Positions 1 to 64,000 of a stretch of DNA of 64,000 nucleotides are shown in pieces. Source of the DNA: Pseudomonadota bacterium. GTDB lineage: Bacteria > Pseudomonadota > Alphaproteobacteria > Micropepsales > Micropepsaceae. Below the pieces are notes generated by a model. The model saw nothing but the letters and a program-made list of their open reading frames with translations. It was not told where the DNA came from and did no database searches. A program made the position numbers and the translations under genes. The DNA is taken from the NCBI GenBank assembly GCA_018242105.1, contig JAFECP010000007.1, forward strand, positions 1 to 64,000, written 5' to 3'. Every line of letters starts with the position of its first letter. Position 1 is the stretch's first letter.

Positions 1-480
1 ACCCATCCGGTATCTGCGCGCGATACGATAGATCACTTTCGGGTATTGCCATGCTGCGTCATCAATCCGCAGCAAAATCCCGAGGCGCCTAATGACTGTG
101 CATGGCGAACGGCGGAAGCCGTTGCCATCAGTGGACAGGCAAGCGTCATGGAGTTGACGCGCATCCATGCGTCGCTTGCAAGCGACGGGTCTCTCGATGG
201 TGCTCGATCCTCTCACCGAATACCATCACAAGCCGTCAGATAGATGCATCGTGGCTCATATCAAAATAGATGCTCCCAAACTCATACCTCTTTGGGCGAC
301 CTCTTGCCTTAGAATGACGATATCGCATCTGCTAATCCTTCGGCGCTCCCTGGAAAAAGAAGGGGACACATGGATGGACACAAGAAGAGATGGTTCAGAA
401 ATCCTAGGGTTTAAGCTAATTTTTGAAGGTCTTGAACGTCCTCCGGCTCCGCCAGTCCGCTCATGCGAAAGACAGCGCAG
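1..480. other. Left edge, no recognisable gene
   Basis: Positions 1-243 are open in + frame 1 from the window edge to a TAG at 241-243. This could be the tail of a gene entering from the left, but its last ~80 residues match no family I know and lack strong codon bias. A second small + frame continues to 628 but runs antisense into the peptidase-like gene and is probably spurious. I see no terminator, tRNA or repeat here. Confidence 0.4.
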
Positions 481-1839
481 CTATGGGACCAAAGCCGTTT
501 GCGCAATGGCGGACGCCAAAGCGTGCGCGACTGTTTCAAGCACTTCCGGAGTGGCGGCGAATTGCGAGCGGTCGAGTCGTGTATGGAACAAGGGGCTTGA
601 ACCCAGAGGACTCAGAATTGGCGAGTAGTGGGCGTCGCGAAAGATGAGCGCTTCGCCCACGGCATTGGCCGAACCAGCATCGACGGGCTCATCATAACCT
701 TGGAGTCCCTTGAAAGAAGCCCGCGTGGCATCGAGCAACGGCGCGCTGGCGGTAATCCGGCGTTTGACATCGGGCGCCGGTTCACGCACCGGAAGCCCGC
801 CGGAAAATCCAATGGCATTGCACGCAACATTCGCGCCGATATGGAGCCACAGCCGCACCTGGTCGGGCTTCGGCGCGTTCTCGACGAGAAAGGCCTTTCC
901 GCCTGTGCCATCAATCTCATGTCCCGAGGTAGCAATGCAAAGAAGATCGGCGCTGCTTTCTCGTGCGAGCCATTGAGCGAGGCCCAGAAAAATCGCGATG
1001 CCGCTTCCACGCTCGCTGGCGCAATGGAACCAACCGCTCTTGGGCGTCGAAAGAACAATCGTTTTACCCTTCCCCGTTCTTCGAGCCAGCACATTCGTGG
1101 CTTTTGCGTTCGGTGTTCTATGCCCGAGCGAAAACACCGTGGCATTCGCGCCGCGCGCAACGGCATCGAGCAGAACAGGCTTGTCCTTTTCAGCCGCCAA
1201 CAGGACAGGGATCGTCCAGTTGAAGCGCGACGGCAGCGCATTGAGCGCGATGATCTCTCCCGTGGGGCCTTCCGTGATCGCGATCACGGCCCTGGCGCCG
1301 CGTTCAATCGCAGATTTTACAGGCTCACCGTAGATTGGCTGCGCCCAGGTCGCATAAGGCTTGTATGGCAGGGCGATAACCGCGATTTTCCCCGCGACAC
1401 TGCTGGCGTCGTGCGCAACCAATGAGCCGGTGACCCCTTCTAGCGGCGTATCGACCACGGGCCACGCAGGAAAGAGCGTGACGCTCTTGCCCGACAGCGA
1501 CAATTCGGATCGGGAGGGTTCGAAAAGATCGAAGCCGAACGAAGGCAAACGCGTTTCGAACCCGCCGCGATCAAATTTCCCGGCAAGCCACGCGGACGTT
1601 GCGTTGTCGCCGGGGCCAGCCGTGCGATGCTCGCCCAGCATGTCATATTCTTCCAGCAACGCCCGGAGCGCAGCCCCCCGCAAGAACGCATTACTTTCCA
1701 CGCGCGCCGCTCCGGCGACACGCGGCGACAGAACCATGCCTGCGCAACCACCCATGAGCATGAGAACTCCGCGACGGCTGAGCGCACCCGGCGCGATTGG
1801 AAACAGGTGCTTGCGGCTATCGATTTTCCTGGACCTCAT
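481..1839 (-). CDS. M28-like secreted protein with PA-type insert and degenerate metal site
   Basis: 452 aa. The N-terminus carries a Tat-like signal (SRRGVLMLMGG near residues 21-31, then AGAA), so the protein should be exported. Residues ~130-240 resemble a protease-associated (PA) domain, and the remainder follows the M28 aminopeptidase layout. Compared by eye with the usual HYDS, G-A-x-D-N and EE motifs, the equivalent stretches read STPKSGWF, SERGSG and SGHE, so most zinc ligands appear to be replaced and it may be catalytically dead or bind something else. Its ATG overlaps the sulfatase stop (ATGA), so the two are translationally coupled. The M28/PA assignment is moderate. Confidence 0.7.
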   Translation of the reverse strand: MRSRKIDSRKHLFPIAPGALSRRGVLMLMGGCAGMVLSPRVAGAARVESNAFLRGAALRALLEEYDMLGEHRTAGPGDNATSAWLAGKFDRGGFETRLPSFGFDLFEPSRSELSLSGKSVTLFPAWPVVDTPLEGVTGSLVAHDASSVAGKIAVIALPYKPYATWAQPIYGEPVKSAIERGARAVIAITEGPTGEIIALNALPSRFNWTIPVLLAAEKDKPVLLDAVARGANATVFSLGHRTPNAKATNVLARRTGKGKTIVLSTPKSGWFHCASERGSGIAIFLGLAQWLARESSADLLCIATSGHEIDGTGGKAFLVENAPKPDQVRLWLHIGANVACNAIGFSGGLPVREPAPDVKRRITASAPLLDATRASFKGLQGYDEPVDAGSANAVGEALIFRDAHYSPILSPLGSSPLFHTRLDRSQFAATPEVLETVAHALASAIAQTALVP

Positions 1840-3299
1840 CCGAAAGTGACCCGCGCTGCTCGCCGCTTCACAATATCCGCATGCGGGCGTCGTGCTTTCA
1901 CCTTGAAGAACGGCCGTACATGTTGATCCATGAGTTCCGCCACGACGCGTGAATAAGCCGGGTCGGTCAGAACGTTTTTGTTCTCAGCCGGATCGGCATC
2001 CATGTCAAAGAGCTGAACGGGCTCCAGATCATCCTCGTAGACTACGAGCTTGTGAGATCCCTTGAGGAACATCGCAAATCCAAAATTTTCGCTAATTATA
2101 ACCTCTTGCTCGAAAGGCCTAGAATTCCCGTCAACGGTTTGGTGGAGGGAATGGGCCGCGCTTTCGGTTATATCTCCGGCGCTGCCGATCTCCCGGAATG
2201 TAGCGGCAAGATCCATCATCTGAACTGGCTCGCGCACGGCGGTGCCGCCATTGCCTCCGGGCGGGCGTATGACGAGAGGCACACGAACTGCCTGCTCGAA
2301 GAACGCCATCTTCGCGATCAAACGATGTTCACCCATCATCTCGCCATGATCGGACGTGTAAACGATCCATGTGTCATCAAAGCGCCCAGCCGCTTTCAGC
2401 GCCGAAACTATGCGCCCAACAGCGTCGTCAATGAGCGATATATTCGCATAATAGGCCAGGCGCATCGCTCGAATGGCATCGTCCGTCATCGTCTCGGAAT
2501 CGCAATAGCGGAAGAGCCATTCTAGGAAAAAGCGCAACGGTCCAGCTTCCGGAAGTTGCGGGCGCACGCTGGAATGCGGCATCGGCACTGCCGCGTCCCC
2601 AAAGCGCGCGCGCGCCGCAAGCGGTGCATCGTAGGGATCGTGCGGTCCGGGGAACCCTACCCAAAGAAAGAACGGCGCATCGGAATGATAATTTTCTATC
2701 CAACTGGCGGTTCGTTCCCCGTGCCAGATATCGGCATAATGTTGCTGCGCCACTGGACCGGGCGTCGAATCCCAAGCGTGCGTGCTGCCACCGATATGTT
2801 GTTGTGTGCGAATGAACGCGCGATATTCGTCGAGAATATTCAGTCGCGATAGATAATCGGTATAGGGTGTATCATAGCGCGCACTCGCCAGCTTTCCCAC
2901 CGTTTCGATCGGCTCGGAAAATCCGAGGCGCTCTAGAACCGGGGACATTTCGGAAGCCCGCGCGATGTCGAGCATTCCGTGCGGCCACAGATGCATCTTG
3001 CCAATCTCGCACGTGTGATAGCCCGCTTCACGAAGCTTTTGGGTAAAAGTGGGCATTTCCTCGGGGATATTGGAGAAATTTTCGAACACGCCATGATCGC
3101 GTACGAAACGCTCTGTCATGAGCGAAGCACGCGCCGGCATGCAGAGCGGGCCTTGGCAATAGGCACGCTCAAATAGCGTCCCTTGCCGTGCGAGGGCATC
3201 GATGTTTGGCGTCAGCGCGAATCTATCCCCGGCACACCCCATCATGCCGGCCTGATGTTGATCGGCCATGAGAAGAACGATGTTTTTTTGTTTTTTCAT
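1836..3299 (-). CDS. Sulfatase (alkaline phosphatase superfamily)
   Basis: 487 aa from the ATG at 3299. The reading frame extends further upstream, but only this start places the family N-terminus (KNIVLLMADQHQ, with metal-binding Asp) at residue ~5. The signature C-M-P-A-R followed by ASLMT is the C-x-P-x-R motif whose Cys becomes formylglycine, the catalytic nucleophile. The C-terminal half has the YTSDHGEMMGEH metal-binding segment. It resembles choline-sulfatase/arylsulfatase-type hydrolases of organic sulfate esters; the substrate is unknown. No signal peptide is visible, so it may be cytoplasmic. It is followed by the M28-like gene with a 4-base overlap and is divergent from a LysR regulator 79 bp away. 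Confidence 0.93.
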   Translation of the reverse strand: MKKQKNIVLLMADQHQAGMMGCAGDRFALTPNIDALARQGTLFERAYCQGPLCMPARASLMTERFVRDHGVFENFSNIPEEMPTFTQKLREAGYHTCEIGKMHLWPHGMLDIARASEMSPVLERLGFSEPIETVGKLASARYDTPYTDYLSRLNILDEYRAFIRTQQHIGGSTHAWDSTPGPVAQQHYADIWHGERTASWIENYHSDAPFFLWVGFPGPHDPYDAPLAARARFGDAAVPMPHSSVRPQLPEAGPLRFFLEWLFRYCDSETMTDDAIRAMRLAYYANISLIDDAVGRIVSALKAAGRFDDTWIVYTSDHGEMMGEHRLIAKMAFFEQAVRVPLVIRPPGGNGGTAVREPVQMMDLAATFREIGSAGDITESAAHSLHQTVDGNSRPFEQEVIISENFGFAMFLKGSHKLVVYEDDLEPVQLFDMDADPAENKNVLTDPAYSRVVAELMDQHVRPFFKVKARRPHADIVKRRAARVTFG

Positions 3300-3378
3300 T
3301 GTCTGTGAACACTCACGGTTGATACTTTTTTGTGCGCATATAGAGCCATCGACCGACAAGGAAAGGCCGCCTCCCGTG
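3300..3378. promoter_or_regulatory. Divergent sulfatase/LysR control region
   Basis: This 79-bp region must hold the promoters of both divergent genes. It contains a short perfect inverted repeat, GTGA-N4-TCAC, at 3305-3316, immediately upstream of the sulfatase start, which could be an operator half of a LysR site. A GGAAAGG ribosome-binding sequence at 3360-3366 precedes the LysR ATG at 3379 and supports that start. No convincing -35/-10 pair was found. Confidence 0.4.
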
Positions 3379-4332
3379 ATGGACTTTCGGCAGCTTCGCC
3401 AGGTGATGGAAATTTGCCGCTTGGGCAGCTTTGTGCGGGCAGCCAACGTGTTGGGAGTGTCTCAGCCGGCGCTCAGCCGCAGCATCGCGCGCCTTGAGCA
3501 GCAGCTTGGTGTTCACCTGTTCCACCGCGACAGCCATGGAGCCAGGCCGACCGCGTTTGCCGAACACATATTCAAGCGGGCTGAGCCGACGCTGAGCGAT
3601 GTTTCGACTTTGGTTCAAGAGGTGGAGGCGCTTGCACAAGGCCACACGGGAAGCATCTCCATCAGTGTCGGCGCCGCGGCGCGCGAAACCATTGCTGTCC
3701 CGCTTCTGGTCAAGCTCTTGCGCGAATTCCCCGGTCTGCGGATTGACCTCACAACTGGCAAAGCGCCGCAACTTATCGAAAGGCTTATCCGGCGCGAGTT
3801 GGACATCGTCATCACCGCGCGCGAGCTGGTGCCGCCGATGCGAGACCTGACCAAGACGGAGCTGTTCGAAGACGAGGTCAGTTTTTTTTCGCGCCCCGGA
3901 CATCCGCTGCTGAAAAGAAAGATCGTCCCCTCGCTCGAGATGATCTTGGACTATCCGCTCGCTTTGCCGGGCAGATCGCGCCTGCTGGTAGGAAAAGCGG
4001 CACGCTCCAACCCGCGGAGGCTCAAGAACCTCAGTGCATATGTCACGCATGACTACAGGCTCATTCGACAGATCGTCGAACGCTCCGACACGATCGGGCA
4101 AGGGCCGATTTCGGTTTATGCCGATGCGTTTGCAGCGGGCACTATTGTCCGCATCCCGGCGCGCCGTTCGCAGCGTTATCATTGTGTTGCCCTGACCCAC
4201 CGCGTCTCGGAGCATTCACATGTCGTCAGCCGCGCCCTTGAGTTGGCCAGGGAGGCCGCCCGCGAGCTGCCGCGCCCCGCAGACGCGCCGCCGCGAAAAA
4301 CGGCGGTGCGATCTTCAAAGCGGACGGCATGA
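3379..4332 (+). CDS. LysR-family transcriptional regulator
   Basis: 317 aa from the ATG at 3379, chosen because the canonical LysR N-terminus MDFRQLRQVMEI begins there and a purine-rich RBS precedes it; an upstream in-frame start would add 37 unrelated residues. The winged helix-turn-helix covers residues ~1-60 (GSFVRAANVLGVSQPALSR is the recognition region) and the effector-binding domain ~90-290 has the periplasmic-binding-protein-like fold. It is divergent from the sulfatase/M28-like pair and presumably controls it. It is a clear relative of the LysR protein at 6960, sharing the layout M-D-[FY]-R-x-L-x-x-V-x-E-I-C-R-x-G-S-F. Confidence 0.93.
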   Translation: MDFRQLRQVMEICRLGSFVRAANVLGVSQPALSRSIARLEQQLGVHLFHRDSHGARPTAFAEHIFKRAEPTLSDVSTLVQEVEALAQGHTGSISISVGAAARETIAVPLLVKLLREFPGLRIDLTTGKAPQLIERLIRRELDIVITARELVPPMRDLTKTELFEDEVSFFSRPGHPLLKRKIVPSLEMILDYPLALPGRSRLLVGKAARSNPRRLKNLSAYVTHDYRLIRQIVERSDTIGQGPISVYADAFAAGTIVRIPARRSQRYHCVALTHRVSEHSHVVSRALELAREAARELPRPADAPPRKTAVRSSKRTA

Positions 4333-4350
4333 ACAGCAGGCATGGAGAAC

Positions 4351-6852
4351 TCACTGCGTGGCCGTGATCGCGATTCCCCAAGTGGTGGGCTGGGACCAAT
4401 ATTGCGCCGCAGACACCGTTGCGACGAGATAGCGATCGTCCGTGACGTTTTTCCCGAACGCGCTAATCATCCAGCCGTCCGGCGAGAACAGCCGCACATA
4501 GAGATCGAGTTCATTGCGCGTCGCGTTGTTGAGCGTGGTGAGAACGCCGTTCGCGCCCGAATATTGCCAGACGCCGCCGGAGGCGAACTGATAGTTCGCC
4601 TCGAATTGCGTGTTGTATCCGTTGCCAACAGGAACAGTGTAAGTTCCGTCCAACGCGCCCTGGATGTCGTAGGTGAATGGCACACGCAATCCCGCAAGCG
4701 AAATGGGACCAAAGGGCGGCTTCTCGGCAATTTCCGTTCCACTGGAGAACTTGCCGTTGTTCGAGGAAAGGTCGGCGCTGAGGCGCATGTCGCCCGGTCC
4801 CACATTTCCAAAGTCGTGCGCCAGGTTTGCCTCGATACCATAGACATGGTCGTTGCCGACGTTCTGCAGAACAAAGCCGCCTGATGTCGACTGGCTGTAT
4901 TGCACAAGCTGAACATTGTGCGTCTTCTGATAATAGACGTCGAGATCGCCATCGAGCACACCCAGAAGCAATCCCTTCCATCCCAGTTCGCCCGACCGCG
5001 TGTATTCGGGCTCGTAAGCCGGTTGCACGGCGATCAAAGGATCGTTGAAGCCGCCAGGGCGATAACCCGTGGCAAACCGCGCATACAGAGTTTGCGAGTC
5101 CGTTGCCTTGTAGGTGAGCGTAGCGCCGGGCAGGAACTCATTCCACCGATGGCTTTCGTTTTGCTCAAATGGAGGCGGAGCGCCGGCGCATTGCCCCGCC
5201 GCGGCGACCTGCGGGGGGCACAACTCGCCTGCGAGCGGCTTTGCAAATCCCGCCGGAATGGTGCCACTTCCCCAATAGCTGAGAGGATCCTGCGAATAGT
5301 CGAGAACAAAATATTTGTTCTTGTCAGTTGTCGCGCGGCCTTCGACACCCAGCGTCCACTGCGGATCGAAATCGTAGGAGACGGTCGCAAAGCCGGCGTA
5401 AGAGGTAATCTCGTTGTGATAGGTGCTGGAGTTCACAAGATTGCGGATGACATTTTCAACAGCAACATCGGCCTTGAACAAGGTTGGCGACGTGTAAGCA
5501 GCAGCAGCCGGCACCAGGCCCACAACACAGCCGCCCTCTCCATTCGTCTGATAGGCCGCCACCTGAGCTGAGGTTTTCGGTGACGGAGCGTAAGGCGCGC
5601 AGTTGTCGAAGCCTGTCCGGACGTTGTCCTCGAAGGTCAGCATTTCTGCGCCGAAGAGCCAGTGCCAGGGGCCGTCCCCGTTGGAAGCGAAGGTTGCCTG
5701 CGTGTCGTAGAGATGAAACCCTTCATACTGGTGCTGCCCAAGGTCGGTCACAACCTTCACGCCGCCAGTGCCCGCCGGATCGAACCCCGGCAATCCCAGA
5801 TAATGATCATAATCTTCGTTCGAGCGGCCAGCGTTTCGATTGCGATTGTAGAATTTGAGCGAGAAGTCGCCCAATGATGTCGTTTGGTCATAATCGATAG
5901 TGGCCGTCAGGTCCGGTGCATCGGTGCGGCCTTCCCGCGTGAGATGATCGCGCTTGTACGGACCAGGATCGACTGGAGCGCCCATCGTGAAGGCCGACGT
6001 TGTGGTCCTGTAGCCAGGAACGTAAGCGAGTGTGCCGAACGACGGCTCCTTGTCGTCGTAATATTCCACCTGCGCATAGAGCTTGGAATTTTCCGTGGGA
6101 TGGATGAGGAATCCCGCCCGTGCGCCAAAAGACCTGCTTTTGTCGACTCGATTGCCTGTCGTCAGGTTCCGGATGAAGCCGCTCTCCTGATCGTTGTAGA
6201 ACGCGCCGATCCGCGTATCGAGCTCGAGGTTTCCAAGGTTTATCGGCAGGTTCACGACGCCTTGCAGCCCGTACGAATCCTGGCTTCCATACTGCGTCTG
6301 CTCGCGGGCGCTGAATTCGGATTGCGGCTCGTTCACGATCACATTCACGGCGCCGCCGACCGAGTTTCGGCCGTAAAGCGCGCCTTGCGGGCCATGCAGG
6401 ATTTCGATGCGGTCCACATCGAAGAAGTTGAGCTCGCTGAGTTGGCGGCCGTTGAAGCCGCCGCCCGCCATGTAAGAACCGTTCTCGTAGAGTCCCGTCG
6501 CAGTTTCCGAGAAGCCGTTTCGGCCCGCACCCTGTCCGCGCATCGTGATCTCCTGCACGAAACTGGGACCGCCCGAAGCCAGATTCACGCCCGGAACTTG
6601 CTGCAGAAGATCACGCGTGCCGGTGATGCCGAGGTCTTGCAACTTGTCGCCTCCAAACACGCTGACCGCGCTCGGGACATCGAGCAAGGATTGCGACCGC
6701 CGCTCCGCGGTCACGGTCACTGTTTCGATCGAAGCTTGCGCCTCTGTTGACTGGGCATATGCGGGCAATGCCCACAACACTTCCATGCAAAGCGCCGATG
6801 CGCCCAGTAGCGCACCCGCCCGCACTACCCCGAGATATTTGTTGCGATACAT
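4351..6852 (-). CDS. TonB-dependent outer-membrane receptor
   Basis: 833 aa from the ATG at 6852, chosen because a GAGGGGG ribosome-binding site sits just upstream and a signal peptide (MYRNKYLG to PAYAQS) follows; an in-frame upstream start would add 32 residues. The TonB box lies at ETVTVTAERR, then the plug domain (VPGVNLASGG, RIEILHGPQGALYGRNSVGGAVNV), then a 22-strand barrel ending in an aromatic-rich C-terminus. Two Cys pairs near the middle may form loop disulfides. It would import a large or scarce substrate, possibly a sulfated or ester compound given the sulfatase and esterase neighbours. It is divergent from LysR at 6960 and convergent with LysR at 3379. Confidence 0.95.
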   Translation of the reverse strand: MYRNKYLGVVRAGALLGASALCMEVLWALPAYAQSTEAQASIETVTVTAERRSQSLLDVPSAVSVFGGDKLQDLGITGTRDLLQQVPGVNLASGGPSFVQEITMRGQGAGRNGFSETATGLYENGSYMAGGGFNGRQLSELNFFDVDRIEILHGPQGALYGRNSVGGAVNVIVNEPQSEFSAREQTQYGSQDSYGLQGVVNLPINLGNLELDTRIGAFYNDQESGFIRNLTTGNRVDKSRSFGARAGFLIHPTENSKLYAQVEYYDDKEPSFGTLAYVPGYRTTTSAFTMGAPVDPGPYKRDHLTREGRTDAPDLTATIDYDQTTSLGDFSLKFYNRNRNAGRSNEDYDHYLGLPGFDPAGTGGVKVVTDLGQHQYEGFHLYDTQATFASNGDGPWHWLFGAEMLTFEDNVRTGFDNCAPYAPSPKTSAQVAAYQTNGEGGCVVGLVPAAAAYTSPTLFKADVAVENVIRNLVNSSTYHNEITSYAGFATVSYDFDPQWTLGVEGRATTDKNKYFVLDYSQDPLSYWGSGTIPAGFAKPLAGELCPPQVAAAGQCAGAPPPFEQNESHRWNEFLPGATLTYKATDSQTLYARFATGYRPGGFNDPLIAVQPAYEPEYTRSGELGWKGLLLGVLDGDLDVYYQKTHNVQLVQYSQSTSGGFVLQNVGNDHVYGIEANLAHDFGNVGPGDMRLSADLSSNNGKFSSGTEIAEKPPFGPISLAGLRVPFTYDIQGALDGTYTVPVGNGYNTQFEANYQFASGGVWQYSGANGVLTTLNNATRNELDLYVRLFSPDGWMISAFGKNVTDDRYLVATVSAAQYWSQPTTWGIAITATQ

Positions 6853-6944
6853 TTTTGCGCCCCCTCTTTTGGCTCCTATAAAAGAGCCGTTCATTGACAG
6901 TAGCGCGGGTGGCGATGTTTCAAATTGATTTGTTTTTGGCTTAT

Positions 6945-6963
6945 CCATAACCTTCGATTATGG
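6945..6963. promoter_or_regulatory. Predicted LysR operator, CCATAA-N7-TTATGG
   Basis: A perfect 6+6 inverted repeat with a 7-base spacer. Its core reads T-N11-A, the classic LysR-family box. It overlaps the ATG of the LysR gene (6960-6962) and lies about 95 bp upstream of the divergent TonB receptor start, a position suited to autorepression and receptor control. The same 12 conserved bases with the same spacing recur at 7882-7900. Operator function is inferred. Confidence 0.7.
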
Positions 6964-7865
6964 ACTACAGGCATCTGCATCTGGTTGCGGAAATCTGCCG
7001 GCACGGCAGTTTCGGGCGAGCGGCGCGCGCGCTTGAGATATCCCAACCCGCCTTGAGCAAAAGCATTGCAAGGCTCGAAGACCAGCTTTGCGTCAAGCTG
7101 TTTGCGCGCGGCAATGGCAGGACCCAGCCCACGATATTTGCGCTTCATATCGTGGCCCGGTCGCGGCAAATGCTCGGAAATGCGGAAAAAATCGCCATCG
7201 AAGTCCGGCAAATGGCAATCAACGAAAAGGGGCGGATACGCATCGGAGCGGAACCTATTTCGCGCTTCGGTTTCCTGCCGTCACTGGTGGAAAGCGTTGT
7301 CGAAAACTTTCCCCAACTGCATCTGGAAATCGTAGACAGGCCGGGGACGGAGATTGTTCAAAGCCTTCTGGCGCGCGAGATCGACATCGGCATCACCGAT
7401 CTGATTGAATCGTCGACGGCTGCCGAGATCGTGACATTTCCGCTTTTCAAAAGCCCGGTTGTGGCGGTGGCTCGGCCCTTTCATCCCGTATTCGCCAAAG
7501 CGGGATCGCAAAAACCGGATGATTATCCCGTCGTGTTTTTGAGCGAGCCCTCTTCGCCGCCACACAACCCGAAAGCGAGCAGCGTGCTCGGCCCGGTCGA
7601 TTTGGTGCGGGAAATCGTGACGCGCACGGACGCGATTACGCGCGGACCGGCTTTCCTGTTTCGCGACGAAATCTCGCGCGGAACGCTCAAAAAGCTGCCG
7701 GAGCGCACAAGCGCTCGTTACGCATGCAATATATTGGCGACCGCGGGCGCCCTTCATTCACCGATCGTCACCAAGATCGTGCAATCCGCTCAAACTATCG
7801 CGAGAGGCATCGGAGCTAAGGCGCTGCCGAGACTTCCGCTTCAAAAGCGGGAGAAATCGCGTTGA
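6960..7865 (+). CDS. LysR-family transcriptional regulator
   Basis: 301 aa, starting with the standard LysR helix-turn-helix (MDYRHLHLVAEICRHGSFGR, then ALEISQPALSKSIARLEDQL). The effector domain follows from residue ~90. It stands divergent from the TonB receptor and is followed by the esterase operon. Matching inverted repeats at its own start codon and 140 bp upstream of the esterase suggest it controls both the receptor and the operon. A start inside the operator suggests it represses itself. The effector is unknown, presumably an ester substrate or its breakdown product. Confidence 0.93.
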   Translation: MDYRHLHLVAEICRHGSFGRAARALEISQPALSKSIARLEDQLCVKLFARGNGRTQPTIFALHIVARSRQMLGNAEKIAIEVRQMAINEKGRIRIGAEPISRFGFLPSLVESVVENFPQLHLEIVDRPGTEIVQSLLAREIDIGITDLIESSTAAEIVTFPLFKSPVVAVARPFHPVFAKAGSQKPDDYPVVFLSEPSSPPHNPKASSVLGPVDLVREIVTRTDAITRGPAFLFRDEISRGTLKKLPERTSARYACNILATAGALHSPIVTKIVQSAQTIARGIGAKALPRLPLQKREKSR

Positions 7866-7881
7866 ATTTTGTTTCTTCGCT

Positions 7882-7900
7882 CCATAACCCAAACTTATGG
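7882..7900. promoter_or_regulatory. Predicted LysR operator upstream of the esterase operon
   Basis: A second exact copy of CCATAA-N7-TTATGG, differing from the 6945 copy only in the spacer. The T-N11-A core is preserved. It lies 17 bp after the LysR stop codon and 140 bp before the esterase ATG, in a 175-bp gap that should hold the operon promoter. Confidence 0.68.
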
Positions 7901-8040
7901 GTAGCTGGAAAAGCATGAAAATATGGGCATTCCGCCAGCGGGTTCGCTGACGGCGGAAATCTTCCCTCTCTCGCGCTGGGCAAGGCCGCCCGCTAGCATT
8001 TTCCCAATGCGATAATCCGGGCGCCAGGGAAGAAGGGACA

Positions 8041-9546
8041 ATGTTGAACAAGACAGCCACGCTTCTGCTGGCGTCGCTTCTGCTGTTTCCAGCTCAGGCC
8101 ATCGCACAACCAACTGTCAGCGTCGATACAGGCACGCTCCGGGGAACCGAGGATGGCGCACTTCGCATCTTCAAAGGCATTCCTTATGCGAGCCCGCCCG
8201 TCGGGAGTTTGCGCTGGGAACCGCCTGCGAAGCCTGCGCACTGGGCCGGAACGCGCGATGCTTCCGCATTCGGCGCCGTGTGCCCGCAGCCAGCACAGCC
8301 CGATAGGAAAATGGCATCAGGCAACCAGAAACAAAGCGAAGATTGCCTGTTTGCGAACATATGGAGCTTCAAGGACGCCAGGAATGCGCCGGTCATGGTC
8401 TGGATTCACGGCGGCGCATTGCGCGTCGGTTCCGGCTCCGCAAAATTTTACGACGGATCGGACTTCGCCAAGGACGGCGTGATTCTTGTTACGTTCAATT
8501 ATCGTCTTGGTGCGCTGGGTTTCTTCGCGCATCCCGCGCTGACCAAGGCGGCGGGGCCCGACGCACCGCTCGCCAATTACGGCATCATGGACCAGATCGC
8601 CATGCTGCGCTGGGTCAAGCGGAACATCGCTGCATTCGGGGGCGATCCGGACAACGTCACGATCTTCGGTGAATCCGCGGGTGGATCGAGCATACTTGCG
8701 CTTCTGACTGTTCCGCCGGCCAAAGGTCTCTTCGCCAAAGCCATCGTGGAGTCCGGCGGCGGCTGGCAAGCGGGAAAGACATTGGCGGACGCAGAAGCAA
8801 CGGGCGTCTCTCTTGCCAAATCTGCGGGCCTCGGCCCAGACGCAACCCTTGCGCAGCTACGCGCCTTGCCGCCGCAGAAACTGTTTGCGTTGCCGTTCAA
8901 GATCGGAGGTCTCGGCCCCTTCGTCGATGGCAGACTCATCAAGCAGAGCGTTCCCGCAGCGTTCGCTGCCGGAGACGAGACCGACGTGCCGCTCATCATT
9001 GGCTCGAACAGCTACGAAGCTTCGCTATTGAAAACGTTCAAGATCGCGCCTGACGCGATCGTCGCGCGCATACCCCCGGTAGCGCGGCCCCTCTACCCGG
9101 CGGACGTGCAGGTAGCTGCGGACGATGTCTTCACCGATAGCGTGATGGGCGCGCCCGCGCGCTGGATTGCCGCTGAGGCGTCGTCCGGCGCGCCCTCATG
9201 GCTCTATCATTTCTCCTATGTGTCCACCGCGCGCCGCGGGAAAGTTCCGGGAGCAGCACATGGCAGCGAGATTCCTTTCGTGTTCGGAAGCTGGCCGGAG
9301 ATATTCCGGCAATTCGCGTCTCCCGAAGATGAATCGATGGAAAAGACGATGCATGCGTGTTGGGTTTCGTTTGCCAAAAGTGGCAAACCGGCATGCGGCG
9401 ATAAAGCGTGGCCAGCCTACAGCGCGCAAAGCGATACGATGATGGAGTTCGCAACCGCATCGGGGCCGCACAGGACATTTCGCAAGGCACAATACGATAG
9501 TTTGCAGCAGGTTCTCCTGCGGCGTAAGGCGGGAGACGGCGAATGA
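8041..9546 (+). CDS. Secreted type-B carboxylesterase
   Basis: 501 aa with a clear Sec signal peptide (hydrophobic residues 5-20, cleavage after AIAQ). This is the type-B carboxylesterase/lipase fold: an early FKGIPYASPPVG block, oxyanion-hole HGGAL, nucleophile elbow GESAGGSS (Ser at about residue 220), and catalytic His in PGAAHGSEIPFVFG. It hydrolyses carboxylic esters in the periplasm or outside the cell. A GAAGAAGGGA ribosome-binding site precedes the ATG. It is first in a five-gene operon whose first four genes overlap by 4 bases, so its product is probably imported and processed by the following gene products. Confidence 0.94.
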   Translation: MLNKTATLLLASLLLFPAQAIAQPTVSVDTGTLRGTEDGALRIFKGIPYASPPVGSLRWEPPAKPAHWAGTRDASAFGAVCPQPAQPDRKMASGNQKQSEDCLFANIWSFKDARNAPVMVWIHGGALRVGSGSAKFYDGSDFAKDGVILVTFNYRLGALGFFAHPALTKAAGPDAPLANYGIMDQIAMLRWVKRNIAAFGGDPDNVTIFGESAGGSSILALLTVPPAKGLFAKAIVESGGGWQAGKTLADAEATGVSLAKSAGLGPDATLAQLRALPPQKLFALPFKIGGLGPFVDGRLIKQSVPAAFAAGDETDVPLIIGSNSYEASLLKTFKIAPDAIVARIPPVARPLYPADVQVAADDVFTDSVMGAPARWIAAEASSGAPSWLYHFSYVSTARRGKVPGAAHGSEIPFVFGSWPEIFRQFASPEDESMEKTMHACWVSFAKSGKPACGDKAWPAYSAQSDTMMEFATASGPHRTFRKAQYDSLQQVLLRRKAGDGE

Positions 9547-10844
9547 ATGCGTTGACGGCAGGCGAGATCGCGGCGCTCGCCGCTGAAGCCTATACATTCG
9601 GCTTCCCCACGCTTGAAATGCAGCGAGTGCGTTACAGCACCGTCTTTGGGCAGCAGACGCGCGGACGTGTGCCGATGAACACATTTCGGCACGGCCGCAA
9701 ACTCATCTCCGCCGATTTGCGCGAGGTGACGGCGCCAAACAACGACACGATATACTCAAGCGCCTGGCTCGATCTTTCGGCGGGGCCAATACGGCTTTCC
9801 ATCCCGGCGACGGAAGATCGCTACTATAGTTTCGCGTTCATGGATTTCTTCACGAATGTGTTTGCCATCCTGGGGCGGCGCAACAAGCCCGGCGGCAACG
9901 TCTCTTGTTTCATCGCCGGCCCCGATTGGAAGGGGCAGCCGCCCCAGGGTGTTGAGTTCATTCGCTCACCCACCAACGCGGTATGGCTGCTCGCGCGCTT
10001 TCTGGTGGATGGCCCGGACGATGTCCCGGCAGTGAACATGTTGCAGGATGGTTCAGTGCTCACACCTTCCGCTGTTGTGACAGACGGACAACGTATCGAG
10101 CGCCAGAAACTCGTCGTGAATGCAGCCATCGATGATCCGGCGCATCTGTTCGGCGCATTGAACAGTGCGCTGGCCGAGAACCCGCCCCCTGCGAGAGATG
10201 CAGAGGTGTTGAAACGTATCGCCGCCATCGGTGTTGCGCCGGGCAGACCTTTTCACGTTGAAAATGCTCTGCATGCCGAAGCGCTGTTGCGCGGCGTGGA
10301 AGATGCACGGGCGCGGCTGAAACATGACGTGCGCGCGTTGCGCCACGCCGAACGGCCCGGCGATTGGTGCTTCCCTGCGAGCGAGATCGGCGATTTCAAA
10401 ACCAACTACTGGTTGCGTGCGATCGTGGCGCTGGCGGGCCTGGCGGCGCTGCCGCCCGCCGAAGCGATGTATCTTTCCACCATCGCCGACGGGGCGGGCG
10501 CACCACTTCATGGCGCGAACCGCTACTCCTTGCGCTTTCCAAAAGACGGAATGCCGCCGGCACACGCTTTCTGGTCGATCACGCTCTATGAAATCGATAC
10601 TGAAGGCCGCGCCTGGTTCGCCAGGAACGGTCTCAAACGGTATTCCATCGGAGACCGTACGCCCGGTCTCAAATACGAGACCGACGGTTCGCTGACGATA
10701 GAGATCGCGCGGGAATGGAACGATCCAGCCAACGTCTTGCCTGCGCCGGAGGGACCGTTCTTCCTGTCTTTGCGCGTCTATGAGCCGGGCACGGCGCTGC
10801 TCGATGGCACCCACATGCCGCCGCCGGTCGTGCTCCAATCATGA
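9543..10844 (+). CDS. DUF1254/DUF1214 domain protein
   Basis: 433 aa, starting inside the esterase stop (ATGA). The N-terminal part (~20-150) is DUF1254, recognisable by APNNDTIYSSAWLDL and YYSFAFMDFFTN; the C-terminal part (~320-430) is DUF1214, with PLHGANRYSLRF, AFWSITLYE and the usual closing PEGPFFLSLRVYEP. Known family members occur alone or in catabolic operons and their biochemistry is poorly defined. No signal peptide is visible here, unlike many relatives. Placement between an esterase and a transporter suggests a role in the same pathway, but I cannot assign a reaction. Confidence 0.9.
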   Translation: MNALTAGEIAALAAEAYTFGFPTLEMQRVRYSTVFGQQTRGRVPMNTFRHGRKLISADLREVTAPNNDTIYSSAWLDLSAGPIRLSIPATEDRYYSFAFMDFFTNVFAILGRRNKPGGNVSCFIAGPDWKGQPPQGVEFIRSPTNAVWLLARFLVDGPDDVPAVNMLQDGSVLTPSAVVTDGQRIERQKLVVNAAIDDPAHLFGALNSALAENPPPARDAEVLKRIAAIGVAPGRPFHVENALHAEALLRGVEDARARLKHDVRALRHAERPGDWCFPASEIGDFKTNYWLRAIVALAGLAALPPAEAMYLSTIADGAGAPLHGANRYSLRFPKDGMPPAHAFWSITLYEIDTEGRAWFARNGLKRYSIGDRTPGLKYETDGSLTIEIAREWNDPANVLPAPEGPFFLSLRVYEPGTALLDGTHMPPPVVLQS

Positions 10845-12160
10845 ATCAAGAGGTGACCGTGTCTCATCCGGATCACGCGCAGACCGGTGCAAAACCGGCC
10901 ACGCGATACTATCTGCTCGCGCTTCTCACCTTGGCCTATGCGTTTGCCCATATCGACCGCAGCATAGTCAGCGTGCTCTTGCCGTCGATCAAACTTGAAT
11001 TCGGCGTGAGCGATACCGCGCTTGCCTTCCTTTCCGGCTTCGCGTTCGTGGCCTTCTTTATCCTTCTGGGCATTCCCATTGCGGTTTGGGCAGATAGAGG
11101 CAGCCGGCGGAACATCATCGCGCTTTCGATTGCCCTGTGGAGCGCGATGACCGCGCTCTGTGGCGCGGCCGCAAGCTTTGCGCAGCTTGCGCTGGCGCGC
11201 ATCGGCGTTGGCGTTGGCGAGGCGGGATTGACGCCCGCCACGCATTCGATCCTTTCCGATCTTTTTCCGCCGAAGGAACGCGCCTTCGCGATGGGCCTAT
11301 ATTCGTCCGGCGTCTATATCGGCCTGTTATTCGGCCTTTCGATGGGCGGTTATCTCGCCCAGCATCTGGGATGGCGCGAAACCTTTGTGATTGCGGGCCT
11401 GCCAGGACTGGCCGTGGCTATCCTTTTGCGGCTGACGAGCAACGAACCGCAACGCGGACACCGTGACGACAGCCTATCGTCGATCGATGGCTATCCGAAA
11501 CTGCCTGCGGTTCTGCGCTATCTATGGCAGACGCGTGCGGCGCGTTACACCTTCCTTGGAATCGCCCTTTGCGCCATGTCCACACAGACACAAGCGGTGT
11601 GGCTGCCATCGTTCCTTACGCGCTCGCATCATCTGTCGATCGCAATGGCAGGCCTGATGATGGGTATGGCTGCAGGCATCGGCGGCGCGATCGGCACGAT
11701 CGGAGGTGGGCGCCTTTCCGATTTTCTAGGCGCGCGCGACGAGCGCTGGCGGCTATGGATCGTGACCATTGCGATGCTGCTGGCGCCGGTTTGTTTTCTG
11801 TCGGTGCTGTTCGTTCAGAACATCGCCGTTCTTGTCGCGACGATGACGTTGGGAGCGACATTCAGCGCCGTCCATCTGGCACCGACATCGGCGGTGATTC
11901 AAAATTTGACGCCGCTCAGAATGCGCGCGCGCGCCTCGGCACTCGCGATCTTCATGATCAATCTCCTGGGTCTTGGCGCGGGTCCGCTGATTGTGGGACG
12001 GCTCAGCGACCGTCTGCGGCCCGTCTTCGGCGACGATAGCCTTCGTTATGCACTGACGCCGGTGATCCTGTTCACGCTTCTCTCGGCAGCCGTCTATTTT
12101 ATCGCGGGAAAGCAGCTTGGCGAGCATGCCAAACGCACCGCGCAAATCAGGGGATCATGA
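10841..12160 (+). CDS. MFS transporter, spinster-like
   Basis: 439 aa with about 12 predicted membrane segments. The opening segment with AFAHIDRSIVSVLLPSIK, the loop ADRGSRRNIIAL and GVGEAGLTPATHSILSDLFP (helices 2-5) are characteristic of the spinster-like/anion:cation symporter group of the major facilitator superfamily. It should move a small, probably acidic or amphipathic solute across the inner membrane. It overlaps the DUF1254 stop by 4 bases and the next gene by 4, so it belongs to the same catabolic operon and likely imports the product released by the secreted esterase. Confidence 0.92.
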   Translation: MNQEVTVSHPDHAQTGAKPATRYYLLALLTLAYAFAHIDRSIVSVLLPSIKLEFGVSDTALAFLSGFAFVAFFILLGIPIAVWADRGSRRNIIALSIALWSAMTALCGAAASFAQLALARIGVGVGEAGLTPATHSILSDLFPPKERAFAMGLYSSGVYIGLLFGLSMGGYLAQHLGWRETFVIAGLPGLAVAILLRLTSNEPQRGHRDDSLSSIDGYPKLPAVLRYLWQTRAARYTFLGIALCAMSTQTQAVWLPSFLTRSHHLSIAMAGLMMGMAAGIGGAIGTIGGGRLSDFLGARDERWRLWIVTIAMLLAPVCFLSVLFVQNIAVLVATMTLGATFSAVHLAPTSAVIQNLTPLRMRARASALAIFMINLLGLGAGPLIVGRLSDRLRPVFGDDSLRYALTPVILFTLLSAAVYFIAGKQLGEHAKRTAQIRGS

Positions 12161-13122
12161 TGAAGCAGTTGATTGTGGCGCTTGCGCTGTCTGCGTTCGG
12201 CATGCCGAATGTCGCGGCGGCTGATACGGCCAGATGCACCGCGCACCCGATCGCTTCGGGTTATGGCGCGGACGGCCCCTACAAGGCTGAAACAAAGACA
12301 TTGGCCAATCCGGGCGATGCCAATGATGAGATGACGATCTATCTGCCCCAAGGCGCGCGCGGGCCGCGCCCGGTGATCTTCTTCGGGCATGGTTTTGGCC
12401 CCGGCAGAACCGAGACCTATGCCGACATCATCCAGCACATGGTGAGCAAGGGTGATATCGTGGTGTTCTCGACCTATCCGATGCGCGGCGTCACGATCGA
12501 CCAGCGCTATGACAGCCTGTGGCAAGGTTTTGAAGCGGCGGCCGCACAATTTTCCGCGCAGATGGATTTGAGTCGCGTCGCCTTCATCGGCCATTCCTTC
12601 GGCGGCGGCGCAGTGCCCGCCATGGCCTATAAAGGGCTCGTCGAAAAGGGATGGGGAAAGAATGGCGTGTTCCTGATGGAGCTTGCGCCATGGTATTCCT
12701 ATCAGATCACCAACGCGCAGATTGCAGCGCTGCCCGCACAAGCCGTTCAGTTTATCGAGGTTTATGATAACGACGAGGTGAACGATCACCGCATGGCAAT
12801 CGACCTCTACAACGCAAGCCATGCGACGGATCGCTTCTATTTTCTCACACAGTCCAGCGAAGCTTGCAATTTCACGGCGGACCACGCCACGCCGGGGCGC
12901 AACGGCTCGCTTTTGCAAAAGCAGTATGCGTTTTCAAAACCATTCGATGCGCTTGCGGATTGGGTGTTCAATGGCAACGCCGCCGCGCACACGGCATTGG
13001 ACAAGATGGGCGAAGCGAGCCCCGAATATCAGCCATTGCGGCGTAGCGACACACCCAAACCAGATCATCCGGAAGACTTCTATCGCCAGCCTTGGACAAA
13101 TCCCAAGAACCCCCGTTCGTGA
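12157..13122 (+). CDS. Secreted alpha/beta hydrolase, chlorophyllase/dienelactone-hydrolase-like
   Basis: 321 aa with an N-terminal signal peptide (MKQLIVALALSAFG to AAADT). The alpha/beta-hydrolase core is visible: strand and oxyanion loop VIFFGHGFG, nucleophile elbow GHSFGGGA (Ser at about residue 148), acid in the VYDNDEVNDH region, and C-terminal catalytic-His candidates. It overlaps the MFS stop by 4 bases (ATGATGA start region). A second secreted hydrolase in the operon suggests a substrate with two hydrolysable bonds. The true substrate is unknown. Confidence 0.88.
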   Translation: MMKQLIVALALSAFGMPNVAAADTARCTAHPIASGYGADGPYKAETKTLANPGDANDEMTIYLPQGARGPRPVIFFGHGFGPGRTETYADIIQHMVSKGDIVVFSTYPMRGVTIDQRYDSLWQGFEAAAAQFSAQMDLSRVAFIGHSFGGGAVPAMAYKGLVEKGWGKNGVFLMELAPWYSYQITNAQIAALPAQAVQFIEVYDNDEVNDHRMAIDLYNASHATDRFYFLTQSSEACNFTADHATPGRNGSLLQKQYAFSKPFDALADWVFNGNAAAHTALDKMGEASPEYQPLRRSDTPKPDHPEDFYRQPWTNPKNPRS

Positions 13123-13199
13123 TCGCGATACACACTGGCGCAGAAAGGAGATCGTGAAGGAATTCGAGTCTTATTGCCCGACACCGTTACGGCGCTGAC

Positions 13200-14009
13200 A
13201 TGACCTATCAAGACGTTATTTTTGAGAAGCACGGAGCGGCGGCGCTGTTGACCTTCAACAGGCCGGCCAAGCTGAACGCAATCTCTCCGAGTCTGCGCAA
13301 CGAAACGATTGAAGCGATCGGCGAAGCACGCGCAGACGATTCCATTCGCGCGCTGGTGATCACGGGTGCAGGACGTGGGTTTTGCTCCGGTGCAGATCTT
13401 TCGGTGGCGCAATCGGGAATTAGGGGCACCCTCCCGCCGCCTGCGACGCAAGAAGAGCGTTTGGACGAAGACGGATGGATGGGGCGATGGGCCAAGATGT
13501 GGCAGGCTTTCGACAAGCCCATCGTCGCGGCGGTAAATGGTATCGCCGCCGGTGCGGGCATGAGCACAGCGCTGGCCGCCGATCTGCGCATCGGTTCGGA
13601 GCGGGCGCGATTCAGGACAATGTTCATAGAGCGCAATCTCTCGCCTGACAGCGGCATGAGCTATTTTCTTCCTCGCATTGCCGGATATTCACGCGCGGCC
13701 GACCTGATTTTCACAAGCCGTGAGGTGGATGCGCAGGAGGCCTATCGACTTGGCATCATCGACCGATTGGTCGAGCATGACCGGCTCATCGAAGCGTCTT
13801 TGGCGCTCGCCAGGGAAATAGCGCAGTGGCCGCCGCTGGCGATGCGGGCCTCCAAGCGTGTGCTGCAGCGCAACTTCGACGCCGACCTCGATAGCGCCGT
13901 GCGGAATGAGGCAGCAGGCCTGGCCTTGGCACGCCGGGCGACGGAAGACACAAAAGAATCCCTTCTGGCTTTCACGGAAAAGCGCCGGCCAAACTTCACC
14001 GGCAAATAG
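13200..14009 (+). CDS. Enoyl-CoA hydratase/isomerase, PaaG-like
   Basis: 269 aa, crotonase fold. The oxyanion-hole segments are AGRGFCSGADLS and NGIAAGAGMSTALAAD; the active-site stretch NLSPDSGMSYFLPRIAG resembles PaaG-type isomerases, which use Asp at the second acid position. It would isomerise or hydrate an unsaturated (aryl- or alkyl-) CoA. It lies 77 bp after the hydrolase and is either the last gene of that operon or the edge of the aryl-CoA cluster that follows. A strong AAAGGAG sequence at 13144-13150 lies 50 bp upstream of the ATG rather than next to it. Confidence 0.92.
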   Translation: MTYQDVIFEKHGAAALLTFNRPAKLNAISPSLRNETIEAIGEARADDSIRALVITGAGRGFCSGADLSVAQSGIRGTLPPPATQEERLDEDGWMGRWAKMWQAFDKPIVAAVNGIAAGAGMSTALAADLRIGSERARFRTMFIERNLSPDSGMSYFLPRIAGYSRAADLIFTSREVDAQEAYRLGIIDRLVEHDRLIEASLALAREIAQWPPLAMRASKRVLQRNFDADLDSAVRNEAAGLALARRATEDTKESLLAFTEKRRPNFTGK

Positions 14010-14092
14010 GGCGATGGCTATACGTTTCTATCTATTTCACCGGACGGCAGACCAAGCCGGTGCTCGCGCTCCGGCGAATTTCGAAGCCCGCA

Positions 14093-16432
14093 TCATTTCC
14101 CGTGCCGGGGTTTCGCCTTGCGCTGAAGATCCGCCTGTTTCTGCCGCGTGCGCTCAGCTTCGCGTAGCGCCTGCGCAGCGCCGGGCATGTATTGCTTGGG
14201 TACCCAATGCGAGGTGACGCCGTACCAGGCAGCCGCTTTCAAGGTGAAATAGGGATCGGTCAGATGCGGCCGCGCCAGCGCGACAAGATCGGCCCGGCGG
14301 CAGGCGATGATCGTGTTTACTTGCGACGGTTCTGTAATCGCTCCAACTGCCATCGTCTTGATGCGCGCGACATTGCGGATGCTTTCGGCGAATTGCACCT
14401 GATACATGCGGCCATAGACGGGCTTCTGTTCTGGCACGGTCTGGCCCGATGAGGTGCTGACAAGATCGCAGCCCGCAACCTCGAAAGCGCGGACGGTGGC
14501 GAGCACATCGTCTTCGGTGATACCGCCGGGCGCCCAATCGCTCGCGGAAATACGGATCGACATGGGCTTCGCCTCTGGCCACGCCGCTCGCATTGCCGCA
14601 AACACTTCCAATGGATAGCGCAAGCGGTTCTCGATGGGGCCGCCATATTCATCCTTGCGCTTGTTGGTGAGCGGTGACAGGAAACTTGCGAACAGATAAC
14701 CATGTGCGCAATGCAGTTCGAGCATATCGAAGCCCGCGCGATCCGCGCGCTGCGCCGCCTGCACGAAATCGGCCTTGATGCGGTCCATCATCGCGCGATC
14801 CAGCTCGGCGGGGATGGCGCTGATGCCTTCAAGGTAAGGCAATGGCGACGCGGAATAGAGCGGCCAATTCCCATCGACAGCAAGCAGCGGATGATCCGCC
14901 TCTTCCCAGCCGAGCTGCGTGGAGCCTTTGCGGCCCGCATGGCCAAGCTGCATGCAGATCTTCACCGGCGTCTCGGCATGGACGAAATCGACGATGCGTT
15001 TCCAGCCGCGTCCCTGCTCGTCGTTCCACAATCCGGTGCAGCCCGGTGAGATGCGCGAATCCGCCGACGGGCACGTCATCTCCACATACATCAATCCCGG
15101 CCCACCCATGGCACGGGACGTGTAATGCGTGAAATGCCAATCGTTCGGCACACCATCGAGAGCGGAATACTGATCCATCGGTGAGACGACGACGCGATTG
15201 GCCAGTTTCATCCCGCGAAGCTTGAGCGGCGTGAACATCGGCGTGGGCCGGCGCTTGCGGCAATCGATGCCGGTTTCCTCGAAATAGGTTTGGTACCACT
15301 CGTCTTCGAAGGCGCGGACGAAGGTTTCGTCGCGGATCAGCAGATTATCCCAGGTAATGCTCTTCGCGCGGCACATAACGACCATCGCGAACTGCATCGG
15401 CTTCATGTCATTCGAGCGTTCCATGTGCTCGAACCATGCGAGGCTGACATCGGCGTTGTGCTGGGTGATCTGCACTTCGGTGCGGCGCGCCTTGTCATAA
15501 GCGCGGAACGCAGCTTCGACGGATTCGCCGCCATGGGCGACCAGCGCGTCGGACAGCGCAATGGCGGATTCCATCGCCAGCTTGGTGCCGGAGCCGATGG
15601 AGAAATGGGCCGTCGCCTTCGCATCGCCCAGAAGCACGATATTCTTGTGCCACCAGTGCTCACAGAAAATGCGCGGGAAGTTGCGCCAGAGCGAACGGTT
15701 GGTGATAAGCGGGTGTCCTTCCAGCTCCTCCGCGAAAATCGTCTCCAGCTTCCGCGCGCTTTCTTCCTCACCCAGCTTGTCGAACCCGAGCGCAGTCCAG
15801 GTCTTCGGGCCCATCTCCATCACCCAGGTCGAGCAGCCCGGCTCGTATTGATAAGTGTGCGCGCAGATCAAGCCATGCTCAGTCTGTTTGAAGAAGAAGG
15901 TGAAACCGTCCAGAGGTCGCGTGGAGCCGAGCCAGTTGAACTTGTTGGCTTTCAGCGACAGCGATGGTTGAAAATGCTCCTTGAAGGTTTCTCGGATGCG
16001 GCTGTTGATACCGTCCGCGCCCACGATCACATCGCAATCGGCAAAGCGGGAAAGATCGTCCACCGGCTCCTGGTAATGGATCGCGACGCCAACATCCTCA
16101 CAGCGCTTCTGCAATATCTGCAGCAGCGCGAGGCGCGAGCAGCCGGTGAAGCCGTTGCCGCCGCAGCGCATCTCACGGCCCTTGTAGCGGATGATAATGT
16201 CATCCCAATAGGCGAAGGCATCCTTGATTGCGGCATAAGACTCCGCGTCACGGCTGAGGAACTCTTCCAGCGTCTCGTCGGAGAACACCACGCCGAAACC
16301 GAACGTGTCGTCAGCGCGGTTCTGCTCATAGACATCGATCTGCCAATCGGGCCGCGCCTTCTTGGTGAGGAGCGCGAGGTAAAGCCCGCCCGGCCCACCG
16401 CCAACGACAGCAATCTTAAAATCCTTCGGCAT
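14093..16432 (-). CDS. Fused flavin monooxygenase / OYE-type reductase, aryl-CoA acting
   Basis: 779 aa, a two-domain fusion. Residues ~1-380 are a class A FAD monooxygenase: dinucleotide motif VVGGGPGGLYLAL, IVGADGINSRIR and GDAKATAHFSIGSG. Residues ~395-770 are an Old Yellow Enzyme-type FMN reductase: MKLANRVVVSPMDQYSA, HCAHGYLFASFLSP and DEYGG. The architecture and size match 2-aminobenzoyl-CoA monooxygenase/reductase, which hydroxylates and then partly reduces the ring of 2-aminobenzoyl-CoA; salicylyl-CoA 5-hydroxylase fusions look alike and cannot be excluded. It overlaps RidA by one base (TGATG). A benzoate-CoA-ligase-type gene on the divergent operon would supply the CoA ester. Confidence 0.92.
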   Translation of the reverse strand: MPKDFKIAVVGGGPGGLYLALLTKKARPDWQIDVYEQNRADDTFGFGVVFSDETLEEFLSRDAESYAAIKDAFAYWDDIIIRYKGREMRCGGNGFTGCSRLALLQILQKRCEDVGVAIHYQEPVDDLSRFADCDVIVGADGINSRIRETFKEHFQPSLSLKANKFNWLGSTRPLDGFTFFFKQTEHGLICAHTYQYEPGCSTWVMEMGPKTWTALGFDKLGEEESARKLETIFAEELEGHPLITNRSLWRNFPRIFCEHWWHKNIVLLGDAKATAHFSIGSGTKLAMESAIALSDALVAHGGESVEAAFRAYDKARRTEVQITQHNADVSLAWFEHMERSNDMKPMQFAMVVMCRAKSITWDNLLIRDETFVRAFEDEWYQTYFEETGIDCRKRRPTPMFTPLKLRGMKLANRVVVSPMDQYSALDGVPNDWHFTHYTSRAMGGPGLMYVEMTCPSADSRISPGCTGLWNDEQGRGWKRIVDFVHAETPVKICMQLGHAGRKGSTQLGWEEADHPLLAVDGNWPLYSASPLPYLEGISAIPAELDRAMMDRIKADFVQAAQRADRAGFDMLELHCAHGYLFASFLSPLTNKRKDEYGGPIENRLRYPLEVFAAMRAAWPEAKPMSIRISASDWAPGGITEDDVLATVRAFEVAGCDLVSTSSGQTVPEQKPVYGRMYQVQFAESIRNVARIKTMAVGAITEPSQVNTIIACRRADLVALARPHLTDPYFTLKAAAWYGVTSHWVPKQYMPGAAQALREAERTRQKQADLQRKAKPRHGK

Positions 16433-16824
16433 CAGCGCGGAACAACCGCAGTGGTTTCGATTTCGATCTTGGCTTGTTTTTCAACGAGGCCCGACACGAT
16501 GATAACCGCCATCGCGGGATAGTTGCGGCCCATCAATTCTTTCCACGCTGCACCCAGGTCAGCGAGTGAGGCCGTGTATTCGTCGCGGCTGGTGACGAAC
16601 CATGTCATGCGCACGATATGTTCCGGCCCCGCGCCCGCTTCCTTCAGGACTGCGAGCGTATTCAAAAGTGTCTGGCGAAACTGCGCGCCGAAATCGGATG
16701 AGCGGAACACGCCCTGCGCGTCCCAGCCGATCTGTCCCGCGACGAACACCATACGGCCTTCAGCTTCAATACCGTTGGAATATCCGCGCGGGCGCGGCCA
16801 GCCTTCGGGTTGCAATATGCGCAT
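16432..16824 (-). CDS. RidA/YjgF family enamine/imine deaminase
   Basis: 130 aa from the ATG at 16824, chosen because the RidA N-terminus (MRILQPEGWPRPRGYSNG) begins there, 2 bases after the preceding gene's stop; longer in-frame starts run antisense to nothing real and overlap the upstream hydratase. Family features include FVAGQIGWD, the LLNTLAVLKEAGA helix and VRMTWFVTSRDEY. RidA proteins hydrolyse reactive enamines and imines. The reduced product of 2-aminobenzoyl-CoA is a cyclic enamine, so this protein may catalyse or protect the deamination step. Whether it is catalytic (needs the conserved Arg) was not checked structurally. Confidence 0.9.
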   Translation of the reverse strand: MRILQPEGWPRPRGYSNGIEAEGRMVFVAGQIGWDAQGVFRSSDFGAQFRQTLLNTLAVLKEAGAGPEHIVRMTWFVTSRDEYTASLADLGAAWKELMGRNYPAMAVIIVSGLVEKQAKIEIETTAVVPR

Positions 16825-16826
16825 CG

Positions 16827-17636
16827 TCAATTCCCCTCGAACACGGGCTGTTTCTTCGCCACGAAGGCGTTGTAGGCGCGCTCGAAATCCTGCGTCTGCA
16901 TGCAGATCGCCTGCGCCTGCGCTTCGGCTTCGATCGCCATGTCCAAACTCATGCTCCATTCCATGTTGAGCTGGTTCTTGGTCATGCCGTTGGCAAAAGA
17001 CGGCCCCGCCGCGATGCGCGCGGCCCAACCCTTCGCCTCCGCGTCGAGGCCCGCGACGGGCACGATCTTGTTGAAGAAGCCCCAGCGTTCACCTTCTTCC
17101 GCGCTCATGTTGCGGCCATAGAACAGAAGCTCCGACGCGCGGCCATGGCCGATGATGCGCGGAAGGATGGCGCAAGCGCCCATATCGCAACCGGCCAATC
17201 CCACGCGGTTGAACAGGAATGCGGTCTTGGCGCCTTCCGCGGCGAGGCGGATATCGGATGCCATCGCCATAATCGCGCCGGCGCCGGCGCAAACACCGTT
17301 CACTGCGGCGATGATGGGTTGCGGACAGTTGCGCATCGCCTTCACCAGATCGCCGGTCATGCGGGTGAAGTTCATTAGCCCGATCATGTCCATCTTCACC
17401 AGCGGCCCGATGATCTCATGCACATCGCCGCCGGAGCAGAAATTGCCGCCCGCGCCGCGCATGATCACCGCCTTCACCTCCGGCACATAACCAAGCGCGC
17501 GGAACATGTCGCGCAACTCCGCATAGGATTCGAAGGTCAGTGGATTCTTGCGCTCCGGCCGGTTGAGCGTGACGGTGGCGACACCGTTCTCGAAGGCCCA
17601 CAGGAAATGTGCCGGGGCGAAGGCTTTCGGGTTCAT
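16827..17636 (-). CDS. Enoyl-CoA hydratase family protein
   Basis: 269 aa crotonase-fold enzyme, first gene of the leftward aryl-CoA operon. It has the oxyanion segments [15 protein letters not shown] and [16 protein letters not shown], and [18 protein letters not shown] at the catalytic position. It likely hydrates or hydrolytically opens a ring-reduced CoA thioester made by the monooxygenase/reductase two genes downstream. Spacing to RidA is 2 bases. It is not a close paralogue of the hydratase at 13200: the substrate-loop sequences differ clearly. Confidence 0.92.
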
Positions 17637-17706
17637 GCTGCGCTCGCGTTTATTGCTCTGCGACAGAAGCTTAGACTAGTTTTGGGCGCAAGGGAGGCAG
17701 CCGAAA
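17637..17706. promoter_or_regulatory. Divergent control region of the aryl-CoA operons
   Basis: This 70-bp gap separates the two divergent aryl-CoA operons and must contain both promoters. A GGGAGG ribosome-binding sequence at ~17691-17696 precedes the GTG start of the SDR gene. I see no convincing operator palindrome, and no regulator gene is present in the cluster, so its control is probably encoded elsewhere. Confidence 0.45.
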
Positions 17707-18468
17707 GTGGCGCAAACCGGAAAACATGCGTTGGTCACAGGCGGGGGAAGCGGCATCGGCTTCGCCACTGCGCGGGCGCTGGCCGCCGCCGGTTGGCAGG
17801 TCACGATCGCTGGCCGCAACAAAGAGAAACTGGAGGGCGCCGCTAAAGCAATAAGCGGCGCGCATGTCGAAACCTGTGATGTAACGGATGCCGATTCCAT
17901 GCGTGCTGCCGTGCAAGCCGCCGTGAAAGCGCATGGTGCGGTGCAGTTGCTGGTCAATAATGCCGGCGGCGTCACCTCTGCGTCGTTCGAGAAAACGAGT
18001 CTGGAATCTTTCCGGCAGACTATCGACCTCAATCTGATGGGCACCGCAAACAGCATCCATGCCGCGCTGCCGCAGATGAAGCAAAGCGGCTGGGGCCGCA
18101 TCGTGAATATAGCCAGCACTGCGGGGCTGAAGGGCTATCGCTATGTCAGCGCCTATGTGGCGGCCAAGCACGCGGTGGTCGGGCTGACCAAGGCATTGGC
18201 GCTGGAGCTGGCGAAAACCGGAATCACCGTCAATGCCGTCTGCCCGGGCTACACGGATACCGATGTCATCGCTTCGGCGGTGAAGACGATCAGCCAATCA
18301 TCCGGCCGCACGGAGAGCCAAGCGCTGGCGACTTTCACCGCCGCCAATCCGCAGGGCCGTCTCGTGAAACCGGAGGAAGTTGCTGCCGCCATATTGTGGC
18401 TTGCCTCTGAGGGCGCCGCCGCTGTGAACGGCGTTGCGCTGCCCATCGCCGGCGGCGAAGTCAGTTAG
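17707..18468 (+). CDS. Short-chain dehydrogenase/reductase
   Basis: 253 aa from a GTG start with a good GGGAGG Shine-Dalgarno sequence. Classical SDR: cofactor motif TGGGSGIGFATA, NNAGG, catalytic Ser in VNIASTAG, and Y-x-x-x-K in SAYVAAKHAVVG. It probably acts as a 3-hydroxyacyl-CoA dehydrogenase in the beta-oxidation-like part of the aryl-CoA pathway, since it heads the operon with the CoA ligase and lies opposite the hydratase/monooxygenase operon. NAD versus NADP preference was not resolved. Confidence 0.92.
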   Translation: MAQTGKHALVTGGGSGIGFATARALAAAGWQVTIAGRNKEKLEGAAKAISGAHVETCDVTDADSMRAAVQAAVKAHGAVQLLVNNAGGVTSASFEKTSLESFRQTIDLNLMGTANSIHAALPQMKQSGWGRIVNIASTAGLKGYRYVSAYVAAKHAVVGLTKALALELAKTGITVNAVCPGYTDTDVIASAVKTISQSSGRTESQALATFTAANPQGRLVKPEEVAAAILWLASEGAAAVNGVALPIAGGEVS

Positions 18469-18477
18469 GAGTCTTAC

Positions 18478-20055
18478 ATGTCCGCGCCGAACTTTCCCGA
18501 CAATTTCAACATGGCGGATTATTTCGTGTTCTCGAATATCGATGCGGGGCGCGGCGATAAACCTGCCATCCTGTTCGAAGGCAAGACGATCTCCTATCGC
18601 AAGGTTGCGGACAATGTGACTCGCGTGGCGAAAAAGTTGGTGAGCGACGGATTGTTGCCCGAACAACGCGTGCTTCTGTGCATGCAGGATCGCCCGGAAT
18701 TCGCTTATGCCTGGTTCGGCGCGATCAAGGCCGGTGGCGTGGTCGGACAGATCAATCCGCTGCTGACCGCGGAAGATTACGCTTACTATCTGGACTATGT
18801 GCGGCCGCAGTTCGTATTCCTCGATGAGCAAAGCCTGCCCGAATTCGAGAAGGCACTGAAGACCACGCGCCATTGCGGGCGCAGCCTCGGCCAGGACAAT
18901 GCGATTGTCGCCGGGCACAATGCGGGCGGTCACAAGAACTTCGACACATGGCTGAAAGACGAGCCGAAGCCCGATGCCGAGCCATGGCCGACGCGCAAGG
19001 ACAATCCTGCCGTCTGGCTGTTCACCAGTGGCACCACCGGCCAGAGCAAGGGCGCGGTGCATACGCACGGTCACTTTCCATACAACACCGAAGTCTATGC
19101 CAAAGCCTTCATCGGCATGCGCGAGAACGATCTGACGATTTCTGTCTCGCGCCTGTTTTTCGGCTATGCCACCGGCACCAACCTCATGTTCCCTTTCGCG
19201 GTGGGCGCGACGACGGCCCTCTTCCGCGAACAACCGACGCCCGACCTGCTGTTCGAGTTGATCGAAAAGCACAAACCCACGGTTCTCACCAGCGTGCCGA
19301 CCTTCATCAACAAGATGTTGCAGACGCCGCAAGCACAGCGCCGCGACATTTCCAGCGTGCGCTTCATGTGGAGCGCGGGCGAAGCTTTGCCGCGCGAGCT
19401 GCATGAGCGCTGGGATCGCGCTTTCGGCGTTCCCATCATTGATGGCATCGGCAGCGCCGAAAGCTTCCACATATATATAAGCAACCGCCCCGGCGATGTG
19501 CGGCCGGGAAGTCTGGGCCGGCTGGTGCCCGGCTACGACACCAAGCTGGTGGACGACAACGGCAATCCCGTCGCGAAGGGCGATGTGGGAACGCTGTGGG
19601 TGCGCGGCGATTCCGCGGCGCTCTACTATCACTCGGCTTACGAGAAATCGAAGGAGCATCTTCGCGGCGGCTGGATCGTCAGCGGCGACAAGTTTCGCGA
19701 GGATGCGGACGGCTATTGGCACTATGAAGGCCGCGGCGACGATTTGCTGAAGAGCGGCGGCATCTATGTCAGCCCGCTGGAAGTGGAGAACTGCCTGATC
19801 CAGCACGAAGCCGTGCGCGAGTGTTGCGTCGTCGGCAAGAAGGATGAGCATGGGCTGGAAAAACCATTGGCGCTGATCGTGCTCAAAGCCGGGTTCGCCG
19901 CATCGCCCGCGCTGGAAACCGAGATCATCGCCTTCGCCAAGAGCAAGATCGCGCGCTACAAGGCGCCCCATTGGGTGAGTTTCGTCGCCGATCCGCTGCC
20001 ACGCAACGATCGCGACAAGGTGGATCGCAAGCGCCTTAAAGCGGCGCACGCATGA
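18478..20055 (+). CDS. Benzoate-CoA ligase family enzyme (probably 2-aminobenzoate-CoA ligase)
   Basis: 525 aa ANL-superfamily adenylate-forming enzyme. Visible motifs: phosphate loop FTSGTTGQSKGAVHTH, A5-like DGIGSAESFHIYIS, hinge YEGRGDDLLKSGG and the C-terminal catalytic Lys in PRNDRDKVDRK. The N-terminus NFPDNFNMADYFV and RLFFGYATGTNLMFPF are typical of benzoate-CoA ligases. It would convert an aromatic acid plus ATP and CoA to the aryl-CoA used by the fused monooxygenase/reductase. Context favours anthranilate or salicylate as the acid. It starts 9 bases after the SDR stop. Confidence 0.93.
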   Translation: MSAPNFPDNFNMADYFVFSNIDAGRGDKPAILFEGKTISYRKVADNVTRVAKKLVSDGLLPEQRVLLCMQDRPEFAYAWFGAIKAGGVVGQINPLLTAEDYAYYLDYVRPQFVFLDEQSLPEFEKALKTTRHCGRSLGQDNAIVAGHNAGGHKNFDTWLKDEPKPDAEPWPTRKDNPAVWLFTSGTTGQSKGAVHTHGHFPYNTEVYAKAFIGMRENDLTISVSRLFFGYATGTNLMFPFAVGATTALFREQPTPDLLFELIEKHKPTVLTSVPTFINKMLQTPQAQRRDISSVRFMWSAGEALPRELHERWDRAFGVPIIDGIGSAESFHIYISNRPGDVRPGSLGRLVPGYDTKLVDDNGNPVAKGDVGTLWVRGDSAALYYHSAYEKSKEHLRGGWIVSGDKFREDADGYWHYEGRGDDLLKSGGIYVSPLEVENCLIQHEAVRECCVVGKKDEHGLEKPLALIVLKAGFAASPALETEIIAFAKSKIARYKAPHWVSFVADPLPRNDRDKVDRKRLKAAHA

Positions 20056-20822
20056 AAGCCGCCTTCGCCGAGAATGCGTGGCCTGCAGTGCGCGATGCGC
20101 TCAAAACCAGCAGGAACGCCGTGGCCATTCTGCCCTGCGGTGCGACCGAGGCGCATGGCCCGCATCTGCCGCTGAACACCGACGTCATCATCAGCGAAAC
20201 GATGGCGGCACACGCGCTGCCGCTGCTCGAACGGCGTGGCTATGCGGCCACGATCCTTCCTGCGCTCGCTTATATGCCCGCCGAATATGCACAAGCTTTT
20301 CCTGGCACCGTGACGGTGAGCGCTGCTGCGGCAAAAGCATTGATGCTCGACATCGCCATGAGCCTGAAGGCGCAGGGCTTCGCCTGCCTCGCGCTCGCCA
20401 ACAGCCATTTCGATCCCGCCAATGTCGCGATGCTGCGCGAAACGGCAGAGGACATTCGCAAACGCGGCCTGCCCGTCGCCTTTCCCGATTTCACGCGGCG
20501 CAAGCTAGCGCAGACGCTGACGGAAGAATTCCAGTCCGGCGCGTGTCATGCAGGCCAATATGAAACCAGCCTCATCATGGCGGCGCGACCCGATCTCGTG
20601 GACGAAACAGGACGGCTGCACCTGAAGGACAATCCCGCCAGCTTGACGGACGCCTTTGCGAAAGGCGCACGGACTTTCGCGCAAGCCGGCGGGCCAGACG
20701 CGTATTTCGGTTATCCGCGCAATGCCTGCACGGCGGAAGGCAAGGAAAGTTTCAGGGTGATGGCTTCCGCGCTCATTGACGCAATCGATATTGCGACGTC
20801 ACCTGACGGCCAACGGAATTAA
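20052..20822 (+). CDS. Creatininase-family amidohydrolase
   Basis: 256 aa. The family motif is ILPCGATEAHGPHLPLNTD (metal-binding Glu, His and Asp), followed by the usual SHFDPAN and GACHAGQYETSLIM segments that supply the remaining metal ligands. Members are binuclear-metal amidohydrolases or cleave C-N bonds in ring systems. It overlaps the CoA ligase stop (ATGA), so it is part of the aryl-CoA operon. It may remove an amide or ring nitrogen from a pathway intermediate. Other family members process the mycofactocin peptide, but no mycofactocin genes are nearby. Confidence 0.9.
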   Translation: MKAAFAENAWPAVRDALKTSRNAVAILPCGATEAHGPHLPLNTDVIISETMAAHALPLLERRGYAATILPALAYMPAEYAQAFPGTVTVSAAAAKALMLDIAMSLKAQGFACLALANSHFDPANVAMLRETAEDIRKRGLPVAFPDFTRRKLAQTLTEEFQSGACHAGQYETSLIMAARPDLVDETGRLHLKDNPASLTDAFAKGARTFAQAGGPDAYFGYPRNACTAEGKESFRVMASALIDAIDIATSPDGQRN

Positions 20823-20842
20823 GGCGCATAAAACGGCGCCTT
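20821..20842 (+). terminator. Weak hairpin after the creatininase-family gene
   Basis: A perfect 7-bp stem (AAGGCGC/GCGCCTT) with an 8-base loop, beginning within the TAA stop codon. No T-run follows, so intrinsic termination is doubtful, but position at the operon end fits a transcript-end structure. Confidence 0.35.
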
Positions 20843-21156
20843 CATGTGCAATCTTGGAAAGCGCTCAGAGAACGAGAATTGAGAAACCTTGTTTCTGAGA
20901 TCGGGGTGCATTTGACATAGAGCCTTGCGAAGCAGCCCAGCTCAAATCAGGCGAGCCTTGGCCGGAATCCATTTGTCCAGATTACCTTCGCAATGAGGCT
21001 GCTCAGTTTTCGCCACATCCGGATATGGCTGCAATATTGAAAGGCCCCAATATTCAAAATCGCCTATGACAATCAAAGAGCTGCATATTATCACAGCGCT
21101 TGGCTGGTGTGTAAATCGGCGGACATCGTGTCCGGATTGGACTAATCGAAACAACA
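20843..21156. promoter_or_regulatory. Intergenic region upstream of ACP and serine palmitoyltransferase
   Basis: About 310 bp with no gene. It should hold the promoter of the sphingolipid genes. A 7+7 inverted repeat AATATTG-N8-CAATATT lies at 21033-21054 and could be an operator. A TTGACA at about 20916 has no clear -10 at 16-18 bp. GC content is visibly lower than in the neighbouring genes. Confidence 0.35.
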
Positions 21157-21408
21157 ATGAACGAGTCTGCGGATTATATCCAAACTGTCGTGACTGCCGC
21201 GCTTCGCGGGCTGCTGCCCGTGCCAGCCGAGCTTTCCGACAGCACCAACATCGTGCGCGATCTTGGCCTGGATTCGGTGACCGTGATGGATTTCGTGATG
21301 GAAACCGAAGAGCGCTTGGATGTTTCCGTCCCGCTCGATCGGATTTCGGCAGTCGAAACTATCGGCGATCTTGTCGCCACGTTATATGACTTAGAGTGCG
21401 AAAGCTGA
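21157..21408 (+). CDS. Acyl carrier protein dedicated to serine palmitoyltransferase
   Basis: 83 aa, a single phosphopantetheine-binding domain. The attachment site is in DLGLDSVTVMDF (Ser at about residue 40), followed by the acidic helix II. It is 3 bases upstream of the serine palmitoyltransferase gene. In sphingomonads and Caulobacter a specialised ACP encoded next to this enzyme supplies the acyl chain as acyl-ACP, and I infer the same role here. Confidence 0.92.
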   Translation: MNESADYIQTVVTAALRGLLPVPAELSDSTNIVRDLGLDSVTVMDFVMETEERLDVSVPLDRISAVETIGDLVATLYDLECES

Positions 21409-21411
21409 GCA

Positions 21412-22674
21412 ATGTCTCTGTTCGACAAGTTCAAGCCGCTGAGTGCGCAATATACCCGGTTAGAAGCATCCGGCGCCAACCCATTCGCTATCGCGTTCGA
21501 TCGGGTTCTATCGCCCACGGAAGCGATGATCGGAGACAGCCGTATCCTCCTGCTCGGCACCAACAACTATCTTGGCCTTACCTACGACACGAATATCATC
21601 GCAAAGACAATCGAAACGACGCAGGCGTTCGGAACCGGCACTACAGGATCGCGCATTGCCAACGGTAGCTACGACGGGCACAAGAAACTCGAACGCGCGC
21701 TAAAAGATTTCTACGGCCGCAAATACGCGATGGTTTTCTCGACCGGGTACCAGGCCAATCTCGGAATTATCTCGACACTCGCGGGGAAGAACGATCACCT
21801 GCTCCTCGATGCGGACTCTCACGCAAGCATTTACGACGGCTCGCGGCTTGGCCATGCGCAGGTCACCCGGTTCCGCCACAACGATCCCAACGATCTGCAC
21901 AAGCGGCTACGTCGCCTGGCTGACGTTCCAGGCGATAAGATCGTTGTTGTCGAAGGCATCTATTCGATGCTTGGAGACACGGCTCCGTTACGCGAGTTTG
22001 CGCAGGTGAAGCGCGAATGGGGCGCCTATCTCATTGTCGATGAGGCTCACTCGCTGGGCGTTCTCGGTGAAACCGGACGCGGCCTCGCCGAAATGCAGAA
22101 TGTCGAGTCCGAAGTGGATTTTGTCGTCGGCACCTTCTCAAAGAGTCTGGGAAGCGTGGGGGGATTTTGCGTTAGCAACCTCGATGATTTCGACATCCTG
22201 CGCGTCGCATGCCGGCCCTATATGTTTACCGCGTCGCTGCCACCCGGCGTGATCGCGGCAACGATGGAGGCGCTACACCAGTTGCGCATGCGGCCCGAAC
22301 TACGTCTCCGCCTGATTGAAAATGCGAGGCGGCTTTATGCCGGCCTGACTGGGCTGGGGTTCTGTCTTGGTCCGGAGCCGAGTCCGGTCGTATCCGCCAT
22401 CATGCCCGACCCCGAAACAGCTTTTGCCCTCTGGTCCGATCTTTTGAAAGCCGGCCTCTACACAAATGTGAGTCTGCCGCCGGCGACACCCAATGGATTG
22501 GCGCTGCTGCGGTCAAGTGTCAGCGCCGCGCACACGCCGCAGCAGATCGATCACGCTATCGCCCTGTTCGAACGGACAGGCCGCGCGCTGGGTCTGGTTG
22601 CCGCATTCACGGCTGCGCACACTTCACACCCTATAGCCGCGTCGCCGTCTCTAAGTGGCGCATCCTTGATGTAA
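21412..22674 (+). CDS. spt: Serine palmitoyltransferase (alpha-oxoamine synthase family)
   Basis: 420 aa, the same length as the Sphingomonas paucimobilis enzyme, which it resembles closely throughout. PLP-binding Lys is K244 in VVGTFSKSLGS; His137 (DADSHAS) stacks on the cofactor; D210 and H213 (VDEAHS) are in place, as are the signature stretches GTGTTGSR, RPYMFTASLPP and PPATPNGLALLRSS. It condenses L-serine with an acyl thioester to give 3-ketosphinganine, the committed step of sphingolipid synthesis. Other alpha-oxoamine synthases (KBL, BioF, HemA) lack several of these signatures. Ceramide synthase and 3-ketosphinganine or ceramide reductase are not in the window and must be elsewhere. 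Confidence 0.93.
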   Translation: MSLFDKFKPLSAQYTRLEASGANPFAIAFDRVLSPTEAMIGDSRILLLGTNNYLGLTYDTNIIAKTIETTQAFGTGTTGSRIANGSYDGHKKLERALKDFYGRKYAMVFSTGYQANLGIISTLAGKNDHLLLDADSHASIYDGSRLGHAQVTRFRHNDPNDLHKRLRRLADVPGDKIVVVEGIYSMLGDTAPLREFAQVKREWGAYLIVDEAHSLGVLGETGRGLAEMQNVESEVDFVVGTFSKSLGSVGGFCVSNLDDFDILRVACRPYMFTASLPPGVIAATMEALHQLRMRPELRLRLIENARRLYAGLTGLGFCLGPEPSPVVSAIMPDPETAFALWSDLLKAGLYTNVSLPPATPNGLALLRSSVSAAHTPQQIDHAIALFERTGRALGLVAAFTAAHTSHPIAASPSLSGASLM

Positions 22675-22845
22675 CATTGGCGCCATAGCCGCCACCAGTG
22701 AACCGTGGCAGCAAGACCTTTTCCACGGCACGATAGAATTGACCATTATCGGGGCCAACCGCCATCTTTTGCTTCGGCTGGTCCGCAGGCCGCCGTCGAA
22801 AGCCTCCAATCTATTGATTGCACTTTCATGGCCGAATAGCTTGGC

Positions 22846-24135
22846 ATGTCTATGCGCCCCGTGAGTGCCCATCCTTTGAAAATTCTCTTTGCCTTCGAAA
22901 ATCCCCTGCCAAGCACCGAGGCAGACGCCGAAGTCTTCGTGACGACCGCGCGGTACCTCGCATCTGCGTTCAAGCAGACATGGTTTCACGTTCCCGCTTC
23001 GCGGCATGCGGATTACAACGCTATTGCCGTATTGACCGGCATGCCCGTGGTTCGTGCTATCGCGCCGGTACGGTCGGCGGCGCTGAGACATCTTCTTTGC
23101 GGACTGACGCTGGTATTCCGCAAGCAATTCCGCAACGCGGATCTCATCTACACCAGAAATCTCTGGATCGCCTGGATCGCGGTGAAATTCGGGCGGCGCG
23201 TCGTTTTCGATCATTACCGTCCCTGGCCCGATCAGATTCCGCCCTTGCAGCTCTGGATCTACCGGCTGATGTGCAATCGGCGATTTCTGATCAATATCTG
23301 CCATTCGGAATACACCCGGCAAAAATATCTGGCGCTCGGAATTCCACCGGACAAGCTTGTCTGTGTCCATAACGGCTTCGAGCCGAGGCGTTTCAGATCT
23401 CCACTTTCGTTGGAGAATGCAAAGCAGGCGATCGGTGTTTCACCTGCGACAAAAACCGTTGTCTATACGGGGCGCATAAATCGCAAGAAGGGATTGAGCC
23501 TTATACTGGAGGCCGCAAAGCGGCTGCCGGATATTCTCTTCATATTGGTAGGCTCCTATGGCGATGGGCCCATCGAGACGGTGGCCAAGGATATTCCCAA
23601 TATCCGTATCGTCCCGTGGCAACCGGAGGAGGCAGTCTCCCGGTATGTGTTCGCCGCAGATATTTTGCTCATCCCACCATCGTCACAGCCTTTGGCAGAG
23701 TTCGGATCGACGGTCTTGCCGCTAAAGCTCTTTTCCTACATGGCTTCGGGGCGGCCCATTCTTGCGGGCGACACGCCGGATTTGCGTGAAATTCTGAAGC
23801 ACGAGGAAAACGCTTTTCTTTGCAGCGCTGACAGTCTGGAGTCTCTGACTGCTGGAATTAGGACGCTGATCGACGATGCCGGCTTGGCGGAACGCCTCGC
23901 CAGACAGGCACTTGCCCAAAGCCGCGACTTTACATGGGAGGCACGCGCCCGGACGATTGCAGCCATTATTGAAAACCGCCTTTGCTCCGTCCCGGAGCGA
24001 AGCGGCACATGGAGCCGCGCGCAATCCCGCAACTGGTTACGTCAATCGCGGCGCTGGCTGATATATCTGATCTGGCGGCGATCATGGATTCTCCCGCCAA
24101 CCTCGCCGTCCACCGCAGGTGCGCCGCAGGCGTGA
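22846..24135 (+). CDS. GT4-family glycosyltransferase
   Basis: 429 aa, GT-B fold. The C-terminal donor domain shows VVYTGRINRKKGLSLI, the PWQPEEAVSRYVFAADILLIPPS segment and the EFGSTVLPLKLFSYMASGRPIL stretch with the donor-contacting Glu region. The N-terminal acceptor domain begins at LKILFAFENPLP. A basic Trp/Arg-rich tail (residues ~395-418) could hold it on the membrane surface. It follows spt by 171 bp and is followed 4 bases later by a flippase, so it probably adds a sugar to a lipid acceptor. Neither sugar nor acceptor can be read from sequence. Confidence 0.88.
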   Translation: MSMRPVSAHPLKILFAFENPLPSTEADAEVFVTTARYLASAFKQTWFHVPASRHADYNAIAVLTGMPVVRAIAPVRSAALRHLLCGLTLVFRKQFRNADLIYTRNLWIAWIAVKFGRRVVFDHYRPWPDQIPPLQLWIYRLMCNRRFLINICHSEYTRQKYLALGIPPDKLVCVHNGFEPRRFRSPLSLENAKQAIGVSPATKTVVYTGRINRKKGLSLILEAAKRLPDILFILVGSYGDGPIETVAKDIPNIRIVPWQPEEAVSRYVFAADILLIPPSSQPLAEFGSTVLPLKLFSYMASGRPILAGDTPDLREILKHEENAFLCSADSLESLTAGIRTLIDDAGLAERLARQALAQSRDFTWEARARTIAAIIENRLCSVPERSGTWSRAQSRNWLRQSRRWLIYLIWRRSWILPPTSPSTAGAPQA

Positions 24136-24139
24136 CGAT

Positions 24140-25582
24140 ATGGACAGCCATCGCCAGCACCTGAGTCGCGGCTTCAACTGGCTTGGTGGCGCAACCATCA
24201 TCGCCAAGATCATCGACTTCTCGACAATCCTTGTCGTGCTGCTGTTTCTCACCAAAGAGCAGGTCGGCATTGCATCTCTGGTCGTCTCGATCGGTATGAT
24301 CATCGAAGCGTTCGATGGTTTGGGCACCGCCGACGCGCTGGTCCAGGCGCCATCTGTCTCCCGGCTTCAACTCGATACACTGTTCTGGTTTATCGTCGGT
24401 GCCGCTTTGGTGGTCGCCGCACTTACGCTGCTTGCTGCGCCATGGATTGCAGTGATCTATGGCGCTGCAGGAATGGCGACATATTTCCTCGCCATCGCTG
24501 CAAAGCAGCCCCTTGTCGCTGCCGCGGTGATTCCGCTGGCGGTCATGAACCGAAACCTGCAGTTCGAGCGCATCGCCATCGTCAATGTTTGCGCGACCTT
24601 CGGCGCCGCAATGACGCGGTTTGGCTTGGCAATCGCTGGCGCGGGCGCGTGGGCGCTGGTTGCGGGCTACACGGCGAGCGGCCTTTTCCTGTTGCTCGGC
24701 GCCTCGCTCGCCAGCCCATTCAAACCGAGGCTGCGATTTCACATGCCCGCGATCGCACCACTGCTGCATTTCGGAATCCGCGCTGGCACCTCCAATATCG
24801 TCGAACAGGTTTTCAAGAATGTCGATTATCTGCTGATCGGCTGGTTTTATGGGCCGGCGCCGCTGGCAATCTATCTTGTAGCCTTCGAGGTTGCGATGGA
24901 GCCCGCCATGGCGATCGGCACACTTGTCAATCGAACGGCGCTGCCCGTGTTTGCGAAGATCGCGGCGATGAAAGATCAGCTTTCTCAGGCCCTCATCTGG
25001 TCGGTAGGCCGGATTGCAACGCTCGTGGCGCCGCTGATGATGGGGCTAATTCTTGTCGCGAACCCGCTTATGGCGCTGCTTCACGATGGTCAGGGGCATA
25101 GTTATGCGGCTGCGGCACTGCCTCTCAAGCTGCTTGCTGGCGCGGCGCTGCTGCGCGTTATTTCACAGATTCTCTATCCGCTGATGATGGCCACCGGGCG
25201 CCCAGGATCGGCAGCCCGGCTATCGGCTGCAACGTTGATTCTGCTCACTATGGGCATTGCAGCAGCCGGGCTCAGTTTTCCGGCAAAAAACGGCATTATT
25301 GCCGTGTCTGTAGTCTGGTTCAGCGTCTATCCCGTCCTCATCATCTGGGGTATCCGCCATTTGCGAGCGCACTGGAACATTCGGGCCGCGGATTTCCTGC
25401 AAGTGTTCGGTGTGCCCGCTGCCGGCATCTGCGCATTGGCCGGAATGGTCGAAATCGGCCGGCTCTTTATCCCAAGCGGCGATTTGAAGATTCAAACCGG
25501 CCTTGTTCTGGCGGCTGCGGCGTTGACTTATGCCGGGCTGTTTCTGCGCACCCGCTATCGCCGGCCTATGCCGGCGATGTGA
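24140..25582 (+). CDS. MOP-superfamily lipid/oligosaccharide flippase (Wzx/WzxC-like)
   Basis: 480 aa from the ATG at 24140, 4 bases after the glycosyltransferase stop; an earlier GTG at 24119 would overlap it. About 12-14 membrane segments and the Wzx/MATE-like opening GFNWLGGATIIAKIIDFSTIL, with NVDYLLIGWFYGPAPLAIYLVAFEV in the middle, place it with polysaccharide-biosynthesis flippases. These move lipid-linked sugars from the inner to the outer leaflet of the inner membrane. Here the cargo may be a glycosylated sphingolipid. Its 3' end overlaps the convergent radical SAM gene by 17 bp. Confidence 0.88.
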   Translation: MDSHRQHLSRGFNWLGGATIIAKIIDFSTILVVLLFLTKEQVGIASLVVSIGMIIEAFDGLGTADALVQAPSVSRLQLDTLFWFIVGAALVVAALTLLAAPWIAVIYGAAGMATYFLAIAAKQPLVAAAVIPLAVMNRNLQFERIAIVNVCATFGAAMTRFGLAIAGAGAWALVAGYTASGLFLLLGASLASPFKPRLRFHMPAIAPLLHFGIRAGTSNIVEQVFKNVDYLLIGWFYGPAPLAIYLVAFEVAMEPAMAIGTLVNRTALPVFAKIAAMKDQLSQALIWSVGRIATLVAPLMMGLILVANPLMALLHDGQGHSYAAAALPLKLLAGAALLRVISQILYPLMMATGRPGSAARLSAATLILLTMGIAAAGLSFPAKNGIIAVSVVWFSVYPVLIIWGIRHLRAHWNIRAADFLQVFGVPAAGICALAGMVEIGRLFIPSGDLKIQTGLVLAAAALTYAGLFLRTRYRRPMPAM

Positions 25583-26597
25583 CCCCTTCCGGTGCGACAC
25601 CCGCAGTGGCAACCGGATCGGGAATCGTCTGCGCTCCGCGGTAACGATCGAACATGCTCATTTGGTGAACGCAGCTCAAGGTGCAGGATGGGCTGCACGT
25701 TTTCTCCGTGTTGAATTCGCGGCGAATATCGTCGCGAGTATATTCGAGCAGTGGAATTCCCGGATAGCCACGCTGCTGCGAGCACCAATGCACCTTGCCG
25801 TCCTCGCAGATATACAAATAGCGCGCGCCCGCCCTGCACTTCCAGTCATTGGTCAGGCCGTGCATCAGGTTTTTCTGGAACAGCCAGTAATTCAGGCTAT
25901 GCACCATGGACGGCGAAATCTTCGTGACCTGGGTGTAGGCGTTCATCTGCGCTGGGCTGAGGGGTTTCAACGTTCCAGTGCCGTCGTGCAAAACGCCGAC
26001 AGAATGTTGCAGACCGTATTTTGCCGCCGTCTCTGCAACCGTCACGACATCCTGCGTGCGCTCGCCGCTCACACCGAGGACGGAGTTCACATTGACTTTG
26101 AATTTGGCGTGTTGCGAAAGCAATCCGAGTTTTCGTTCCACAGATGAGAGGCTCTTCATCGATACGGCGTCGGGCTTGAGATTATCGATGCTGATTTGCA
26201 TGCCTTGTAGATCGGCCGCGTTGAGCCGGTCGATCCAGGCTCGGGTCAAGCGGAACCCGTTGGTGATCATCGTTACGATCATGCCGTGATTGCGTGCTGC
26301 GCGAACCAGCTTATCGAGGTCCGGGTGTAGCAGCGGTTCGCCGCCGGTGAAGGTGACGGAGGCGGTCTTTAGCGCAGCAAGATGATCGATGCGCGCGAGC
26401 AGAGCATCCCGTGGAACGGGCGGAGAAAAATCATCGTACTCGTTGCAGTATCCGCAACTCAGGTTGCAGCGCCGGGTGACGACGATTTGGGCCAGCAGCG
26501 GGTTGTACCGCGAACCGACCGCACGGGCGAGAAACCGCGCACCGGAACTCAGTCCTCCGAGCCGGCGAGAGATAGGTGTGATATTGGCGGCTGTCAT
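25566..26597 (-). CDS. Radical SAM enzyme with SPASM-like C-terminal cysteines
   Basis: 343 aa from the ATG at 26597 (an in-frame start at 26666 is possible but less likely). The radical SAM cluster is C44-x3-C48-x2-C51 in TRRCNLSCGYCNEY, followed by TFTGGEPLLHPDL. Six further cysteines at 254, 264, 272, 301, 305 and 309 form a SPASM-like pattern for an auxiliary Fe-S cluster. It modifies an unknown substrate by radical chemistry. Placement with PIG-L and a glycosyltransferase on one strand suggests modification of the same glycolipid. It is not HpnH, whose N-terminal signature is absent. Confidence 0.88.
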   Translation of the reverse strand: MTAANITPISRRLGGLSSGARFLARAVGSRYNPLLAQIVVTRRCNLSCGYCNEYDDFSPPVPRDALLARIDHLAALKTASVTFTGGEPLLHPDLDKLVRAARNHGMIVTMITNGFRLTRAWIDRLNAADLQGMQISIDNLKPDAVSMKSLSSVERKLGLLSQHAKFKVNVNSVLGVSGERTQDVVTVAETAAKYGLQHSVGVLHDGTGTLKPLSPAQMNAYTQVTKISPSMVHSLNYWLFQKNLMHGLTNDWKCRAGARYLYICEDGKVHWCSQQRGYPGIPLLEYTRDDIRREFNTEKTCSPSCTLSCVHQMSMFDRYRGAQTIPDPVATAGVAPEGVTSPA

Positions 26598-26680
26598 TCG
26601 GTCACTCTGAAGAAGCTTACGCGGTCCCGCAAAAGCAGGCCAGTTGATAGCATTCCGGCACATCAAACATAGTTACGGAA

Positions 26681-27475
26681 TTACAACACGAGCAACTGCC
26701 TGCGCGCGCCGCGCCATGGCGGTGGCCACCATCTGAGACCCGCGACATCCAGAAGCCACTCCCCAGACAGAGGCAATCGTGGCTGCAGATTGGCGGAGCA
26801 AGGCTGGGCATAGAGCATCTCTTCGGCCGGCCAGCGATGGGCGCGCGTCCAGGTCCAGGCGCCGTTGCGCGCGTAAACCCGCATCAGGGCGCGCGCCGTA
26901 GCGGTATCGGGGCGGACGGCACGGCGTTGCGCCCAGCAAGGCTGGCCGGCGATCTGTTGCACCAAAGGCCAGCTCGCGGCTCCGGCATAATTGGTAAACC
27001 AAATCGTGTATCCGAGTTCGGCCTGCAACGCGGTAACCGCGCGATAGACCTGGATATGGTCGGGATGACCGTACTCGCCCCATGGATTATGCGTGTGGAC
27101 CGCATCGCATCCGGCCAGAGCCGTTCTTAGTCCCTCAATCAGCGAGCCGTAATTGTCTTCGTAACGAACGCAAGCTGCGGGATCGGTGATCGCGATGCCG
27201 AATTGCGTAAGCTGTGGCCGCGCCCAGTCTACAAAAAATCTCGTGCCACTTTCGGGCAGGGCAAGATTGAGGAGCCCTTGCAGGGGGAGCGCAGAAACCG
27301 CACGCCGCCGCGCAGCGGCTTTTTTCGATTCTCCGAACTGGTCGCCGAAACAAAAGACAATGCGATCCACCGACGACAACACCGAGCTGAACCAGAGGCT
27401 CTCATCGTCGGGATGGGCGACAACCAGCGCGGCTCGATGCGGTGGGAATGCTATGTCATTGCTATTTTGCACCCG
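26681..27475 (-). CDS. PIG-L family N-acetyl sugar deacetylase
   Basis: 264 aa from a GTG at 27475, preceded by GACGAGG; an in-frame ATG at 27544 would overlap the upstream glycosyltransferase by 83 bp. The zinc-site motif AHPDDE lies at residues 19-24 and the second motif HTHNPWGEYGHPDH around residue 120. PIG-L enzymes deacetylate N-acetylglucosamine linked to inositol (GPI and mycothiol synthesis), or GlcNAc on antibiotics and bacillithiol precursors. An inositol-phosphate synthase 6 kb away makes a GlcN-inositol product attractive. It overlaps the upstream GT4 gene by 14 bases, so it is co-translated with it. Confidence 0.88.
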   Translation of the reverse strand, partial: RVQNSNDIAFPPHRAALVVAHPDDESLWFSSVLSSVDRIVFCFGDQFGESKKAAARRRAVSALPLQGLLNLALPESGTRFFVDWARPQLTQFGIAITDPAACVRYEDNYGSLIEGLRTALAGCDAVHTHNPWGEYGHPDHIQVYRAVTALQAELGYTIWFTNYAGAASWPLVQQIAGQPCWAQRRAVRPDTATARALMRVYARNGAWTWTRAHRWPAEEMLYAQPCSANLQPRLPLSGEWLLDVAGLRWWPPPWRGARRQLLVL

Positions 27476-28595
27476 GCAAAACCTCGTCGTAGAGATCTTC
27501 GAGGATCTCCGTTTGCCTCCGGATGTCAAACCGCTGTTCGACAAGTGCGCGCGCCTGCGCGCCCATGCGAAGACGCCTGGCGGGATCGCTCAAAAGATCG
27601 TCCATCCGCCGGGTCAGTGCCTCGACGTCCCGTTCGGGCACCAGAAAGCCGGTGTCCTTATCAATAACGCCTTCCGGTATCCCGCCAATGCGTGAAGCGA
27701 CGACCGGTATCCCCGTGGCCGCAGCTTCCAGCAGGACCATACCCAGCCCTTCCACACGCCCCGTGATTGTCCGGACACTCGGCAGAACCAGCATCGTTGC
27801 CCGGCGCATATGTGCCAAGACTTCACCGTGGGCCTGCGCGCCCAAGAAATGCACACGCGCTTCCAAACCCAAAGACCCCGCGAGCGCTTGAAGAGGCCGC
27901 CTGCGGGGGCCATCCCCGATAATGACGAGGTCAACATCCGTGTGCTTCAACGCAAGGGCCCCGAACGCCCGGATAAGATATTTGGTGCCTTTGACGTCCG
28001 CCAGCCGCGCGACATGCAGGATCGTCCGCGTTTCCTCCGAAGGATCGCGCGGCGCAATCGCGCGCCAATCCACGCCGATATAGTGTGTTCGCGTGCGTGC
28101 TTCCGGAAAGCCCAGCGCCAACACGCGATCGCGGATGAATGACGAGGCGCAAAGGAATAAGGCGCCTTGTTGCGCAAGATCCCGCCGGTACAGCGGATAA
28201 TTCATCCACGCGGGCGACGACAGCAGCGCGGCGGTCGATAGCGTTGCATCGAAGCCATGGAATGTCGTCACCAGCGGAATTTGCAGCCGCTTCGCCAGTG
28301 GAAGCGCATACACACCCTCAATGCCAAAATGCGCATGGATGAGCGCCGGGTGGCGCCCTCGGAGCAGGCTTCGATAGGGGGCGGGATTGCGCGACAGCAT
28401 CTGTTGCCCAATGCGCAGATACGCCCCTGGCCCGAGATCATCCAGTGCCAAAGACTCGGCGCCTGCCGGCGGTTGACCGTAGCGCATCCGCCCCAGATAG
28501 AACGGCTTATAGCGGCGCAGTTTTTGCGCCTGTTGAACGATGAACGGCTCCGATATTTTAAACAGATTATGACGGAATATTATAATTTCGCGCAC
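27462..28595 (-). CDS. GT4-family glycosyltransferase
   Basis: 377 aa, GT-B fold. N-terminal acceptor domain with AHFGIEGVYALPLAKRL and TTFHGFDAT; C-terminal donor domain with ILHVARLADVKGTKYLI, VIIGDGPRRRPLQALA and the EGLGMVLLEAAATGIPVVAS stretch holding the conserved E-x7-E. It resembles colanic-acid type WcaL/WcaK-like transferases and, more distantly, GlcNAc-transferring MshA and PIG-A. Being cotranscribed with PIG-L suggests it installs the GlcNAc that PIG-L then deacetylates. Donor specificity is inference only. Confidence 0.88.
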   Translation of the reverse strand: MREIIIFRHNLFKISEPFIVQQAQKLRRYKPFYLGRMRYGQPPAGAESLALDDLGPGAYLRIGQQMLSRNPAPYRSLLRGRHPALIHAHFGIEGVYALPLAKRLQIPLVTTFHGFDATLSTAALLSSPAWMNYPLYRRDLAQQGALFLCASSFIRDRVLALGFPEARTRTHYIGVDWRAIAPRDPSEETRTILHVARLADVKGTKYLIRAFGALALKHTDVDLVIIGDGPRRRPLQALAGSLGLEARVHFLGAQAHGEVLAHMRRATMLVLPSVRTITGRVEGLGMVLLEAAATGIPVVASRIGGIPEGVIDKDTGFLVPERDVEALTRRMDDLLSDPARRLRMGAQARALVEQRFDIRRQTEILEDLYDEVLPGAK

Positions 28596-28678
28596 GCCGT
28601 GGCCACCTGCCGAATTTGCTTATTCCCACCGCACAACCGTCTATATCAATGTGAAGCGAATAGTATCTGGAAGCGACT

Positions 28679-29161
28679 ATGCGGAAATCGATGAAGTTTC
28701 TCGTGCCGGCTGCGCTGCTATCACTCTTTTCGGCCTGGCAGCCAGCACGGGCCGATACGTCCATAGCTTGCAACGAAGCCGACCCCACCCAGGTACGCTT
28801 GCGAGTCAGCGTCGCCGGAATGCGCTCAGACGAGGGCAACATCACAATCACAATCTACCCTGACGATGCGGCCCACTTTTTGGACGGAAAATACAAGCTC
28901 GCCCGGCAAAGCGTGCCGGTAAAATTGCCATTGACGCGCGCATGTTTCGCAGTTGCGGCACCCGGCTTCTACGCTGTGGCGCTTTTTCATGACGAAAACA
29001 ACAACCATCACCTGGACACCAATTTTCTCGGAATTCCGACAGAGGGATACGGCTTCTCCCAGAACCCCAAACTCTTCCTGGGTCCGCCAAAATTGAGCCA
29101 GGTGCGCATTGCCGCCCATCCCGGCGACAATCCTGTCGCTATCCGTATGGCATATTATTGA
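28679..29161 (+). CDS. Secreted DUF2141 protein
   Basis: 160 aa with a signal peptide (MKFLVPAALLSLFSAWQPARA). The mature part is a compact beta-sandwich type domain recognised by VRVSVAGMRSDEGNITITIYPD-like spacing, FYAVALFHDENNNHHLDTNFLGIPTEGYGFS and an ending rich in small residues. DUF2141 proteins are periplasmic and uncharacterised. The D-x-N-x-N-x-x-L-D run resembles a calcium-binding loop. It is divergent from the GT4/PIG-L operon and 196 bp upstream of the LptF-like gene. Confidence 0.85.
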   Translation: MRKSMKFLVPAALLSLFSAWQPARADTSIACNEADPTQVRLRVSVAGMRSDEGNITITIYPDDAAHFLDGKYKLARQSVPVKLPLTRACFAVAAPGFYAVALFHDENNNHHLDTNFLGIPTEGYGFSQNPKLFLGPPKLSQVRIAAHPGDNPVAIRMAYY

Positions 29162-29207
29162 CTTTCTGTAATGTTTTCGATGATAACATTGGGGCTGGGT
29201 GGTATCG

Positions 29208-29231
29208 CCACTTTGCCGGGCGGCGAAGTGG
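29208..29231. repeat. Strong hairpin between DUF2141 and LptF-like genes
   Basis: CCACTTTGCC-GGGC-GGCGAAGTGG: a 10-bp stem with one T-G wobble and a 4-base loop. No T-run follows on either strand, so it may attenuate or stabilise the transcript rather than terminate it. A second, smaller repeat AATGTT-N9-AACATT lies at 29170-29190. Confidence 0.45.
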
Positions 29232-29357
29232 ACCTCATTCCGTGATATTCAGAAACCCAAATGAGATGTCCGTGACGGCTGATTTGGATCGGCGCTCGCT
29301 CTGTCGCGATACCGGCCGGCTATCTAAAATGACTTCGCTCATTCTCCAAAAAGCCGG

Positions 29358-30506
29358 ATGGCGTGCGCCTTGATCATCAACCGCTATTTGATCCGAGAGA
29401 TCAGCAAGCCGCTTGCGACCATCCTTATCGTTCTTGTGACTCTATTCGCGAGCTACAGTGCCGCCGAATTTCTTTCGGATGCCGTCAACGGGCTGCTGCC
29501 GACAAACACGATCGGAGAAATGATAGGCCTCAAAGCGTTGATCTCACTGGAAGTATTGATACCGGTTTCTCTCTATATCTCAGTCATTCTGTCGTTTGGA
29601 AAGCTGTATAGCGACTCCGAATTTACGGCGATGTTCGCATTGCGCGTGACCCCCGCAAGGATCATGGGATCGGTTCTCACTCTGTCGGGGGCACTGGCCG
29701 TTCTTGTGGCTCTGTTATCGCTGTTCGCGCGGCCTTGGGCGTATGAGAAATTGCACGCGCTTTCAAAGCAAGCCGAAGCCTTCGCCAATGTCGATAACAT
29801 GCAGGCCGGCACGTTCTATATCGCTGAAGATGGAGGCCGGGTCATATTCCTGAAACATCGCGATGGCCCGAAATCCACGGCCAGCGACGTATTCGTGCAG
29901 TTGATCTATCCCAATCGCACTCGAATTCTTTTTGCACGGCATGCCTACCAGCTTCCGGAGGCCGGCGGCCGCGACCGTTCGGAAATCCATTTGAGCGATG
30001 CCCATCTTTACGATATCGGACGTGAAAAGGGTCAACCTGACAGTGTGGTGGACGCACAGGGGATTATTCTGAGATCTCCGGATCCAAGTCTCGAACAGCC
30101 CGAATACAGTTCGGTCAGCGCCGGCACGGAGACGCTTGCGATTTCAAGCAAGCCTCCAGATATCGCGGAGTTCCAATGGCGGCTATCCACCCCACTTTCG
30201 ACAATTCTGCTTGGCATGCTCGCCGTGCCGTTGAGTCGCATAAGGCCGCGGCAAAGCCGATATGCGAAGATGGGAGCAGCAGCTCTGATTTATTCTGGCT
30301 ACTATCTGTTGTTCACATCCGCGCGCACATGGGTTCAGCAAAGCGCGGTCGCAGCTTTTCCGGGCATCTGGTGGGTTCCCGCGTCGCTTGCAGCGGTGGT
30401 GGCCATCATCTGGGTCCGGCCATATCTGGGCTTTGAATTGAGGCGGCTGCGCATGCGCTTTAACACATGGCATGCGCACTGGTTCGGTGGCCGTGACACG
30501 GCTTGA
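29358..30506 (+). CDS. LptF-like (YjgP/YjgQ family) permease
   Basis: 382 aa. Three or so N-terminal membrane helices, a periplasmic beta-jellyroll domain (~residues 130-260) and three C-terminal helices, the standard LptF/LptG layout. FEFTAMFALRVTPARIMG-like text (SEFTAMFALRVTPARIMGSV) is the coupling-helix motif facing the ABC ATPase. In LPS export, LptFG with LptB extract lipid from the inner membrane and pass it to the periplasmic bridge. This copy sits in a sphingolipid/glycolipid locus beside a partner permease but with no LptA, LptB, LptC or LptD gene, so I infer an LPS-like exporter for another lipid. Confidence 0.88.
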   Translation: MACALIINRYLIREISKPLATILIVLVTLFASYSAAEFLSDAVNGLLPTNTIGEMIGLKALISLEVLIPVSLYISVILSFGKLYSDSEFTAMFALRVTPARIMGSVLTLSGALAVLVALLSLFARPWAYEKLHALSKQAEAFANVDNMQAGTFYIAEDGGRVIFLKHRDGPKSTASDVFVQLIYPNRTRILFARHAYQLPEAGGRDRSEIHLSDAHLYDIGREKGQPDSVVDAQGIILRSPDPSLEQPEYSSVSAGTETLAISSKPPDIAEFQWRLSTPLSTILLGMLAVPLSRIRPRQSRYAKMGAAALIYSGYYLLFTSARTWVQQSAVAAFPGIWWVPASLAAVVAIIWVRPYLGFELRRLRMRFNTWHAHWFGGRDTA

Positions 30507-31575
30507 CCGGTACATCGCGGCGGCAACGCTCAGTGGCGTCCTGTTGGCCGCCACGGCGTTGACCTTGCTGTTCAGCTTGCTGGAATTTGTCGAACAGCTC
30601 AGTTCGGTCGGCCAAGGCAACTACCGTCTGATCGACGATTTTTTCTACGTTCTGCTCACGATTCCGTCGCGCGTGCTCCAGGTAACGCCCGTATCGATGC
30701 TGATAGGCTGTCTGCTGTCGTTGGGCGCGCTCGCCGATACCTCAGAACTTACGGCGCTGCAATCGCTTGGCATGTCCGAACGGCGGATCATAGGCTCCGT
30801 TCTCGCGCTTGCGTGCCCGATCATCATCGCTCTGTTTTTGATAGCGCAGTTTGTGATTCCGCCAACGCAACAATTCGCGGAAAGTCAGCGCGCATCGAGG
30901 TTATCGCCATCTGCGTCGGTTCGCAGCGCAGACAGCTTTTGGGGCGAAGGCAACCGTCAATATCTTAATGTGCAGCGATTTGAACATGGCAACATTCCGA
31001 GAAACATCAATATTTACGCCTTCTCGCCGGAAGGGCGCCTGACAAGTGCAATCCGCGCGAACCGCGCGGAGATTCGGCCGGACGGGACATGGCTTCTCAC
31101 CGGCGTGGTGCGTAAGCGCGTTCTTTCCTCCCAATTCCAGACGGACCATCCGGCTTCGCTAGTCTGGCACTCTTTTTTGCCCCCCAATCGTGTCCAGCAG
31201 TTGCTCATGTCACCCGACACTATGGCGCCTGTCGAATTGTATCTATACATTCGCGATCTCAGCCGCAGGCACCAGCAGGCTTCACGCTATGAACAGGAAT
31301 TGTGGGCCAAGATCGCCATTCCGTTTTCGATCGTTGCCATGATCCTGATCGCCGCGCCGTTTTTGTTCGGCGCCGTGCGAGCGCATGGCACAGGCCAGCG
31401 CATTGTCATCGGTGTCGGCATCGGAATCGTGTTTTCGCTTGTCCAGCAAATTGCGGGCCGCTTGGATTTGCTGCTGGATCTAAACCCCGCGGTGATCGCT
31501 TTGACGCCTTCGCTTCTGCTCATGGCGCTGGCGGTCTATCTCTTTCTGCGGATGCACCGGCCTCGCAGAGGATAG
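30472..31575 (+). CDS. LptG-like (YjgP/YjgQ family) permease
   Basis: 367 aa, partner of the preceding permease. The N-terminal helices, the coupling motif TSELTALQSLGMSERRIIGSV, a periplasmic domain (~130-260) and three C-terminal helices are visible. The ATG at 30472 overlaps the preceding gene by 35 bases; GTG codons at 30487 and 30493 are alternative starts that would begin nearer RLDRYIAA. The pair forms the membrane part of a lipid exporter. Whether it serves LPS, or the sphingolipid inferred for this locus, depends on whether another lptFG pair exists in the genome. Confidence 0.87.
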   Translation: MRTGSVAVTRLDRYIAAATLSGVLLAATALTLLFSLLEFVEQLSSVGQGNYRLIDDFFYVLLTIPSRVLQVTPVSMLIGCLLSLGALADTSELTALQSLGMSERRIIGSVLALACPIIIALFLIAQFVIPPTQQFAESQRASRLSPSASVRSADSFWGEGNRQYLNVQRFEHGNIPRNINIYAFSPEGRLTSAIRANRAEIRPDGTWLLTGVVRKRVLSSQFQTDHPASLVWHSFLPPNRVQQLLMSPDTMAPVELYLYIRDLSRRHQQASRYEQELWAKIAIPFSIVAMILIAAPFLFGAVRAHGTGQRIVIGVGIGIVFSLVQQIAGRLDLLLDLNPAVIALTPSLLLMALAVYLFLRMHRPRRG

Positions 31576-31576
31576 A

Positions 31577-32500
31577 TTATTTCACGGTCTCCAGCTCCCG
31601 CAAAAACCGCTTGTAGCGCGCGGACTGGCGGGAAAGAAGAATGGCGAGAATTGCGCTGAAACCGAAAATCTCGAACAAAAAATAGTATTGGGGCACTGAC
31701 AGAGCCGCGCAGATGAATATTCCGATAGTGCGATAGTTGGCGGATAGGATAGACCATCGCCGAACCGCCGGCGCGAACGTTTCGCGATATCGCGCACGGA
31801 GGGACGCCGCTTGTGCGGGCTCCTCCTTCAGGCATGCGGCCATCTTTTCGTCGAAGCCGGCGGGTACACCGGCAACCCTCAACTGGACACCAACATAGAG
31901 CCGGTTGAGCATATGCATGACGCGCGTGGGAAAATATGCCGTAGGCACATCCGGCAGCGGCGCGTTGAGCGCCAAAAGCGCCGCCGATTTTCGGTCCATG
32001 CCCCAATACTCATATTCCTGCCTTTGCACCTCATAGGCGGCCGACTGAACGGCATGGCAGACCCCAGCGGAAATGGCGAGTATCCATATCCATCCTCCGA
32101 ATTGGACGCTAAGCGCCAGCGCAAGGGCAGAATAAACAGCGACAAACGTCGTGTAATCGCAAATCCCGTCGATAACTTTTCCAAACTCGGACTGCGAATT
32201 CGTGAGACGTGCAAGCTGCCCATCCGTCCCATCCATGATGTGCCACAGGATCATCAGCACGAAGCCGGCAACCACCCATCGCACGTCTTGATAGCGGTAG
32301 TAGGAGATCGCCGCCAATATCCCAAACGCCATCCCCGCAAAGGAAACGGCATTGGGAGAGACATGCAGGTCCGCCAGCAATGGCGTCAGGCGGCTCGATA
32401 CTGGATGAATGAAATAGAGGTTGGTTATCTCTTCGATGTCCGACGTGCGCCGGATGGGCTCACCGTGCTTCCCCTCTCTCACACGAGTCGAAACCGTCAA
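31577..32500 (-). CDS. CDP-alcohol phosphatidyltransferase
   Basis: 307 aa from a TTG start that overlaps the preceding stop (TTGA); GTG at 32482 is an alternative. The full signature D-G-x2-A-R-x8-G-x3-D-x3-D is present with D90, D93, G94, A97, R98, G107, D111 and D115, in the form DGTDGQLAR. It is an integral membrane enzyme that transfers a phospho-alcohol between a CDP-activated molecule and an alcohol. Being the last gene after inositol-phosphate synthase and a nucleotidyltransferase, it probably joins phosphoinositol to a lipid. Either CDP-inositol or CDP-diacylglycerol could be its activated substrate. Confidence 0.92.
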   Translation of the reverse strand: MTVSTRVREGKHGEPIRRTSDIEEITNLYFIHPVSSRLTPLLADLHVSPNAVSFAGMAFGILAAISYYRYQDVRWVVAGFVLMILWHIMDGTDGQLARLTNSQSEFGKVIDGICDYTTFVAVYSALALALSVQFGGWIWILAISAGVCHAVQSAAYEVQRQEYEYWGMDRKSAALLALNAPLPDVPTAYFPTRVMHMLNRLYVGVQLRVAGVPAGFDEKMAACLKEEPAQAASLRARYRETFAPAVRRWSILSANYRTIGIFICAALSVPQYYFLFEIFGFSAILAILLSRQSARYKRFLRELETVK

Positions 32501-33213
32501 AGCAGCCCCGTTTCAAGAAGTCTCTCGGCCTTTCCGAACGCCGCGGGATCGTCAACATCGATCCACACCCGGTCCTGAATGTCGAATGTGCGCGCCTTGT
32601 TCCGGCGCGCAAGCACGTTCATTGCGCCCGAGATGCTGTCGTCTCCGCCCGCCTGACTTTCTTCGAGCGCGTCGAACATGGCGGGAGTGCAAAGAAAGAG
32701 GCCCGTATCCAATGCGTTGAAGTCTCGGATGACTTTGCCGATGTGATGGATGAAACCGCCCGAACACTTGACGCGCGTGACGTCCTCCAAATCGTTGAGC
32801 TGCCGGTCGATGTTGAAATCGACCGCCAGCGTAACAGTATCCGGCTCGGCCGGCACAGACATCAGACGGCGAAATATCTCCGGATCGAGCAAATGATCGC
32901 ACATGGTGAGCAGAAAGGGCTCATTCAGATAGGGTTTCGCTTTGAGCACGGAGAGGCCATTCGCGCGGTCCCAGCTTTCATTGACGATATGATCGATACG
33001 AAGGTTTTCCCGCGCCGAAAACGCGTCGAGCTCCATGCGAAGCTCATCGCCCCTATAGCCACTGACGACCCAGAACGCGTCCACGCCACCGCTACGCGCC
33101 CGCTTGATCACGCGTTCAATCAATGGAACGCCCTTGATTTCGATCAAGGGCTTAAGCTGGCCTTTTTCTCTGAGCCTGGCACCTTGCCCTGCGGCAACAA
33201 TAAGACACTTCAC
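32497..33213 (-). CDS. Nucleotidyltransferase, probable inositol-1-phosphate cytidylyltransferase
   Basis: 238 aa from a GTG that overlaps the synthase stop (GTGA). NTP-transferase fold: LIVAAGQGARL with K21-P22-L23 for nucleotide binding, VVSGYRGDEL, and a metal-binding Asp in LTMCDHLLDP. The family activates sugar or polyol phosphates. Archaeal and thermophile enzymes of this type make CDP-inositol and are fused to a CDP-alcohol transferase; here the two halves are separate adjacent genes downstream of inositol-phosphate synthase. The CDP-inositol assignment is inferred from that parallel, with mannose-1-phosphate-type activation as the alternative. Confidence 0.88.
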   Translation of the reverse strand: MKCLIVAAGQGARLREKGQLKPLIEIKGVPLIERVIKRARSGGVDAFWVVSGYRGDELRMELDAFSARENLRIDHIVNESWDRANGLSVLKAKPYLNEPFLLTMCDHLLDPEIFRRLMSVPAEPDTVTLAVDFNIDRQLNDLEDVTRVKCSGGFIHHIGKVIRDFNALDTGLFLCTPAMFDALEESQAGGDDSISGAMNVLARRNKARTFDIQDRVWIDVDDPAAFGKAERLLETGLL

Positions 33214-34340
33214 AAAACAGCCAGCATTTTCGCGGTGTGCGTCCGGATGAAAGCCTCGATCATATCGTAGGCGTCATCGTCCGAGTATTGCTTGGCCGGA
33301 TGTTTGCAAAAATAGGCGCTTGGCGCCTCAAGCACTCCGCCAACGCCGCTCTGAAGCGCCAGTTTGCAGCACCGGATCATGTCGATCACGACGCCTGCGG
33401 AATTGGGCGAATCCTCTACCGACAGCCGCAATTCCAGATCCATCGGAACATCCCCGAACAAATGCCCTTCCATTCTCAGGAAGCAGATCTTGTTGTCGTT
33501 TTGCCATGGCACATAGTCGCTCGGACCTACATGGATGTTCTCGTCCTCGATGCGGCTCTTTGCGACCGACTGCACGGCTTCGGTTTTGGATGTCTTTTTG
33601 GACACCAGCCGCGTCTGGTTCTTCATGTTGAGGAAATCGGTATTGCCGCCGGTATTCAACTGATATGTCCGCAGCAACTTTACCCCGCGCTTTGCGAACA
33701 GATCTGTCAGAACGCGATGTGTGATTGTGGCGCCAAACTGGGACTTTATGTCGTCTCCAATGATCGGAAGATTGCGCGCCTTGAACCGGTCCGCGAAAGC
33801 CTTGTCGCTGGCGATGAACACCGGCATGTTGTTAATGAAGGCGACGCCGGCTTCCAGGGCGCATTCCGCATAAAAGCGCGCGGCCTGTTCCGATCCGACA
33901 GGAACATAATTGAGCAGGATTTCGGCCCCGCTGTTTTTCAGCTCGCGAACGATTTCCGCCTTCGTCAATTCCTTTGCACTGGAGCGGACGAAGGTTCTGT
34001 CTTCGGCATAATCCGCCATGTGTTCGGAAATGCCGTCGAGCACCGGCCCCATGCGCACGATCACACCCGCCGACGGGATATCCCTTTGAAAAATCTTTGT
34101 GCAATTTGGCTTGGAGAAGATCGCCTGGCTTATGTCGGTGCCCACCTTGCGGGCATCGACGTCGAACGCCGCAACGACTTTGATGTCACACGGCAGATAG
34201 CCGCCGATATCCGCATGCATCAGACCGGTAACCCCCCGGCGGCAGCGTTCTGCGGTGTAATAGTGAATGCCTTGAACGAGAGAGCTGGCGCAGTTTCCTA
34301 CGCCGGCGATCGCGATCCGGATGCTACCCTTCTTTGCCAT
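33210..34340 (-). CDS. ino1: myo-Inositol-1-phosphate synthase
   Basis: 376 aa, the short actinobacterial/archaeal type rather than the ~500-aa eukaryotic form. Clear family blocks: IAGVGNCASSLVQGIHYY (NAD binding), VVAAFDVDARKVG, NYVPVGSEQAARFYAECAL, PIIGDDIKSQFGATITHR, LNTGGNTDFLNM and SKTEAVQS. It converts glucose-6-phosphate to L-myo-inositol-1-phosphate using NAD. It heads a three-gene operon with GTGA and TTGA overlaps, so inositol phosphate, its activation and its transfer are translationally coupled. An AAGGGA ribosome-binding site precedes the ATG. Such a gene is unusual in this group unless inositol lipids or osmolytes are made. Confidence 0.95.
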   Translation of the reverse strand: MAKKGSIRIAIAGVGNCASSLVQGIHYYTAERCRRGVTGLMHADIGGYLPCDIKVVAAFDVDARKVGTDISQAIFSKPNCTKIFQRDIPSAGVIVRMGPVLDGISEHMADYAEDRTFVRSSAKELTKAEIVRELKNSGAEILLNYVPVGSEQAARFYAECALEAGVAFINNMPVFIASDKAFADRFKARNLPIIGDDIKSQFGATITHRVLTDLFAKRGVKLLRTYQLNTGGNTDFLNMKNQTRLVSKKTSKTEAVQSVAKSRIEDENIHVGPSDYVPWQNDNKICFLRMEGHLFGDVPMDLELRLSVEDSPNSAGVVIDMIRCCKLALQSGVGGVLEAPSAYFCKHPAKQYSDDDAYDMIEAFIRTHTAKMLAVL

Positions 34341-34652
34341 GACGTCCCTTTGTGAGCCTCAACCCCAATTCCTCAAGGTAGCCTAATCTTGAGTTCATAA
34401 GGGGGGCGCTTTGTTGTATTTCCCCAATGTTTTGAAATGCGCAAGCCGAAGCCGGGCGCTGGTCGTATGGGCGCGTTAAAGAAAACAAACATGCCGAAAA
34501 CTACCCGGTTGGCCGCTATAGATGAACCACAGAACCGGGAAGGCAACCCGTTCTAGGTTACAATATTAACAGACGACATCGTTCGCGGTCTATGAGATTG
34601 AGCAGGGATGTCTGCGGCTTGCGTCCGAACCCAATCGCGGGCCGAAACGTAG
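34341..34652. promoter_or_regulatory. Region between inositol-phosphate synthase and GT32 gene
   Basis: 312 bp with no convincing gene; it should carry the inositol operon promoter. An inverted repeat CTCAAG-N10-CTTGAG lies at 34372-34393, about 35-55 bp upstream of the synthase ATG, where a repressor or activator could bind. The rest shows nothing I can name. Confidence 0.4.
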
Positions 34653-35639
34653 TTAAATAGCGTCCGGCAGATGACAAATGCAGGCGCAGACGAGCGCACT
34701 ATACAATTGGCAGTTTTTGTGCTCCCGCACATAGTCTGGCGTAATCTGTCCGACGCGGGATTTTGTCCGGATAGAGGCATACCAGTGCACGACGCGGGTT
34801 TCCGGCAATAAAACCTCTCTTAATCGCACGGTCCGGACAATTCGGAACCAATGCTCAGAAATTTCGGGCGGCAAAGGATAAAATGTGTCTGGCTCGCAAA
34901 CGGTCAAATCCTGTCCGCGATAGCGATCGACGACCTCCTGCAACAGGTCGGGGCCAAGCCCATAAAGCTGCATTTTAGACTCAGACGCCTTGGCAACCAT
35001 TGCCTTGAGGTAGTCGGAAAAAAACGGCGCGCCCGCTTGCGCCCCCATTACGCCATTGCAGAAACCACGAAAATAGAATTTCTCGATCCGCCGGAAAAAT
35101 GCCCATCCGTTTGGCAGATGCCGCAATATTTTGCGCGCGACATCGAGAGTAAGATGCCGCGCCCACACTACGGGCGAAATCGATTTCCGCACGGAATCTG
35201 GCCACACTATAAGTTCAGCTCCGATGAATTGCCGATTATCAAGCAGCGGCTTCAGGGAGGCGGTGGTGATCGTGTCCATATCCAGGTACACCCCTCCCTG
35301 CATGTAGAGGATCGCCGCCCGCAGAATATCCGCCCGCATCACCGGGCTATCGAGGTGGCGGTAAAGCGCCGCCAGTTCGCCGCCGGAGCCGAGCGCCCGC
35401 TCTGTCTCGGCCAAATATGCAAGCGCATCGATTCGGGAGAGCCGCACGCGGGGCGCGTTCTTGAGCGCGCGCAATTCAGCGCCGTCTTCGATGATATCGG
35501 TGTGATGAAGAATAATTTCTGGCAGCTCACTTCGCTCCGCCGCCGACAGGATGGCGAACACATAGGCCCAGGGCAGCCTGTTACCGATCCAGCAGAAATG
35601 TGCTCGGGCGGGGATCAATACGCGGCCTGCCCGGCCCAT
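34653..35639 (-). CDS. GT32-type glycosyltransferase (DXD sugar transferase)
   Basis: 328 aa. The N-terminus IPARAHFCWIGNRLPWAYV and the block SPVMRADILRAAILYMQGGVYLDMD with D120-x-D122 are the hallmark of the glycosyltransferase sugar-binding DXD family related to yeast Och1. Retaining GT32 enzymes use sugar nucleotides such as GDP-mannose. In yeast, the mannosyltransferases Sur1/Csh1 that act on inositol phosphorylceramide belong to this family, which fits its neighbourhood. No signal peptide or membrane segment is obvious apart from a hydrophobic C-terminal stretch. It is on the same strand as the inositol operon, 312 bp upstream of it. Confidence 0.85.
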   Translation of the reverse strand: MGRAGRVLIPARAHFCWIGNRLPWAYVFAILSAAERSELPEIILHHTDIIEDGAELRALKNAPRVRLSRIDALAYLAETERALGSGGELAALYRHLDSPVMRADILRAAILYMQGGVYLDMDTITTASLKPLLDNRQFIGAELIVWPDSVRKSISPVVWARHLTLDVARKILRHLPNGWAFFRRIEKFYFRGFCNGVMGAQAGAPFFSDYLKAMVAKASESKMQLYGLGPDLLQEVVDRYRGQDLTVCEPDTFYPLPPEISEHWFRIVRTVRLREVLLPETRVVHWYASIRTKSRVGQITPDYVREHKNCQLYSALVCACICHLPDAI

Positions 35640-35955
35640 CCAGGTGTCGAATAGTGTCTTTCAAAATCCACCGTCAATGGCATTTTCTCAATCGCTTCCA
35701 TATCGGCTTTCAATCCAACGGCCCGGTCAGCCGGGCGTGGTGAAGTCAAATTTAACCTGACCCGATTTGATTGCTGCGTCCAGACATGGCCGGGCTCGCG
35801 CGCGCTGCGCGCATGTTTCCGTATGGGAATCCGGCTGCCTTCTTCTGGCGGTACGCTGCCCTTGCAGGCGCCGGGAGTCGTGCCGATAGTAATGTGCCGG
35901 TTGGCAGCGCTGGCACAAACAGCCGCGCATGCTGCATTCAATCGAGGGGACTTCC
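35640..35955. other. Intergenic region upstream of the P1 peptidase
   Basis: 316 bp between divergent genes. Short frames on both strands overlap here and look random. A compact hairpin GCCCGG-TCAG-CCGGGC lies at 35721-35736 with no T-run. The sequence GAGGGGAC at 35944-35951 is a plausible ribosome-binding site for the ATG at 35956. No promoter recognised. Confidence 0.4.
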
Positions 35956-37065
35956 ATGAATCGCCGTGACTTGCTTGCTTCGCTGACAACCGGAGCAGCC
36001 ATCCTTGCATCCGCGCCGCACGCCGCTTGGGCGGCGGAGACAAATGCCGGCGGCGGTCCCGGTACGCGAAACCTCATCACCGATGTTCCCGGTTTGCAGA
36101 TCGGCCATGCGGAAGATCCCAAAGTGCGCACCGGCGTTACCGTGATCCTCCCGGACGGCCGCGCGACCTGCGCCGCAGACGTGCGCGGCGGCGGCCCGGG
36201 CACGCGCGAAACAGATGCGCTCAACTCCTGGAATCTCGTGCATTCGGTGGACGCGGTCGTGTTGTCCGGCGGCTCGGTTTATGGGCTGGCCTCGGCGGAC
36301 GGCGTCGCCACATGGCTCGGCGCGCACAATCGCGGCTTTGCGATGCTGCCGTCGCCGGGCGTGCCGGTTTCGCCCGTTATTCCCGCGGCGATCCTTTATG
36401 ACCTCGCCAATCACGGAAACAAGAATTGGGGCCTCAACCCACCCTATCGCGATCTCGGAATGAAAGCGGTCCAGAACGCGTCTTCCGATTTCAAGCTCGG
36501 CACCGCCGGCGCGGGCTATGGCGCGGAATCGGGCGGCATTAAAGGCGGTTTGGGTTCGGCATCTTATGTCACCGCCGACGGCATGACAGTCGGCGCGGTC
36601 GTTGCGGTGAACAGCCTTGGCTCGGCGGTGGTGCCGGGCACGAAGAACTTCTGGGCGGGCGCGCTGGAGGTCGGAAACGAATTCGGCGGGCTCGGCGCCA
36701 GCGGCAAGCGTGTCGCGCTGGAAGATTGGGGCCTGACCAAACGCGATCCCGGCCCGCGCAAGAACACGACCATCGCCTGCATCGCAACGGATGTTGACCT
36801 CGATATCGACCAGATGAAGCGCGTCACCATGATGGCGCAGGACGGTTTGGCGCGCGCCATTCGCCCGATCCATTCGCCGTTCGACGGCGACGTGGTGTTC
36901 GGCCTTTCGACGGCGAAGCGCAAGATGACAGGCCCGATGGCCGAGTTCACCGTCGCGCGCCTCGGCTCTCTTGCCGCGGACGTGCTGGCGCGTGCTGTGG
37001 CGCGCGGCGTCTATGAAGCGACCTTGCCGCCGGGCGCGGAAGGCAAGACCTGGCGCACACTCTGA
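35956..37065 (+). CDS. P1-family peptidase (DmpA-like L-aminopeptidase/D-esterase)
   Basis: 369 aa from the ATG at 35956, where a Tat-type signal (MNRRDLLASLTTGAAILAS, then AAWAAE) begins after a GAGGGGAC ribosome-binding site; an ATG 27 bases earlier is less likely. Family blocks include ITDVPGLQIGHAED, TGVTVILPDG, ETDALNSW, LSGGSVYGLASADGV and YGAESGGIKGGLGSASYV. These Ntn-like enzymes self-cleave into two chains and release N-terminal amino acids, including D- or beta-residues, or hydrolyse amides. It would act in the periplasm, feeding the transporter encoded by the next two genes. Confidence 0.92.
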   Translation: MNRRDLLASLTTGAAILASAPHAAWAAETNAGGGPGTRNLITDVPGLQIGHAEDPKVRTGVTVILPDGRATCAADVRGGGPGTRETDALNSWNLVHSVDAVVLSGGSVYGLASADGVATWLGAHNRGFAMLPSPGVPVSPVIPAAILYDLANHGNKNWGLNPPYRDLGMKAVQNASSDFKLGTAGAGYGAESGGIKGGLGSASYVTADGMTVGAVVAVNSLGSAVVPGTKNFWAGALEVGNEFGGLGASGKRVALEDWGLTKRDPGPRKNTTIACIATDVDLDIDQMKRVTMMAQDGLARAIRPIHSPFDGDVVFGLSTAKRKMTGPMAEFTVARLGSLAADVLARAVARGVYEATLPPGAEGKTWRTL

Positions 37066-37083
37066 CGCCACGGGAGTAACCGC

Positions 37084-37323
37084 GTGCCGCCCTTCGCCCG
37101 CTACACGATCGGTATCGCCGTGCCGTTCCTGTCGGTGATTCCGACGGTGCCGCTGCTGGGCCGTCTCGATATTTCCCTCTTCGGCGTGCCGCTGGCGCTG
37201 CTGTGGCTGTTCTGCTGCATTCCGCTGGCCTCGGCGTGCCTGGCGATATGCTGGTTCGGCCATGACCGCGATCTGCCCGACGAGCATATCGACACCGATT
37301 ACGATACCGGTGCCGCGCCGTGA
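37084..37323 (+). CDS. DUF3311 small membrane protein
   Basis: 79 aa from a GTG with a GGGAG ribosome-binding site. Two hydrophobic segments (YTIGIAVPFLSVIPTVPLL and PLALLWLFCCIPLASACLAI) and an acidic tail match DUF3311, a family usually encoded just upstream of SSS-type sodium symporters. It overlaps the following symporter gene by 4 bases (GTGA), suggesting a small subunit or assembly partner. Confidence 0.88.
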   Translation: MPPFARYTIGIAVPFLSVIPTVPLLGRLDISLFGVPLALLWLFCCIPLASACLAICWFGHDRDLPDEHIDTDYDTGAAP

Positions 37324-38723
37324 CCGTCGCCTTTCTTGCGATCATTCTTCTGTCGCTGCTGCTCGCGCTTCTGTCCAAGCGGGGGCATCTGCATCAGAAG
37401 GCGGAAGACTTTTTCGTCGCCTCGGGCCAGTTCAACACGGTGCTGTTCTTCTTTCTGGCGGTAGGCGAAACCTACAGCATCGCGACAATCTTCGGGTATC
37501 CCGGTGGCGTCTATGCCAGTGGCACCGGCTTCGTCACCTGGTTTTTAGGCTACATCCTTCTGGCCTTCGTCGTCGGTTACTTTCTTAACCCGCTGATCTG
37601 GCGCGCGGGCCGCATCTATGGCGCGGTGACGATGCCCGACCTTTTCCGCCGCCATTTCGGAAGCCGTGCGCTGGAAATCGTGGTGACAGGCACCGCGCTC
37701 ATCTTCCTGGTGCCGCTCGGCATGCAGCAATTCCTCGGATTGCAGATCGTGCTGAAAGTGCTGGATTGGCCGTTCTCGCCGCTGCTGCTCACCTGCCTCG
37801 CCGGTGTCCTTGCCTTCATCTATATCGCGATCTCGGGTATTCGCGCTTCGGCTTATGTTGCGGTGCTGAAGGACATCCTGCTGATCCTGGCGATCCTTCT
37901 GACCGCTCTTGTCGCGCTCGATCATTGGGGCGCGGGCGCGGCGCTGCATCCGACCGCGGCGTGGAAGCATGCGATGGCGCCGACCCTGAAAGGCGATGTG
38001 TTCTCCATCACCACGGTGCTGGCGCAAAGCGTGGGCTTCTGCATCGTGCCGCAGACCTGCGCCTATGTGTTCACCGCCCGCTCCGCTTCCGCCGTGCGGC
38101 GCGCGCAGGTGACCATGCCGCTCTACATGCTGATGTTTCCGTTCCTCACGATTGTCGCTTATTTTGCACTCATGCATCCGATGCACATCGGATCTCCCAA
38201 CGAAGTATTCCCTCTCGTCGCACAAAAGCTTCTGCCCGCGCCGCTGGTGGGCCTGGTAATGGCCGGCGCCGCGCTTTCGGCGCTTGTCGTCCTTACCGGC
38301 ATCTGCCTTGCGATCGGTTCGCTGGTGTCGCGCAACCTGGTGCCTGGGCTGAGTGGCGACCAACAACGCCAATGGTCGCAAGTCATCATCGCCTTCTATC
38401 TTTTGCTTTCGATCGGCGGCGCTGCGACCTCCTCGCAACTGCTGGTGACGATCAACAACCTCTTCTATTTCGGCATCGCGCAATTTTTACCCGGCATGCT
38501 GGGAATTTTGTTCGCGCGGCGGATGCGCCCGTCCGCCATCATCGCCGGAATCGCTGCGGGCGATATTGTCGCGATTACTATCTATGAATTTGCGCTTCCT
38601 GCCGGCGGTGCAAATGCCGGCTTTATCGGCCTCATCGTAAACTTCGCGATTGTTTTGGCTGCTCTTCGGTTCTTTCCGGGTAAAGAGCGCAAGCCGGTTG
38701 CCGCGATAACGCAGCGTCAATAG
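37320..38723 (+). CDS. SSS-family sodium:solute symporter
   Basis: 467 aa with about 13 membrane helices. The opening FFVASGQFNTVLFFFLAVGETYS and YAVLKDILL-like central stretch (ISGIRASAYVAVLKDILLIL) are typical of the PutP/PanF sodium:solute symporter family. It should import a small organic solute with sodium. It forms an operon with the P1 peptidase and DUF3311, so an amino acid or a short amide released by the peptidase is the likely substrate. GTG start coupled to the preceding stop. Confidence 0.92.
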   Translation: MTVAFLAIILLSLLLALLSKRGHLHQKAEDFFVASGQFNTVLFFFLAVGETYSIATIFGYPGGVYASGTGFVTWFLGYILLAFVVGYFLNPLIWRAGRIYGAVTMPDLFRRHFGSRALEIVVTGTALIFLVPLGMQQFLGLQIVLKVLDWPFSPLLLTCLAGVLAFIYIAISGIRASAYVAVLKDILLILAILLTALVALDHWGAGAALHPTAAWKHAMAPTLKGDVFSITTVLAQSVGFCIVPQTCAYVFTARSASAVRRAQVTMPLYMLMFPFLTIVAYFALMHPMHIGSPNEVFPLVAQKLLPAPLVGLVMAGAALSALVVLTGICLAIGSLVSRNLVPGLSGDQQRQWSQVIIAFYLLLSIGGAATSSQLLVTINNLFYFGIAQFLPGMLGILFARRMRPSAIIAGIAAGDIVAITIYEFALPAGGANAGFIGLIVNFAIVLAALRFFPGKERKPVAAITQRQ

Positions 38724-38911
38724 TCCGGCGCGCTTTCGGCGCGCATCGCAGCGGTGGAATTTGTTCGCGCGCGCTGCTGCGTGTTGCGCAAACACCCCCG
38801 CACGCGTAATCCGGCATATGATATACCGCGTATCGTTGACAATTATGACGGCGGGCGCACACTTTCGTAACAGCCGCTAGCGGGCGGCGCCGATATTGGG
38901 GACGTCATCAC

Positions 38912-41164
38912 ATGAAACGGATTTTGTTGGCGGGTGCTTGCGCCCAGATTTTGATTGCCGCGAGCAGCCTCCCGGCTTTGGCGCAGGACAAGTCGTCGGG
39001 CATCGAGACCGTCACGGTCACGGCGCAGAAGCGTTCGGAATCCGCGCAGAACGTGCCGATCGCGCTCACCGTGCTCACTTCGGACGACCTGACGCGCCAG
39101 GGCATCACCAAGGTCAACGGCCTGCAATATGCGACGCCGAGCCTTGAAGCGGTTCCGGCCTTCGGCAGCGGCCAGCCGGAATTCCGCCTGCGGGGCGTCG
39201 GCTTCGACGATTACGCTTCGAACAACTCCTCCACGGTCGGCGTCTATGTCGACGAAGTGGCCTACCCGATCCCGGCGCAGACGCAGGGCTCGATCTTCGA
39301 CATCCAGCGCACGGAAGTTCTCTATGGCCCCCAGGGGACGCTCTATGGGGTGAACACCACCGGCGGTGCGATCAACTTCATCACCAACAAGCCGACTGAC
39401 GATTTCGGCTTTGGCCTGACGGCCGACTACGACAGCCACAATGAGTTCATCGGCAACGGCTATCTCAATGTTCCGCTGGCCGATGGGCTCGACAGCCGCA
39501 TCGCCTTCATCACCGACCAGGGCGGCTCGTGGCAGAAGAACGTCAACACCGGCGAAAAATTCGGCAAGAAGGATACAACGTCGGTCCGCGGCGAGCTGCA
39601 ATGGACGCTGAACGATCATTGGAATGTGCTGTTCGAAGGCCATTACAGCTCCGACCGTTCGCAGCCGACGGGCCTTTATCTGTTCGATCCCATTCTGAGC
39701 ACCAACCCGAACAACCACACCGGCGTCACGATTCCGGCCTTCACCGACACGAAGAAGACGGCATGGGGCGGATCGGCGACATTCGACACCGCCACGGGCA
39801 TCGCGCCGGACCAGGCGCCGTTCCATCGCACCAATGCGGACGGCGTGAACATGCAGGTCCATGGCGATCTGGGCTTCGGCACGCTGACCTCGATCACCTC
39901 TTACGAAGACCTGCACCGCCGCGAATATAACGATTGGGATGCTTCGAAATACGCGTTGGCCGGCACCTATTTCGACACCAGCGCGCATGTGTTCTCGCAG
40001 GAATTGCGCCTGGCCTCGAATGGCAGCGGTCCGTTCAGTTGGATGATCGGCGGCTACTATTCCCACCAGGCCATGAGCGAAATCTTCGATTCGGACTTCG
40101 CGGATTCGCTCGGCCTCGTCACCGACACGCGCTATCGCCAGCATGTCGAAAGCAAAGCCGTCTTCACGCAGGAAGAATACCAGATCACCGATAAGCTGAA
40201 GTTGATCGGCGGGTTGCGCTACAACTCGGAAACCCGTTCGATCGGCGACTTCGTGCTCAACGGCATTTTCCTGCCCGGTGCGCCGACCATCCCGCTGACG
40301 CCGAGTGTCGGCCAGTCCGTCACCAACAACCGTCTCTCCGGCAAGGGTGGAATCGAATACAAGCCGAACCAGAACGTGATGCTCTATGCAAGCGTCAGCG
40401 AAGGCATCAAGTCCGGCGGCTTCACCACCTACAACGGCTCGCAGGCCGCACCGCCGCTGAAGCCGGAAGTGCTGTGGGCCTATGAAGCGGGTGTGAAATC
40501 CAATCTCCTGGACGACACATTGCAGCTCAACGGCTCTGTGTTCTGGTATCACTATGAGAACCAGCAGATTCAATCCGCCGTGTGGGGCACCACCGGTCCG
40601 GTAGGCTCGCTCGTCAACGCGCCGAGGTCGCATGTGTATGGCGGCGAGTTGTCGGCGATCTGGCAGCCCATCGACGCGTTGAAGATCACGCAGGCGCTGG
40701 GCTGGAAGGACGGGAAGTTCGACCAATTCGACAACTTCCTCGACATTCCCGCCTCCGTGGTCGCCTGCGTGCCCGCCGCCATCTGCGTACCGCCGGCCGG
40801 CAATGCGATCTACGACAACAAGAAGGGGGCGCGCATCGGCTTCCCGCCGCTCAGCTACAACGGTTCGGTCGATTATACTTGGCAGCTTCCCGGCTACACG
40901 CTGGACACGGGCGTGAACTGGGCGTTCCACGATCACCTGAATCCACTGCTGCTGGGGCCGAACTTTTATGTGAAATCGTACTGGTTGACCGATTTGAACG
41001 TCACATTGTCGCCGAACGACGGTCCGTGGGCGGCAACGGTCTATTGCCACAACTGCACCAACACGAAATACGACACGACGCGTAACTTCTTCCTGCCGGG
41101 TATCGATATCGCCCAGCGCGGCGAACCGGCGACGGTGGGCGTGAGACTCGACTACAAATACTAG
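38912..41164 (+). CDS. TonB-dependent outer-membrane receptor
   Basis: 750 aa. Signal peptide MKRILLAGACAQILIAASS to PALAQ, TonB box ETVTVTAQKR, plug with VLYGPQGTLYGVNTTGGAINFITN, and a barrel ending in LDYKY. A Cys pair in NASVVACVPAAICVPPAG-like loop sequence (ACVPAAIC) may form a disulfide. It lies 188 bp after the SSS symporter on the same strand and could complete the uptake route of the peptidase/symporter group, or serve the aldehyde dehydrogenase/SDR/M20 genes beyond its terminator. The substrate is unknown. Confidence 0.94.
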   Translation: MKRILLAGACAQILIAASSLPALAQDKSSGIETVTVTAQKRSESAQNVPIALTVLTSDDLTRQGITKVNGLQYATPSLEAVPAFGSGQPEFRLRGVGFDDYASNNSSTVGVYVDEVAYPIPAQTQGSIFDIQRTEVLYGPQGTLYGVNTTGGAINFITNKPTDDFGFGLTADYDSHNEFIGNGYLNVPLADGLDSRIAFITDQGGSWQKNVNTGEKFGKKDTTSVRGELQWTLNDHWNVLFEGHYSSDRSQPTGLYLFDPILSTNPNNHTGVTIPAFTDTKKTAWGGSATFDTATGIAPDQAPFHRTNADGVNMQVHGDLGFGTLTSITSYEDLHRREYNDWDASKYALAGTYFDTSAHVFSQELRLASNGSGPFSWMIGGYYSHQAMSEIFDSDFADSLGLVTDTRYRQHVESKAVFTQEEYQITDKLKLIGGLRYNSETRSIGDFVLNGIFLPGAPTIPLTPSVGQSVTNNRLSGKGGIEYKPNQNVMLYASVSEGIKSGGFTTYNGSQAAPPLKPEVLWAYEAGVKSNLLDDTLQLNGSVFWYHYENQQIQSAVWGTTGPVGSLVNAPRSHVYGGELSAIWQPIDALKITQALGWKDGKFDQFDNFLDIPASVVACVPAAICVPPAGNAIYDNKKGARIGFPPLSYNGSVDYTWQLPGYTLDTGVNWAFHDHLNPLLLGPNFYVKSYWLTDLNVTLSPNDGPWAATVYCHNCTNTKYDTTRNFFLPGIDIAQRGEPATVGVRLDYKY

Positions 41165-41184
41165 CGATTTGACGAAGACTTTGG

Positions 41185-41219
41185 CGGCGGGAGCCTTCGT
41201 GCTCCCGCCGTTTTTCTTT
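41185..41219 (+). terminator. Strong intrinsic terminator after the TonB receptor
   Basis: A perfect 10-bp GC-rich stem (CGGCGGGAGC / GCTCCCGCCG) with a 6-base loop CTTCGT, followed by TTTTTCTTT. It begins 21 bases after the receptor stop codon. This is the clearest intrinsic terminator in the window and separates the receptor from the aldehyde dehydrogenase operon. Confidence 0.93.
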
Positions 41220-41314
41220 GCGCCGCGAGACTGTCGCAGCCGCTATTGTTGACCGGGCAGGGCGCTTGGGATTGCATGATTGCGGTGCGCCGCGTGAGGC
41301 AACGGAAATCTGGA

Positions 41315-42745
41315 ATGATCGAAGAAAAGCTTTTTATCGCAGGCCGCTGGACGCACGTTGCGTCAACCATTCCGATCGAAGACCCCTCGACCGGCGAAAA
41401 GATCGGCACACTCGCGGCGGGCCGCGCGAGCGATGTGGACGCCGCCGTGAACGCAGCGGCAAAAGCCTACACGGGCGCATGGGGAAAGCTGACCGCTGCG
41501 GAGCGTGGACGCATCCTCATGAAGATGAGCGGCGCGGTGGCGGCGAAGGCCGATGCACTGGCGGATCTGGAAGCGCGCGATGTCGGCAAGCCCTTGAAGC
41601 AGGCGCGTGCCGATGCGCTGGCGCTATCGCGCTATCTGGAATTCTACGCCGGCGCCGCCGACAAGCTGCACGGCGAAACCATTCCCTATCTCGCGGACTA
41701 CACGGTTTACACCTTGCGCGAACCGCATGGCGTCACCGCCCATATCGTGCCGTGGAATTATCCCATGCAGATCATCGGCCGCTCCGTCGTCGGCGCGCTG
41801 GCGGCGGGCAATGCCACGGTGGTCAAACCCGCCGAGGAGGCCAGCCTCACCGCGCTCGCCTTCGCGCGCATCGCGCAGGAATGCGGGCTCCCCGATGGCG
41901 CGATGAATGTGGTGACCGGCATCGGCGAAGAAACCGGCGCCGCGCTCGCCGCGCATCCGGGCATCCATCATCTGTCGTTCACCGGTTCGACCTCGGTGGG
42001 TGCGCTGGTGCAGGCGGCGGCCGGACGCAACGCCGTTCCGGTAACGCTGGAGCTTGGCGGAAAATCGCCGCAAATCGTGTTTGCCGATGCGGATATCGAA
42101 CGCGCGCTACCGTTTCTGGTGAACGCTGGAATCCAGAATGCGGGACAGACCTGCTCCGCCGCGTCGCGCCTTCTGGTCGAGCGCAAGATCTATGAGCCGC
42201 TGCTGGAGAAACTTGGCGAGCGCTATCGCGCGCTGCGCGTCGGCGCGGCGAAGGACGATCTCGATGTCGGTCCGCTGATTTCCGCGCCACAGAAAAAACG
42301 CGTCGAAGAGTTCATCGCCCAAGGCAAGAATGGACATCGCGTCATCGCCGAAGGCAAGATCGAAGCTTCCGCGCCGCGCGGCGGGCATTTCGTGGCGCCG
42401 GTTCTGTTCGCGGATGTCGCGCCCGAACACACGCTGGCGCGCGATGAGATTTTTGGCCCCGTGCAGGTTGTCATTCCCTTCGACACCGAGGAAGACGCCA
42501 TCCGCATCGCCAACGGCACCGATTACGGTCTGGTTGCGGGCGTGTGGACGCGCGACGGCAGCCGCGCCCTGCGCATGGCGCGGGCCATTCACACCGGGCA
42601 GATGTTCATCAACAATTACGGCGCGGGCGGCGGCGTGGAACTGCCCTTCGGCGGCACCGGGCGCTCCGGCCACGGCCGCGAAAAAGGCTTCGAGGCGCTG
42701 TACGCTTTCACGCGGCTAAAGACGGTCGCGGCATTTCACGGGTAG
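41315..42745 (+). CDS. NAD(P)-dependent aldehyde dehydrogenase
   Basis: 476 aa from the ATG at 41315, chosen because the family N-terminus (KLFIAGRWTHVAS) follows directly; an earlier in-frame ATG at 41246 would run close to the terminator. Key residues: VPWNYP, FTGSTSVGA (cofactor loop), catalytic Glu in VTLELGGKSPQ, nucleophile Cys in NAGQTCSAASR and DEIFGPVQVV. It oxidises an aldehyde to the acid. It is followed 8 bases later by an SDR gene and then an M20 hydrolase, a small catabolic operon of unknown substrate. Confidence 0.94.
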   Translation: MIEEKLFIAGRWTHVASTIPIEDPSTGEKIGTLAAGRASDVDAAVNAAAKAYTGAWGKLTAAERGRILMKMSGAVAAKADALADLEARDVGKPLKQARADALALSRYLEFYAGAADKLHGETIPYLADYTVYTLREPHGVTAHIVPWNYPMQIIGRSVVGALAAGNATVVKPAEEASLTALAFARIAQECGLPDGAMNVVTGIGEETGAALAAHPGIHHLSFTGSTSVGALVQAAAGRNAVPVTLELGGKSPQIVFADADIERALPFLVNAGIQNAGQTCSAASRLLVERKIYEPLLEKLGERYRALRVGAAKDDLDVGPLISAPQKKRVEEFIAQGKNGHRVIAEGKIEASAPRGGHFVAPVLFADVAPEHTLARDEIFGPVQVVIPFDTEEDAIRIANGTDYGLVAGVWTRDGSRALRMARAIHTGQMFINNYGAGGGVELPFGGTGRSGHGREKGFEALYAFTRLKTVAAFHG

Positions 42746-42753
42746 GATAGAGC

Positions 42754-43494
42754 ATGCGTCTGGATGGCAAGGTTGCGATTGTGACGGGTGGGGCATCCGG
42801 TTTCGGCGAAGGCATTGTGCGCCGTTTCGCCGAAGAAGGCGCGCGCGTCGTCATCGCCGATCTGAACGAAGCCGCTGCGCAGGCGCTGGCGAAGGATGTG
42901 AACGGACTTGCCGTGCGCACCGATGTCTCGCGCGGCGAGGATGTGAAGAAGCTTGCGCAAGCCGCCACCGAGAAATTCGGCGCCATCGACATTCTGGTGA
43001 ACAATGCCGGCATCGGCCACAAGCCGCAGCCGCTGGACACGCTGCCGGAAAGCGATTTCGACCGCATCATCGCCGTGAACGCAAAATCGGTGTTTCACAC
43101 CGCGCATGAAATCGTGCCGGGCATGAAGGCGAGGAAGCAGGGCGCCATCCTGAATATCGCCTCGACCGGCGGCGTCAGCCCGCGGCCGAACCTCACCTGG
43201 TACAACGCCTCCAAGGGCTGGATGATCACCGCCACGCGCGCCATGGCGGTGGAATTGGCGCCGTTCGGCATCCGCGTGAACGCCATCAATCCGGTGGCCG
43301 GCGAAACGCCGATGCTGGCAACCTTCATGGGCGAAGACACGCCGCAAATCCGCGCGAAATTCCTCGCCTCCATTCCCATCGGCCGCTTCTCGACCCCGCA
43401 GGACATCGCCGCCGCAGCAGCATTTCTCTGCAGCGGCGACGCGTCCATGATCACGGGCGTCGCCATGGACGTCGATGGAGGCCGCTGCATTTGA
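42754..43494 (+). CDS. Short-chain dehydrogenase/reductase (glucose-dehydrogenase-like)
   Basis: 246 aa classical SDR. TGGASGFGEGI binds the cofactor, D at ADLNE suggests NAD preference, NNAGIG is present, and the active site has Ser in NIASTGG and Y-x-x-x-K in WYNASKGWMI. It ends in the usual GxxxxVDGG motif (AMDVDGGRCI). It would interconvert an alcohol and a ketone or aldehyde, plausibly feeding the neighbouring aldehyde dehydrogenase. Spacing is 8 bases to the gene before and 16 to the gene after. Confidence 0.92.
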   Translation: MRLDGKVAIVTGGASGFGEGIVRRFAEEGARVVIADLNEAAAQALAKDVNGLAVRTDVSRGEDVKKLAQAATEKFGAIDILVNNAGIGHKPQPLDTLPESDFDRIIAVNAKSVFHTAHEIVPGMKARKQGAILNIASTGGVSPRPNLTWYNASKGWMITATRAMAVELAPFGIRVNAINPVAGETPMLATFMGEDTPQIRAKFLASIPIGRFSTPQDIAAAAAFLCSGDASMITGVAMDVDGGRCI

Positions 43495-43510
43495 ATAAGG
43501 AGTCGTCCCG

Positions 43511-44797
43511 ATGAACGCCGCCCCCAAGATCGTGGACTCGGTCCTGCGCGAAATCGAAGCGCGCGAAGACCAGATCGTTGCGCTCACGCAGGATCTGATC
43601 CGTTTTCCCACCGTCAATCCGCCGGGCGAAGCCTACCGGCCTTGCGCGGAATATCTGGGCAATCGTCTCCTCAAGCGCGGCTTCCAGGTGGAATATGTGC
43701 GCGCCGAAGGAACGCCGGGCGACAGCGACAAATATCCGCGCATCAATGTGGTCGCGCGCCGCGAAGGCAAGCGCAAAGGCCCCTGCGTCCACTTCAACAG
43801 CCATATCGACGTAGTGCAGACCGGCGCGGGATGGACGGTCGATCCCTTCGGCGGCGAAGTGAAAGACGGCAAGGTCTATGGCCGCGGCGCTTGCGACATG
43901 AAAGGCGGCCTCGCCGCATCCGTCGTCGCGGTGGAAGCGCTGTTGGATTCCGGTTTCGATCTTCCCGGCGCCGTGGAGATTTCCGGCACGGTCGATGAAG
44001 AGTCCGGCGGTTATGGCGGCGTCGCTTATCTCGCGGAACGCGGATGGTTCTCGCAGCCGCGCGTGGATCACGTCATCATTCCCGAACCTTTGAACGTCGA
44101 TCGCGTCTGTATCGGCCATCGCGGCGTGTGGTGGGCGGAGATTGAAACCCTGGGCCGCATCGCGCATGGCTCGATGCCGTTCCTCGGCGACAGCGCCATC
44201 CGCCACATGAGCGCGGTATTGGAGAAGATCGAACACGAACTTTATCCGGCGCTCGCTGCGCGCCATTCGGATATGCCGGTGGTGCCGGAAGGCGCGCGCC
44301 AGTCCACCATGAACATCAATTCGCTGCATGGCGGCGAAGGCGAGGAGTTCACGGGATTGCCGGTGCCCTGCGTCGCCGATTCCTGCCGCATGATCATTGA
44401 CCGCCGCTTCCTGATCGAAGAGACGATCGAGTCGGTCAAAGGCGAAGTGACAGCCCTGCTGGACCGCGTAGCGAAAGAACGCCCGAGCTTCAAATACAAG
44501 ATGCGCGAATTGTTCAGCGTGCAGCCCTCCATGGCGGATCGCGACGGCCCCGTCGCGTCGGCAACCGCGAAAGCCGTGCGCCAGATTCTCGGCAAGGAAG
44601 CGCAGATCGTCTGCTCGCCTGGCACCTACGATCAGAAGCATGTCGATCGCATCGGCAAGCTGAAGGATTGCATCGCCTATGGCCCCGGCGTGCTCGATCT
44701 GGCGCATCAGCCGGATGAATGGGTGGGCATCGCCGACATGGTCAATTCGGCCAAGGTGATGGCCGTTTCCACCATGGATCTGCTGACACGCGGCTAA
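43511..44797 (+). CDS. M20-family metallohydrolase (ArgE/DapE-like)
   Basis: 428 aa. Metal-site motifs of M20 enzymes are present: HIDVV, GRGACDMKGG and TVDEESGG, with a later IIPEPL and a C-terminal His in DLAHQPDEW. A dimerisation domain fills residues ~190-310. M20 enzymes hydrolyse amide bonds of N-acyl amino acids, succinyl-diaminopimelate or carbamoyl compounds. The catabolic operon argues against a biosynthetic ArgE or DapE role. A GGAGTCGTCCCG sequence provides the ribosome-binding site. Its TAA overlaps the convergent tamB stop. Confidence 0.92.
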   Translation: MNAAPKIVDSVLREIEAREDQIVALTQDLIRFPTVNPPGEAYRPCAEYLGNRLLKRGFQVEYVRAEGTPGDSDKYPRINVVARREGKRKGPCVHFNSHIDVVQTGAGWTVDPFGGEVKDGKVYGRGACDMKGGLAASVVAVEALLDSGFDLPGAVEISGTVDEESGGYGGVAYLAERGWFSQPRVDHVIIPEPLNVDRVCIGHRGVWWAEIETLGRIAHGSMPFLGDSAIRHMSAVLEKIEHELYPALAARHSDMPVVPEGARQSTMNINSLHGGEGEEFTGLPVPCVADSCRMIIDRRFLIEETIESVKGEVTALLDRVAKERPSFKYKMRELFSVQPSMADRDGPVASATAKAVRQILGKEAQIVCSPGTYDQKHVDRIGKLKDCIAYGPGVLDLAHQPDEWVGIADMVNSAKVMAVSTMDLLTRG

Positions 44798-47700
44798 TAT
44801 TCGAACTGGTAGCTCAGACCGACGCTGCTGCCATTGTCCTGCGCGGCGCTGCCTTTGGTCGCCGTCGCATCGGTCATGGTGCTGAGCGTCGCCTGCGCTT
44901 TCAGCTTGCGCGTGAGATCCACCTGCACCTGAACCTGCGTGCCGCCGGACAGGCTCTGCTTGGCGCCGACATAGACGTTGCGCGCCACATATTTTCCCGC
45001 TTCCACCGTTGTCTGCTGATCGCTGCCGGCAGCCCCGCCGTTGGTGCTGCCCACGGAGAGGCGGTCAAGGCCCAAGGTTTTGCGGATCGAGCCCAACGGA
45101 TTGAATCCCGAACCGATGCCGCCCAGCGCGGCGACGGCTTGCGCGATCTGCGCCAGTTGCAGCGGCGTGAGCTGTTTCACGCTCTGCCGGAATAAAAGAT
45201 GCGCTAGCACTTCGTCCTGCGGCAGTTGCGGCGAGCTGGAGAGTGCGACCTTCGGCGCGGAGGCATAGCCGCCCACGGTCAACGTCGCGGTCACGCCGCC
45301 GGAAGCCGTCTGCGCCACGAAATTCAGCGTGGGATCGAGGCGGTTGCGCACGCCGGTGCCATCGAAGCGCACTTCGCCGGTGGTGAAATCGAGCACCTGC
45401 CCCGCCATGCTGAAGGTGCCGCGATTCATCTTGAACCCGCCGGCGACGAACGGCGTGGCACTGGTGCCTGTGAGGTGAATGCGCCCGCCCAGATCGGCGT
45501 CGATGCCATGACCGCGCACAAAAAACTGTCCGCGCGTGGTGATGGTGACATCGAGCGCCACGGAGCTTGCGGGCGCTGGCGGCGGCGGCGGCTTCTGACC
45601 GCGGCGGCGCACATCCAGCACCGCGACTTCCGGCGGGAAGCGCTCCGGCAGATCGATCTCGCCCTGGGTGACGAAGACCTTGCCGGAAAGGTTCATCGCG
45701 CCTTTCAGCTTGCCTGAAAGCTTCGCATCGCCCGAGAACGTCACCGTCATCAGATCGCTGACGATGGGCCGCGCGTCCTGCGCCGTGACGCTGACGTCGA
45801 TGGGCATTCCCGGTGCGGCAAGATCTATGGTGCCGCTGCCGCTGATGGTGCCATGTCCAGCCTGCGCGGAAAGGCGCGTGACATGCAGCACCTCGCCGTC
45901 CGCCTGCATCGTGGCGCTAACGTCTTGCAGCCGCAGCCCGCGTGCGAAGTCCCGCAGCTCGCCTTTGCTCAGTGTCACGCTGCCAATCGCGCGCGGCGCG
46001 GCCAAGGTTCCGGCGATATTCATGTCGATAGCAAGCGCGCCTTTCGCCTGCCGCCCATCGACGGCGAGGAACGGATTGAACATCGCCAGATCGGCATTGC
46101 CGCCCAGATGCAAGGCAAGCTTACCCGCCTGCAGCGGCACGCCGCCCGCCGCCGTGAGATGGGCGGAGCTTCCGGCGCTGAGCGAGGCATTCAGACTCAT
46201 CGCCTTGCCGCGCAGCGTGGCGCGCAAATCCAGATTGGCAGGCGCAATCGCCGTGGTGGAATAGCCGCTCACGCGCAGATCGCGGCCTTGCACGGCGATG
46301 GCGCCCTGCGGCGCGTCCAGTGTTCCGCTCAATTGTGCACTGGCGGATAACGTTCCGGTGGCGGAAAGCTGCGGCACGAACGCTTGCAAGGTTTGCGCTT
46401 GAATCCCACGCGCCGAGAAGGAAGCCGCCAGCTTCGGCGTCAGGCGGCCTGAAAGCTGCGCCTCGCCGCCGCCAACACTTACAACAAAGCGATCAACGGC
46501 CACGCCATTCGCAAAATCGATTACGGCAGGCGCACGCAGGGTGAACACCTGCTTTCGCCAATCGGCATTGAGTTTCTGCACCGCGACACGCCGGTTCGGC
46601 GCGTCGAGCACCGCGCTTGCCGCCAGATGGACGGGGTTCTGAGCGGCATCCCGAAGATCGGATTTCAGGGCGACGGAGAGCTTACCGAGCGGCCCCATCA
46701 ATTTCATTTCGGCATCGCCGGAAACGCCGCCCGCTTCGAACTTCCTTACCCCGGCCACAAGATCAAGGGACGGCTTTGCAAACGGATCGGCGACCGCACC
46801 CTGCACGGCGACGGCACCGGCTTTGTTTCCCGCCACGGAAACGCCAGAGGCTTGCGCCTTTATCGCGGCCACGGCCTGTGCGCCATGCGCTTTCAAATCC
46901 ACAGTGGCGTTCAGGCTGCCCGCGATCTTTGCACCGATGAACGATGCCATATCGGCGATATTGCGCAGGCCAATCTTCGCCGAACCGGTGACCGGTCCGG
47001 CCTGCGGAAGAACCGCGTTGGCCTGGACATCGAGAGACTTCCAGCTCGCGGCGAGTTTCCCATTGCGCGCCTTGCCGTTCGCGGCGCTTGCCAGCGCGGC
47101 GTCGATGGCGACGCGGGCATTGTCCAGGCTGCCTTGCACGCGCAGTTGCGCCGACGCCGGATTGGGAATGCCCACCGCCTGCATCACGATGCCAACGCGC
47201 TGACGCGCGAAACCTTTGCTTGCCATGTCGGCGCTGCCCGATGCGTGAAGCTGCGCCGTCTTCAACGGCCCAATGGCGGTGCCGGACAACATTGCAGTGC
47301 CGCTCAGCGTTGCCGCCAGCCGCGAAAGATCGAGCAATTCGAGATGCGTGTTGTAATCGAGGCTCTTGTTCCTGAAGCTTCCCGCGCCTTGCATCTTCAG
47401 ACCCGCGCCCTGCACCGACACTTTGGATTGCATGATGTTGCCGCCATCAAGATCGGCCTGAAGCGCCAGTGTGGCGTTGCGGCCGAGCATGCGGGCAATC
47501 AACGAAGCACCTTGCGCATCCACGCGGCCGTTCAATGCGAAGCGGGTTGTCTGCGCATCCAGCGTGGCAGCAACATGGAACGACGCCGATCCGCGCACAT
47601 CTTCGCCTTCCAGCGCCGCGAACGGCGCCAGCGACGGGATGGTCATATCGGCGTCGATCTTCGTGCGCCCCTGCGTGTCCGCGCTGCCTTTGATCGATGC

Positions 47701-48807
47701 GAGCGGATGGGACAGCGAAAAACGCACCGGCCGCGACGGCGAGGCCAGGTTGGCCTGCGCCGTCACGAAAACCGGTGCGTGCGCGAAAATATCCGGATGA
47801 TCGCCCTGGATGCGAACGCCATTGGCCGTGCCCTCCAGGTTCACCACGCCGTTGCTGCCATTCACATCGGCATCGATCTGGCCAAAATCGGTTCCATCCA
47901 CCGTCACGCCCGCGGCCTGAAATTTTGCCGCAATCCGGGGCGTATCGAAGTCACCCTGGATATGGCCCTGCATAGCGAGCGAGGCCCATGCCAGATCGGT
48001 GTCGGGCTGCATCGCGGGCGCGGATGCGGAGAAGCCGACATCCGCGGCGCGGTTGGCCAGCGACAGCGTGCCTTGCCCCGATGCCCGCAACGCACCTGCC
48101 GCGAGCCGAAACGCGATGTCATTCTTCGTGCTGTCGCCTTGCGCGCGCGCCTCAAGGGCAATCGGCTTCAGGCCCGGCAATCCCATCAGCGCCGCAAGAA
48201 TGCCGTTCGCGCCTTCTGCGATCGAGACCGTACCGTTCGCCACATCCTTTTCGATGCTGCCCCTCACGATATAACGGTCGTTGTCATCAAGGCGCATGAC
48301 GGTCACATCGGCCCGCGCCTGATGAACCGATTCATAGTGGAGCGACCCTTGCGCTTGCAGCAATGCGGCGTGGCCCATCACCGCCTGCGCGATCTCGATG
48401 CGCGGCGCCGACAATGAATCGACGTCAATTTGCGGCGTCGTGCCTTCGGATGCCTCTTCCGCTTGCGGCATGCGCAACATCGCGATCTTCGCGGCGGTCA
48501 CGCGATGGATCAGAATGTGATTGTCCATCGCACGCGCCGCGGACCAACCGAGCGAAACATCCTCGATCCGCAGCCAAACGCCCTTCGCGTCGCGGATCTC
48601 CACCACATTGGCATGAAGGTCATCGGGAAGATCGCCGCTTAGCCCTTGAACGCTGACTTGCCCGCCCGTCAGCTCTTCGACCAGAAAGGCGAGCGTTGCG
48701 TGGCCCGGCGGCGTTCGCAGCAGGCCGATCAGAAGCAACGCGATCGCGGCAAGCCCGATCAGGCTTGCGTGCAACGCTTTTCTGCCGATGGAAGACCAGT
48801 CGCGCAT
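44794..48807 (-). CDS. tamB: TamB, translocation and assembly module inner-membrane subunit
   Basis: 1337 aa. An N-terminal membrane anchor (ASLIGLAAIALLLIGLL) is followed by a long repetitive beta-rich region typical of bridge-like lipid-transfer and AsmA-like proteins. The C-terminal DUF490/TamB domain contains DEVLAHLLFRQSVKQLTPLQ-type text and ends in GLSYQFEY, a barrel-like signature that contacts TamA. TamB spans the periplasm and helps outer-membrane protein insertion and phospholipid transport. It overlaps tamA by one base (TGATG), so the subunits are co-translated. Confidence 0.95.
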   Translation of the reverse strand: MRDWSSIGRKALHASLIGLAAIALLLIGLLRTPPGHATLAFLVEELTGGQVSVQGLSGDLPDDLHANVVEIRDAKGVWLRIEDVSLGWSAARAMDNHILIHRVTAAKIAMLRMPQAEEASEGTTPQIDVDSLSAPRIEIAQAVMGHAALLQAQGSLHYESVHQARADVTVMRLDDNDRYIVRGSIEKDVANGTVSIAEGANGILAALMGLPGLKPIALEARAQGDSTKNDIAFRLAAGALRASGQGTLSLANRAADVGFSASAPAMQPDTDLAWASLAMQGHIQGDFDTPRIAAKFQAAGVTVDGTDFGQIDADVNGSNGVVNLEGTANGVRIQGDHPDIFAHAPVFVTAQANLASPSRPVRFSLSHPLASIKGSADTQGRTKIDADMTIPSLAPFAALEGEDVRGSASFHVAATLDAQTTRFALNGRVDAQGASLIARMLGRNATLALQADLDGGNIMQSKVSVQGAGLKMQGAGSFRNKSLDYNTHLELLDLSRLAATLSGTAMLSGTAIGPLKTAQLHASGSADMASKGFARQRVGIVMQAVGIPNPASAQLRVQGSLDNARVAIDAALASAANGKARNGKLAASWKSLDVQANAVLPQAGPVTGSAKIGLRNIADMASFIGAKIAGSLNATVDLKAHGAQAVAAIKAQASGVSVAGNKAGAVAVQGAVADPFAKPSLDLVAGVRKFEAGGVSGDAEMKLMGPLGKLSVALKSDLRDAAQNPVHLAASAVLDAPNRRVAVQKLNADWRKQVFTLRAPAVIDFANGVAVDRFVVSVGGGEAQLSGRLTPKLAASFSARGIQAQTLQAFVPQLSATGTLSASAQLSGTLDAPQGAIAVQGRDLRVSGYSTTAIAPANLDLRATLRGKAMSLNASLSAGSSAHLTAAGGVPLQAGKLALHLGGNADLAMFNPFLAVDGRQAKGALAIDMNIAGTLAAPRAIGSVTLSKGELRDFARGLRLQDVSATMQADGEVLHVTRLSAQAGHGTISGSGTIDLAAPGMPIDVSVTAQDARPIVSDLMTVTFSGDAKLSGKLKGAMNLSGKVFVTQGEIDLPERFPPEVAVLDVRRRGQKPPPPPAPASSVALDVTITTRGQFFVRGHGIDADLGGRIHLTGTSATPFVAGGFKMNRGTFSMAGQVLDFTTGEVRFDGTGVRNRLDPTLNFVAQTASGGVTATLTVGGYASAPKVALSSSPQLPQDEVLAHLLFRQSVKQLTPLQLAQIAQAVAALGGIGSGFNPLGSIRKTLGLDRLSVGSTNGGAAGSDQQTTVEAGKYVARNVYVGAKQSLSGGTQVQVQVDLTRKLKAQATLSTMTDATATKGSAAQDNGSSVGLSYQFEY

Positions 48808-50639
48808 CAGAACGCCTGTCCCAGGCCGATATAGACCTCAAAGGCATCGCCGCCGCGCACGCGCGTCACCGGCACCGCCACATCGAGACGCACTGCGCCA
48901 AGAGCGGTGTAATACCGCGCGCCGATACCCGCACCCATGCGGACGGGCCCGTGGAACGGCGCGCCATTCGCGCTTGCCTGCCCTGCATCCACGAACGCCG
49001 CGCCGCCCCAATCTTCGCCGATGCGCTGACGGAACTCGATCGTTCCCGAATCGACGGATTTTGCGCCCACCGGCTTGCCATCCGGAAACATCGGGCCGAT
49101 CGATTGATAAGCGAAGCCACGCACCGTGGCGCTGCCGCCCGCATAGAGCCGCTGGTCTGGCGGCAGTTCGAGATTGGAGCCGCCCAATATGCTGCCCGCC
49201 AATCCGCGCAACGCCACGATGGAGCGGCCATCGCCGCTGACATCGAAATAAGTGGACGCCGACGCCTGCAGCACAAAGAAGGTGAGATCGCTGGCGCCGA
49301 AGGATTTCACCGGTGTCACGGCGAGCGACGCCCGCAGGCCCTTGGTGGGATCGCGTAGCACATCGGCAATGCCCGTGCTGTCATAGCTGACCGTGAGCGG
49401 CAGACTGAAAAGCTGATAGAGACGGCTTGCACTTTCCTGGGCGACTTCATCGTGGGAATAGGAAAGCCCGCCGCTGCCCGTCCACATATCGTTGAATTTG
49501 CGGCGCAGGAATCCGGCGACGGTCTCCGCTTTCTGATCGTAGGCATCCAGATTCTGCTTGATGGCGGAGACATCGAATTCCAGCGTCTGATCGGGGCGCA
49601 GGAAGAGCGGCTTGATGAATTGCGCAGAGAGCGTGTAACCGAGGCCGGTGGTGGAGTTGCCCAACCCCGTTCCCGCCGCGGTCAGATTCAACTGCTCGGC
49701 ATTGCCGAACAGATTGCGATGCGACCATGTCGTGGAAAGGCTGATGCCCAGATCGGTGGAATAGGCGGCGGTGATCGCTACCGCGTGCTTCTTGCGCTCC
49801 TGCACATCGAAGATCAGGGGAATGCGCCCGTCCGCATCCAGATGATCGGCCGCATGCACTGTGACGCCGGAGAACACGCCCAGCGCCACCAGGGCCTTCC
49901 GTGCCTCCTCGATCCTGCTGGGCTTGTAGCGGTCGCCGGGTTTGATCTTCAGGGCGCGGCGCGCGAAGCTTTCGTTCACATCGGCCAGGCCTTTGAAGGT
50001 GATCGCGCCGATATCGGCCTGTGCGCCGGCTTCGACCTTGAACGAAACATTCAACTCATGCTTCTTGTCGTCAGCATAGGCGATGGGCGCATCGACTTTG
50101 GCGAGGGCATAGCCGTCCTCCTGCAACGCATTCAGAAGCCGCGTCTGCGCATCCAGAACATTGCCCGCGATCGCCGGATCGCCGCTCTTGATGCCCAGCG
50201 ATTGCCGGTCGCCATCCGGAACCGCGCCGTCGATCTCGACCTTGCCCAGATGAAAGAGCGGGCCTTTGTCGATCGCGACATCGACGCTGGCATTTGCGCC
50301 GGCCGGCACCTTATCCAGGGCATCGGCCAGGCCGGGATCCGTCAACGCATGGCTGCCGATGGTGATTGTCACCGTGTTCAAATAATAGCCGAAGCTGTCG
50401 AGCGCGGTTTGGAGCCGTGGAATATCGCTGCGCGCGCGCGCGATAAGCGCGAATGGAGGAACCGGCACCTTGCCCTTGAGCGTGACGAGTTGCGCGCTCG
50501 CCGCGAGCGTTGCGTCGATACTGTCCGAGCCGGTCTTGGCGATGGTGACCGTGTAAGGCTGCGGATCGGCCGCGCGCGCAGGAACCGCGGCCAGGCAGGC
50601 TGCGGAAAACAGAGCTGCGATCGGCGGGCGAAGCTTCAT
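48807..50639 (-). CDS. tamA: TamA, BamA-family outer-membrane assembly protein
   Basis: 610 aa. Signal peptide (PIAALFSAACLAAVPARAA), about three POTRA domains (residues ~25-270) and an Omp85 barrel from ~280 on, with LYAGGSATVRGFAYQSIGP carrying the conserved V-R-G-[FY] lid-lock motif and a closing F (GLGQAF) for BAM recognition. It pairs with TamB encoded directly downstream. It assembles a subset of outer-membrane proteins. Confidence 0.95.
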   Translation of the reverse strand: MKLRPPIAALFSAACLAAVPARAADPQPYTVTIAKTGSDSIDATLAASAQLVTLKGKVPVPPFALIARARSDIPRLQTALDSFGYYLNTVTITIGSHALTDPGLADALDKVPAGANASVDVAIDKGPLFHLGKVEIDGAVPDGDRQSLGIKSGDPAIAGNVLDAQTRLLNALQEDGYALAKVDAPIAYADDKKHELNVSFKVEAGAQADIGAITFKGLADVNESFARRALKIKPGDRYKPSRIEEARKALVALGVFSGVTVHAADHLDADGRIPLIFDVQERKKHAVAITAAYSTDLGISLSTTWSHRNLFGNAEQLNLTAAGTGLGNSTTGLGYTLSAQFIKPLFLRPDQTLEFDVSAIKQNLDAYDQKAETVAGFLRRKFNDMWTGSGGLSYSHDEVAQESASRLYQLFSLPLTVSYDSTGIADVLRDPTKGLRASLAVTPVKSFGASDLTFFVLQASASTYFDVSGDGRSIVALRGLAGSILGGSNLELPPDQRLYAGGSATVRGFAYQSIGPMFPDGKPVGAKSVDSGTIEFRQRIGEDWGGAAFVDAGQASANGAPFHGPVRMGAGIGARYYTALGAVRLDVAVPVTRVRGGDAFEVYIGLGQAF

Positions 50640-50655
50640 GCTGATCCCAGTTGGA

Positions 50656-50913
50656 CTACGGCTGATCCGGCCGCAGGGATTTGCGGAATGTTCTGTCCCG
50701 CTTCAGATGCCACTCCCGGCTCATCGCGTCATGCCGCGTGGGATGCCGCTCGGCATAGAGGAATATCCAGCACCGGCCCCGGGTTGCTTTCGCGCCGGCG
50801 CCCGCATTGTGCTTGGTGAAACGGCCATCCAGGTCGGTCGTCCACCCGGTATAGGTCCGCCAGCCGCGCCCGGCCGGGCTCCCCAGAACATAAACGTAGA
50901 AGGCCTTTTTCAT
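50656..50913 (-). CDS. GIY-YIG nuclease family protein
   Basis: 85 aa. The GIY-YIG-type core is visible as FYVYVLGS, then RTYTGWTTDLDGRFTKHNAG, with a later Glu in LYAERHPTR. Standalone domains of this size (YhbQ/UPF0213 type) are widespread in Gram-negative bacteria, and the role is mostly unknown. It sits 16 bp upstream of tamA on the same strand but probably has an independent role. Confidence 0.88.
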   Translation of the reverse strand: MKKAFYVYVLGSPAGRGWRTYTGWTTDLDGRFTKHNAGAGAKATRGRCWIFLYAERHPTRHDAMSREWHLKRDRTFRKSLRPDQP

Positions 50914-50996
50914 GCCGGACAGCGCTTCACAAAATCTTGGCGGATAGAAATCGGCTTTCGCGCGTTGTGGCTCCGTCCACTGTAAAGGCTGACGCC

Positions 50997-51359
50997 ATGG
51001 CCCTGTTCCTCACCCCGCAAATCATTGAAGGAGCTTACGAATTCCTACGCGCCACGCCGCCCTTCCGCAACTGGAAGCTGCCGGAGGCCGACGAGGTCGC
51101 CTTCGTGGTGTCCCGCCACAAAATGCATGTCGGTTATCACCGCGGGTCGCGGCGCAAAATATATTCCCATGAGATCGGCATCTCATCGGCCTGCGTCGGC
51201 CACACCAACACGCTGCTGCGCACCATGGCGCATGAGATGATCCACCAGTACCAGCAGCGCCAGCGCAGCGATACGCCAAATACCGAGCACAATGCGGAGT
51301 TCATGCGGCTGGCGCGCATCGTTTGCCGCCATCACGGTTGGGACGAAAAGGAATTCTGA
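50997..51359 (+). CDS. SprT-like zinc metalloprotease domain protein
   Basis: 120 aa from the ATG at 50997; an in-frame start 60 bases upstream is less likely because the SprT-like fold begins at LFLTPQIIEGAYEFL. The zinc motif H-E-M-I-H lies in MAHEMIHQYQQR, with a third ligand candidate in EHNAEFMRLA. It resembles SprT/Spartan-like proteases, which in eukaryotes act on DNA-protein crosslinks; bacterial members are poorly known. The C-terminal zinc-ribbon of longer SprT proteins is missing. It is divergent from the GIY-YIG gene. Confidence 0.86.
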   Translation: MALFLTPQIIEGAYEFLRATPPFRNWKLPEADEVAFVVSRHKMHVGYHRGSRRKIYSHEIGISSACVGHTNTLLRTMAHEMIHQYQQRQRSDTPNTEHNAEFMRLARIVCRHHGWDEKEF

Positions 51360-51362
51360 GCG

Positions 51363-51752
51363 TCAGGCAGGCGCCGCGCCAAGCATCGATTTTGCGGTGT
51401 GCGAAAGCTGGATGACGTTGAATGGCTTCTGCAGCGTGTGGATGGAGCGTTCGCGAACGAATGCCGGCGGCTTTTCAGTGCTATAGCCGGTCATGAACAG
51501 GACTTTCAGATCGGGCCGCATTTCCAGCGCGCCTTGCGCCAGTTCGTAGCCGCCCAGACGCGGCATCTTTATATCGGAGATCAGCAATTCGATTTCCGGA
51601 TGGCCGCGCAGAATTTCCAGCGCACTGACGCCATCGCCCGCTTCATAAACCGTAAAGCCGTCGTCCTTCAGCGTCTCTACGGCGACGATGCGCAGCATCG
51701 CTTCGTCTTCCGCGATCAGGATGGTGTGGTTCTCGTGGGCTGCAGAATTCAT
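51363..51752 (-). CDS. Single-domain response regulator (CheY-like)
   Basis: 129 aa receiver domain with no output domain. Acidic pocket EDE at residues ~15-17, phospho-acceptor Asp in LLISDIKMPRLGG, Thr in LFMTGYS and Lys in LQKPFN. It is the last gene of the TonB-YfiR-kinase operon and overlaps the kinase stop by 4 bases, so it is the likely phosphorylation partner. Without an output domain it must signal through protein binding or a phosphorelay. Confidence 0.93.
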   Translation of the reverse strand: MNSAAHENHTILIAEDEAMLRIVAVETLKDDGFTVYEAGDGVSALEILRGHPEIELLISDIKMPRLGGYELAQGALEMRPDLKVLFMTGYSTEKPPAFVRERSIHTLQKPFNVIQLSHTAKSMLGAAPA

Positions 51753-53119
51753 GTTTGCGGACTTTCATCGCTCGTTGAGCGCGGCAACAGAATTGTGATG
51801 ATCGTACCCGAACCCGGGGCGCTTTCGATACCGAGATAGCCGCCCGATTGTCGCACAAAACCGAACGCCGTGCTGAGCCCCAATCCGGTTCCCTGGCCCA
51901 TCGGCTTGGTGGTGAAGAACGGATCGATCGCCTGGCGGCGCGTATCTTCGCTCATCCCCTCGCCATCGTCGCAGACGCGCAGCTCGATATAGTCGCCGGT
52001 GGCGAACCCATCGGCGCCAAGCGGCGGCGTCAGGCCGGATAGGTCGGTTGTTTCAATGGACAGCTTGCCGCCATCCGGCATGGCGTCGCGCGCGTTGATC
52101 GCCAGATTGAGGATAACGTTTTCCATCTGGTTCACGTCGCACAGCGTTGACCATTGCGCATCGAGCTTCAACGCCGTTTCCACGCGGTGGCCCACCGATT
52201 GGTCGATCAGCTCACGCATGCCCTCGATCAACCCGCTCAAATTCACCGGTCTCGGCGTTAGAGGCTGGCGGCGGGCAAAGGCGAGCAGCCGCTGCGTGAG
52301 GTTGGCGGCGCGGCGAAGCCCCTCTTCCGCGGATTCGATATAGCGCGCCAGTGGCTTGGCATCTTCTCCAAGGCGGCGCTGGAGAAGCTGCAGATTGCCC
52401 ATCGCGATCATCAGGAGATTGTTAAAATCGTGCGCGATGCCGCCGGAAAGCTGTCCGATCGCCTCCATCTTCTGGCTTTGCCGCAAGGCCTCTTCCGTCT
52501 TGCGGCGTTCCTCCATTTCGGTCTGGAGCTGCAGGTTCAGCACCGCCAGAGATTCCGCGCGCGCTTCCAATTCCCTATTGGCGCGCGCCAGAGCGCGCTG
52601 TGAAACGCCAAGCACGATGAGAACCAGCGCCCCCATGACGACGAGAAGACCGATGCCCAGATAGCGCGCGGTGCGCCGCTGCGGCGTTTCCTCGGTCGCC
52701 CAGATATAGACCGTACCGATTTTCACCTTCTGCTGCGCCACCGGCACCGATATCGCCAGAAGGCCCAGTTTCGAAAGCTGCGAGATGTTGCCCAGATCGT
52801 AGGGCACAGGCCCGACACGCGACGTGCTCGCCATCAGCCTTCCGCTCCTGTCGTAAACCGCGACGGCCTGCAGTTCCGGATTGACCTTCATCGCATCGAC
52901 ATATTCCTGCGCCGCCTTGCGGTCGCCGAATACGACCGCCGCCGTTTCATTGGCGGCGAGAATGGAAGCCTGCTCGGTGAAGTCCTTCACCTGCTGGGCG
53001 CGATAGATGTTCTCCTCATAAAGCGCGATAGCCACGCCGGAGAAGATGAGGAATGCGGCAGCGATCAGCGCCAGAAGCACTGGTATCCGCCACTGCGACG
53101 CGCTGTGCGGATTGCTCAT
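51749..53119 (-). CDS. Membrane sensor histidine kinase with CHASE8-like sensor
   Basis: 456 aa. Two membrane helices (residues ~12-35 and ~155-175) flank a periplasmic segment with QASILAANETAAVVFGDRKA, typical of CHASE8. A coiled coil (EARAESLAVLNLQLQTEMEE) leads to the HisKA domain with GIAHDFNNLL and the HATPase with NLAINARDAMPDGG, DDGEGM and GQGTGLGLSTAFGF, all intact. It should phosphorylate the adjacent response regulator. YfiR-type proteins often control partner sensors from the periplasm. It overlaps yfiR and the response regulator genes by 4 bases each. Confidence 0.93.
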   Translation of the reverse strand: MSNPHSASQWRIPVLLALIAAAFLIFSGVAIALYEENIYRAQQVKDFTEQASILAANETAAVVFGDRKAAQEYVDAMKVNPELQAVAVYDRSGRLMASTSRVGPVPYDLGNISQLSKLGLLAISVPVAQQKVKIGTVYIWATEETPQRRTARYLGIGLLVVMGALVLIVLGVSQRALARANRELEARAESLAVLNLQLQTEMEERRKTEEALRQSQKMEAIGQLSGGIAHDFNNLLMIAMGNLQLLQRRLGEDAKPLARYIESAEEGLRRAANLTQRLLAFARRQPLTPRPVNLSGLIEGMRELIDQSVGHRVETALKLDAQWSTLCDVNQMENVILNLAINARDAMPDGGKLSIETTDLSGLTPPLGADGFATGDYIELRVCDDGEGMSEDTRRQAIDPFFTTKPMGQGTGLGLSTAFGFVRQSGGYLGIESAPGSGTIITILLPRSTSDESPQT

Positions 53120-53664
53120 GGCGCCGCCTTGCGCGGCGTCACCCTGCGCGCGAGGCCGAGCAGCTTGGAGCTGATCGACAGGCCGTCCTTCGCCGCCAAC
53201 GCATCGTCGATGTCAAAACGTACGTGATTTTGCTCGACGACGAATCCGATCACGCCATGCGCCGACGCGCCGGAATCGGTCACGGTCAGAACAGGCAGGC
53301 CGTCGAATGCCTGTTCGGCGGTTGCGTTGTCCTTGTCGATGAACACCGCCTGGCAGGACGTATCGCCCGGGGCAATATTCCTGCGAATCGCGATGGGATG
53401 CTGGCCGATCCGCTGATCGGCCACCGCCTTGTCCAGTGCGCCGCCGAACGGATCATGGCCGAGGATGCAGATTGTGATCGGGCTGTTCGGCGCGGGAAAC
53501 GCGGTGGACGGCCAGTCCACGAACGGCAGCATCTTGTAGAGATAGGCTCCCTTCACGGCGTATTCGAGAGAGCCGTCCGCACCGCCTTGCGCCACCGAAA
53601 GCGCCAGCGCCGGCAGCGCCAGCACTGCCACCCATAAAGCGCCGCGGATGCGAGCCAGGCCCAT
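53116..53664 (-). CDS. YfiR-family periplasmic protein (DUF4154)
   Basis: 182 aa from the ATG at 53664, 2 bases after the TonB receptor stop; a GTG 15 bases earlier is an alternative. It has a signal peptide (GALWVAVLALPALALSVAQGG) and the YfiR core VKGAYLYKMLPFVDWP, ITICILGHDPFG and VIGFVVEQNHVRFDID. In Pseudomonas, YfiR is a periplasmic repressor of the diguanylate cyclase YfiN; here the neighbouring sensor is a histidine kinase. It probably relays envelope or redox state to the kinase. Confidence 0.9.
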   Translation of the reverse strand: MGLARIRGALWVAVLALPALALSVAQGGADGSLEYAVKGAYLYKMLPFVDWPSTAFPAPNSPITICILGHDPFGGALDKAVADQRIGQHPIAIRRNIAPGDTSCQAVFIDKDNATAEQAFDGLPVLTVTDSGASAHGVIGFVVEQNHVRFDIDDALAAKDGLSISSKLLGLARRVTPRKAAP

Positions 53665-53666
53665 GC

Positions 53667-55595
53667 CTAGAATTTCCACCGCGTATCGACGAAGAAGCTG
53701 CGTTTTATTTCGTCGCCGAGCGAGAATTCCCGATGCTGATCGTGCAGCAGATTGTATCCGGAGAGCGACAATTCGATCTTGTCGGTGATCATCCAGCCTA
53801 ACCGCGCGTTAAGCTCGACATAAGACGGAACATGCGGATCGGGAAGCTGGCCGGCATAGCGCAAATCCGCGTCGAACGTCACGCTGTCGCTGAGATTCAT
53901 GGATGACCGCAGCGACGCCTGATGATGCGGATCGTTGCCCTGTTGCGAAAGGCCGAGAAGGCCGCTGGCGCCCGGCTTGAACCTGAAGCTTTCGCTTTGG
54001 ATGTTCGCACCGGCCGACAGCTTCCACCAATCGGAAACTTCGTAGGTCGCCCACGCTTCGGCGCCATACACCCGGCCCTTCATGCCATTGCCCCAATGCA
54101 GCGGCAGGAAGCCCGACGTCCGGTCGAGTTCGATGCTCTTCAGATCGTCATACTCGTCGTCGAACGCGGATACGGAGAGGGAGACATCCTCCGACAACTG
54201 GCCGCGATAGCCCAGTTCGTAGGCGGTGAGCTTTTCCGGAAGAAAATCGGGATTGCCGTTGAGAAAGCGGGTTGTGCCGAGATCTTCACCGACATGGGTA
54301 TCGAACGGCGTCGGCGAGCGGATGGCGCGCGAAACTGCGGCCCAAAGCGTGTTGCCCTCGTCCATGCGCCAGGATGCCCGCGCGCTGGGCATGGGTGTGA
54401 TGCCGGAATAAGGATCGTTCTCAAGCTTTAGCCCGAGCGTCAGATCGAAGCCGTCCGACAGCGACATCTGATCCTGAATGAAAATGTCCGAAAGATTGAG
54501 ATCGCCCCGGTTCGGAATGAACAGAAGCGATGTTGCCGGGCCGATCCGGTCGATGATGGAATAGTGGCTCAGGCGCTGGCCCGCGCCTACCACGAGATTG
54601 TTCCAGCTTCCCCACATGAAATTGTATTGCGCGTCGACATTATAGGTATCGACGGTGAACCCGGCGCTGCCACCCGTCGTGCTGCGCTCGACATTGTCGT
54701 AATAGGCGAGCACTTGCAGCGAGCTTCCATCCGCGAAGTTATGCGCCCAGTTCGCGGAAAGATTGCCGCCTGAGATCAACCCGTCGGCTTCGGCGCCATT
54801 GTTCTCGCGGCCGTCATAGACGTCGCCCTGCACCGTCAGCGTGTCGTTGCCCGGCGTCCAATCGAGGCGGAATCCACCCTGCGGCTTATACCAGCCATCA
54901 TGCCCGGAGGCTTCAAAGGACTTGTCGCGGAACGTCTTTATGTAGGCGCGATAGGTCAGGTCGTCGCTGAGCGCGCCGCCATATTGCAGGCTGGCGCTCT
55001 CATATTGGTTGCCCGCGCCAAACTCCAGCACGCCGCCCTGCGTATCTGCCGATTTGCGCGTCACGATATTGATGACGCCGTTGACCGCATTTGCGCTCCA
55101 TAAGGTCGCGCCCGGCCCGCTGATAACTTCGATGCGCTCGATGTTCTCGGGCAAGACATCCTGCATGTCCCAATACATGCCCGAGAAAAGCGGATTGTAG
55201 ACGCTGCGTCCGTCGATCAGCACCAGGAGCTTGTCGGAGAAATTCTGCGCCGCCGAATTTCCACTGAAGCCGCGCGCGGTGATGACGTAATTGGCCGGGC
55301 TGGTCTGCGCGACATGAAGGTTCGGCGCCAACCGCAACATTTCCGGAATGCTCGCCGCGCCCGAACGCATGATGTCGTCATGGGTGATGACGTAGATCGC
55401 TGCCGGCGCCCCGCTCAAGGGCTGGGCGCGTTTGGAAACCGAAGTGATTTCCACATTGCCGAGTTGTTCGATGGAGAGCTTGCTGAAATCTGCGGCCGCG
55501 ACCTGCTGTTGTGCCAGCGCCGGCGTTCCCCAAAAGCTTCCCCCCAGAGCGGCGGTTAGAATGGCCGCCAGCCCGTACCCCCTCGTTTCTGGCAT
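53667..55595 (-). CDS. TonB-dependent outer-membrane receptor of a YfiR signalling operon
   Basis: 642 aa, smaller than the other two receptors. Signal peptide MPETRGYGLAAILTAALGG to PALAQ, a variant TonB-box region with LSIEQLGNVEITSVSKRAQ, and a plug with RIEVISGPGATLWSANAVNG typical of the receptor subfamily found with YfiR and kinase/diguanylate cyclase genes. The barrel ends with VDTRWKF. A consensus EcfG promoter lies 38 bp upstream of the ATG, so the operon appears to be induced by general stress. It could be a sensor rather than a nutrient channel. Confidence 0.93.
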   Translation of the reverse strand: MPETRGYGLAAILTAALGGSFWGTPALAQQQVAAADFSKLSIEQLGNVEITSVSKRAQPLSGAPAAIYVITHDDIMRSGAASIPEMLRLAPNLHVAQTSPANYVITARGFSGNSAAQNFSDKLLVLIDGRSVYNPLFSGMYWDMQDVLPENIERIEVISGPGATLWSANAVNGVINIVTRKSADTQGGVLEFGAGNQYESASLQYGGALSDDLTYRAYIKTFRDKSFEASGHDGWYKPQGGFRLDWTPGNDTLTVQGDVYDGRENNGAEADGLISGGNLSANWAHNFADGSSLQVLAYYDNVERSTTGGSAGFTVDTYNVDAQYNFMWGSWNNLVVGAGQRLSHYSIIDRIGPATSLLFIPNRGDLNLSDIFIQDQMSLSDGFDLTLGLKLENDPYSGITPMPSARASWRMDEGNTLWAAVSRAIRSPTPFDTHVGEDLGTTRFLNGNPDFLPEKLTAYELGYRGQLSEDVSLSVSAFDDEYDDLKSIELDRTSGFLPLHWGNGMKGRVYGAEAWATYEVSDWWKLSAGANIQSESFRFKPGASGLLGLSQQGNDPHHQASLRSSMNLSDSVTFDADLRYAGQLPDPHVPSYVELNARLGWMITDKIELSLSGYNLLHDQHREFSLGDEIKRSFFVDTRWKF

Positions 55596-55633
55596 CGTGT
55601 CCCCTGCTCAACCTACAACATCGGCAGACGCAG

Positions 55634-55658
55634 AACGCCGAAGGCCGGCAAAAGTTCC
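55634..55658 (-). promoter_or_regulatory. EcfG-type promoter for the TonB-YfiR-kinase operon
   Basis: On the minus strand, GGAAC at 55658-55654, a 16-base spacer and CGTT at 55637-55634: an exact match to the general-stress sigma consensus GGAAC-N16/17-CGTT. It lies 38 bases upstream of the receptor ATG, the expected distance. Confidence 0.75.
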
Positions 55659-55718
55659 CCGGTTTCCCCCTTTTTCCTTGGCCTTCCTCAGTTTCCGCAG
55701 CCGGGCGAGAATGACGGC

Positions 55719-56651
55719 ATGCCGCCCTTCCACTCCTTCCCCAACCTGATCGCATGGCTTCGGGAGCGGAGTAGCAGGGCGATGCGTCTTACGCGCCGAT
55801 ATCCGGTAACTTTCGCCGCGGGGGCGGCGGGTATCGTATTTCTGAGCGGCGGGCTTCTGCTATTTCACGGGCATGCCGCGCGGCCACCCGTCACCATCGT
55901 CCAAAACACGCCGGCGCGAGCTGTCGCGCACAAGCCGCCCGTGCCGAAGAAGGTTGCCGTTACGCCGTCCAAAAAGCCGTCGGCGTTTGCCCTCGAACAG
56001 CAGATGAGTTTCGGCCAGCTCATGAACCGGTGGAATCCCACCATCGCGGAAGCCGCGAAGAAATATGGCGTGCCGCAACCCTGGATTCGCGCGGTGATGC
56101 AGATCGAAAGCGGCGGCCGCACCATGCTGGGCGACAACCAGCCGATCAAATCCAACATGGGCGCGATGGGCCTCATGCAGCTCATGCCGGAAACCTACAA
56201 CGACATGCGCGCGCAAAACGGATTGGGCAAAGACCCTTACGATCCGCACGACAACATCATGGCGGGCGCGGCCTATCTGAGATTCCTGCGCGCACGCTAC
56301 GGCTATCCGGCCATGTTCGCGGCCTATAACGATGGGCCCGGAAATCTCGAAGCGCGCATGATGGGGCGCGGCCTGCTGCCGCCCGAAACGCAGAACTACA
56401 TGGTCAGCATCACCGCGGCGCTGAGCAAAGGCGCGCCGGGCGGACATGGCGCGATGGTGAAGTTCACCCGGCCCAACGGCGCGCCTGCGATGATCGACGC
56501 CGCCGCCGTGGTGTCGGTGCGCGCGGCCTTCGCCGGCGAATATGCGCCGGGCGTGCAGGCGGTCATCACCGTCGGCCGCCTGCATCAGGGCGTGCGCGAA
56601 AGCGTGGCGCAAGCGCGCGCGATCATCCGCGCGCATGGCGGCGGCGCATAG
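55719..56651 (+). CDS. Lytic transglycosylase (SLT domain)
   Basis: 310 aa with a membrane anchor (VTFAAGAAGIVFLSGGLLLF, residues ~30-50); an ATG at 55782 that would shorten the N-terminal tail is also possible. The SLT domain covers ~95-230, with catalytic Glu in AVMQIESGGRT and GAMGLMQLMPETY, AGAAYLRFLRARYG and AAYNDGPGN. It cleaves peptidoglycan glycan strands and may work in remodelling or envelope assembly. A C-terminal ~60 residues of unknown function follow. It is divergent from the TonB receptor and converges with the debranching enzyme gene, with stops directly abutting. Confidence 0.92.
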   Translation: MPPFHSFPNLIAWLRERSSRAMRLTRRYPVTFAAGAAGIVFLSGGLLLFHGHAARPPVTIVQNTPARAVAHKPPVPKKVAVTPSKKPSAFALEQQMSFGQLMNRWNPTIAEAAKKYGVPQPWIRAVMQIESGGRTMLGDNQPIKSNMGAMGLMQLMPETYNDMRAQNGLGKDPYDPHDNIMAGAAYLRFLRARYGYPAMFAAYNDGPGNLEARMMGRGLLPPETQNYMVSITAALSKGAPGGHGAMVKFTRPNGAPAMIDAAAVVSVRAAFAGEYAPGVQAVITVGRLHQGVRESVAQARAIIRAHGGGA

Positions 56652-58829
56652 TTATTTGCTCAGGCGCACCGCGATGTCCGGGTCGCTCCCTTCCGCGGTC
56701 ACCGACACCTCGCCGTCGCGGTTGCGGATCAGGATGTGGGTGGTGACGCCGGCGATCGCGAGATTGCGGATGCGCAGCTCCTCCACAAACGCCGGAAGAT
56801 GGGGATTGCGGAAATGCACTTCGCGGCGATCGTAGTCGCAATGCAGCCCCAGGCAGGCTTCGAGAAACGCATAAGGCGCCGCGCTCGCCCAGGCCTGCGG
56901 CATGCAGGCGACAGGATAGAGCGTGGGCGCCCCGAGACGGCGGCGCGGGAAACCGCAGAACAGTTCGGGCAGGCGCATCAGATCCAGATGGCAAGCGGCA
57001 TCGAACATTCCGCGGAACAGGAGCGAGGCTTCGCGCCGGAAACCATACCGGCCAAGGCCCAGCGCGATGATCGCGTTGTCGTGCGGCCATATCGAGCCGT
57101 CATGATAGGAAATCGGATTGTAGCGCGGCGCATCCATCGACAGGGTGCGGATGCCCCAGCCTGAGAACATTTCCGGCGTCAGCAGGTTTTGGGCCACGCG
57201 GTGCGCGCGCTCGCGGCTCGCGATTTCCGACATCAGGACCTGCCCTGCATTCGAAGACCGGACGCGGCACGGCTTTTTGCCGCCATCCAGCGCCAGGGCG
57301 TAGGTGCCCAACTCCTCGCACCAGAATTTATCTTCGAAATTCTTGCGCAGGCTTTCCGCTTCGGCCTTCAGCCGTTCGCCACGCGCCTTGTCGCCGAGTT
57401 GCCGCGCGACATCCGCGATACCGCGCTTGGCGGCGTACACATAACCCTGCACTTCACACAACGCGATAGGCCCCTGCGCGAGGCTGCCGTCGGCGTGCAT
57501 GATGGAGTCGCTGGAATCCTTCCAGCCCTGATTGACAAGCCCATCCTTGCCTTCGCGGAAATATTCCACGAACCCGTCATTGTCCCTGTCACCGTATTTG
57601 TCGATCCACCCCAGCGCCGCCTCGATGTTCGGCCAGAGCGCGCGCATGGTGCCGAGATCGCCGGTGCGCTCGTAGTAGTGGGCGGCGAGGAGCACAAAGA
57701 GCGGTGTGGAATCGGCGCTGCCGTAATATTTTCCGAACGGCACTTCCTTCAGCACCGTCATTTCGCTGTGGCGGATTTCGTGCAGGATTTTCCCCGGCTG
57801 CGCATCCGCTTCGGGATTGTCTTCCGTGGCCTGGTTCGCGGCGAGGAACCCCAGAACGCCTTTGGCGAGAATTGGCGAGGCCCACAACGTCAGCAGCGCC
57901 GTAATCAGCCCATCGCGGCCGAACGGCGTGCTGAACCATGGCGTTCCGGCGCAAGGATACGGGCCTTGCGGCGTTATCGTCGTCAGCATCTGCAGATCGG
58001 ATTTGGCGCGCTTGAACAGGCCAGCCACCAGCCGGTGCGTGCTCTCCACGACGACACCGCCTTCATGCGCCTTGCGCGCTTCGCGCCGCGCCGCGCGATA
58101 GGGGATGGAGAAAGGATCGTCCGGCATCGATTTCGAAGACCCGCAATACATGGTCAGGACGATCGAAACGCTTTCGTCCGGCGCCAGTTCAAAATCGTAG
58201 TATGCGGCGCCGTCTTCCAGCTTTTCCGGCGCCGGATCGAAGCGGATGCACATTGAGCGTTTCACGTCGTCGAGGCCGTCATAATTGTAGTGGATAGAGG
58301 CGCCGTCCGGCCGCTCCGTGCGGATCGTGCCGCGCCTGGGCCGTTGCGCGCCGCGCACCTCGAAGATGTCCGCGAAATCGGTTCCGGTGCGGATCTCCAT
58401 CAGACACTGCTGTCTCTGGGTGTTGAAATTGCGGACCGCGATGCGCTCGTAGCAGGTATCGCGCCAGATGAAGCGCGAGCGGCGGATATGCAGCGTCTCA
58501 CGCGGCAGGATGACGGCGCCTTCGCGATAGATGTCCGGATTCGACAGATCGACGGTGAGGACCACATTGTCCTCGTCTATCGCCGAACTGAGGAGCAGCG
58601 GGCGCTGATCGAAGAGCAGGAGTTCCAGCTCCGACAGATAGCGCATATCGTTGTGGAAGATTCCGCCGGGCGTCAGGCCGGGGTCGGTGACATCGCCCAG
58701 TTGATCGAACAGCGCGAAGGTATCGCCATGCTTGAGCGTGCGCGGCCACCGTTCCTGGATGGACGTCGTGGCCTGGATATAGAACGAAGATGCTTCGCCC
58801 TTGGTCACATCGTCGGCGCGAGCGTCCAT
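56652..58829 (-). CDS. Amylo-alpha-1,6-glucosidase / glycogen-debranching-like enzyme
   Basis: 725 aa. The N-terminal domain (~15-215) with GDTFALFDQLGDV and GIFHNDMRYLSELELLLF is the bacterial glycogen-debranching N-terminal domain; the C-terminal (alpha/alpha)6 barrel has ACAGTPWFSTPFGRDGL-type text (PCAGTPWFSTPFGRDGLITA), PEMFSGWGIRTLS and NPISYHDGSIWPHDNAI. It hydrolyses alpha-1,6 or related glucosidic bonds. It forms an operon with the GT4 gene 31 bp upstream, whose promoter is a consensus EcfG site, so it probably belongs to stress-related glucan or compatible-solute metabolism. No glgA, glgB or glgP genes are nearby. Confidence 0.92.
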   Translation of the reverse strand: MDARADDVTKGEASSFYIQATTSIQERWPRTLKHGDTFALFDQLGDVTDPGLTPGGIFHNDMRYLSELELLLFDQRPLLLSSAIDEDNVVLTVDLSNPDIYREGAVILPRETLHIRRSRFIWRDTCYERIAVRNFNTQRQQCLMEIRTGTDFADIFEVRGAQRPRRGTIRTERPDGASIHYNYDGLDDVKRSMCIRFDPAPEKLEDGAAYYDFELAPDESVSIVLTMYCGSSKSMPDDPFSIPYRAARREARKAHEGGVVVESTHRLVAGLFKRAKSDLQMLTTITPQGPYPCAGTPWFSTPFGRDGLITALLTLWASPILAKGVLGFLAANQATEDNPEADAQPGKILHEIRHSEMTVLKEVPFGKYYGSADSTPLFVLLAAHYYERTGDLGTMRALWPNIEAALGWIDKYGDRDNDGFVEYFREGKDGLVNQGWKDSSDSIMHADGSLAQGPIALCEVQGYVYAAKRGIADVARQLGDKARGERLKAEAESLRKNFEDKFWCEELGTYALALDGGKKPCRVRSSNAGQVLMSEIASRERAHRVAQNLLTPEMFSGWGIRTLSMDAPRYNPISYHDGSIWPHDNAIIALGLGRYGFRREASLLFRGMFDAACHLDLMRLPELFCGFPRRRLGAPTLYPVACMPQAWASAAPYAFLEACLGLHCDYDRREVHFRNPHLPAFVEELRIRNLAIAGVTTHILIRNRDGEVSVTAEGSDPDIAVRLSK

Positions 58830-58860
58830 CGCCGCTCCTCACAAAAGATTCGGAATGATT

Positions 58861-59916
58861 TTAGGCGGCTTCGCGGGCCGTAACAGGATTTTCGGACAAA
58901 AGCTTGCGATAAATGTCGACATACTGCGCGGCCATCACGGCGGAGCAATAACGCAGATCGAAGCAGGCGCGGATATTCTTGCGCGAGAGCGCGCCGATCG
59001 CGTTCACGGCGTCCACAGCCTGATCGATATTTTTCACGATATAGCCGCTGCGGCCGTTCTCGATCACTTCGGGAACCGAACCGCGATTAAACGCGACAAT
59101 GGGCGTGCCGCACGCCATCGCCTCGATCATCACCAGGCCGAAAGGCTCCGGCCAGTCGATCGGGAACAGCAGTGCGCGCGCATTGCCGAGGAATAGCTGT
59201 TTCTGCGCCTCATTGATTTCACCGATATATTCCACATGCCGGCTGCGCGCGATGAGCGGCGCCACGATGGTTTCGTAGTATTCCCTATCGGCCGCATCGA
59301 CCTTCGCCGCGATTTTCAGCGGCAGGCCGGCGCGCTCCGCAATCGCGATGGCAGCCACCGGGTTCTTCTCCGGCGAGATGCGGCCCAGAAAGGCGAGATA
59401 ATCCTTGGGCTTTTCCACCAAGTGAAACTGGTCTGCAGGGAGGCCATGATAGATCGTTCCGCGCCAGTTCACCGGCGGCATGGGTTCGCGCTGGCTGTTG
59501 GAGATGGAAACGAGCGGCGCGCGATTGAACACACGGTAGAGCGGCTGGATTTCCGGCAGATCTAGCCGGCCGTGCAGCGTGGTCAATGTCCGGTTCGCGA
59601 TGTCGCGGAAAACGGGAAACTGGAAGAAGTCGATATGGAAATGCAGCATGTCGAATTCCGTCGCGCGCTGCGCCACGCGCTCGAGCATGAGAAGGTTGTA
59701 CCAGACGGAATTCTGCATCTGCCCGTCCAGCCTGAGCGCGCGCGGCACGACAGGATCGAGTTCCGCATTGGTGATGGAATCGCCGCTGGCGAACAGCGTC
59801 ACCTCATGGCCCTGGCGCACCAGTTCTTCGGTGAGCCACGAGACAACCCGTTCGGTGCCGCCATAAAGTTTCGGCGGAACACTTTCGACGAGGGGGGCGA
59901 TTTGCGCGATTCTCAT
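58861..59916 (-). CDS. Stress-induced GT4-family glycosyltransferase
   Basis: 351 aa, GT-B. It opens with PLVESVPPKLYGGTERVVSWL, the typical GT4 entry of hexosyltransferases paired with debranching-like enzymes; donor domain with FLGRISPEKNPVAAIAIA and EPFGLVMIEAMACGTPIVAF (E-x7-E). A consensus EcfG promoter 33 bp upstream indicates control by the general stress response. It may build a glucan or glycoside trimmed by the downstream glucosidase. The acceptor is unknown. Confidence 0.91.
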   Translation of the reverse strand: MRIAQIAPLVESVPPKLYGGTERVVSWLTEELVRQGHEVTLFASGDSITNAELDPVVPRALRLDGQMQNSVWYNLLMLERVAQRATEFDMLHFHIDFFQFPVFRDIANRTLTTLHGRLDLPEIQPLYRVFNRAPLVSISNSQREPMPPVNWRGTIYHGLPADQFHLVEKPKDYLAFLGRISPEKNPVAAIAIAERAGLPLKIAAKVDAADREYYETIVAPLIARSRHVEYIGEINEAQKQLFLGNARALLFPIDWPEPFGLVMIEAMACGTPIVAFNRGSVPEVIENGRSGYIVKNIDQAVDAVNAIGALSRKNIRACFDLRYCSAVMAAQYVDIYRKLLSENPVTAREAA

Positions 59917-59949
59917 TGTTTGGATTGCCCAACAGCCATGCAGGAGAAC

Positions 59950-59974
59950 AACGGCGCCAGAACTCGCCGGTTCC
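59950..59974 (-). promoter_or_regulatory. EcfG-type promoter for the GT4/debranching operon
   Basis: On the minus strand, GGAAC at 59974-59970, a 16-base spacer and CGTT at 59953-59950, exactly matching the EcfG consensus. The -10 element ends 33 bases before the glycosyltransferase ATG, giving a short leader. Confidence 0.78.
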
Positions 59975-60128
59975 GCCGGAAAACCCGCTCAAAGGCTGAA
60001 TTTCGGAGCCATGAAGCCGCACACTTCATTTAAGTTGCAACATCTTGGTAACCACCCGCTGCGCTGGACACGGTTCGTGCAAAGCCGGAGACTGATGTGG
60101 CTGAGCTGGGCGCTGGTTGCGCATAGCA

Positions 60129-60154
60129 GGAACGCTTCGCCTTCCATGCGCGTG
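60129..60154 (+). promoter_or_regulatory. Possible EcfG-type promoter for the HWE kinase
   Basis: GGAAC at 60129-60133, a 17-base spacer and CGTG at 60151-60154. One base of the -10 differs from CGTT. The site ends 34 bases before the kinase GTG, the same geometry as the two exact sites in this region. Confidence 0.4.
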
Positions 60155-60188
60155 ATTTGGCGCCACAGCCTTGAAGGGACGGTGCTTC

Positions 60189-61232
60189 GTGATTTCGAAG
60201 GGCTTTTCGGAAAACCGTTTCGCCAGAGCGGCCGATATTGGCCTGGACGGTCTGCCGGATGACGGTTTCGCGCGCCGCGTCCTGCAAAGCGCTCCCACCG
60301 TCATCTATGTCTGCGATGTGCAAAACGGACACAGTGTTTTTCAGAACCGCCCATTCGCTGAGCTTCTTGGGCACCCTCAGAGCCCTGCGAACGAGTGGCG
60401 CAACCTTCTTCATCCCGATGACGAAAGGCGCTTTGCCGCCCATCGCGAGCAGTTGAAGGCGATCGCGCCCGGGGAAACGTTGTTCTGCGAATTTCGCTTG
60501 CGCGATGCCGGCGGCCAATGGCGGTGGTTTCTCCGCCGCGATGTCCTGCTGTCGCAGGACAGCACAGGCAAGCCGCTGCTGGTTGTCGGCAATGCCGCAG
60601 ACATCACCGAGCAAAAAGGCACCGAAGAACGCATCGAAATCCTGGCGGGCGAGATGCGCCACCGCGCCAAAAATCTGGTGTCGCTCGTGGAGGGAATTGG
60701 CCGTCTGTCGCGCCCGAAGGGCCAGCCCGCCATCGACGCCTTCATCGATAGCTATATGGGCCGCCTGAAGGCGCTTCTGCTCACCGGCGATATCGTTCTG
60801 TCTTCCCATCAGAGATCTGCCTATCTGCGCGCCGTGCTCGATACCGTGCTGGCTCCGTTTCAAAGCGAAAGCGAGCCGAAACGCATTGCGTTGCGCGGCC
60901 CCGCTGTGCTTTTGCCGGAACGCACGGCCGGCGGCATAGCGCTCGCCATTCATGAACTGGCGACCAACGCGCTGAAATACGGCGCGCTGTCGGCGCCTGC
61001 CGGGCAGGTTTCGATTTGCTGGACGCTGACGCCCGTGGAAGCCGGCGAGGAATTCGCCATGGAGTGGCGGGAGACCGGTGGCCCCGCCGTCTCACCGCCG
61101 CAGGCCGAAGGCTTCGGCGGCAAAGTCATCCGCCACAGCATCGCGCACGAACCCAAGAGCCGGATTGGGCTCGATTATCTGCCGGAAGGCCTGCGTTGCA
61201 GTTTCGCGTTCGAGATCCGCAACCCCGCCTAG
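60189..61232 (+). CDS. PAS-domain HWE-family histidine kinase (soluble)
   Basis: 347 aa from a GTG at 60189, 9 bases after AAGGGA; a TTG at 60171 would put that ribosome-binding site inside the gene. A PAS domain (~25-140) with VIYVCDVQNGHSVFQNRPF and LHPDDERRF is followed by the HWE core: GEMRHRAKNLVSLVEGI (phospho-His), HELATNALKYGALS (intact N box) and the W-x-E in AMEWRETGG. No membrane segments. HWE kinases in Alphaproteobacteria often feed the PhyR response regulator, and this one stands convergent to the ecfG locus. PAS could sense redox, light or a ligand; no Cys for flavin adduct (NCRFLQ) is present. Confidence 0.92.
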   Translation: MISKGFSENRFARAADIGLDGLPDDGFARRVLQSAPTVIYVCDVQNGHSVFQNRPFAELLGHPQSPANEWRNLLHPDDERRFAAHREQLKAIAPGETLFCEFRLRDAGGQWRWFLRRDVLLSQDSTGKPLLVVGNAADITEQKGTEERIEILAGEMRHRAKNLVSLVEGIGRLSRPKGQPAIDAFIDSYMGRLKALLLTGDIVLSSHQRSAYLRAVLDTVLAPFQSESEPKRIALRGPAVLLPERTAGGIALAIHELATNALKYGALSAPAGQVSICWTLTPVEAGEEFAMEWRETGGPAVSPPQAEGFGGKVIRHSIAHEPKSRIGLDYLPEGLRCSFAFEIRNPA

Positions 61233-61241
61233 ATCGCAAGG

Positions 61242-62945
61242 CTACGCTTGCGGCGCGCGGATGGCCGGCCCCTGGGTTCCGGAATGAATCGGCAATCGCA
61301 AGGACAATCGCGATTTTCCATCCGGCGCTTTTTCGACCCAGTATTCGCCTTTCAACTGCTCGGTGAGCGCGGCGAAGATTCGCTGCGGCGAAGGCCGCCC
61401 CGTGTTCAACGCGGCAGATGTGAACACCCCGTCCTCGATCCACAACAGAAGATAGCCCGGACCGTCACCGCCGAAGAAAAGCTCCACCGTGCGCATGCCT
61501 TCGGCCTGCTGCGGCCTGAAAAGCTCGAACGACAGGGCTTCCACGGCAAAAAAAACGACCGGCGTGGCCATGTCCGGCGGCAGCAGCCAGTCTTCGGCTT
61601 GAATTGTCAGCCGGTAATGGATGCTGCTCTCCACAGCGATGGTGCGCATCTGCTCGCCCAGCTCGGTGAACAGGCGGCGCATATCCAGGATCGGCGCCGT
61701 GTCGTTCATCTCCATGAGGCGCTGGATCAACGTCAACGCGCCGACGCGCACCAGAATCTGCGAAAATGCCGTCTGGCTTTCGCGATCCGCGACGTTCTGC
61801 GAGTAGAGGCTGATCAGGCTGGCGACGATCTGCAGATTGTTCTTGATGCGATGGTGGATCTCCCGCGCCATCGCCGACTTTTGCAGGAGCGCGGAGTTGA
61901 GCGTCCGGTCGCGGTCGCGGATCGACGTCGCCATGCTTTTCATTTCATGCCCGAGAACCTTGAATTCGTCAGGCGCTTCCTCCAGCTCGTTCAGCTCCAG
62001 CGAAAAATGGTTTTGGGCGTAGGCGGCGGAAACGCGCTTGAGATACGTCGTCCAGCGGATCACGAAACGTTCGGTTCCCAGCCACATCGCGATCGACGCC
62101 AGGATCACCATGAGGATTGGCAGCAGGATGTTGCCGAGCAGATAAATGCGGCTGACGCCGAACGGCATTGGCTCCTGCATGGCGAAAGCGATCAGGCGTT
62201 TGCTGCCCTGGATTTTCTCCGCCGTCCAGCGCCAGCGCGTCCCGTCCTCGACGCGGAATGTGTGCTGCTGGTGATCCGGAGCGGCCTTCGAAATCGCCAT
62301 GTTCAATCCCGCCGGCACCGGCCGGTTGGACGCAACAACAGTGCCGTTCCTGTGGACGATCAGCATCAACGCATAGGGCGGCAATCTTCCATACGGACTG
62401 GTCTGACTCACCCAGCGCAAATCGAGCGCGGCGCTCAGGGCGCCGGCAAACGCGCCGGAAGCATCGTGCAACGGCAGGGTATAGGGAAGCACATTGCTAT
62501 GGCTCGCCAGGCTGTTGAGCACCGGCGGCACGCCGGCTGCCCTTCGCGCCTGTAGCGGCTTCCACCATGAAAGCCTGGAATAGTCGGCAATGTCGAACTT
62601 GCCTGTGGCCGAGCAAATGGGCTTTCCCTGCGCATTCACGAACGTCAGATTGAGGACGTTCGGAAGGCCGATGATCGCGGTGTGCAGCATCGTGCGGCAC
62701 GGGGCGCCGCCGGCCGTCAATTCAGAACGTGGCGCCAGGCCCTGCAAAAGATGCGCGGTGCCGGAAAAGATGTTCTGTTCGTTGTGGGTCGCGTAGATCG
62801 CGGTCTGGCGCAGAACCGCATCGATCGCCGCCTGACGCGCGCGAACATGCAGCACGCCTTGCACGATGCTGGCGACGGCGAGCGGCGCCAGCGCGAGCAC
62901 GACGATCAGCATCAACTGTGAGCGAAGCGACTTTGCAGTCAGCAA
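61242..62945 (-). CDS. PhyP-like HisKA_2 sensor protein with degenerate ATPase domain
   Basis: 567 aa. Helix at ~10-30, periplasmic Cache-type sensor (~35-270), second helix (~272-292), HAMP-like linker, then HisKA_2 with AREIHHRIKNNLQIVASLIS (phospho-His region intact). The C-terminal ATPase domain lacks recognisable N and G boxes: VVFFAVEALSFELFRPQ replaces the usual N-E-L-x-x-N-A-x-K-H-A, and IEDGVFTSAAL replaces D-D-G-x-G. In Sphingomonas, PhyP, encoded beside ecfG, is a histidine-kinase homologue that acts as a negative regulator, probably a PhyR phosphatase. I infer the same role. It starts 30 bp after ecfG and is probably cotranscribed. Confidence 0.88.
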   Translation of the reverse strand: MLTAKSLRSQLMLIVVLALAPLAVASIVQGVLHVRARQAAIDAVLRQTAIYATHNEQNIFSGTAHLLQGLAPRSELTAGGAPCRTMLHTAIIGLPNVLNLTFVNAQGKPICSATGKFDIADYSRLSWWKPLQARRAAGVPPVLNSLASHSNVLPYTLPLHDASGAFAGALSAALDLRWVSQTSPYGRLPPYALMLIVHRNGTVVASNRPVPAGLNMAISKAAPDHQQHTFRVEDGTRWRWTAEKIQGSKRLIAFAMQEPMPFGVSRIYLLGNILLPILMVILASIAMWLGTERFVIRWTTYLKRVSAAYAQNHFSLELNELEEAPDEFKVLGHEMKSMATSIRDRDRTLNSALLQKSAMAREIHHRIKNNLQIVASLISLYSQNVADRESQTAFSQILVRVGALTLIQRLMEMNDTAPILDMRRLFTELGEQMRTIAVESSIHYRLTIQAEDWLLPPDMATPVVFFAVEALSFELFRPQQAEGMRTVELFFGGDGPGYLLLWIEDGVFTSAALNTGRPSPQRIFAALTEQLKGEYWVEKAPDGKSRLSLRLPIHSGTQGPAIRAPQA

Positions 62946-62975
62946 GGCTCCACGCCCCCCGCATGGTAGCGGCTT

Positions 62976-63605
62976 CTAGGGAGCCTTCTCCGTGACGGAC
63001 CGCCCGAATTTGAAGAATGCGTCGGTAGGATCTTCAGGATGCTCCGATCGCGCCGGTAATACGCCATCTTTTCCTTCGACAAGACTTTCCAGCCGCTTGC
63101 GCGCACGCGATACGCGGCTCTTGATCGTTCCAACGGCGCAACCGCAGATCGCGGCGGCCTCGTCGTAACTGAACTCACCAGCGGTCAAAATGAGCGCTTC
63201 CTTTTGCTCGAACGGAAGCATGTTGAACGCGCGCATCAGATCGGACAGATCGAGCGACGCATTTTGCTCCGGCTCCATCGCGTCGGAATGGATCGACTCC
63301 GCGGCGGCGTAATTGGTCACCGTCTTGGCACGGCGGTGGTTGGAATAGAATTCGTTGCGCAGGATGACGAACAGCCAGGCTTTCAGATTGGTGCCGGGGC
63401 GGAATTTGTCGCGCGCCTGCAGCGCCTTCGCCAGCGTCTCCTGCGCCAGATCGTCCGCCAGATCGCGTTTGCCGCACAAGGAGCGCGCGAAAGCACGCAG
63501 GACGGGCACCATCTCGACCAGGCCGGCGCGAAATGTCTTTTCCTCCTCCTTCGTCATCGGGCGGGGGGCGTCTTGGTGTTCGTGGGCTTCGAGAGGCCGG
63601 TTCAT
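62976..63605 (-). CDS. ecfG: General stress ECF sigma factor EcfG
   Basis: 209 aa. Sigma-2 region (~35-110) with DLADDLAQETLAKALQARDK and NLKAWLFVILRNEFYSNHRR; sigma-4 region (~130-185) with LPFEQKEALILTAGEFSYDE and GCAVGTIKSRVSRARKRL. It matches EcfG (ECF15) sigma factors, which direct RNA polymerase to GGAAC-N16/17-CGTT promoters in the general stress response. It overlaps nepR by 4 bases, the conserved arrangement in which the anti-sigma factor is co-translated. Exact consensus promoters lie in this locus and upstream of two other operons in the window. Confidence 0.95.
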   Translation of the reverse strand: MNRPLEAHEHQDAPRPMTKEEEKTFRAGLVEMVPVLRAFARSLCGKRDLADDLAQETLAKALQARDKFRPGTNLKAWLFVILRNEFYSNHRRAKTVTNYAAAESIHSDAMEPEQNASLDLSDLMRAFNMLPFEQKEALILTAGEFSYDEAAAICGCAVGTIKSRVSRARKRLESLVEGKDGVLPARSEHPEDPTDAFFKFGRSVTEKAP

Positions 63606-63832
63606 GCATCCGACTCCTTCTTGCCGTCGATCTTTTGAAGAAGCGCCATGAACTCGTCGGGGACGGGCTCGCTGGCGACGGAATCGAAGAATTTGCGCAG
63701 GCCCTGTGTGATGGCCTTTTGCTGGGCCCGGTGGGTTTGGGGCTTGGCCGTACGGCTAGCCGTGCGGACTGCGGCGCTGGCGGCCGGATCGGCGGATGTC
63801 ACGGCGCCGCCCTCGCGGATTTTGTCGGCCAT
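63602..63832 (-). CDS. nepR: NepR anti-sigma factor
   Basis: 76 aa. The NepR core is QGLRKFFDSVASEPVPDEF followed by MALLQKID, with a disordered Ala/Thr-rich N-terminus. NepR binds EcfG and is itself captured by phosphorylated PhyR, which frees the sigma factor under stress. ATGA overlap with ecfG. An EcfG-type promoter lies 84 bases upstream, so the pair is autoregulated. Confidence 0.94.
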   Translation of the reverse strand: MADKIREGGAVTSADPAASAAVRTASRTAKPQTHRAQQKAITQGLRKFFDSVASEPVPDEFMALLQKIDGKKESDA

Positions 63833-63915
63833 GTGGTACTCCGGTACAAGAACATGAATATAATCAACCGGTTAGAGGTTGGCCTGTGTCGCCCCCTCGG
63901 CACCCGTGGTAGCAT

Positions 63916-63940
63916 AACCCAAGGGCTGGAATTTTGTTCC
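63916..63940 (-). promoter_or_regulatory. EcfG-type promoter for nepR-ecfG
   Basis: On the minus strand, GGAAC at 63940-63936, a 16-base spacer and GGTT at 63919-63916; only the first -10 base differs from CGTT. The two back-to-back -35 elements (GTTCC-N5-GGAAC) form a short palindrome with the opposite promoter. Confidence 0.7.
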
Positions 63941-63945
63941 CTCAA

Positions 63946-63971
63946 GGAACTTTGTTTTTGCCTGTCGCGTT
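63946..63971 (+). promoter_or_regulatory. EcfG-type promoter reading rightward out of the window
   Basis: GGAAC at 63946-63950, a 17-base spacer and CGTT at 63968-63971, an exact consensus. In alphaproteobacterial stress loci phyR is usually divergent from nepR-ecfG, so this promoter probably serves a phyR gene beyond position 64000. Confidence 0.75.
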
Positions 63972-64000
63972 ATGCCCTCACGAACGACATCGCTTGGATC

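Follow-up and report, generated by a model that had tools for sequence, protein, structure and literature searches.

A 64,000-nucleotide stretch of DNA from a soil bacterium, referred to here as the window, carries a predicted sphingolipid locus of ~14 genes that encloses genes for a GT4 glycosyltransferase, a PIG-L de-N-acetylase, and a radical SAM enzyme. We favor the view that the product of this locus is a glycosylated inositol-phosphosphingolipid that is then exported. The first-pass annotation had drawn attention to the three enclosed genes; each is a genuine open reading frame whose product matches a Pfam family significantly, and the find is larger than that set, as it comprises a whole sphingolipid locus with the following members.

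21157..21408, + strand: acyl carrier protein (acpR type); PF00550, E 3e-12
21412..22674, + strand: serine palmitoyltransferase (SPT; step one of sphingolipid synthesis); NF047599, 667 bits (cut-off 500)
22846..24135, + strand: GT4 glycosyltransferase b (GT4b, WcaI-like); PF00534, E 1e-17
24119..25582, + strand: MOP/Wzx-type flippase; PF13440, E 1e-50
25566..26666, − strand: radical SAM enzyme with SPASM/twitch-like cysteine tail, an optional member; PF04055, E 8e-20
26681..27472, − strand (GTG start at 27472, stop at 26681): PIG-L/LmbE-type de-N-acetylase; PF02585, 34.4 bits (cut-off 28.2)
27462..28595, − strand: GT4 glycosyltransferase a (GT4a), predicted N-acetylhexosaminyltransferase; PF00534 (Glycos_transf_1), E 1e-42
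28679..29161, + strand: DUF2141 protein, probably exported, found again in related loci; PF09912, E 5e-30
29358..30506, + strand: LptF-like permease, presumably serving the sphingolipid; PF03739, E 1e-53
30472..31575, + strand: LptG-like permease; PF03739, E 2e-70
31577..32500, − strand: CDP-alcohol phosphotransferase, predicted inositol-phosphoceramide synthase; PF01066, E 6e-15
32497..33213, − strand: inositol-1-phosphate cytidylyltransferase (IPCT-like), predicted CDP-inositol maker; PDB match 2xme
33210..34340, − strand: myo-inositol-phosphate synthase (MIPS); PF01658, E 7e-36; TIGR03450, 431 bits (cut-off 638)
34653..35639, − strand: Gly_transf_sug (DXD-type) glycosyltransferase; PF04488, 38.9 bits (cut-off 23)

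MIPS lies 4.6 kb from GT4a, within the 6 kb first reported, and the overlap between the GT4a and PIG-L genes, originally given as 14 bases, measures 11 bases when the latter is taken to begin at its GTG codon.

The arrangement recurs in 39 homologous loci with a cluster-type PIG-L (from Acidocella, Nitrospirillum, Rhizomicrobium, and others), 16 of which have full flanks. GT4a is directly upstream of PIG-L on the same strand in 39/39 loci, a gene order that is far from chance; the distance between the GT4 stop codon and the residue at which the PIG-L alignment begins ranges from −25 to +62 nt. SPT, carrier protein, MIPS, IPCT, and CDP-alcohol transferase are all present in 16/16 full-flank loci; SPT is found in 31/39 loci overall, and 16 loci are on contigs without a full MIPS gene, with MIPS elsewhere in 11 of those genomes. 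In a tree, the cluster PIG-L subfamily formed one clade (support 97/97) apart from 41 relatives without such context. Cluster-type PIG-L and cluster-type IPCT occurred in the same 3 genomes (3/3) of a 385-genome class sample, and 12 of 13 PIG-L-positive genomes were also IPCT-positive among 249 Acetobacteraceae (Fisher 4e-14, without correction for kinship). Together with the invariant adjacency, this co-occurrence supports the initial suggestion that GT4 and PIG-L work as a unit alongside the inositol-phosphate genes. The gene sets appear nested: one genome (G034) has the inositol-ceramide core without GT4a, PIG-L, or radical SAM genes, three Acetobacteraceae have GT4a and the radical SAM gene without PIG-L, and PIG-L practically never occurs without the core.

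The pairing of SPT, scoring above its family cut-off, with an acyl carrier protein gene that adjoins spt in the window and in 30/39 homologous loci is that of a bacterial sphingolipid locus. CerS and AasR, identified by likeness and Pfam only, are encoded elsewhere in the genome, on a contig (C14) that carries AasR, a carrier protein, a second SPT, and CerS; the locus L115 has AasR, acpR, spt, and CerS. SPT and the carrier protein, with AasR and CerS, would produce ceramide. The ceramide-phosphoglycerate pathway of Caulobacter involves the ceramide kinase CpgB as well as CpgA; no kinase gene was seen within the window locus. The phosphosphingolipid locus of Caulobacter crescentus (CC_1168–CC_1152, with CC_1166 as a potential flippase) has SPT, acyl carrier protein, CerS, AasR, and a flippase in common with the window genome, and also shares a second LptF/LptG, a CDP-alcohol transferase, and a head-group nucleotidyltransferase (PMC11324152). 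The Caulobacter head group is phosphoglycerate (PMC11324152), whereas MIPS and IPCT in the window point to inositol, and the window locus has GT4a and PIG-L in addition.

The IPCT-like protein found its best PDB match in A. fulgidus IPCT (2xme, E 3e-17) across its full length (residues 1–231) and also matched 4mnd (E 1e-16); its top NCBIfam model, NF041135, scored 114.6 bits, below the cut-off of what is a two-domain model. Inositol phosphate from MIPS is predicted to be activated by this enzyme as CDP-inositol, from which the CDP-alcohol phosphotransferase would place inositol-phosphate on ceramide to give inositol-phosphoceramide. The DxxDGxxAR(x8)Gx3Dx3D motif of the phosphotransferase is intact, with its columns invariant in the alignment. 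The nearest PDB entry of this enzyme is AF2299, and it also matches PI-phosphate synthases. Its acceptor could be diacylglycerol or another molecule instead of ceramide. Were the lipid a glycerolipid, with PI formed from CDP-inositol and diacylglycerol, the product would be a true GPI-like GlcN-PI. That chemistry has been proposed for some Bacteroidetes, where an alternative inositol-lipid cluster with a predicted CDP-inositol route shares MIPS, an NTP transferase, and a CDP-alcohol transferase; the excerpted account of this cluster includes a HAD hydrolase and lists neither a GT4/PIG-L pair nor SPT or Lpt genes among the members (PMC9246714). We regard a glycerolipid product as quite unlikely, given that SPT and carrier protein lie inside every full-flank locus and that SPT was present in 10 of 11 tested genomes with cluster-type IPCT, compared to 0 of 4 with a more distant IPCT. 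The same distribution of SPT, and the SPT and Lpt genes of the locus, led us to reject a di-inositol-phosphate osmolyte as the product, despite the similarity of IPCT to the enzyme of that route.

In PIG-L, HPDDE and both H136 and H139 (the two His of HPDH/HPEH) are invariant in 36 aligned sequences, and this metal/catalytic motif, with a profile score above the cut-off, places the protein in the PIG-L/LmbE superfamily (PF02585). The AF2 model (pLDDT 90.6) has the PIG-L fold and is nearest MshB by Foldseek (E 8e-7) and glycopeptide deacetylases by VIA-align (Dbv21, Z 14.7, rmsd 3.8, 186 aligned); the structure search returned PIG-L-fold deacetylases for several different substrates and singled out none. 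For the GT4a model (pLDDT 93.3), the nearest solved folds are the GlcNAc-transferases BshA and MshA. Assignment by family model failed, as GT4a scores about level across several GT4 families (EpsE, stp2, BshA, and WcaL), and thus its sequence does not reveal which donor and acceptor it uses. We infer that GT4a attaches an N-acetylhexosamine, most likely GlcNAc, to inositol, and that PIG-L would then take off the acetyl group to leave a free amine. Placement of the sugar directly on inositol would be the most economical reading.

Mycothiol synthesis also transfers GlcNAc onto inositol phosphate (MshA) and then deacetylates it (MshB). The folds are related, but both window enzymes fall far below the equivalog cut-offs and the predicted product is a lipid. 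GT4a scored 98.5 vs 462.5 bits for MshA (TIGR03449) and 123 vs 273.7 bits for BshA (TIGR03999), and PIG-L scored 23.6 vs 224.35 bits for MshB (TIGR03445); membership of the pair in the MshA and MshB families is therefore not borne out. MshC was over its cut-off in 0 of 12 cluster-bearing or related genomes (1 of 14 in the control search), and each of the 12 gave one weaker match that fits cysteinyl-tRNA synthetase, as in most control genomes. Mycothiol, which the first-pass annotation had considered unlikely, is ruled out by this genome-level result. A soluble mycothiol-like GlcN-inositol thiol, which the proximity of the MshA and MshB folds might suggest, is extremely improbable in view of the MshC result and of a locus rich in lipid genes.

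Of the glycosyltransferases in the PIG-L loci, GT4a varies least in occurrence, being present in 16/16 full-flank loci compared to 15 for GT4b and 11 for Gly_transf_sug (26/39 and 15/39, respectively, overall). Two additional glycosyltransferases are usual, however, and GT4b accompanies the inositol core without GT4a in L161–L164, so the acceptor of GT4a might be a previously attached sugar instead of inositol itself. In sphingomonad GSL-4A, GlcN is linked to GlcA; by analogy, inositol-phosphoceramide would be made here, but GT4a and PIG-L would build a longer glycan by adding GlcNAc to another sugar, such as that of GT4b or Gly_transf_sug, and deacetylating it. The constancy of GT4a, and the occurrence of GT4a and PIG-L without a nearby GT4b in L055, L063, L064, and L065, make such a role unlikely. 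The Gly_transf_sug enzyme had weak PDB matches only, the best being initiation-specific alpha-1,6-mannosyltransferase (E 0.06).

The nearest PIG-L outside the cluster clade (L067) is flanked by GT2 genes in a sugar locus, making surface-polysaccharide ancestry possible; GT4a is similar to exopolysaccharide GT4s, and the flippase is Wzx-like. We nevertheless assign a low probability to GT4a and PIG-L serving polysaccharide or LPS decoration beside, and not on, the inositol lipid, since the pair was found without inositol genes only in truncated MAGs, and no polysaccharide polymerase or other extra gene family was common to most loci. If the amino sugar is instead carried by inositol-phosphoceramide, as we favor, further glycosyltransferases may extend the glycan, the flippase would turn the lipid over, and LptF/LptG would convey it to the outer membrane.

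The radical SAM enzyme has the C67/C71/C74 (CX3CX2C) signature and a C277-X12-G290-X4-C295 tail that fits the SPASM pattern CX9-15GX4C, and the cysteines of both motifs are conserved in 17 sequences. The six extra cysteines noted initially are present in the window protein, but only five (277, 295, 324, 328, and 332) are conserved across 17 orthologues. The gene occurs in 12/39 homologous loci and is absent in Acidocella; thus, the enzyme is an optional member of the locus.

In eukaryotic GPI synthesis, a GT4 enzyme (PIG-A) adds GlcNAc to an inositol-phospholipid, and a PIG-L-fold enzyme then de-N-acetylates it. The window locus shares this logic, but the lipid is PI there and predicted to be ceramide here, and no protein attachment genes of the GPI kind were identified in the window locus; the likeness is at the level of logic and fold. 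The GPI-like glucosaminyl-inositol head group first proposed is thus apt as an analogy, with GT4 and PIG-L beside inositol genes, but not with respect to the lipid. The presence of SPT, acyl carrier protein, CerS, AasR, and LptF/G makes glycosyl-inositol-phosphoceramide (GIPC), rather than a PI-based GPI, the closest analogue. The plant and fungal lipids of this name belong to the same predicted product class, with a sugar on inositol-phosphoceramide, although eukaryotes transfer inositol-phosphate from PI to ceramide and use different sugar enzymes, whereas the window locus is predicted to start from CDP-inositol.

To our knowledge, inositol sphingolipids are rare in bacteria. The literature searched, which lay largely outside subscription journals, yielded no description of such a locus, no proteobacterial inositol-phosphoceramide bearing an amino sugar, and no glucosaminyl-inositol lipid from GT4 and PIG-L outside mycothiol and eukaryotic GPI. 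We tentatively suggest, while thinking it somewhat doubtful as a whole, that the locus specifies a bacterial equivalent of the GPI/GIPC core. In this view, a glucosaminyl-inositol-phosphoceramide would be made via CDP-inositol and lengthened with further sugars; after flipping, dedicated Lpt proteins would bring it to the outer leaflet, where it would accompany or replace LPS. The system would have arisen without eukaryotic ancestry and passed by gene transfer between Proteobacteria associated with soil and plants. Cultured bacteria, among them Acidocella aromatica DSM 27026, A. aminolytica, A. facilis, and Nitrospirillum, also carry the cluster, so the predicted lipid can be sought directly. 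With gene-by-gene predicted chemistry, culturable hosts, and natural variants without PIG-L or GT4, it becomes directly testable whether a GPI/GIPC-like lipid had a separate origin in bacteria. An anionic lipid with a free amine in the outer membrane, if present, would also be relevant to outer-membrane stability and to sensitivity to cationic peptides.

Significant Pfam matches establish that the GT4, PIG-L and radical SAM genes named in the first-pass annotation are all genuine; the GT4/PIG-L overlap, described there as 14 bases, measures 11 bases from GT4 stop to PIG-L start.

27462–28595, minus strand: GT4 glycosyltransferase (GT4a); significant Pfam match
26681–27472, minus strand: PIG-L; GTG start, significant Pfam match
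25566–26666, minus strand: radical SAM enzyme; significant Pfam match
28679–29161, opposite strand: DUF2141, probably exported protein
34653–35639: Gly_transf_sug enzyme, end of the locus

Genes for a CDP-alcohol phosphotransferase, an NTP transferase and inositol-phosphate synthase (MIPS) lie to the right of the GT4/PIG-L/radical SAM group on the same strand, with DUF2141, LptF and LptG between the two groups on the opposite strand. The genes on the left encode an acyl carrier protein, serine palmitoyltransferase (SPT; above the NF047599 cut-off), a second GT4 (GT4b) and a Wzx-type flippase. Judged by sequence, this is the composition of a predicted sphingolipid locus, similar in make-up to that of Caulobacter, which has phosphoglycerate head-group genes where the window has inositol genes (PMC11324152). 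DUF2141, which may have a role in transport, is also found repeatedly in sphingolipid loci of the inositol and Caulobacter-like types.

Among solved structures, the NTP transferase (IPCT) is most closely related to CTP:inositol-1-phosphate cytidylyltransferase, which it matches over the full length (2xme, E 3e-17), and the CDP-alcohol transferase, which retains a complete DxxDGxxAR...G...D...D motif, to AF2299. From these relatives and this motif, we predict that inositol phosphate would be converted to CDP-inositol and inositol-phosphate then moved onto a lipid alcohol. A comparable route appears as a proposal, without demonstration, for some Bacteroidetes (PMC9246714). Elsewhere among the Alphaproteobacteria, IPCT, MIPS and CDP-alcohol transferase form more distant clusters (L136, L138, L139, L141, L142); SPT was looked for in three of these five genomes (G110, G322, G241) and is absent from all three, and the clusters probably serve a different inositol lipid or a solute. 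Seven genomes of the window's order (G043, G004, G001, G003, G018, G061, G042; loci L010–L016 and L022–L027) have a second MIPS that is distant in sequence (about 50–58% identical); in three of the seven (G001, G018, G042) a BioF/SPT-like gene and an SDR are close by, perhaps marking a further inositol-lipid locus.

Scanning 84,980 species genomes with a PIG-L alignment yielded 80 loci, 39 of them cluster-type (PIG-L identity of about 49% or more). GT4a adjoined PIG-L on the same strand in 39/39. SPT, carrier protein, MIPS, IPCT and CDP-alcohol transferase were present in all 16 cluster-type loci with untruncated flanks, as were LptF/LptG in 15, GT4b in 15, flippase in 13, Gly_transf_sug in 11 and radical SAM in 5; for 16 loci whose contigs hold no full MIPS, cluster-type MIPS was found elsewhere in 11 genomes. 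SPT or MIPS stood beside 0/41 of the more distant PIG-Ls, and 40 cluster PIG-Ls formed one side of a single tree branch (support 97/97). The cluster-type loci occur in, among others, Rhizomicrobium, Acidocella, Nitrospirillum, other Acetobacteraceae, some MAGs of gammaproteobacteria and a single Geothrix MAG, a case that a binning error could explain. In Nitrospirillum viridazoti (L042, 1517–17600), MIPS, acpR and spt each occur in two copies. The nearest non-cluster PIG-L (L067, 9054–11853) sits in a sugar locus with a GT2 glycosyltransferase on either side.

Among the 96 genomes of the window's order, SPT was found in six, cluster-type MIPS in four of these, and PIG-L in three of those four. 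The fourth MIPS genome (G034; 82% complete, two contigs joined by inference through a split lptG) holds MIPS, IPCT, CDP-alcohol transferase, LptF/G, SPT, AasR, CerS and flippase, with DUF2141 directly adjoining the flippase at the expected site of GT4a, PIG-L and radical SAM. Cluster-type IPCT and PIG-L shared the same three genomes, from three families, in a class sample of 385. Across 249 Acetobacteraceae, IPCT occurred in 21, cluster-type PIG-L in 13 and both in 12, the sole PIG-L genome without IPCT (G484) being a fragmentary MAG; of the nine IPCT-only genomes, four had the inositol core and GT4b without GT4a, and three had GT4a followed directly by radical SAM, without PIG-L. The Fisher values (4e-14, 1e-7) take no account of kinship and serve only as a rough indication. 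Thus, PIG-L accompanies GT4a, and GT4a accompanies the inositol core. Such nesting is what a pathway would give in which inositol-phosphoceramide is formed first, GT4a glycosylates it and deacetylation comes last.

The radical SAM enzyme carries CX3CX2C and a SPASM/twitch-like tail, with five cysteines invariant in 17 orthologues. It accompanies GT4a both with and without PIG-L, indicating that a free amine is not required. Some radical SAM enzymes oxidise or epimerise sugars; our guess is a similar reaction on the sugar or cyclitol.

PIG-L retained HPDDE and both histidines in 36/36 sequences. Its predicted model (pLDDT 90.6) matched MshB best in Foldseek (E 8e-7), and glycopeptide deacetylases (Z 14.7) ahead of MshB (Z 13.2) in VIA-align. 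The GT4a model (pLDDT 93.3) best matched BshA and MshA, GlcNAc-transferases with small, acidic acceptors. These predicted folds fit a glucosaminyl-inositol product but leave the substrate unselected. Neither protein reached the MshA, MshB or BshA cut-offs, and MshC exceeded its cut-off in 0/12 genomes tested. Mycothiol, already considered unlikely, is ruled out as the product by the absence of MshC from those 12 genomes.

Contig C14 of the window's genome (L115, G000:C14:1362-7913) encodes a second SPT (80% identical), a carrier protein (acpR), AasR and a CerS-like protein, the last two named from likeness to the Caulobacter locus and Pfam (CerS, GNAT; AasR, AMP-binding), not by a curated model. 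Thus, the cluster supplies its own SPT to a genome apparently able to make ceramide already.

The glucosamine-bearing inositol head group first suggested for these genes remains the best explanation, recast as part of a predicted sphingolipid made via CDP-inositol, with GT4a and PIG-L as analogues of the mycothiol enzymes rather than members of that set. The predicted product would be a variant form of a known kind, the bacterial inositol sphingolipids, and its pathway would follow the same logic as that of GPI and GIPC. Cultured strains carry the locus, so the prediction is open to direct testing.
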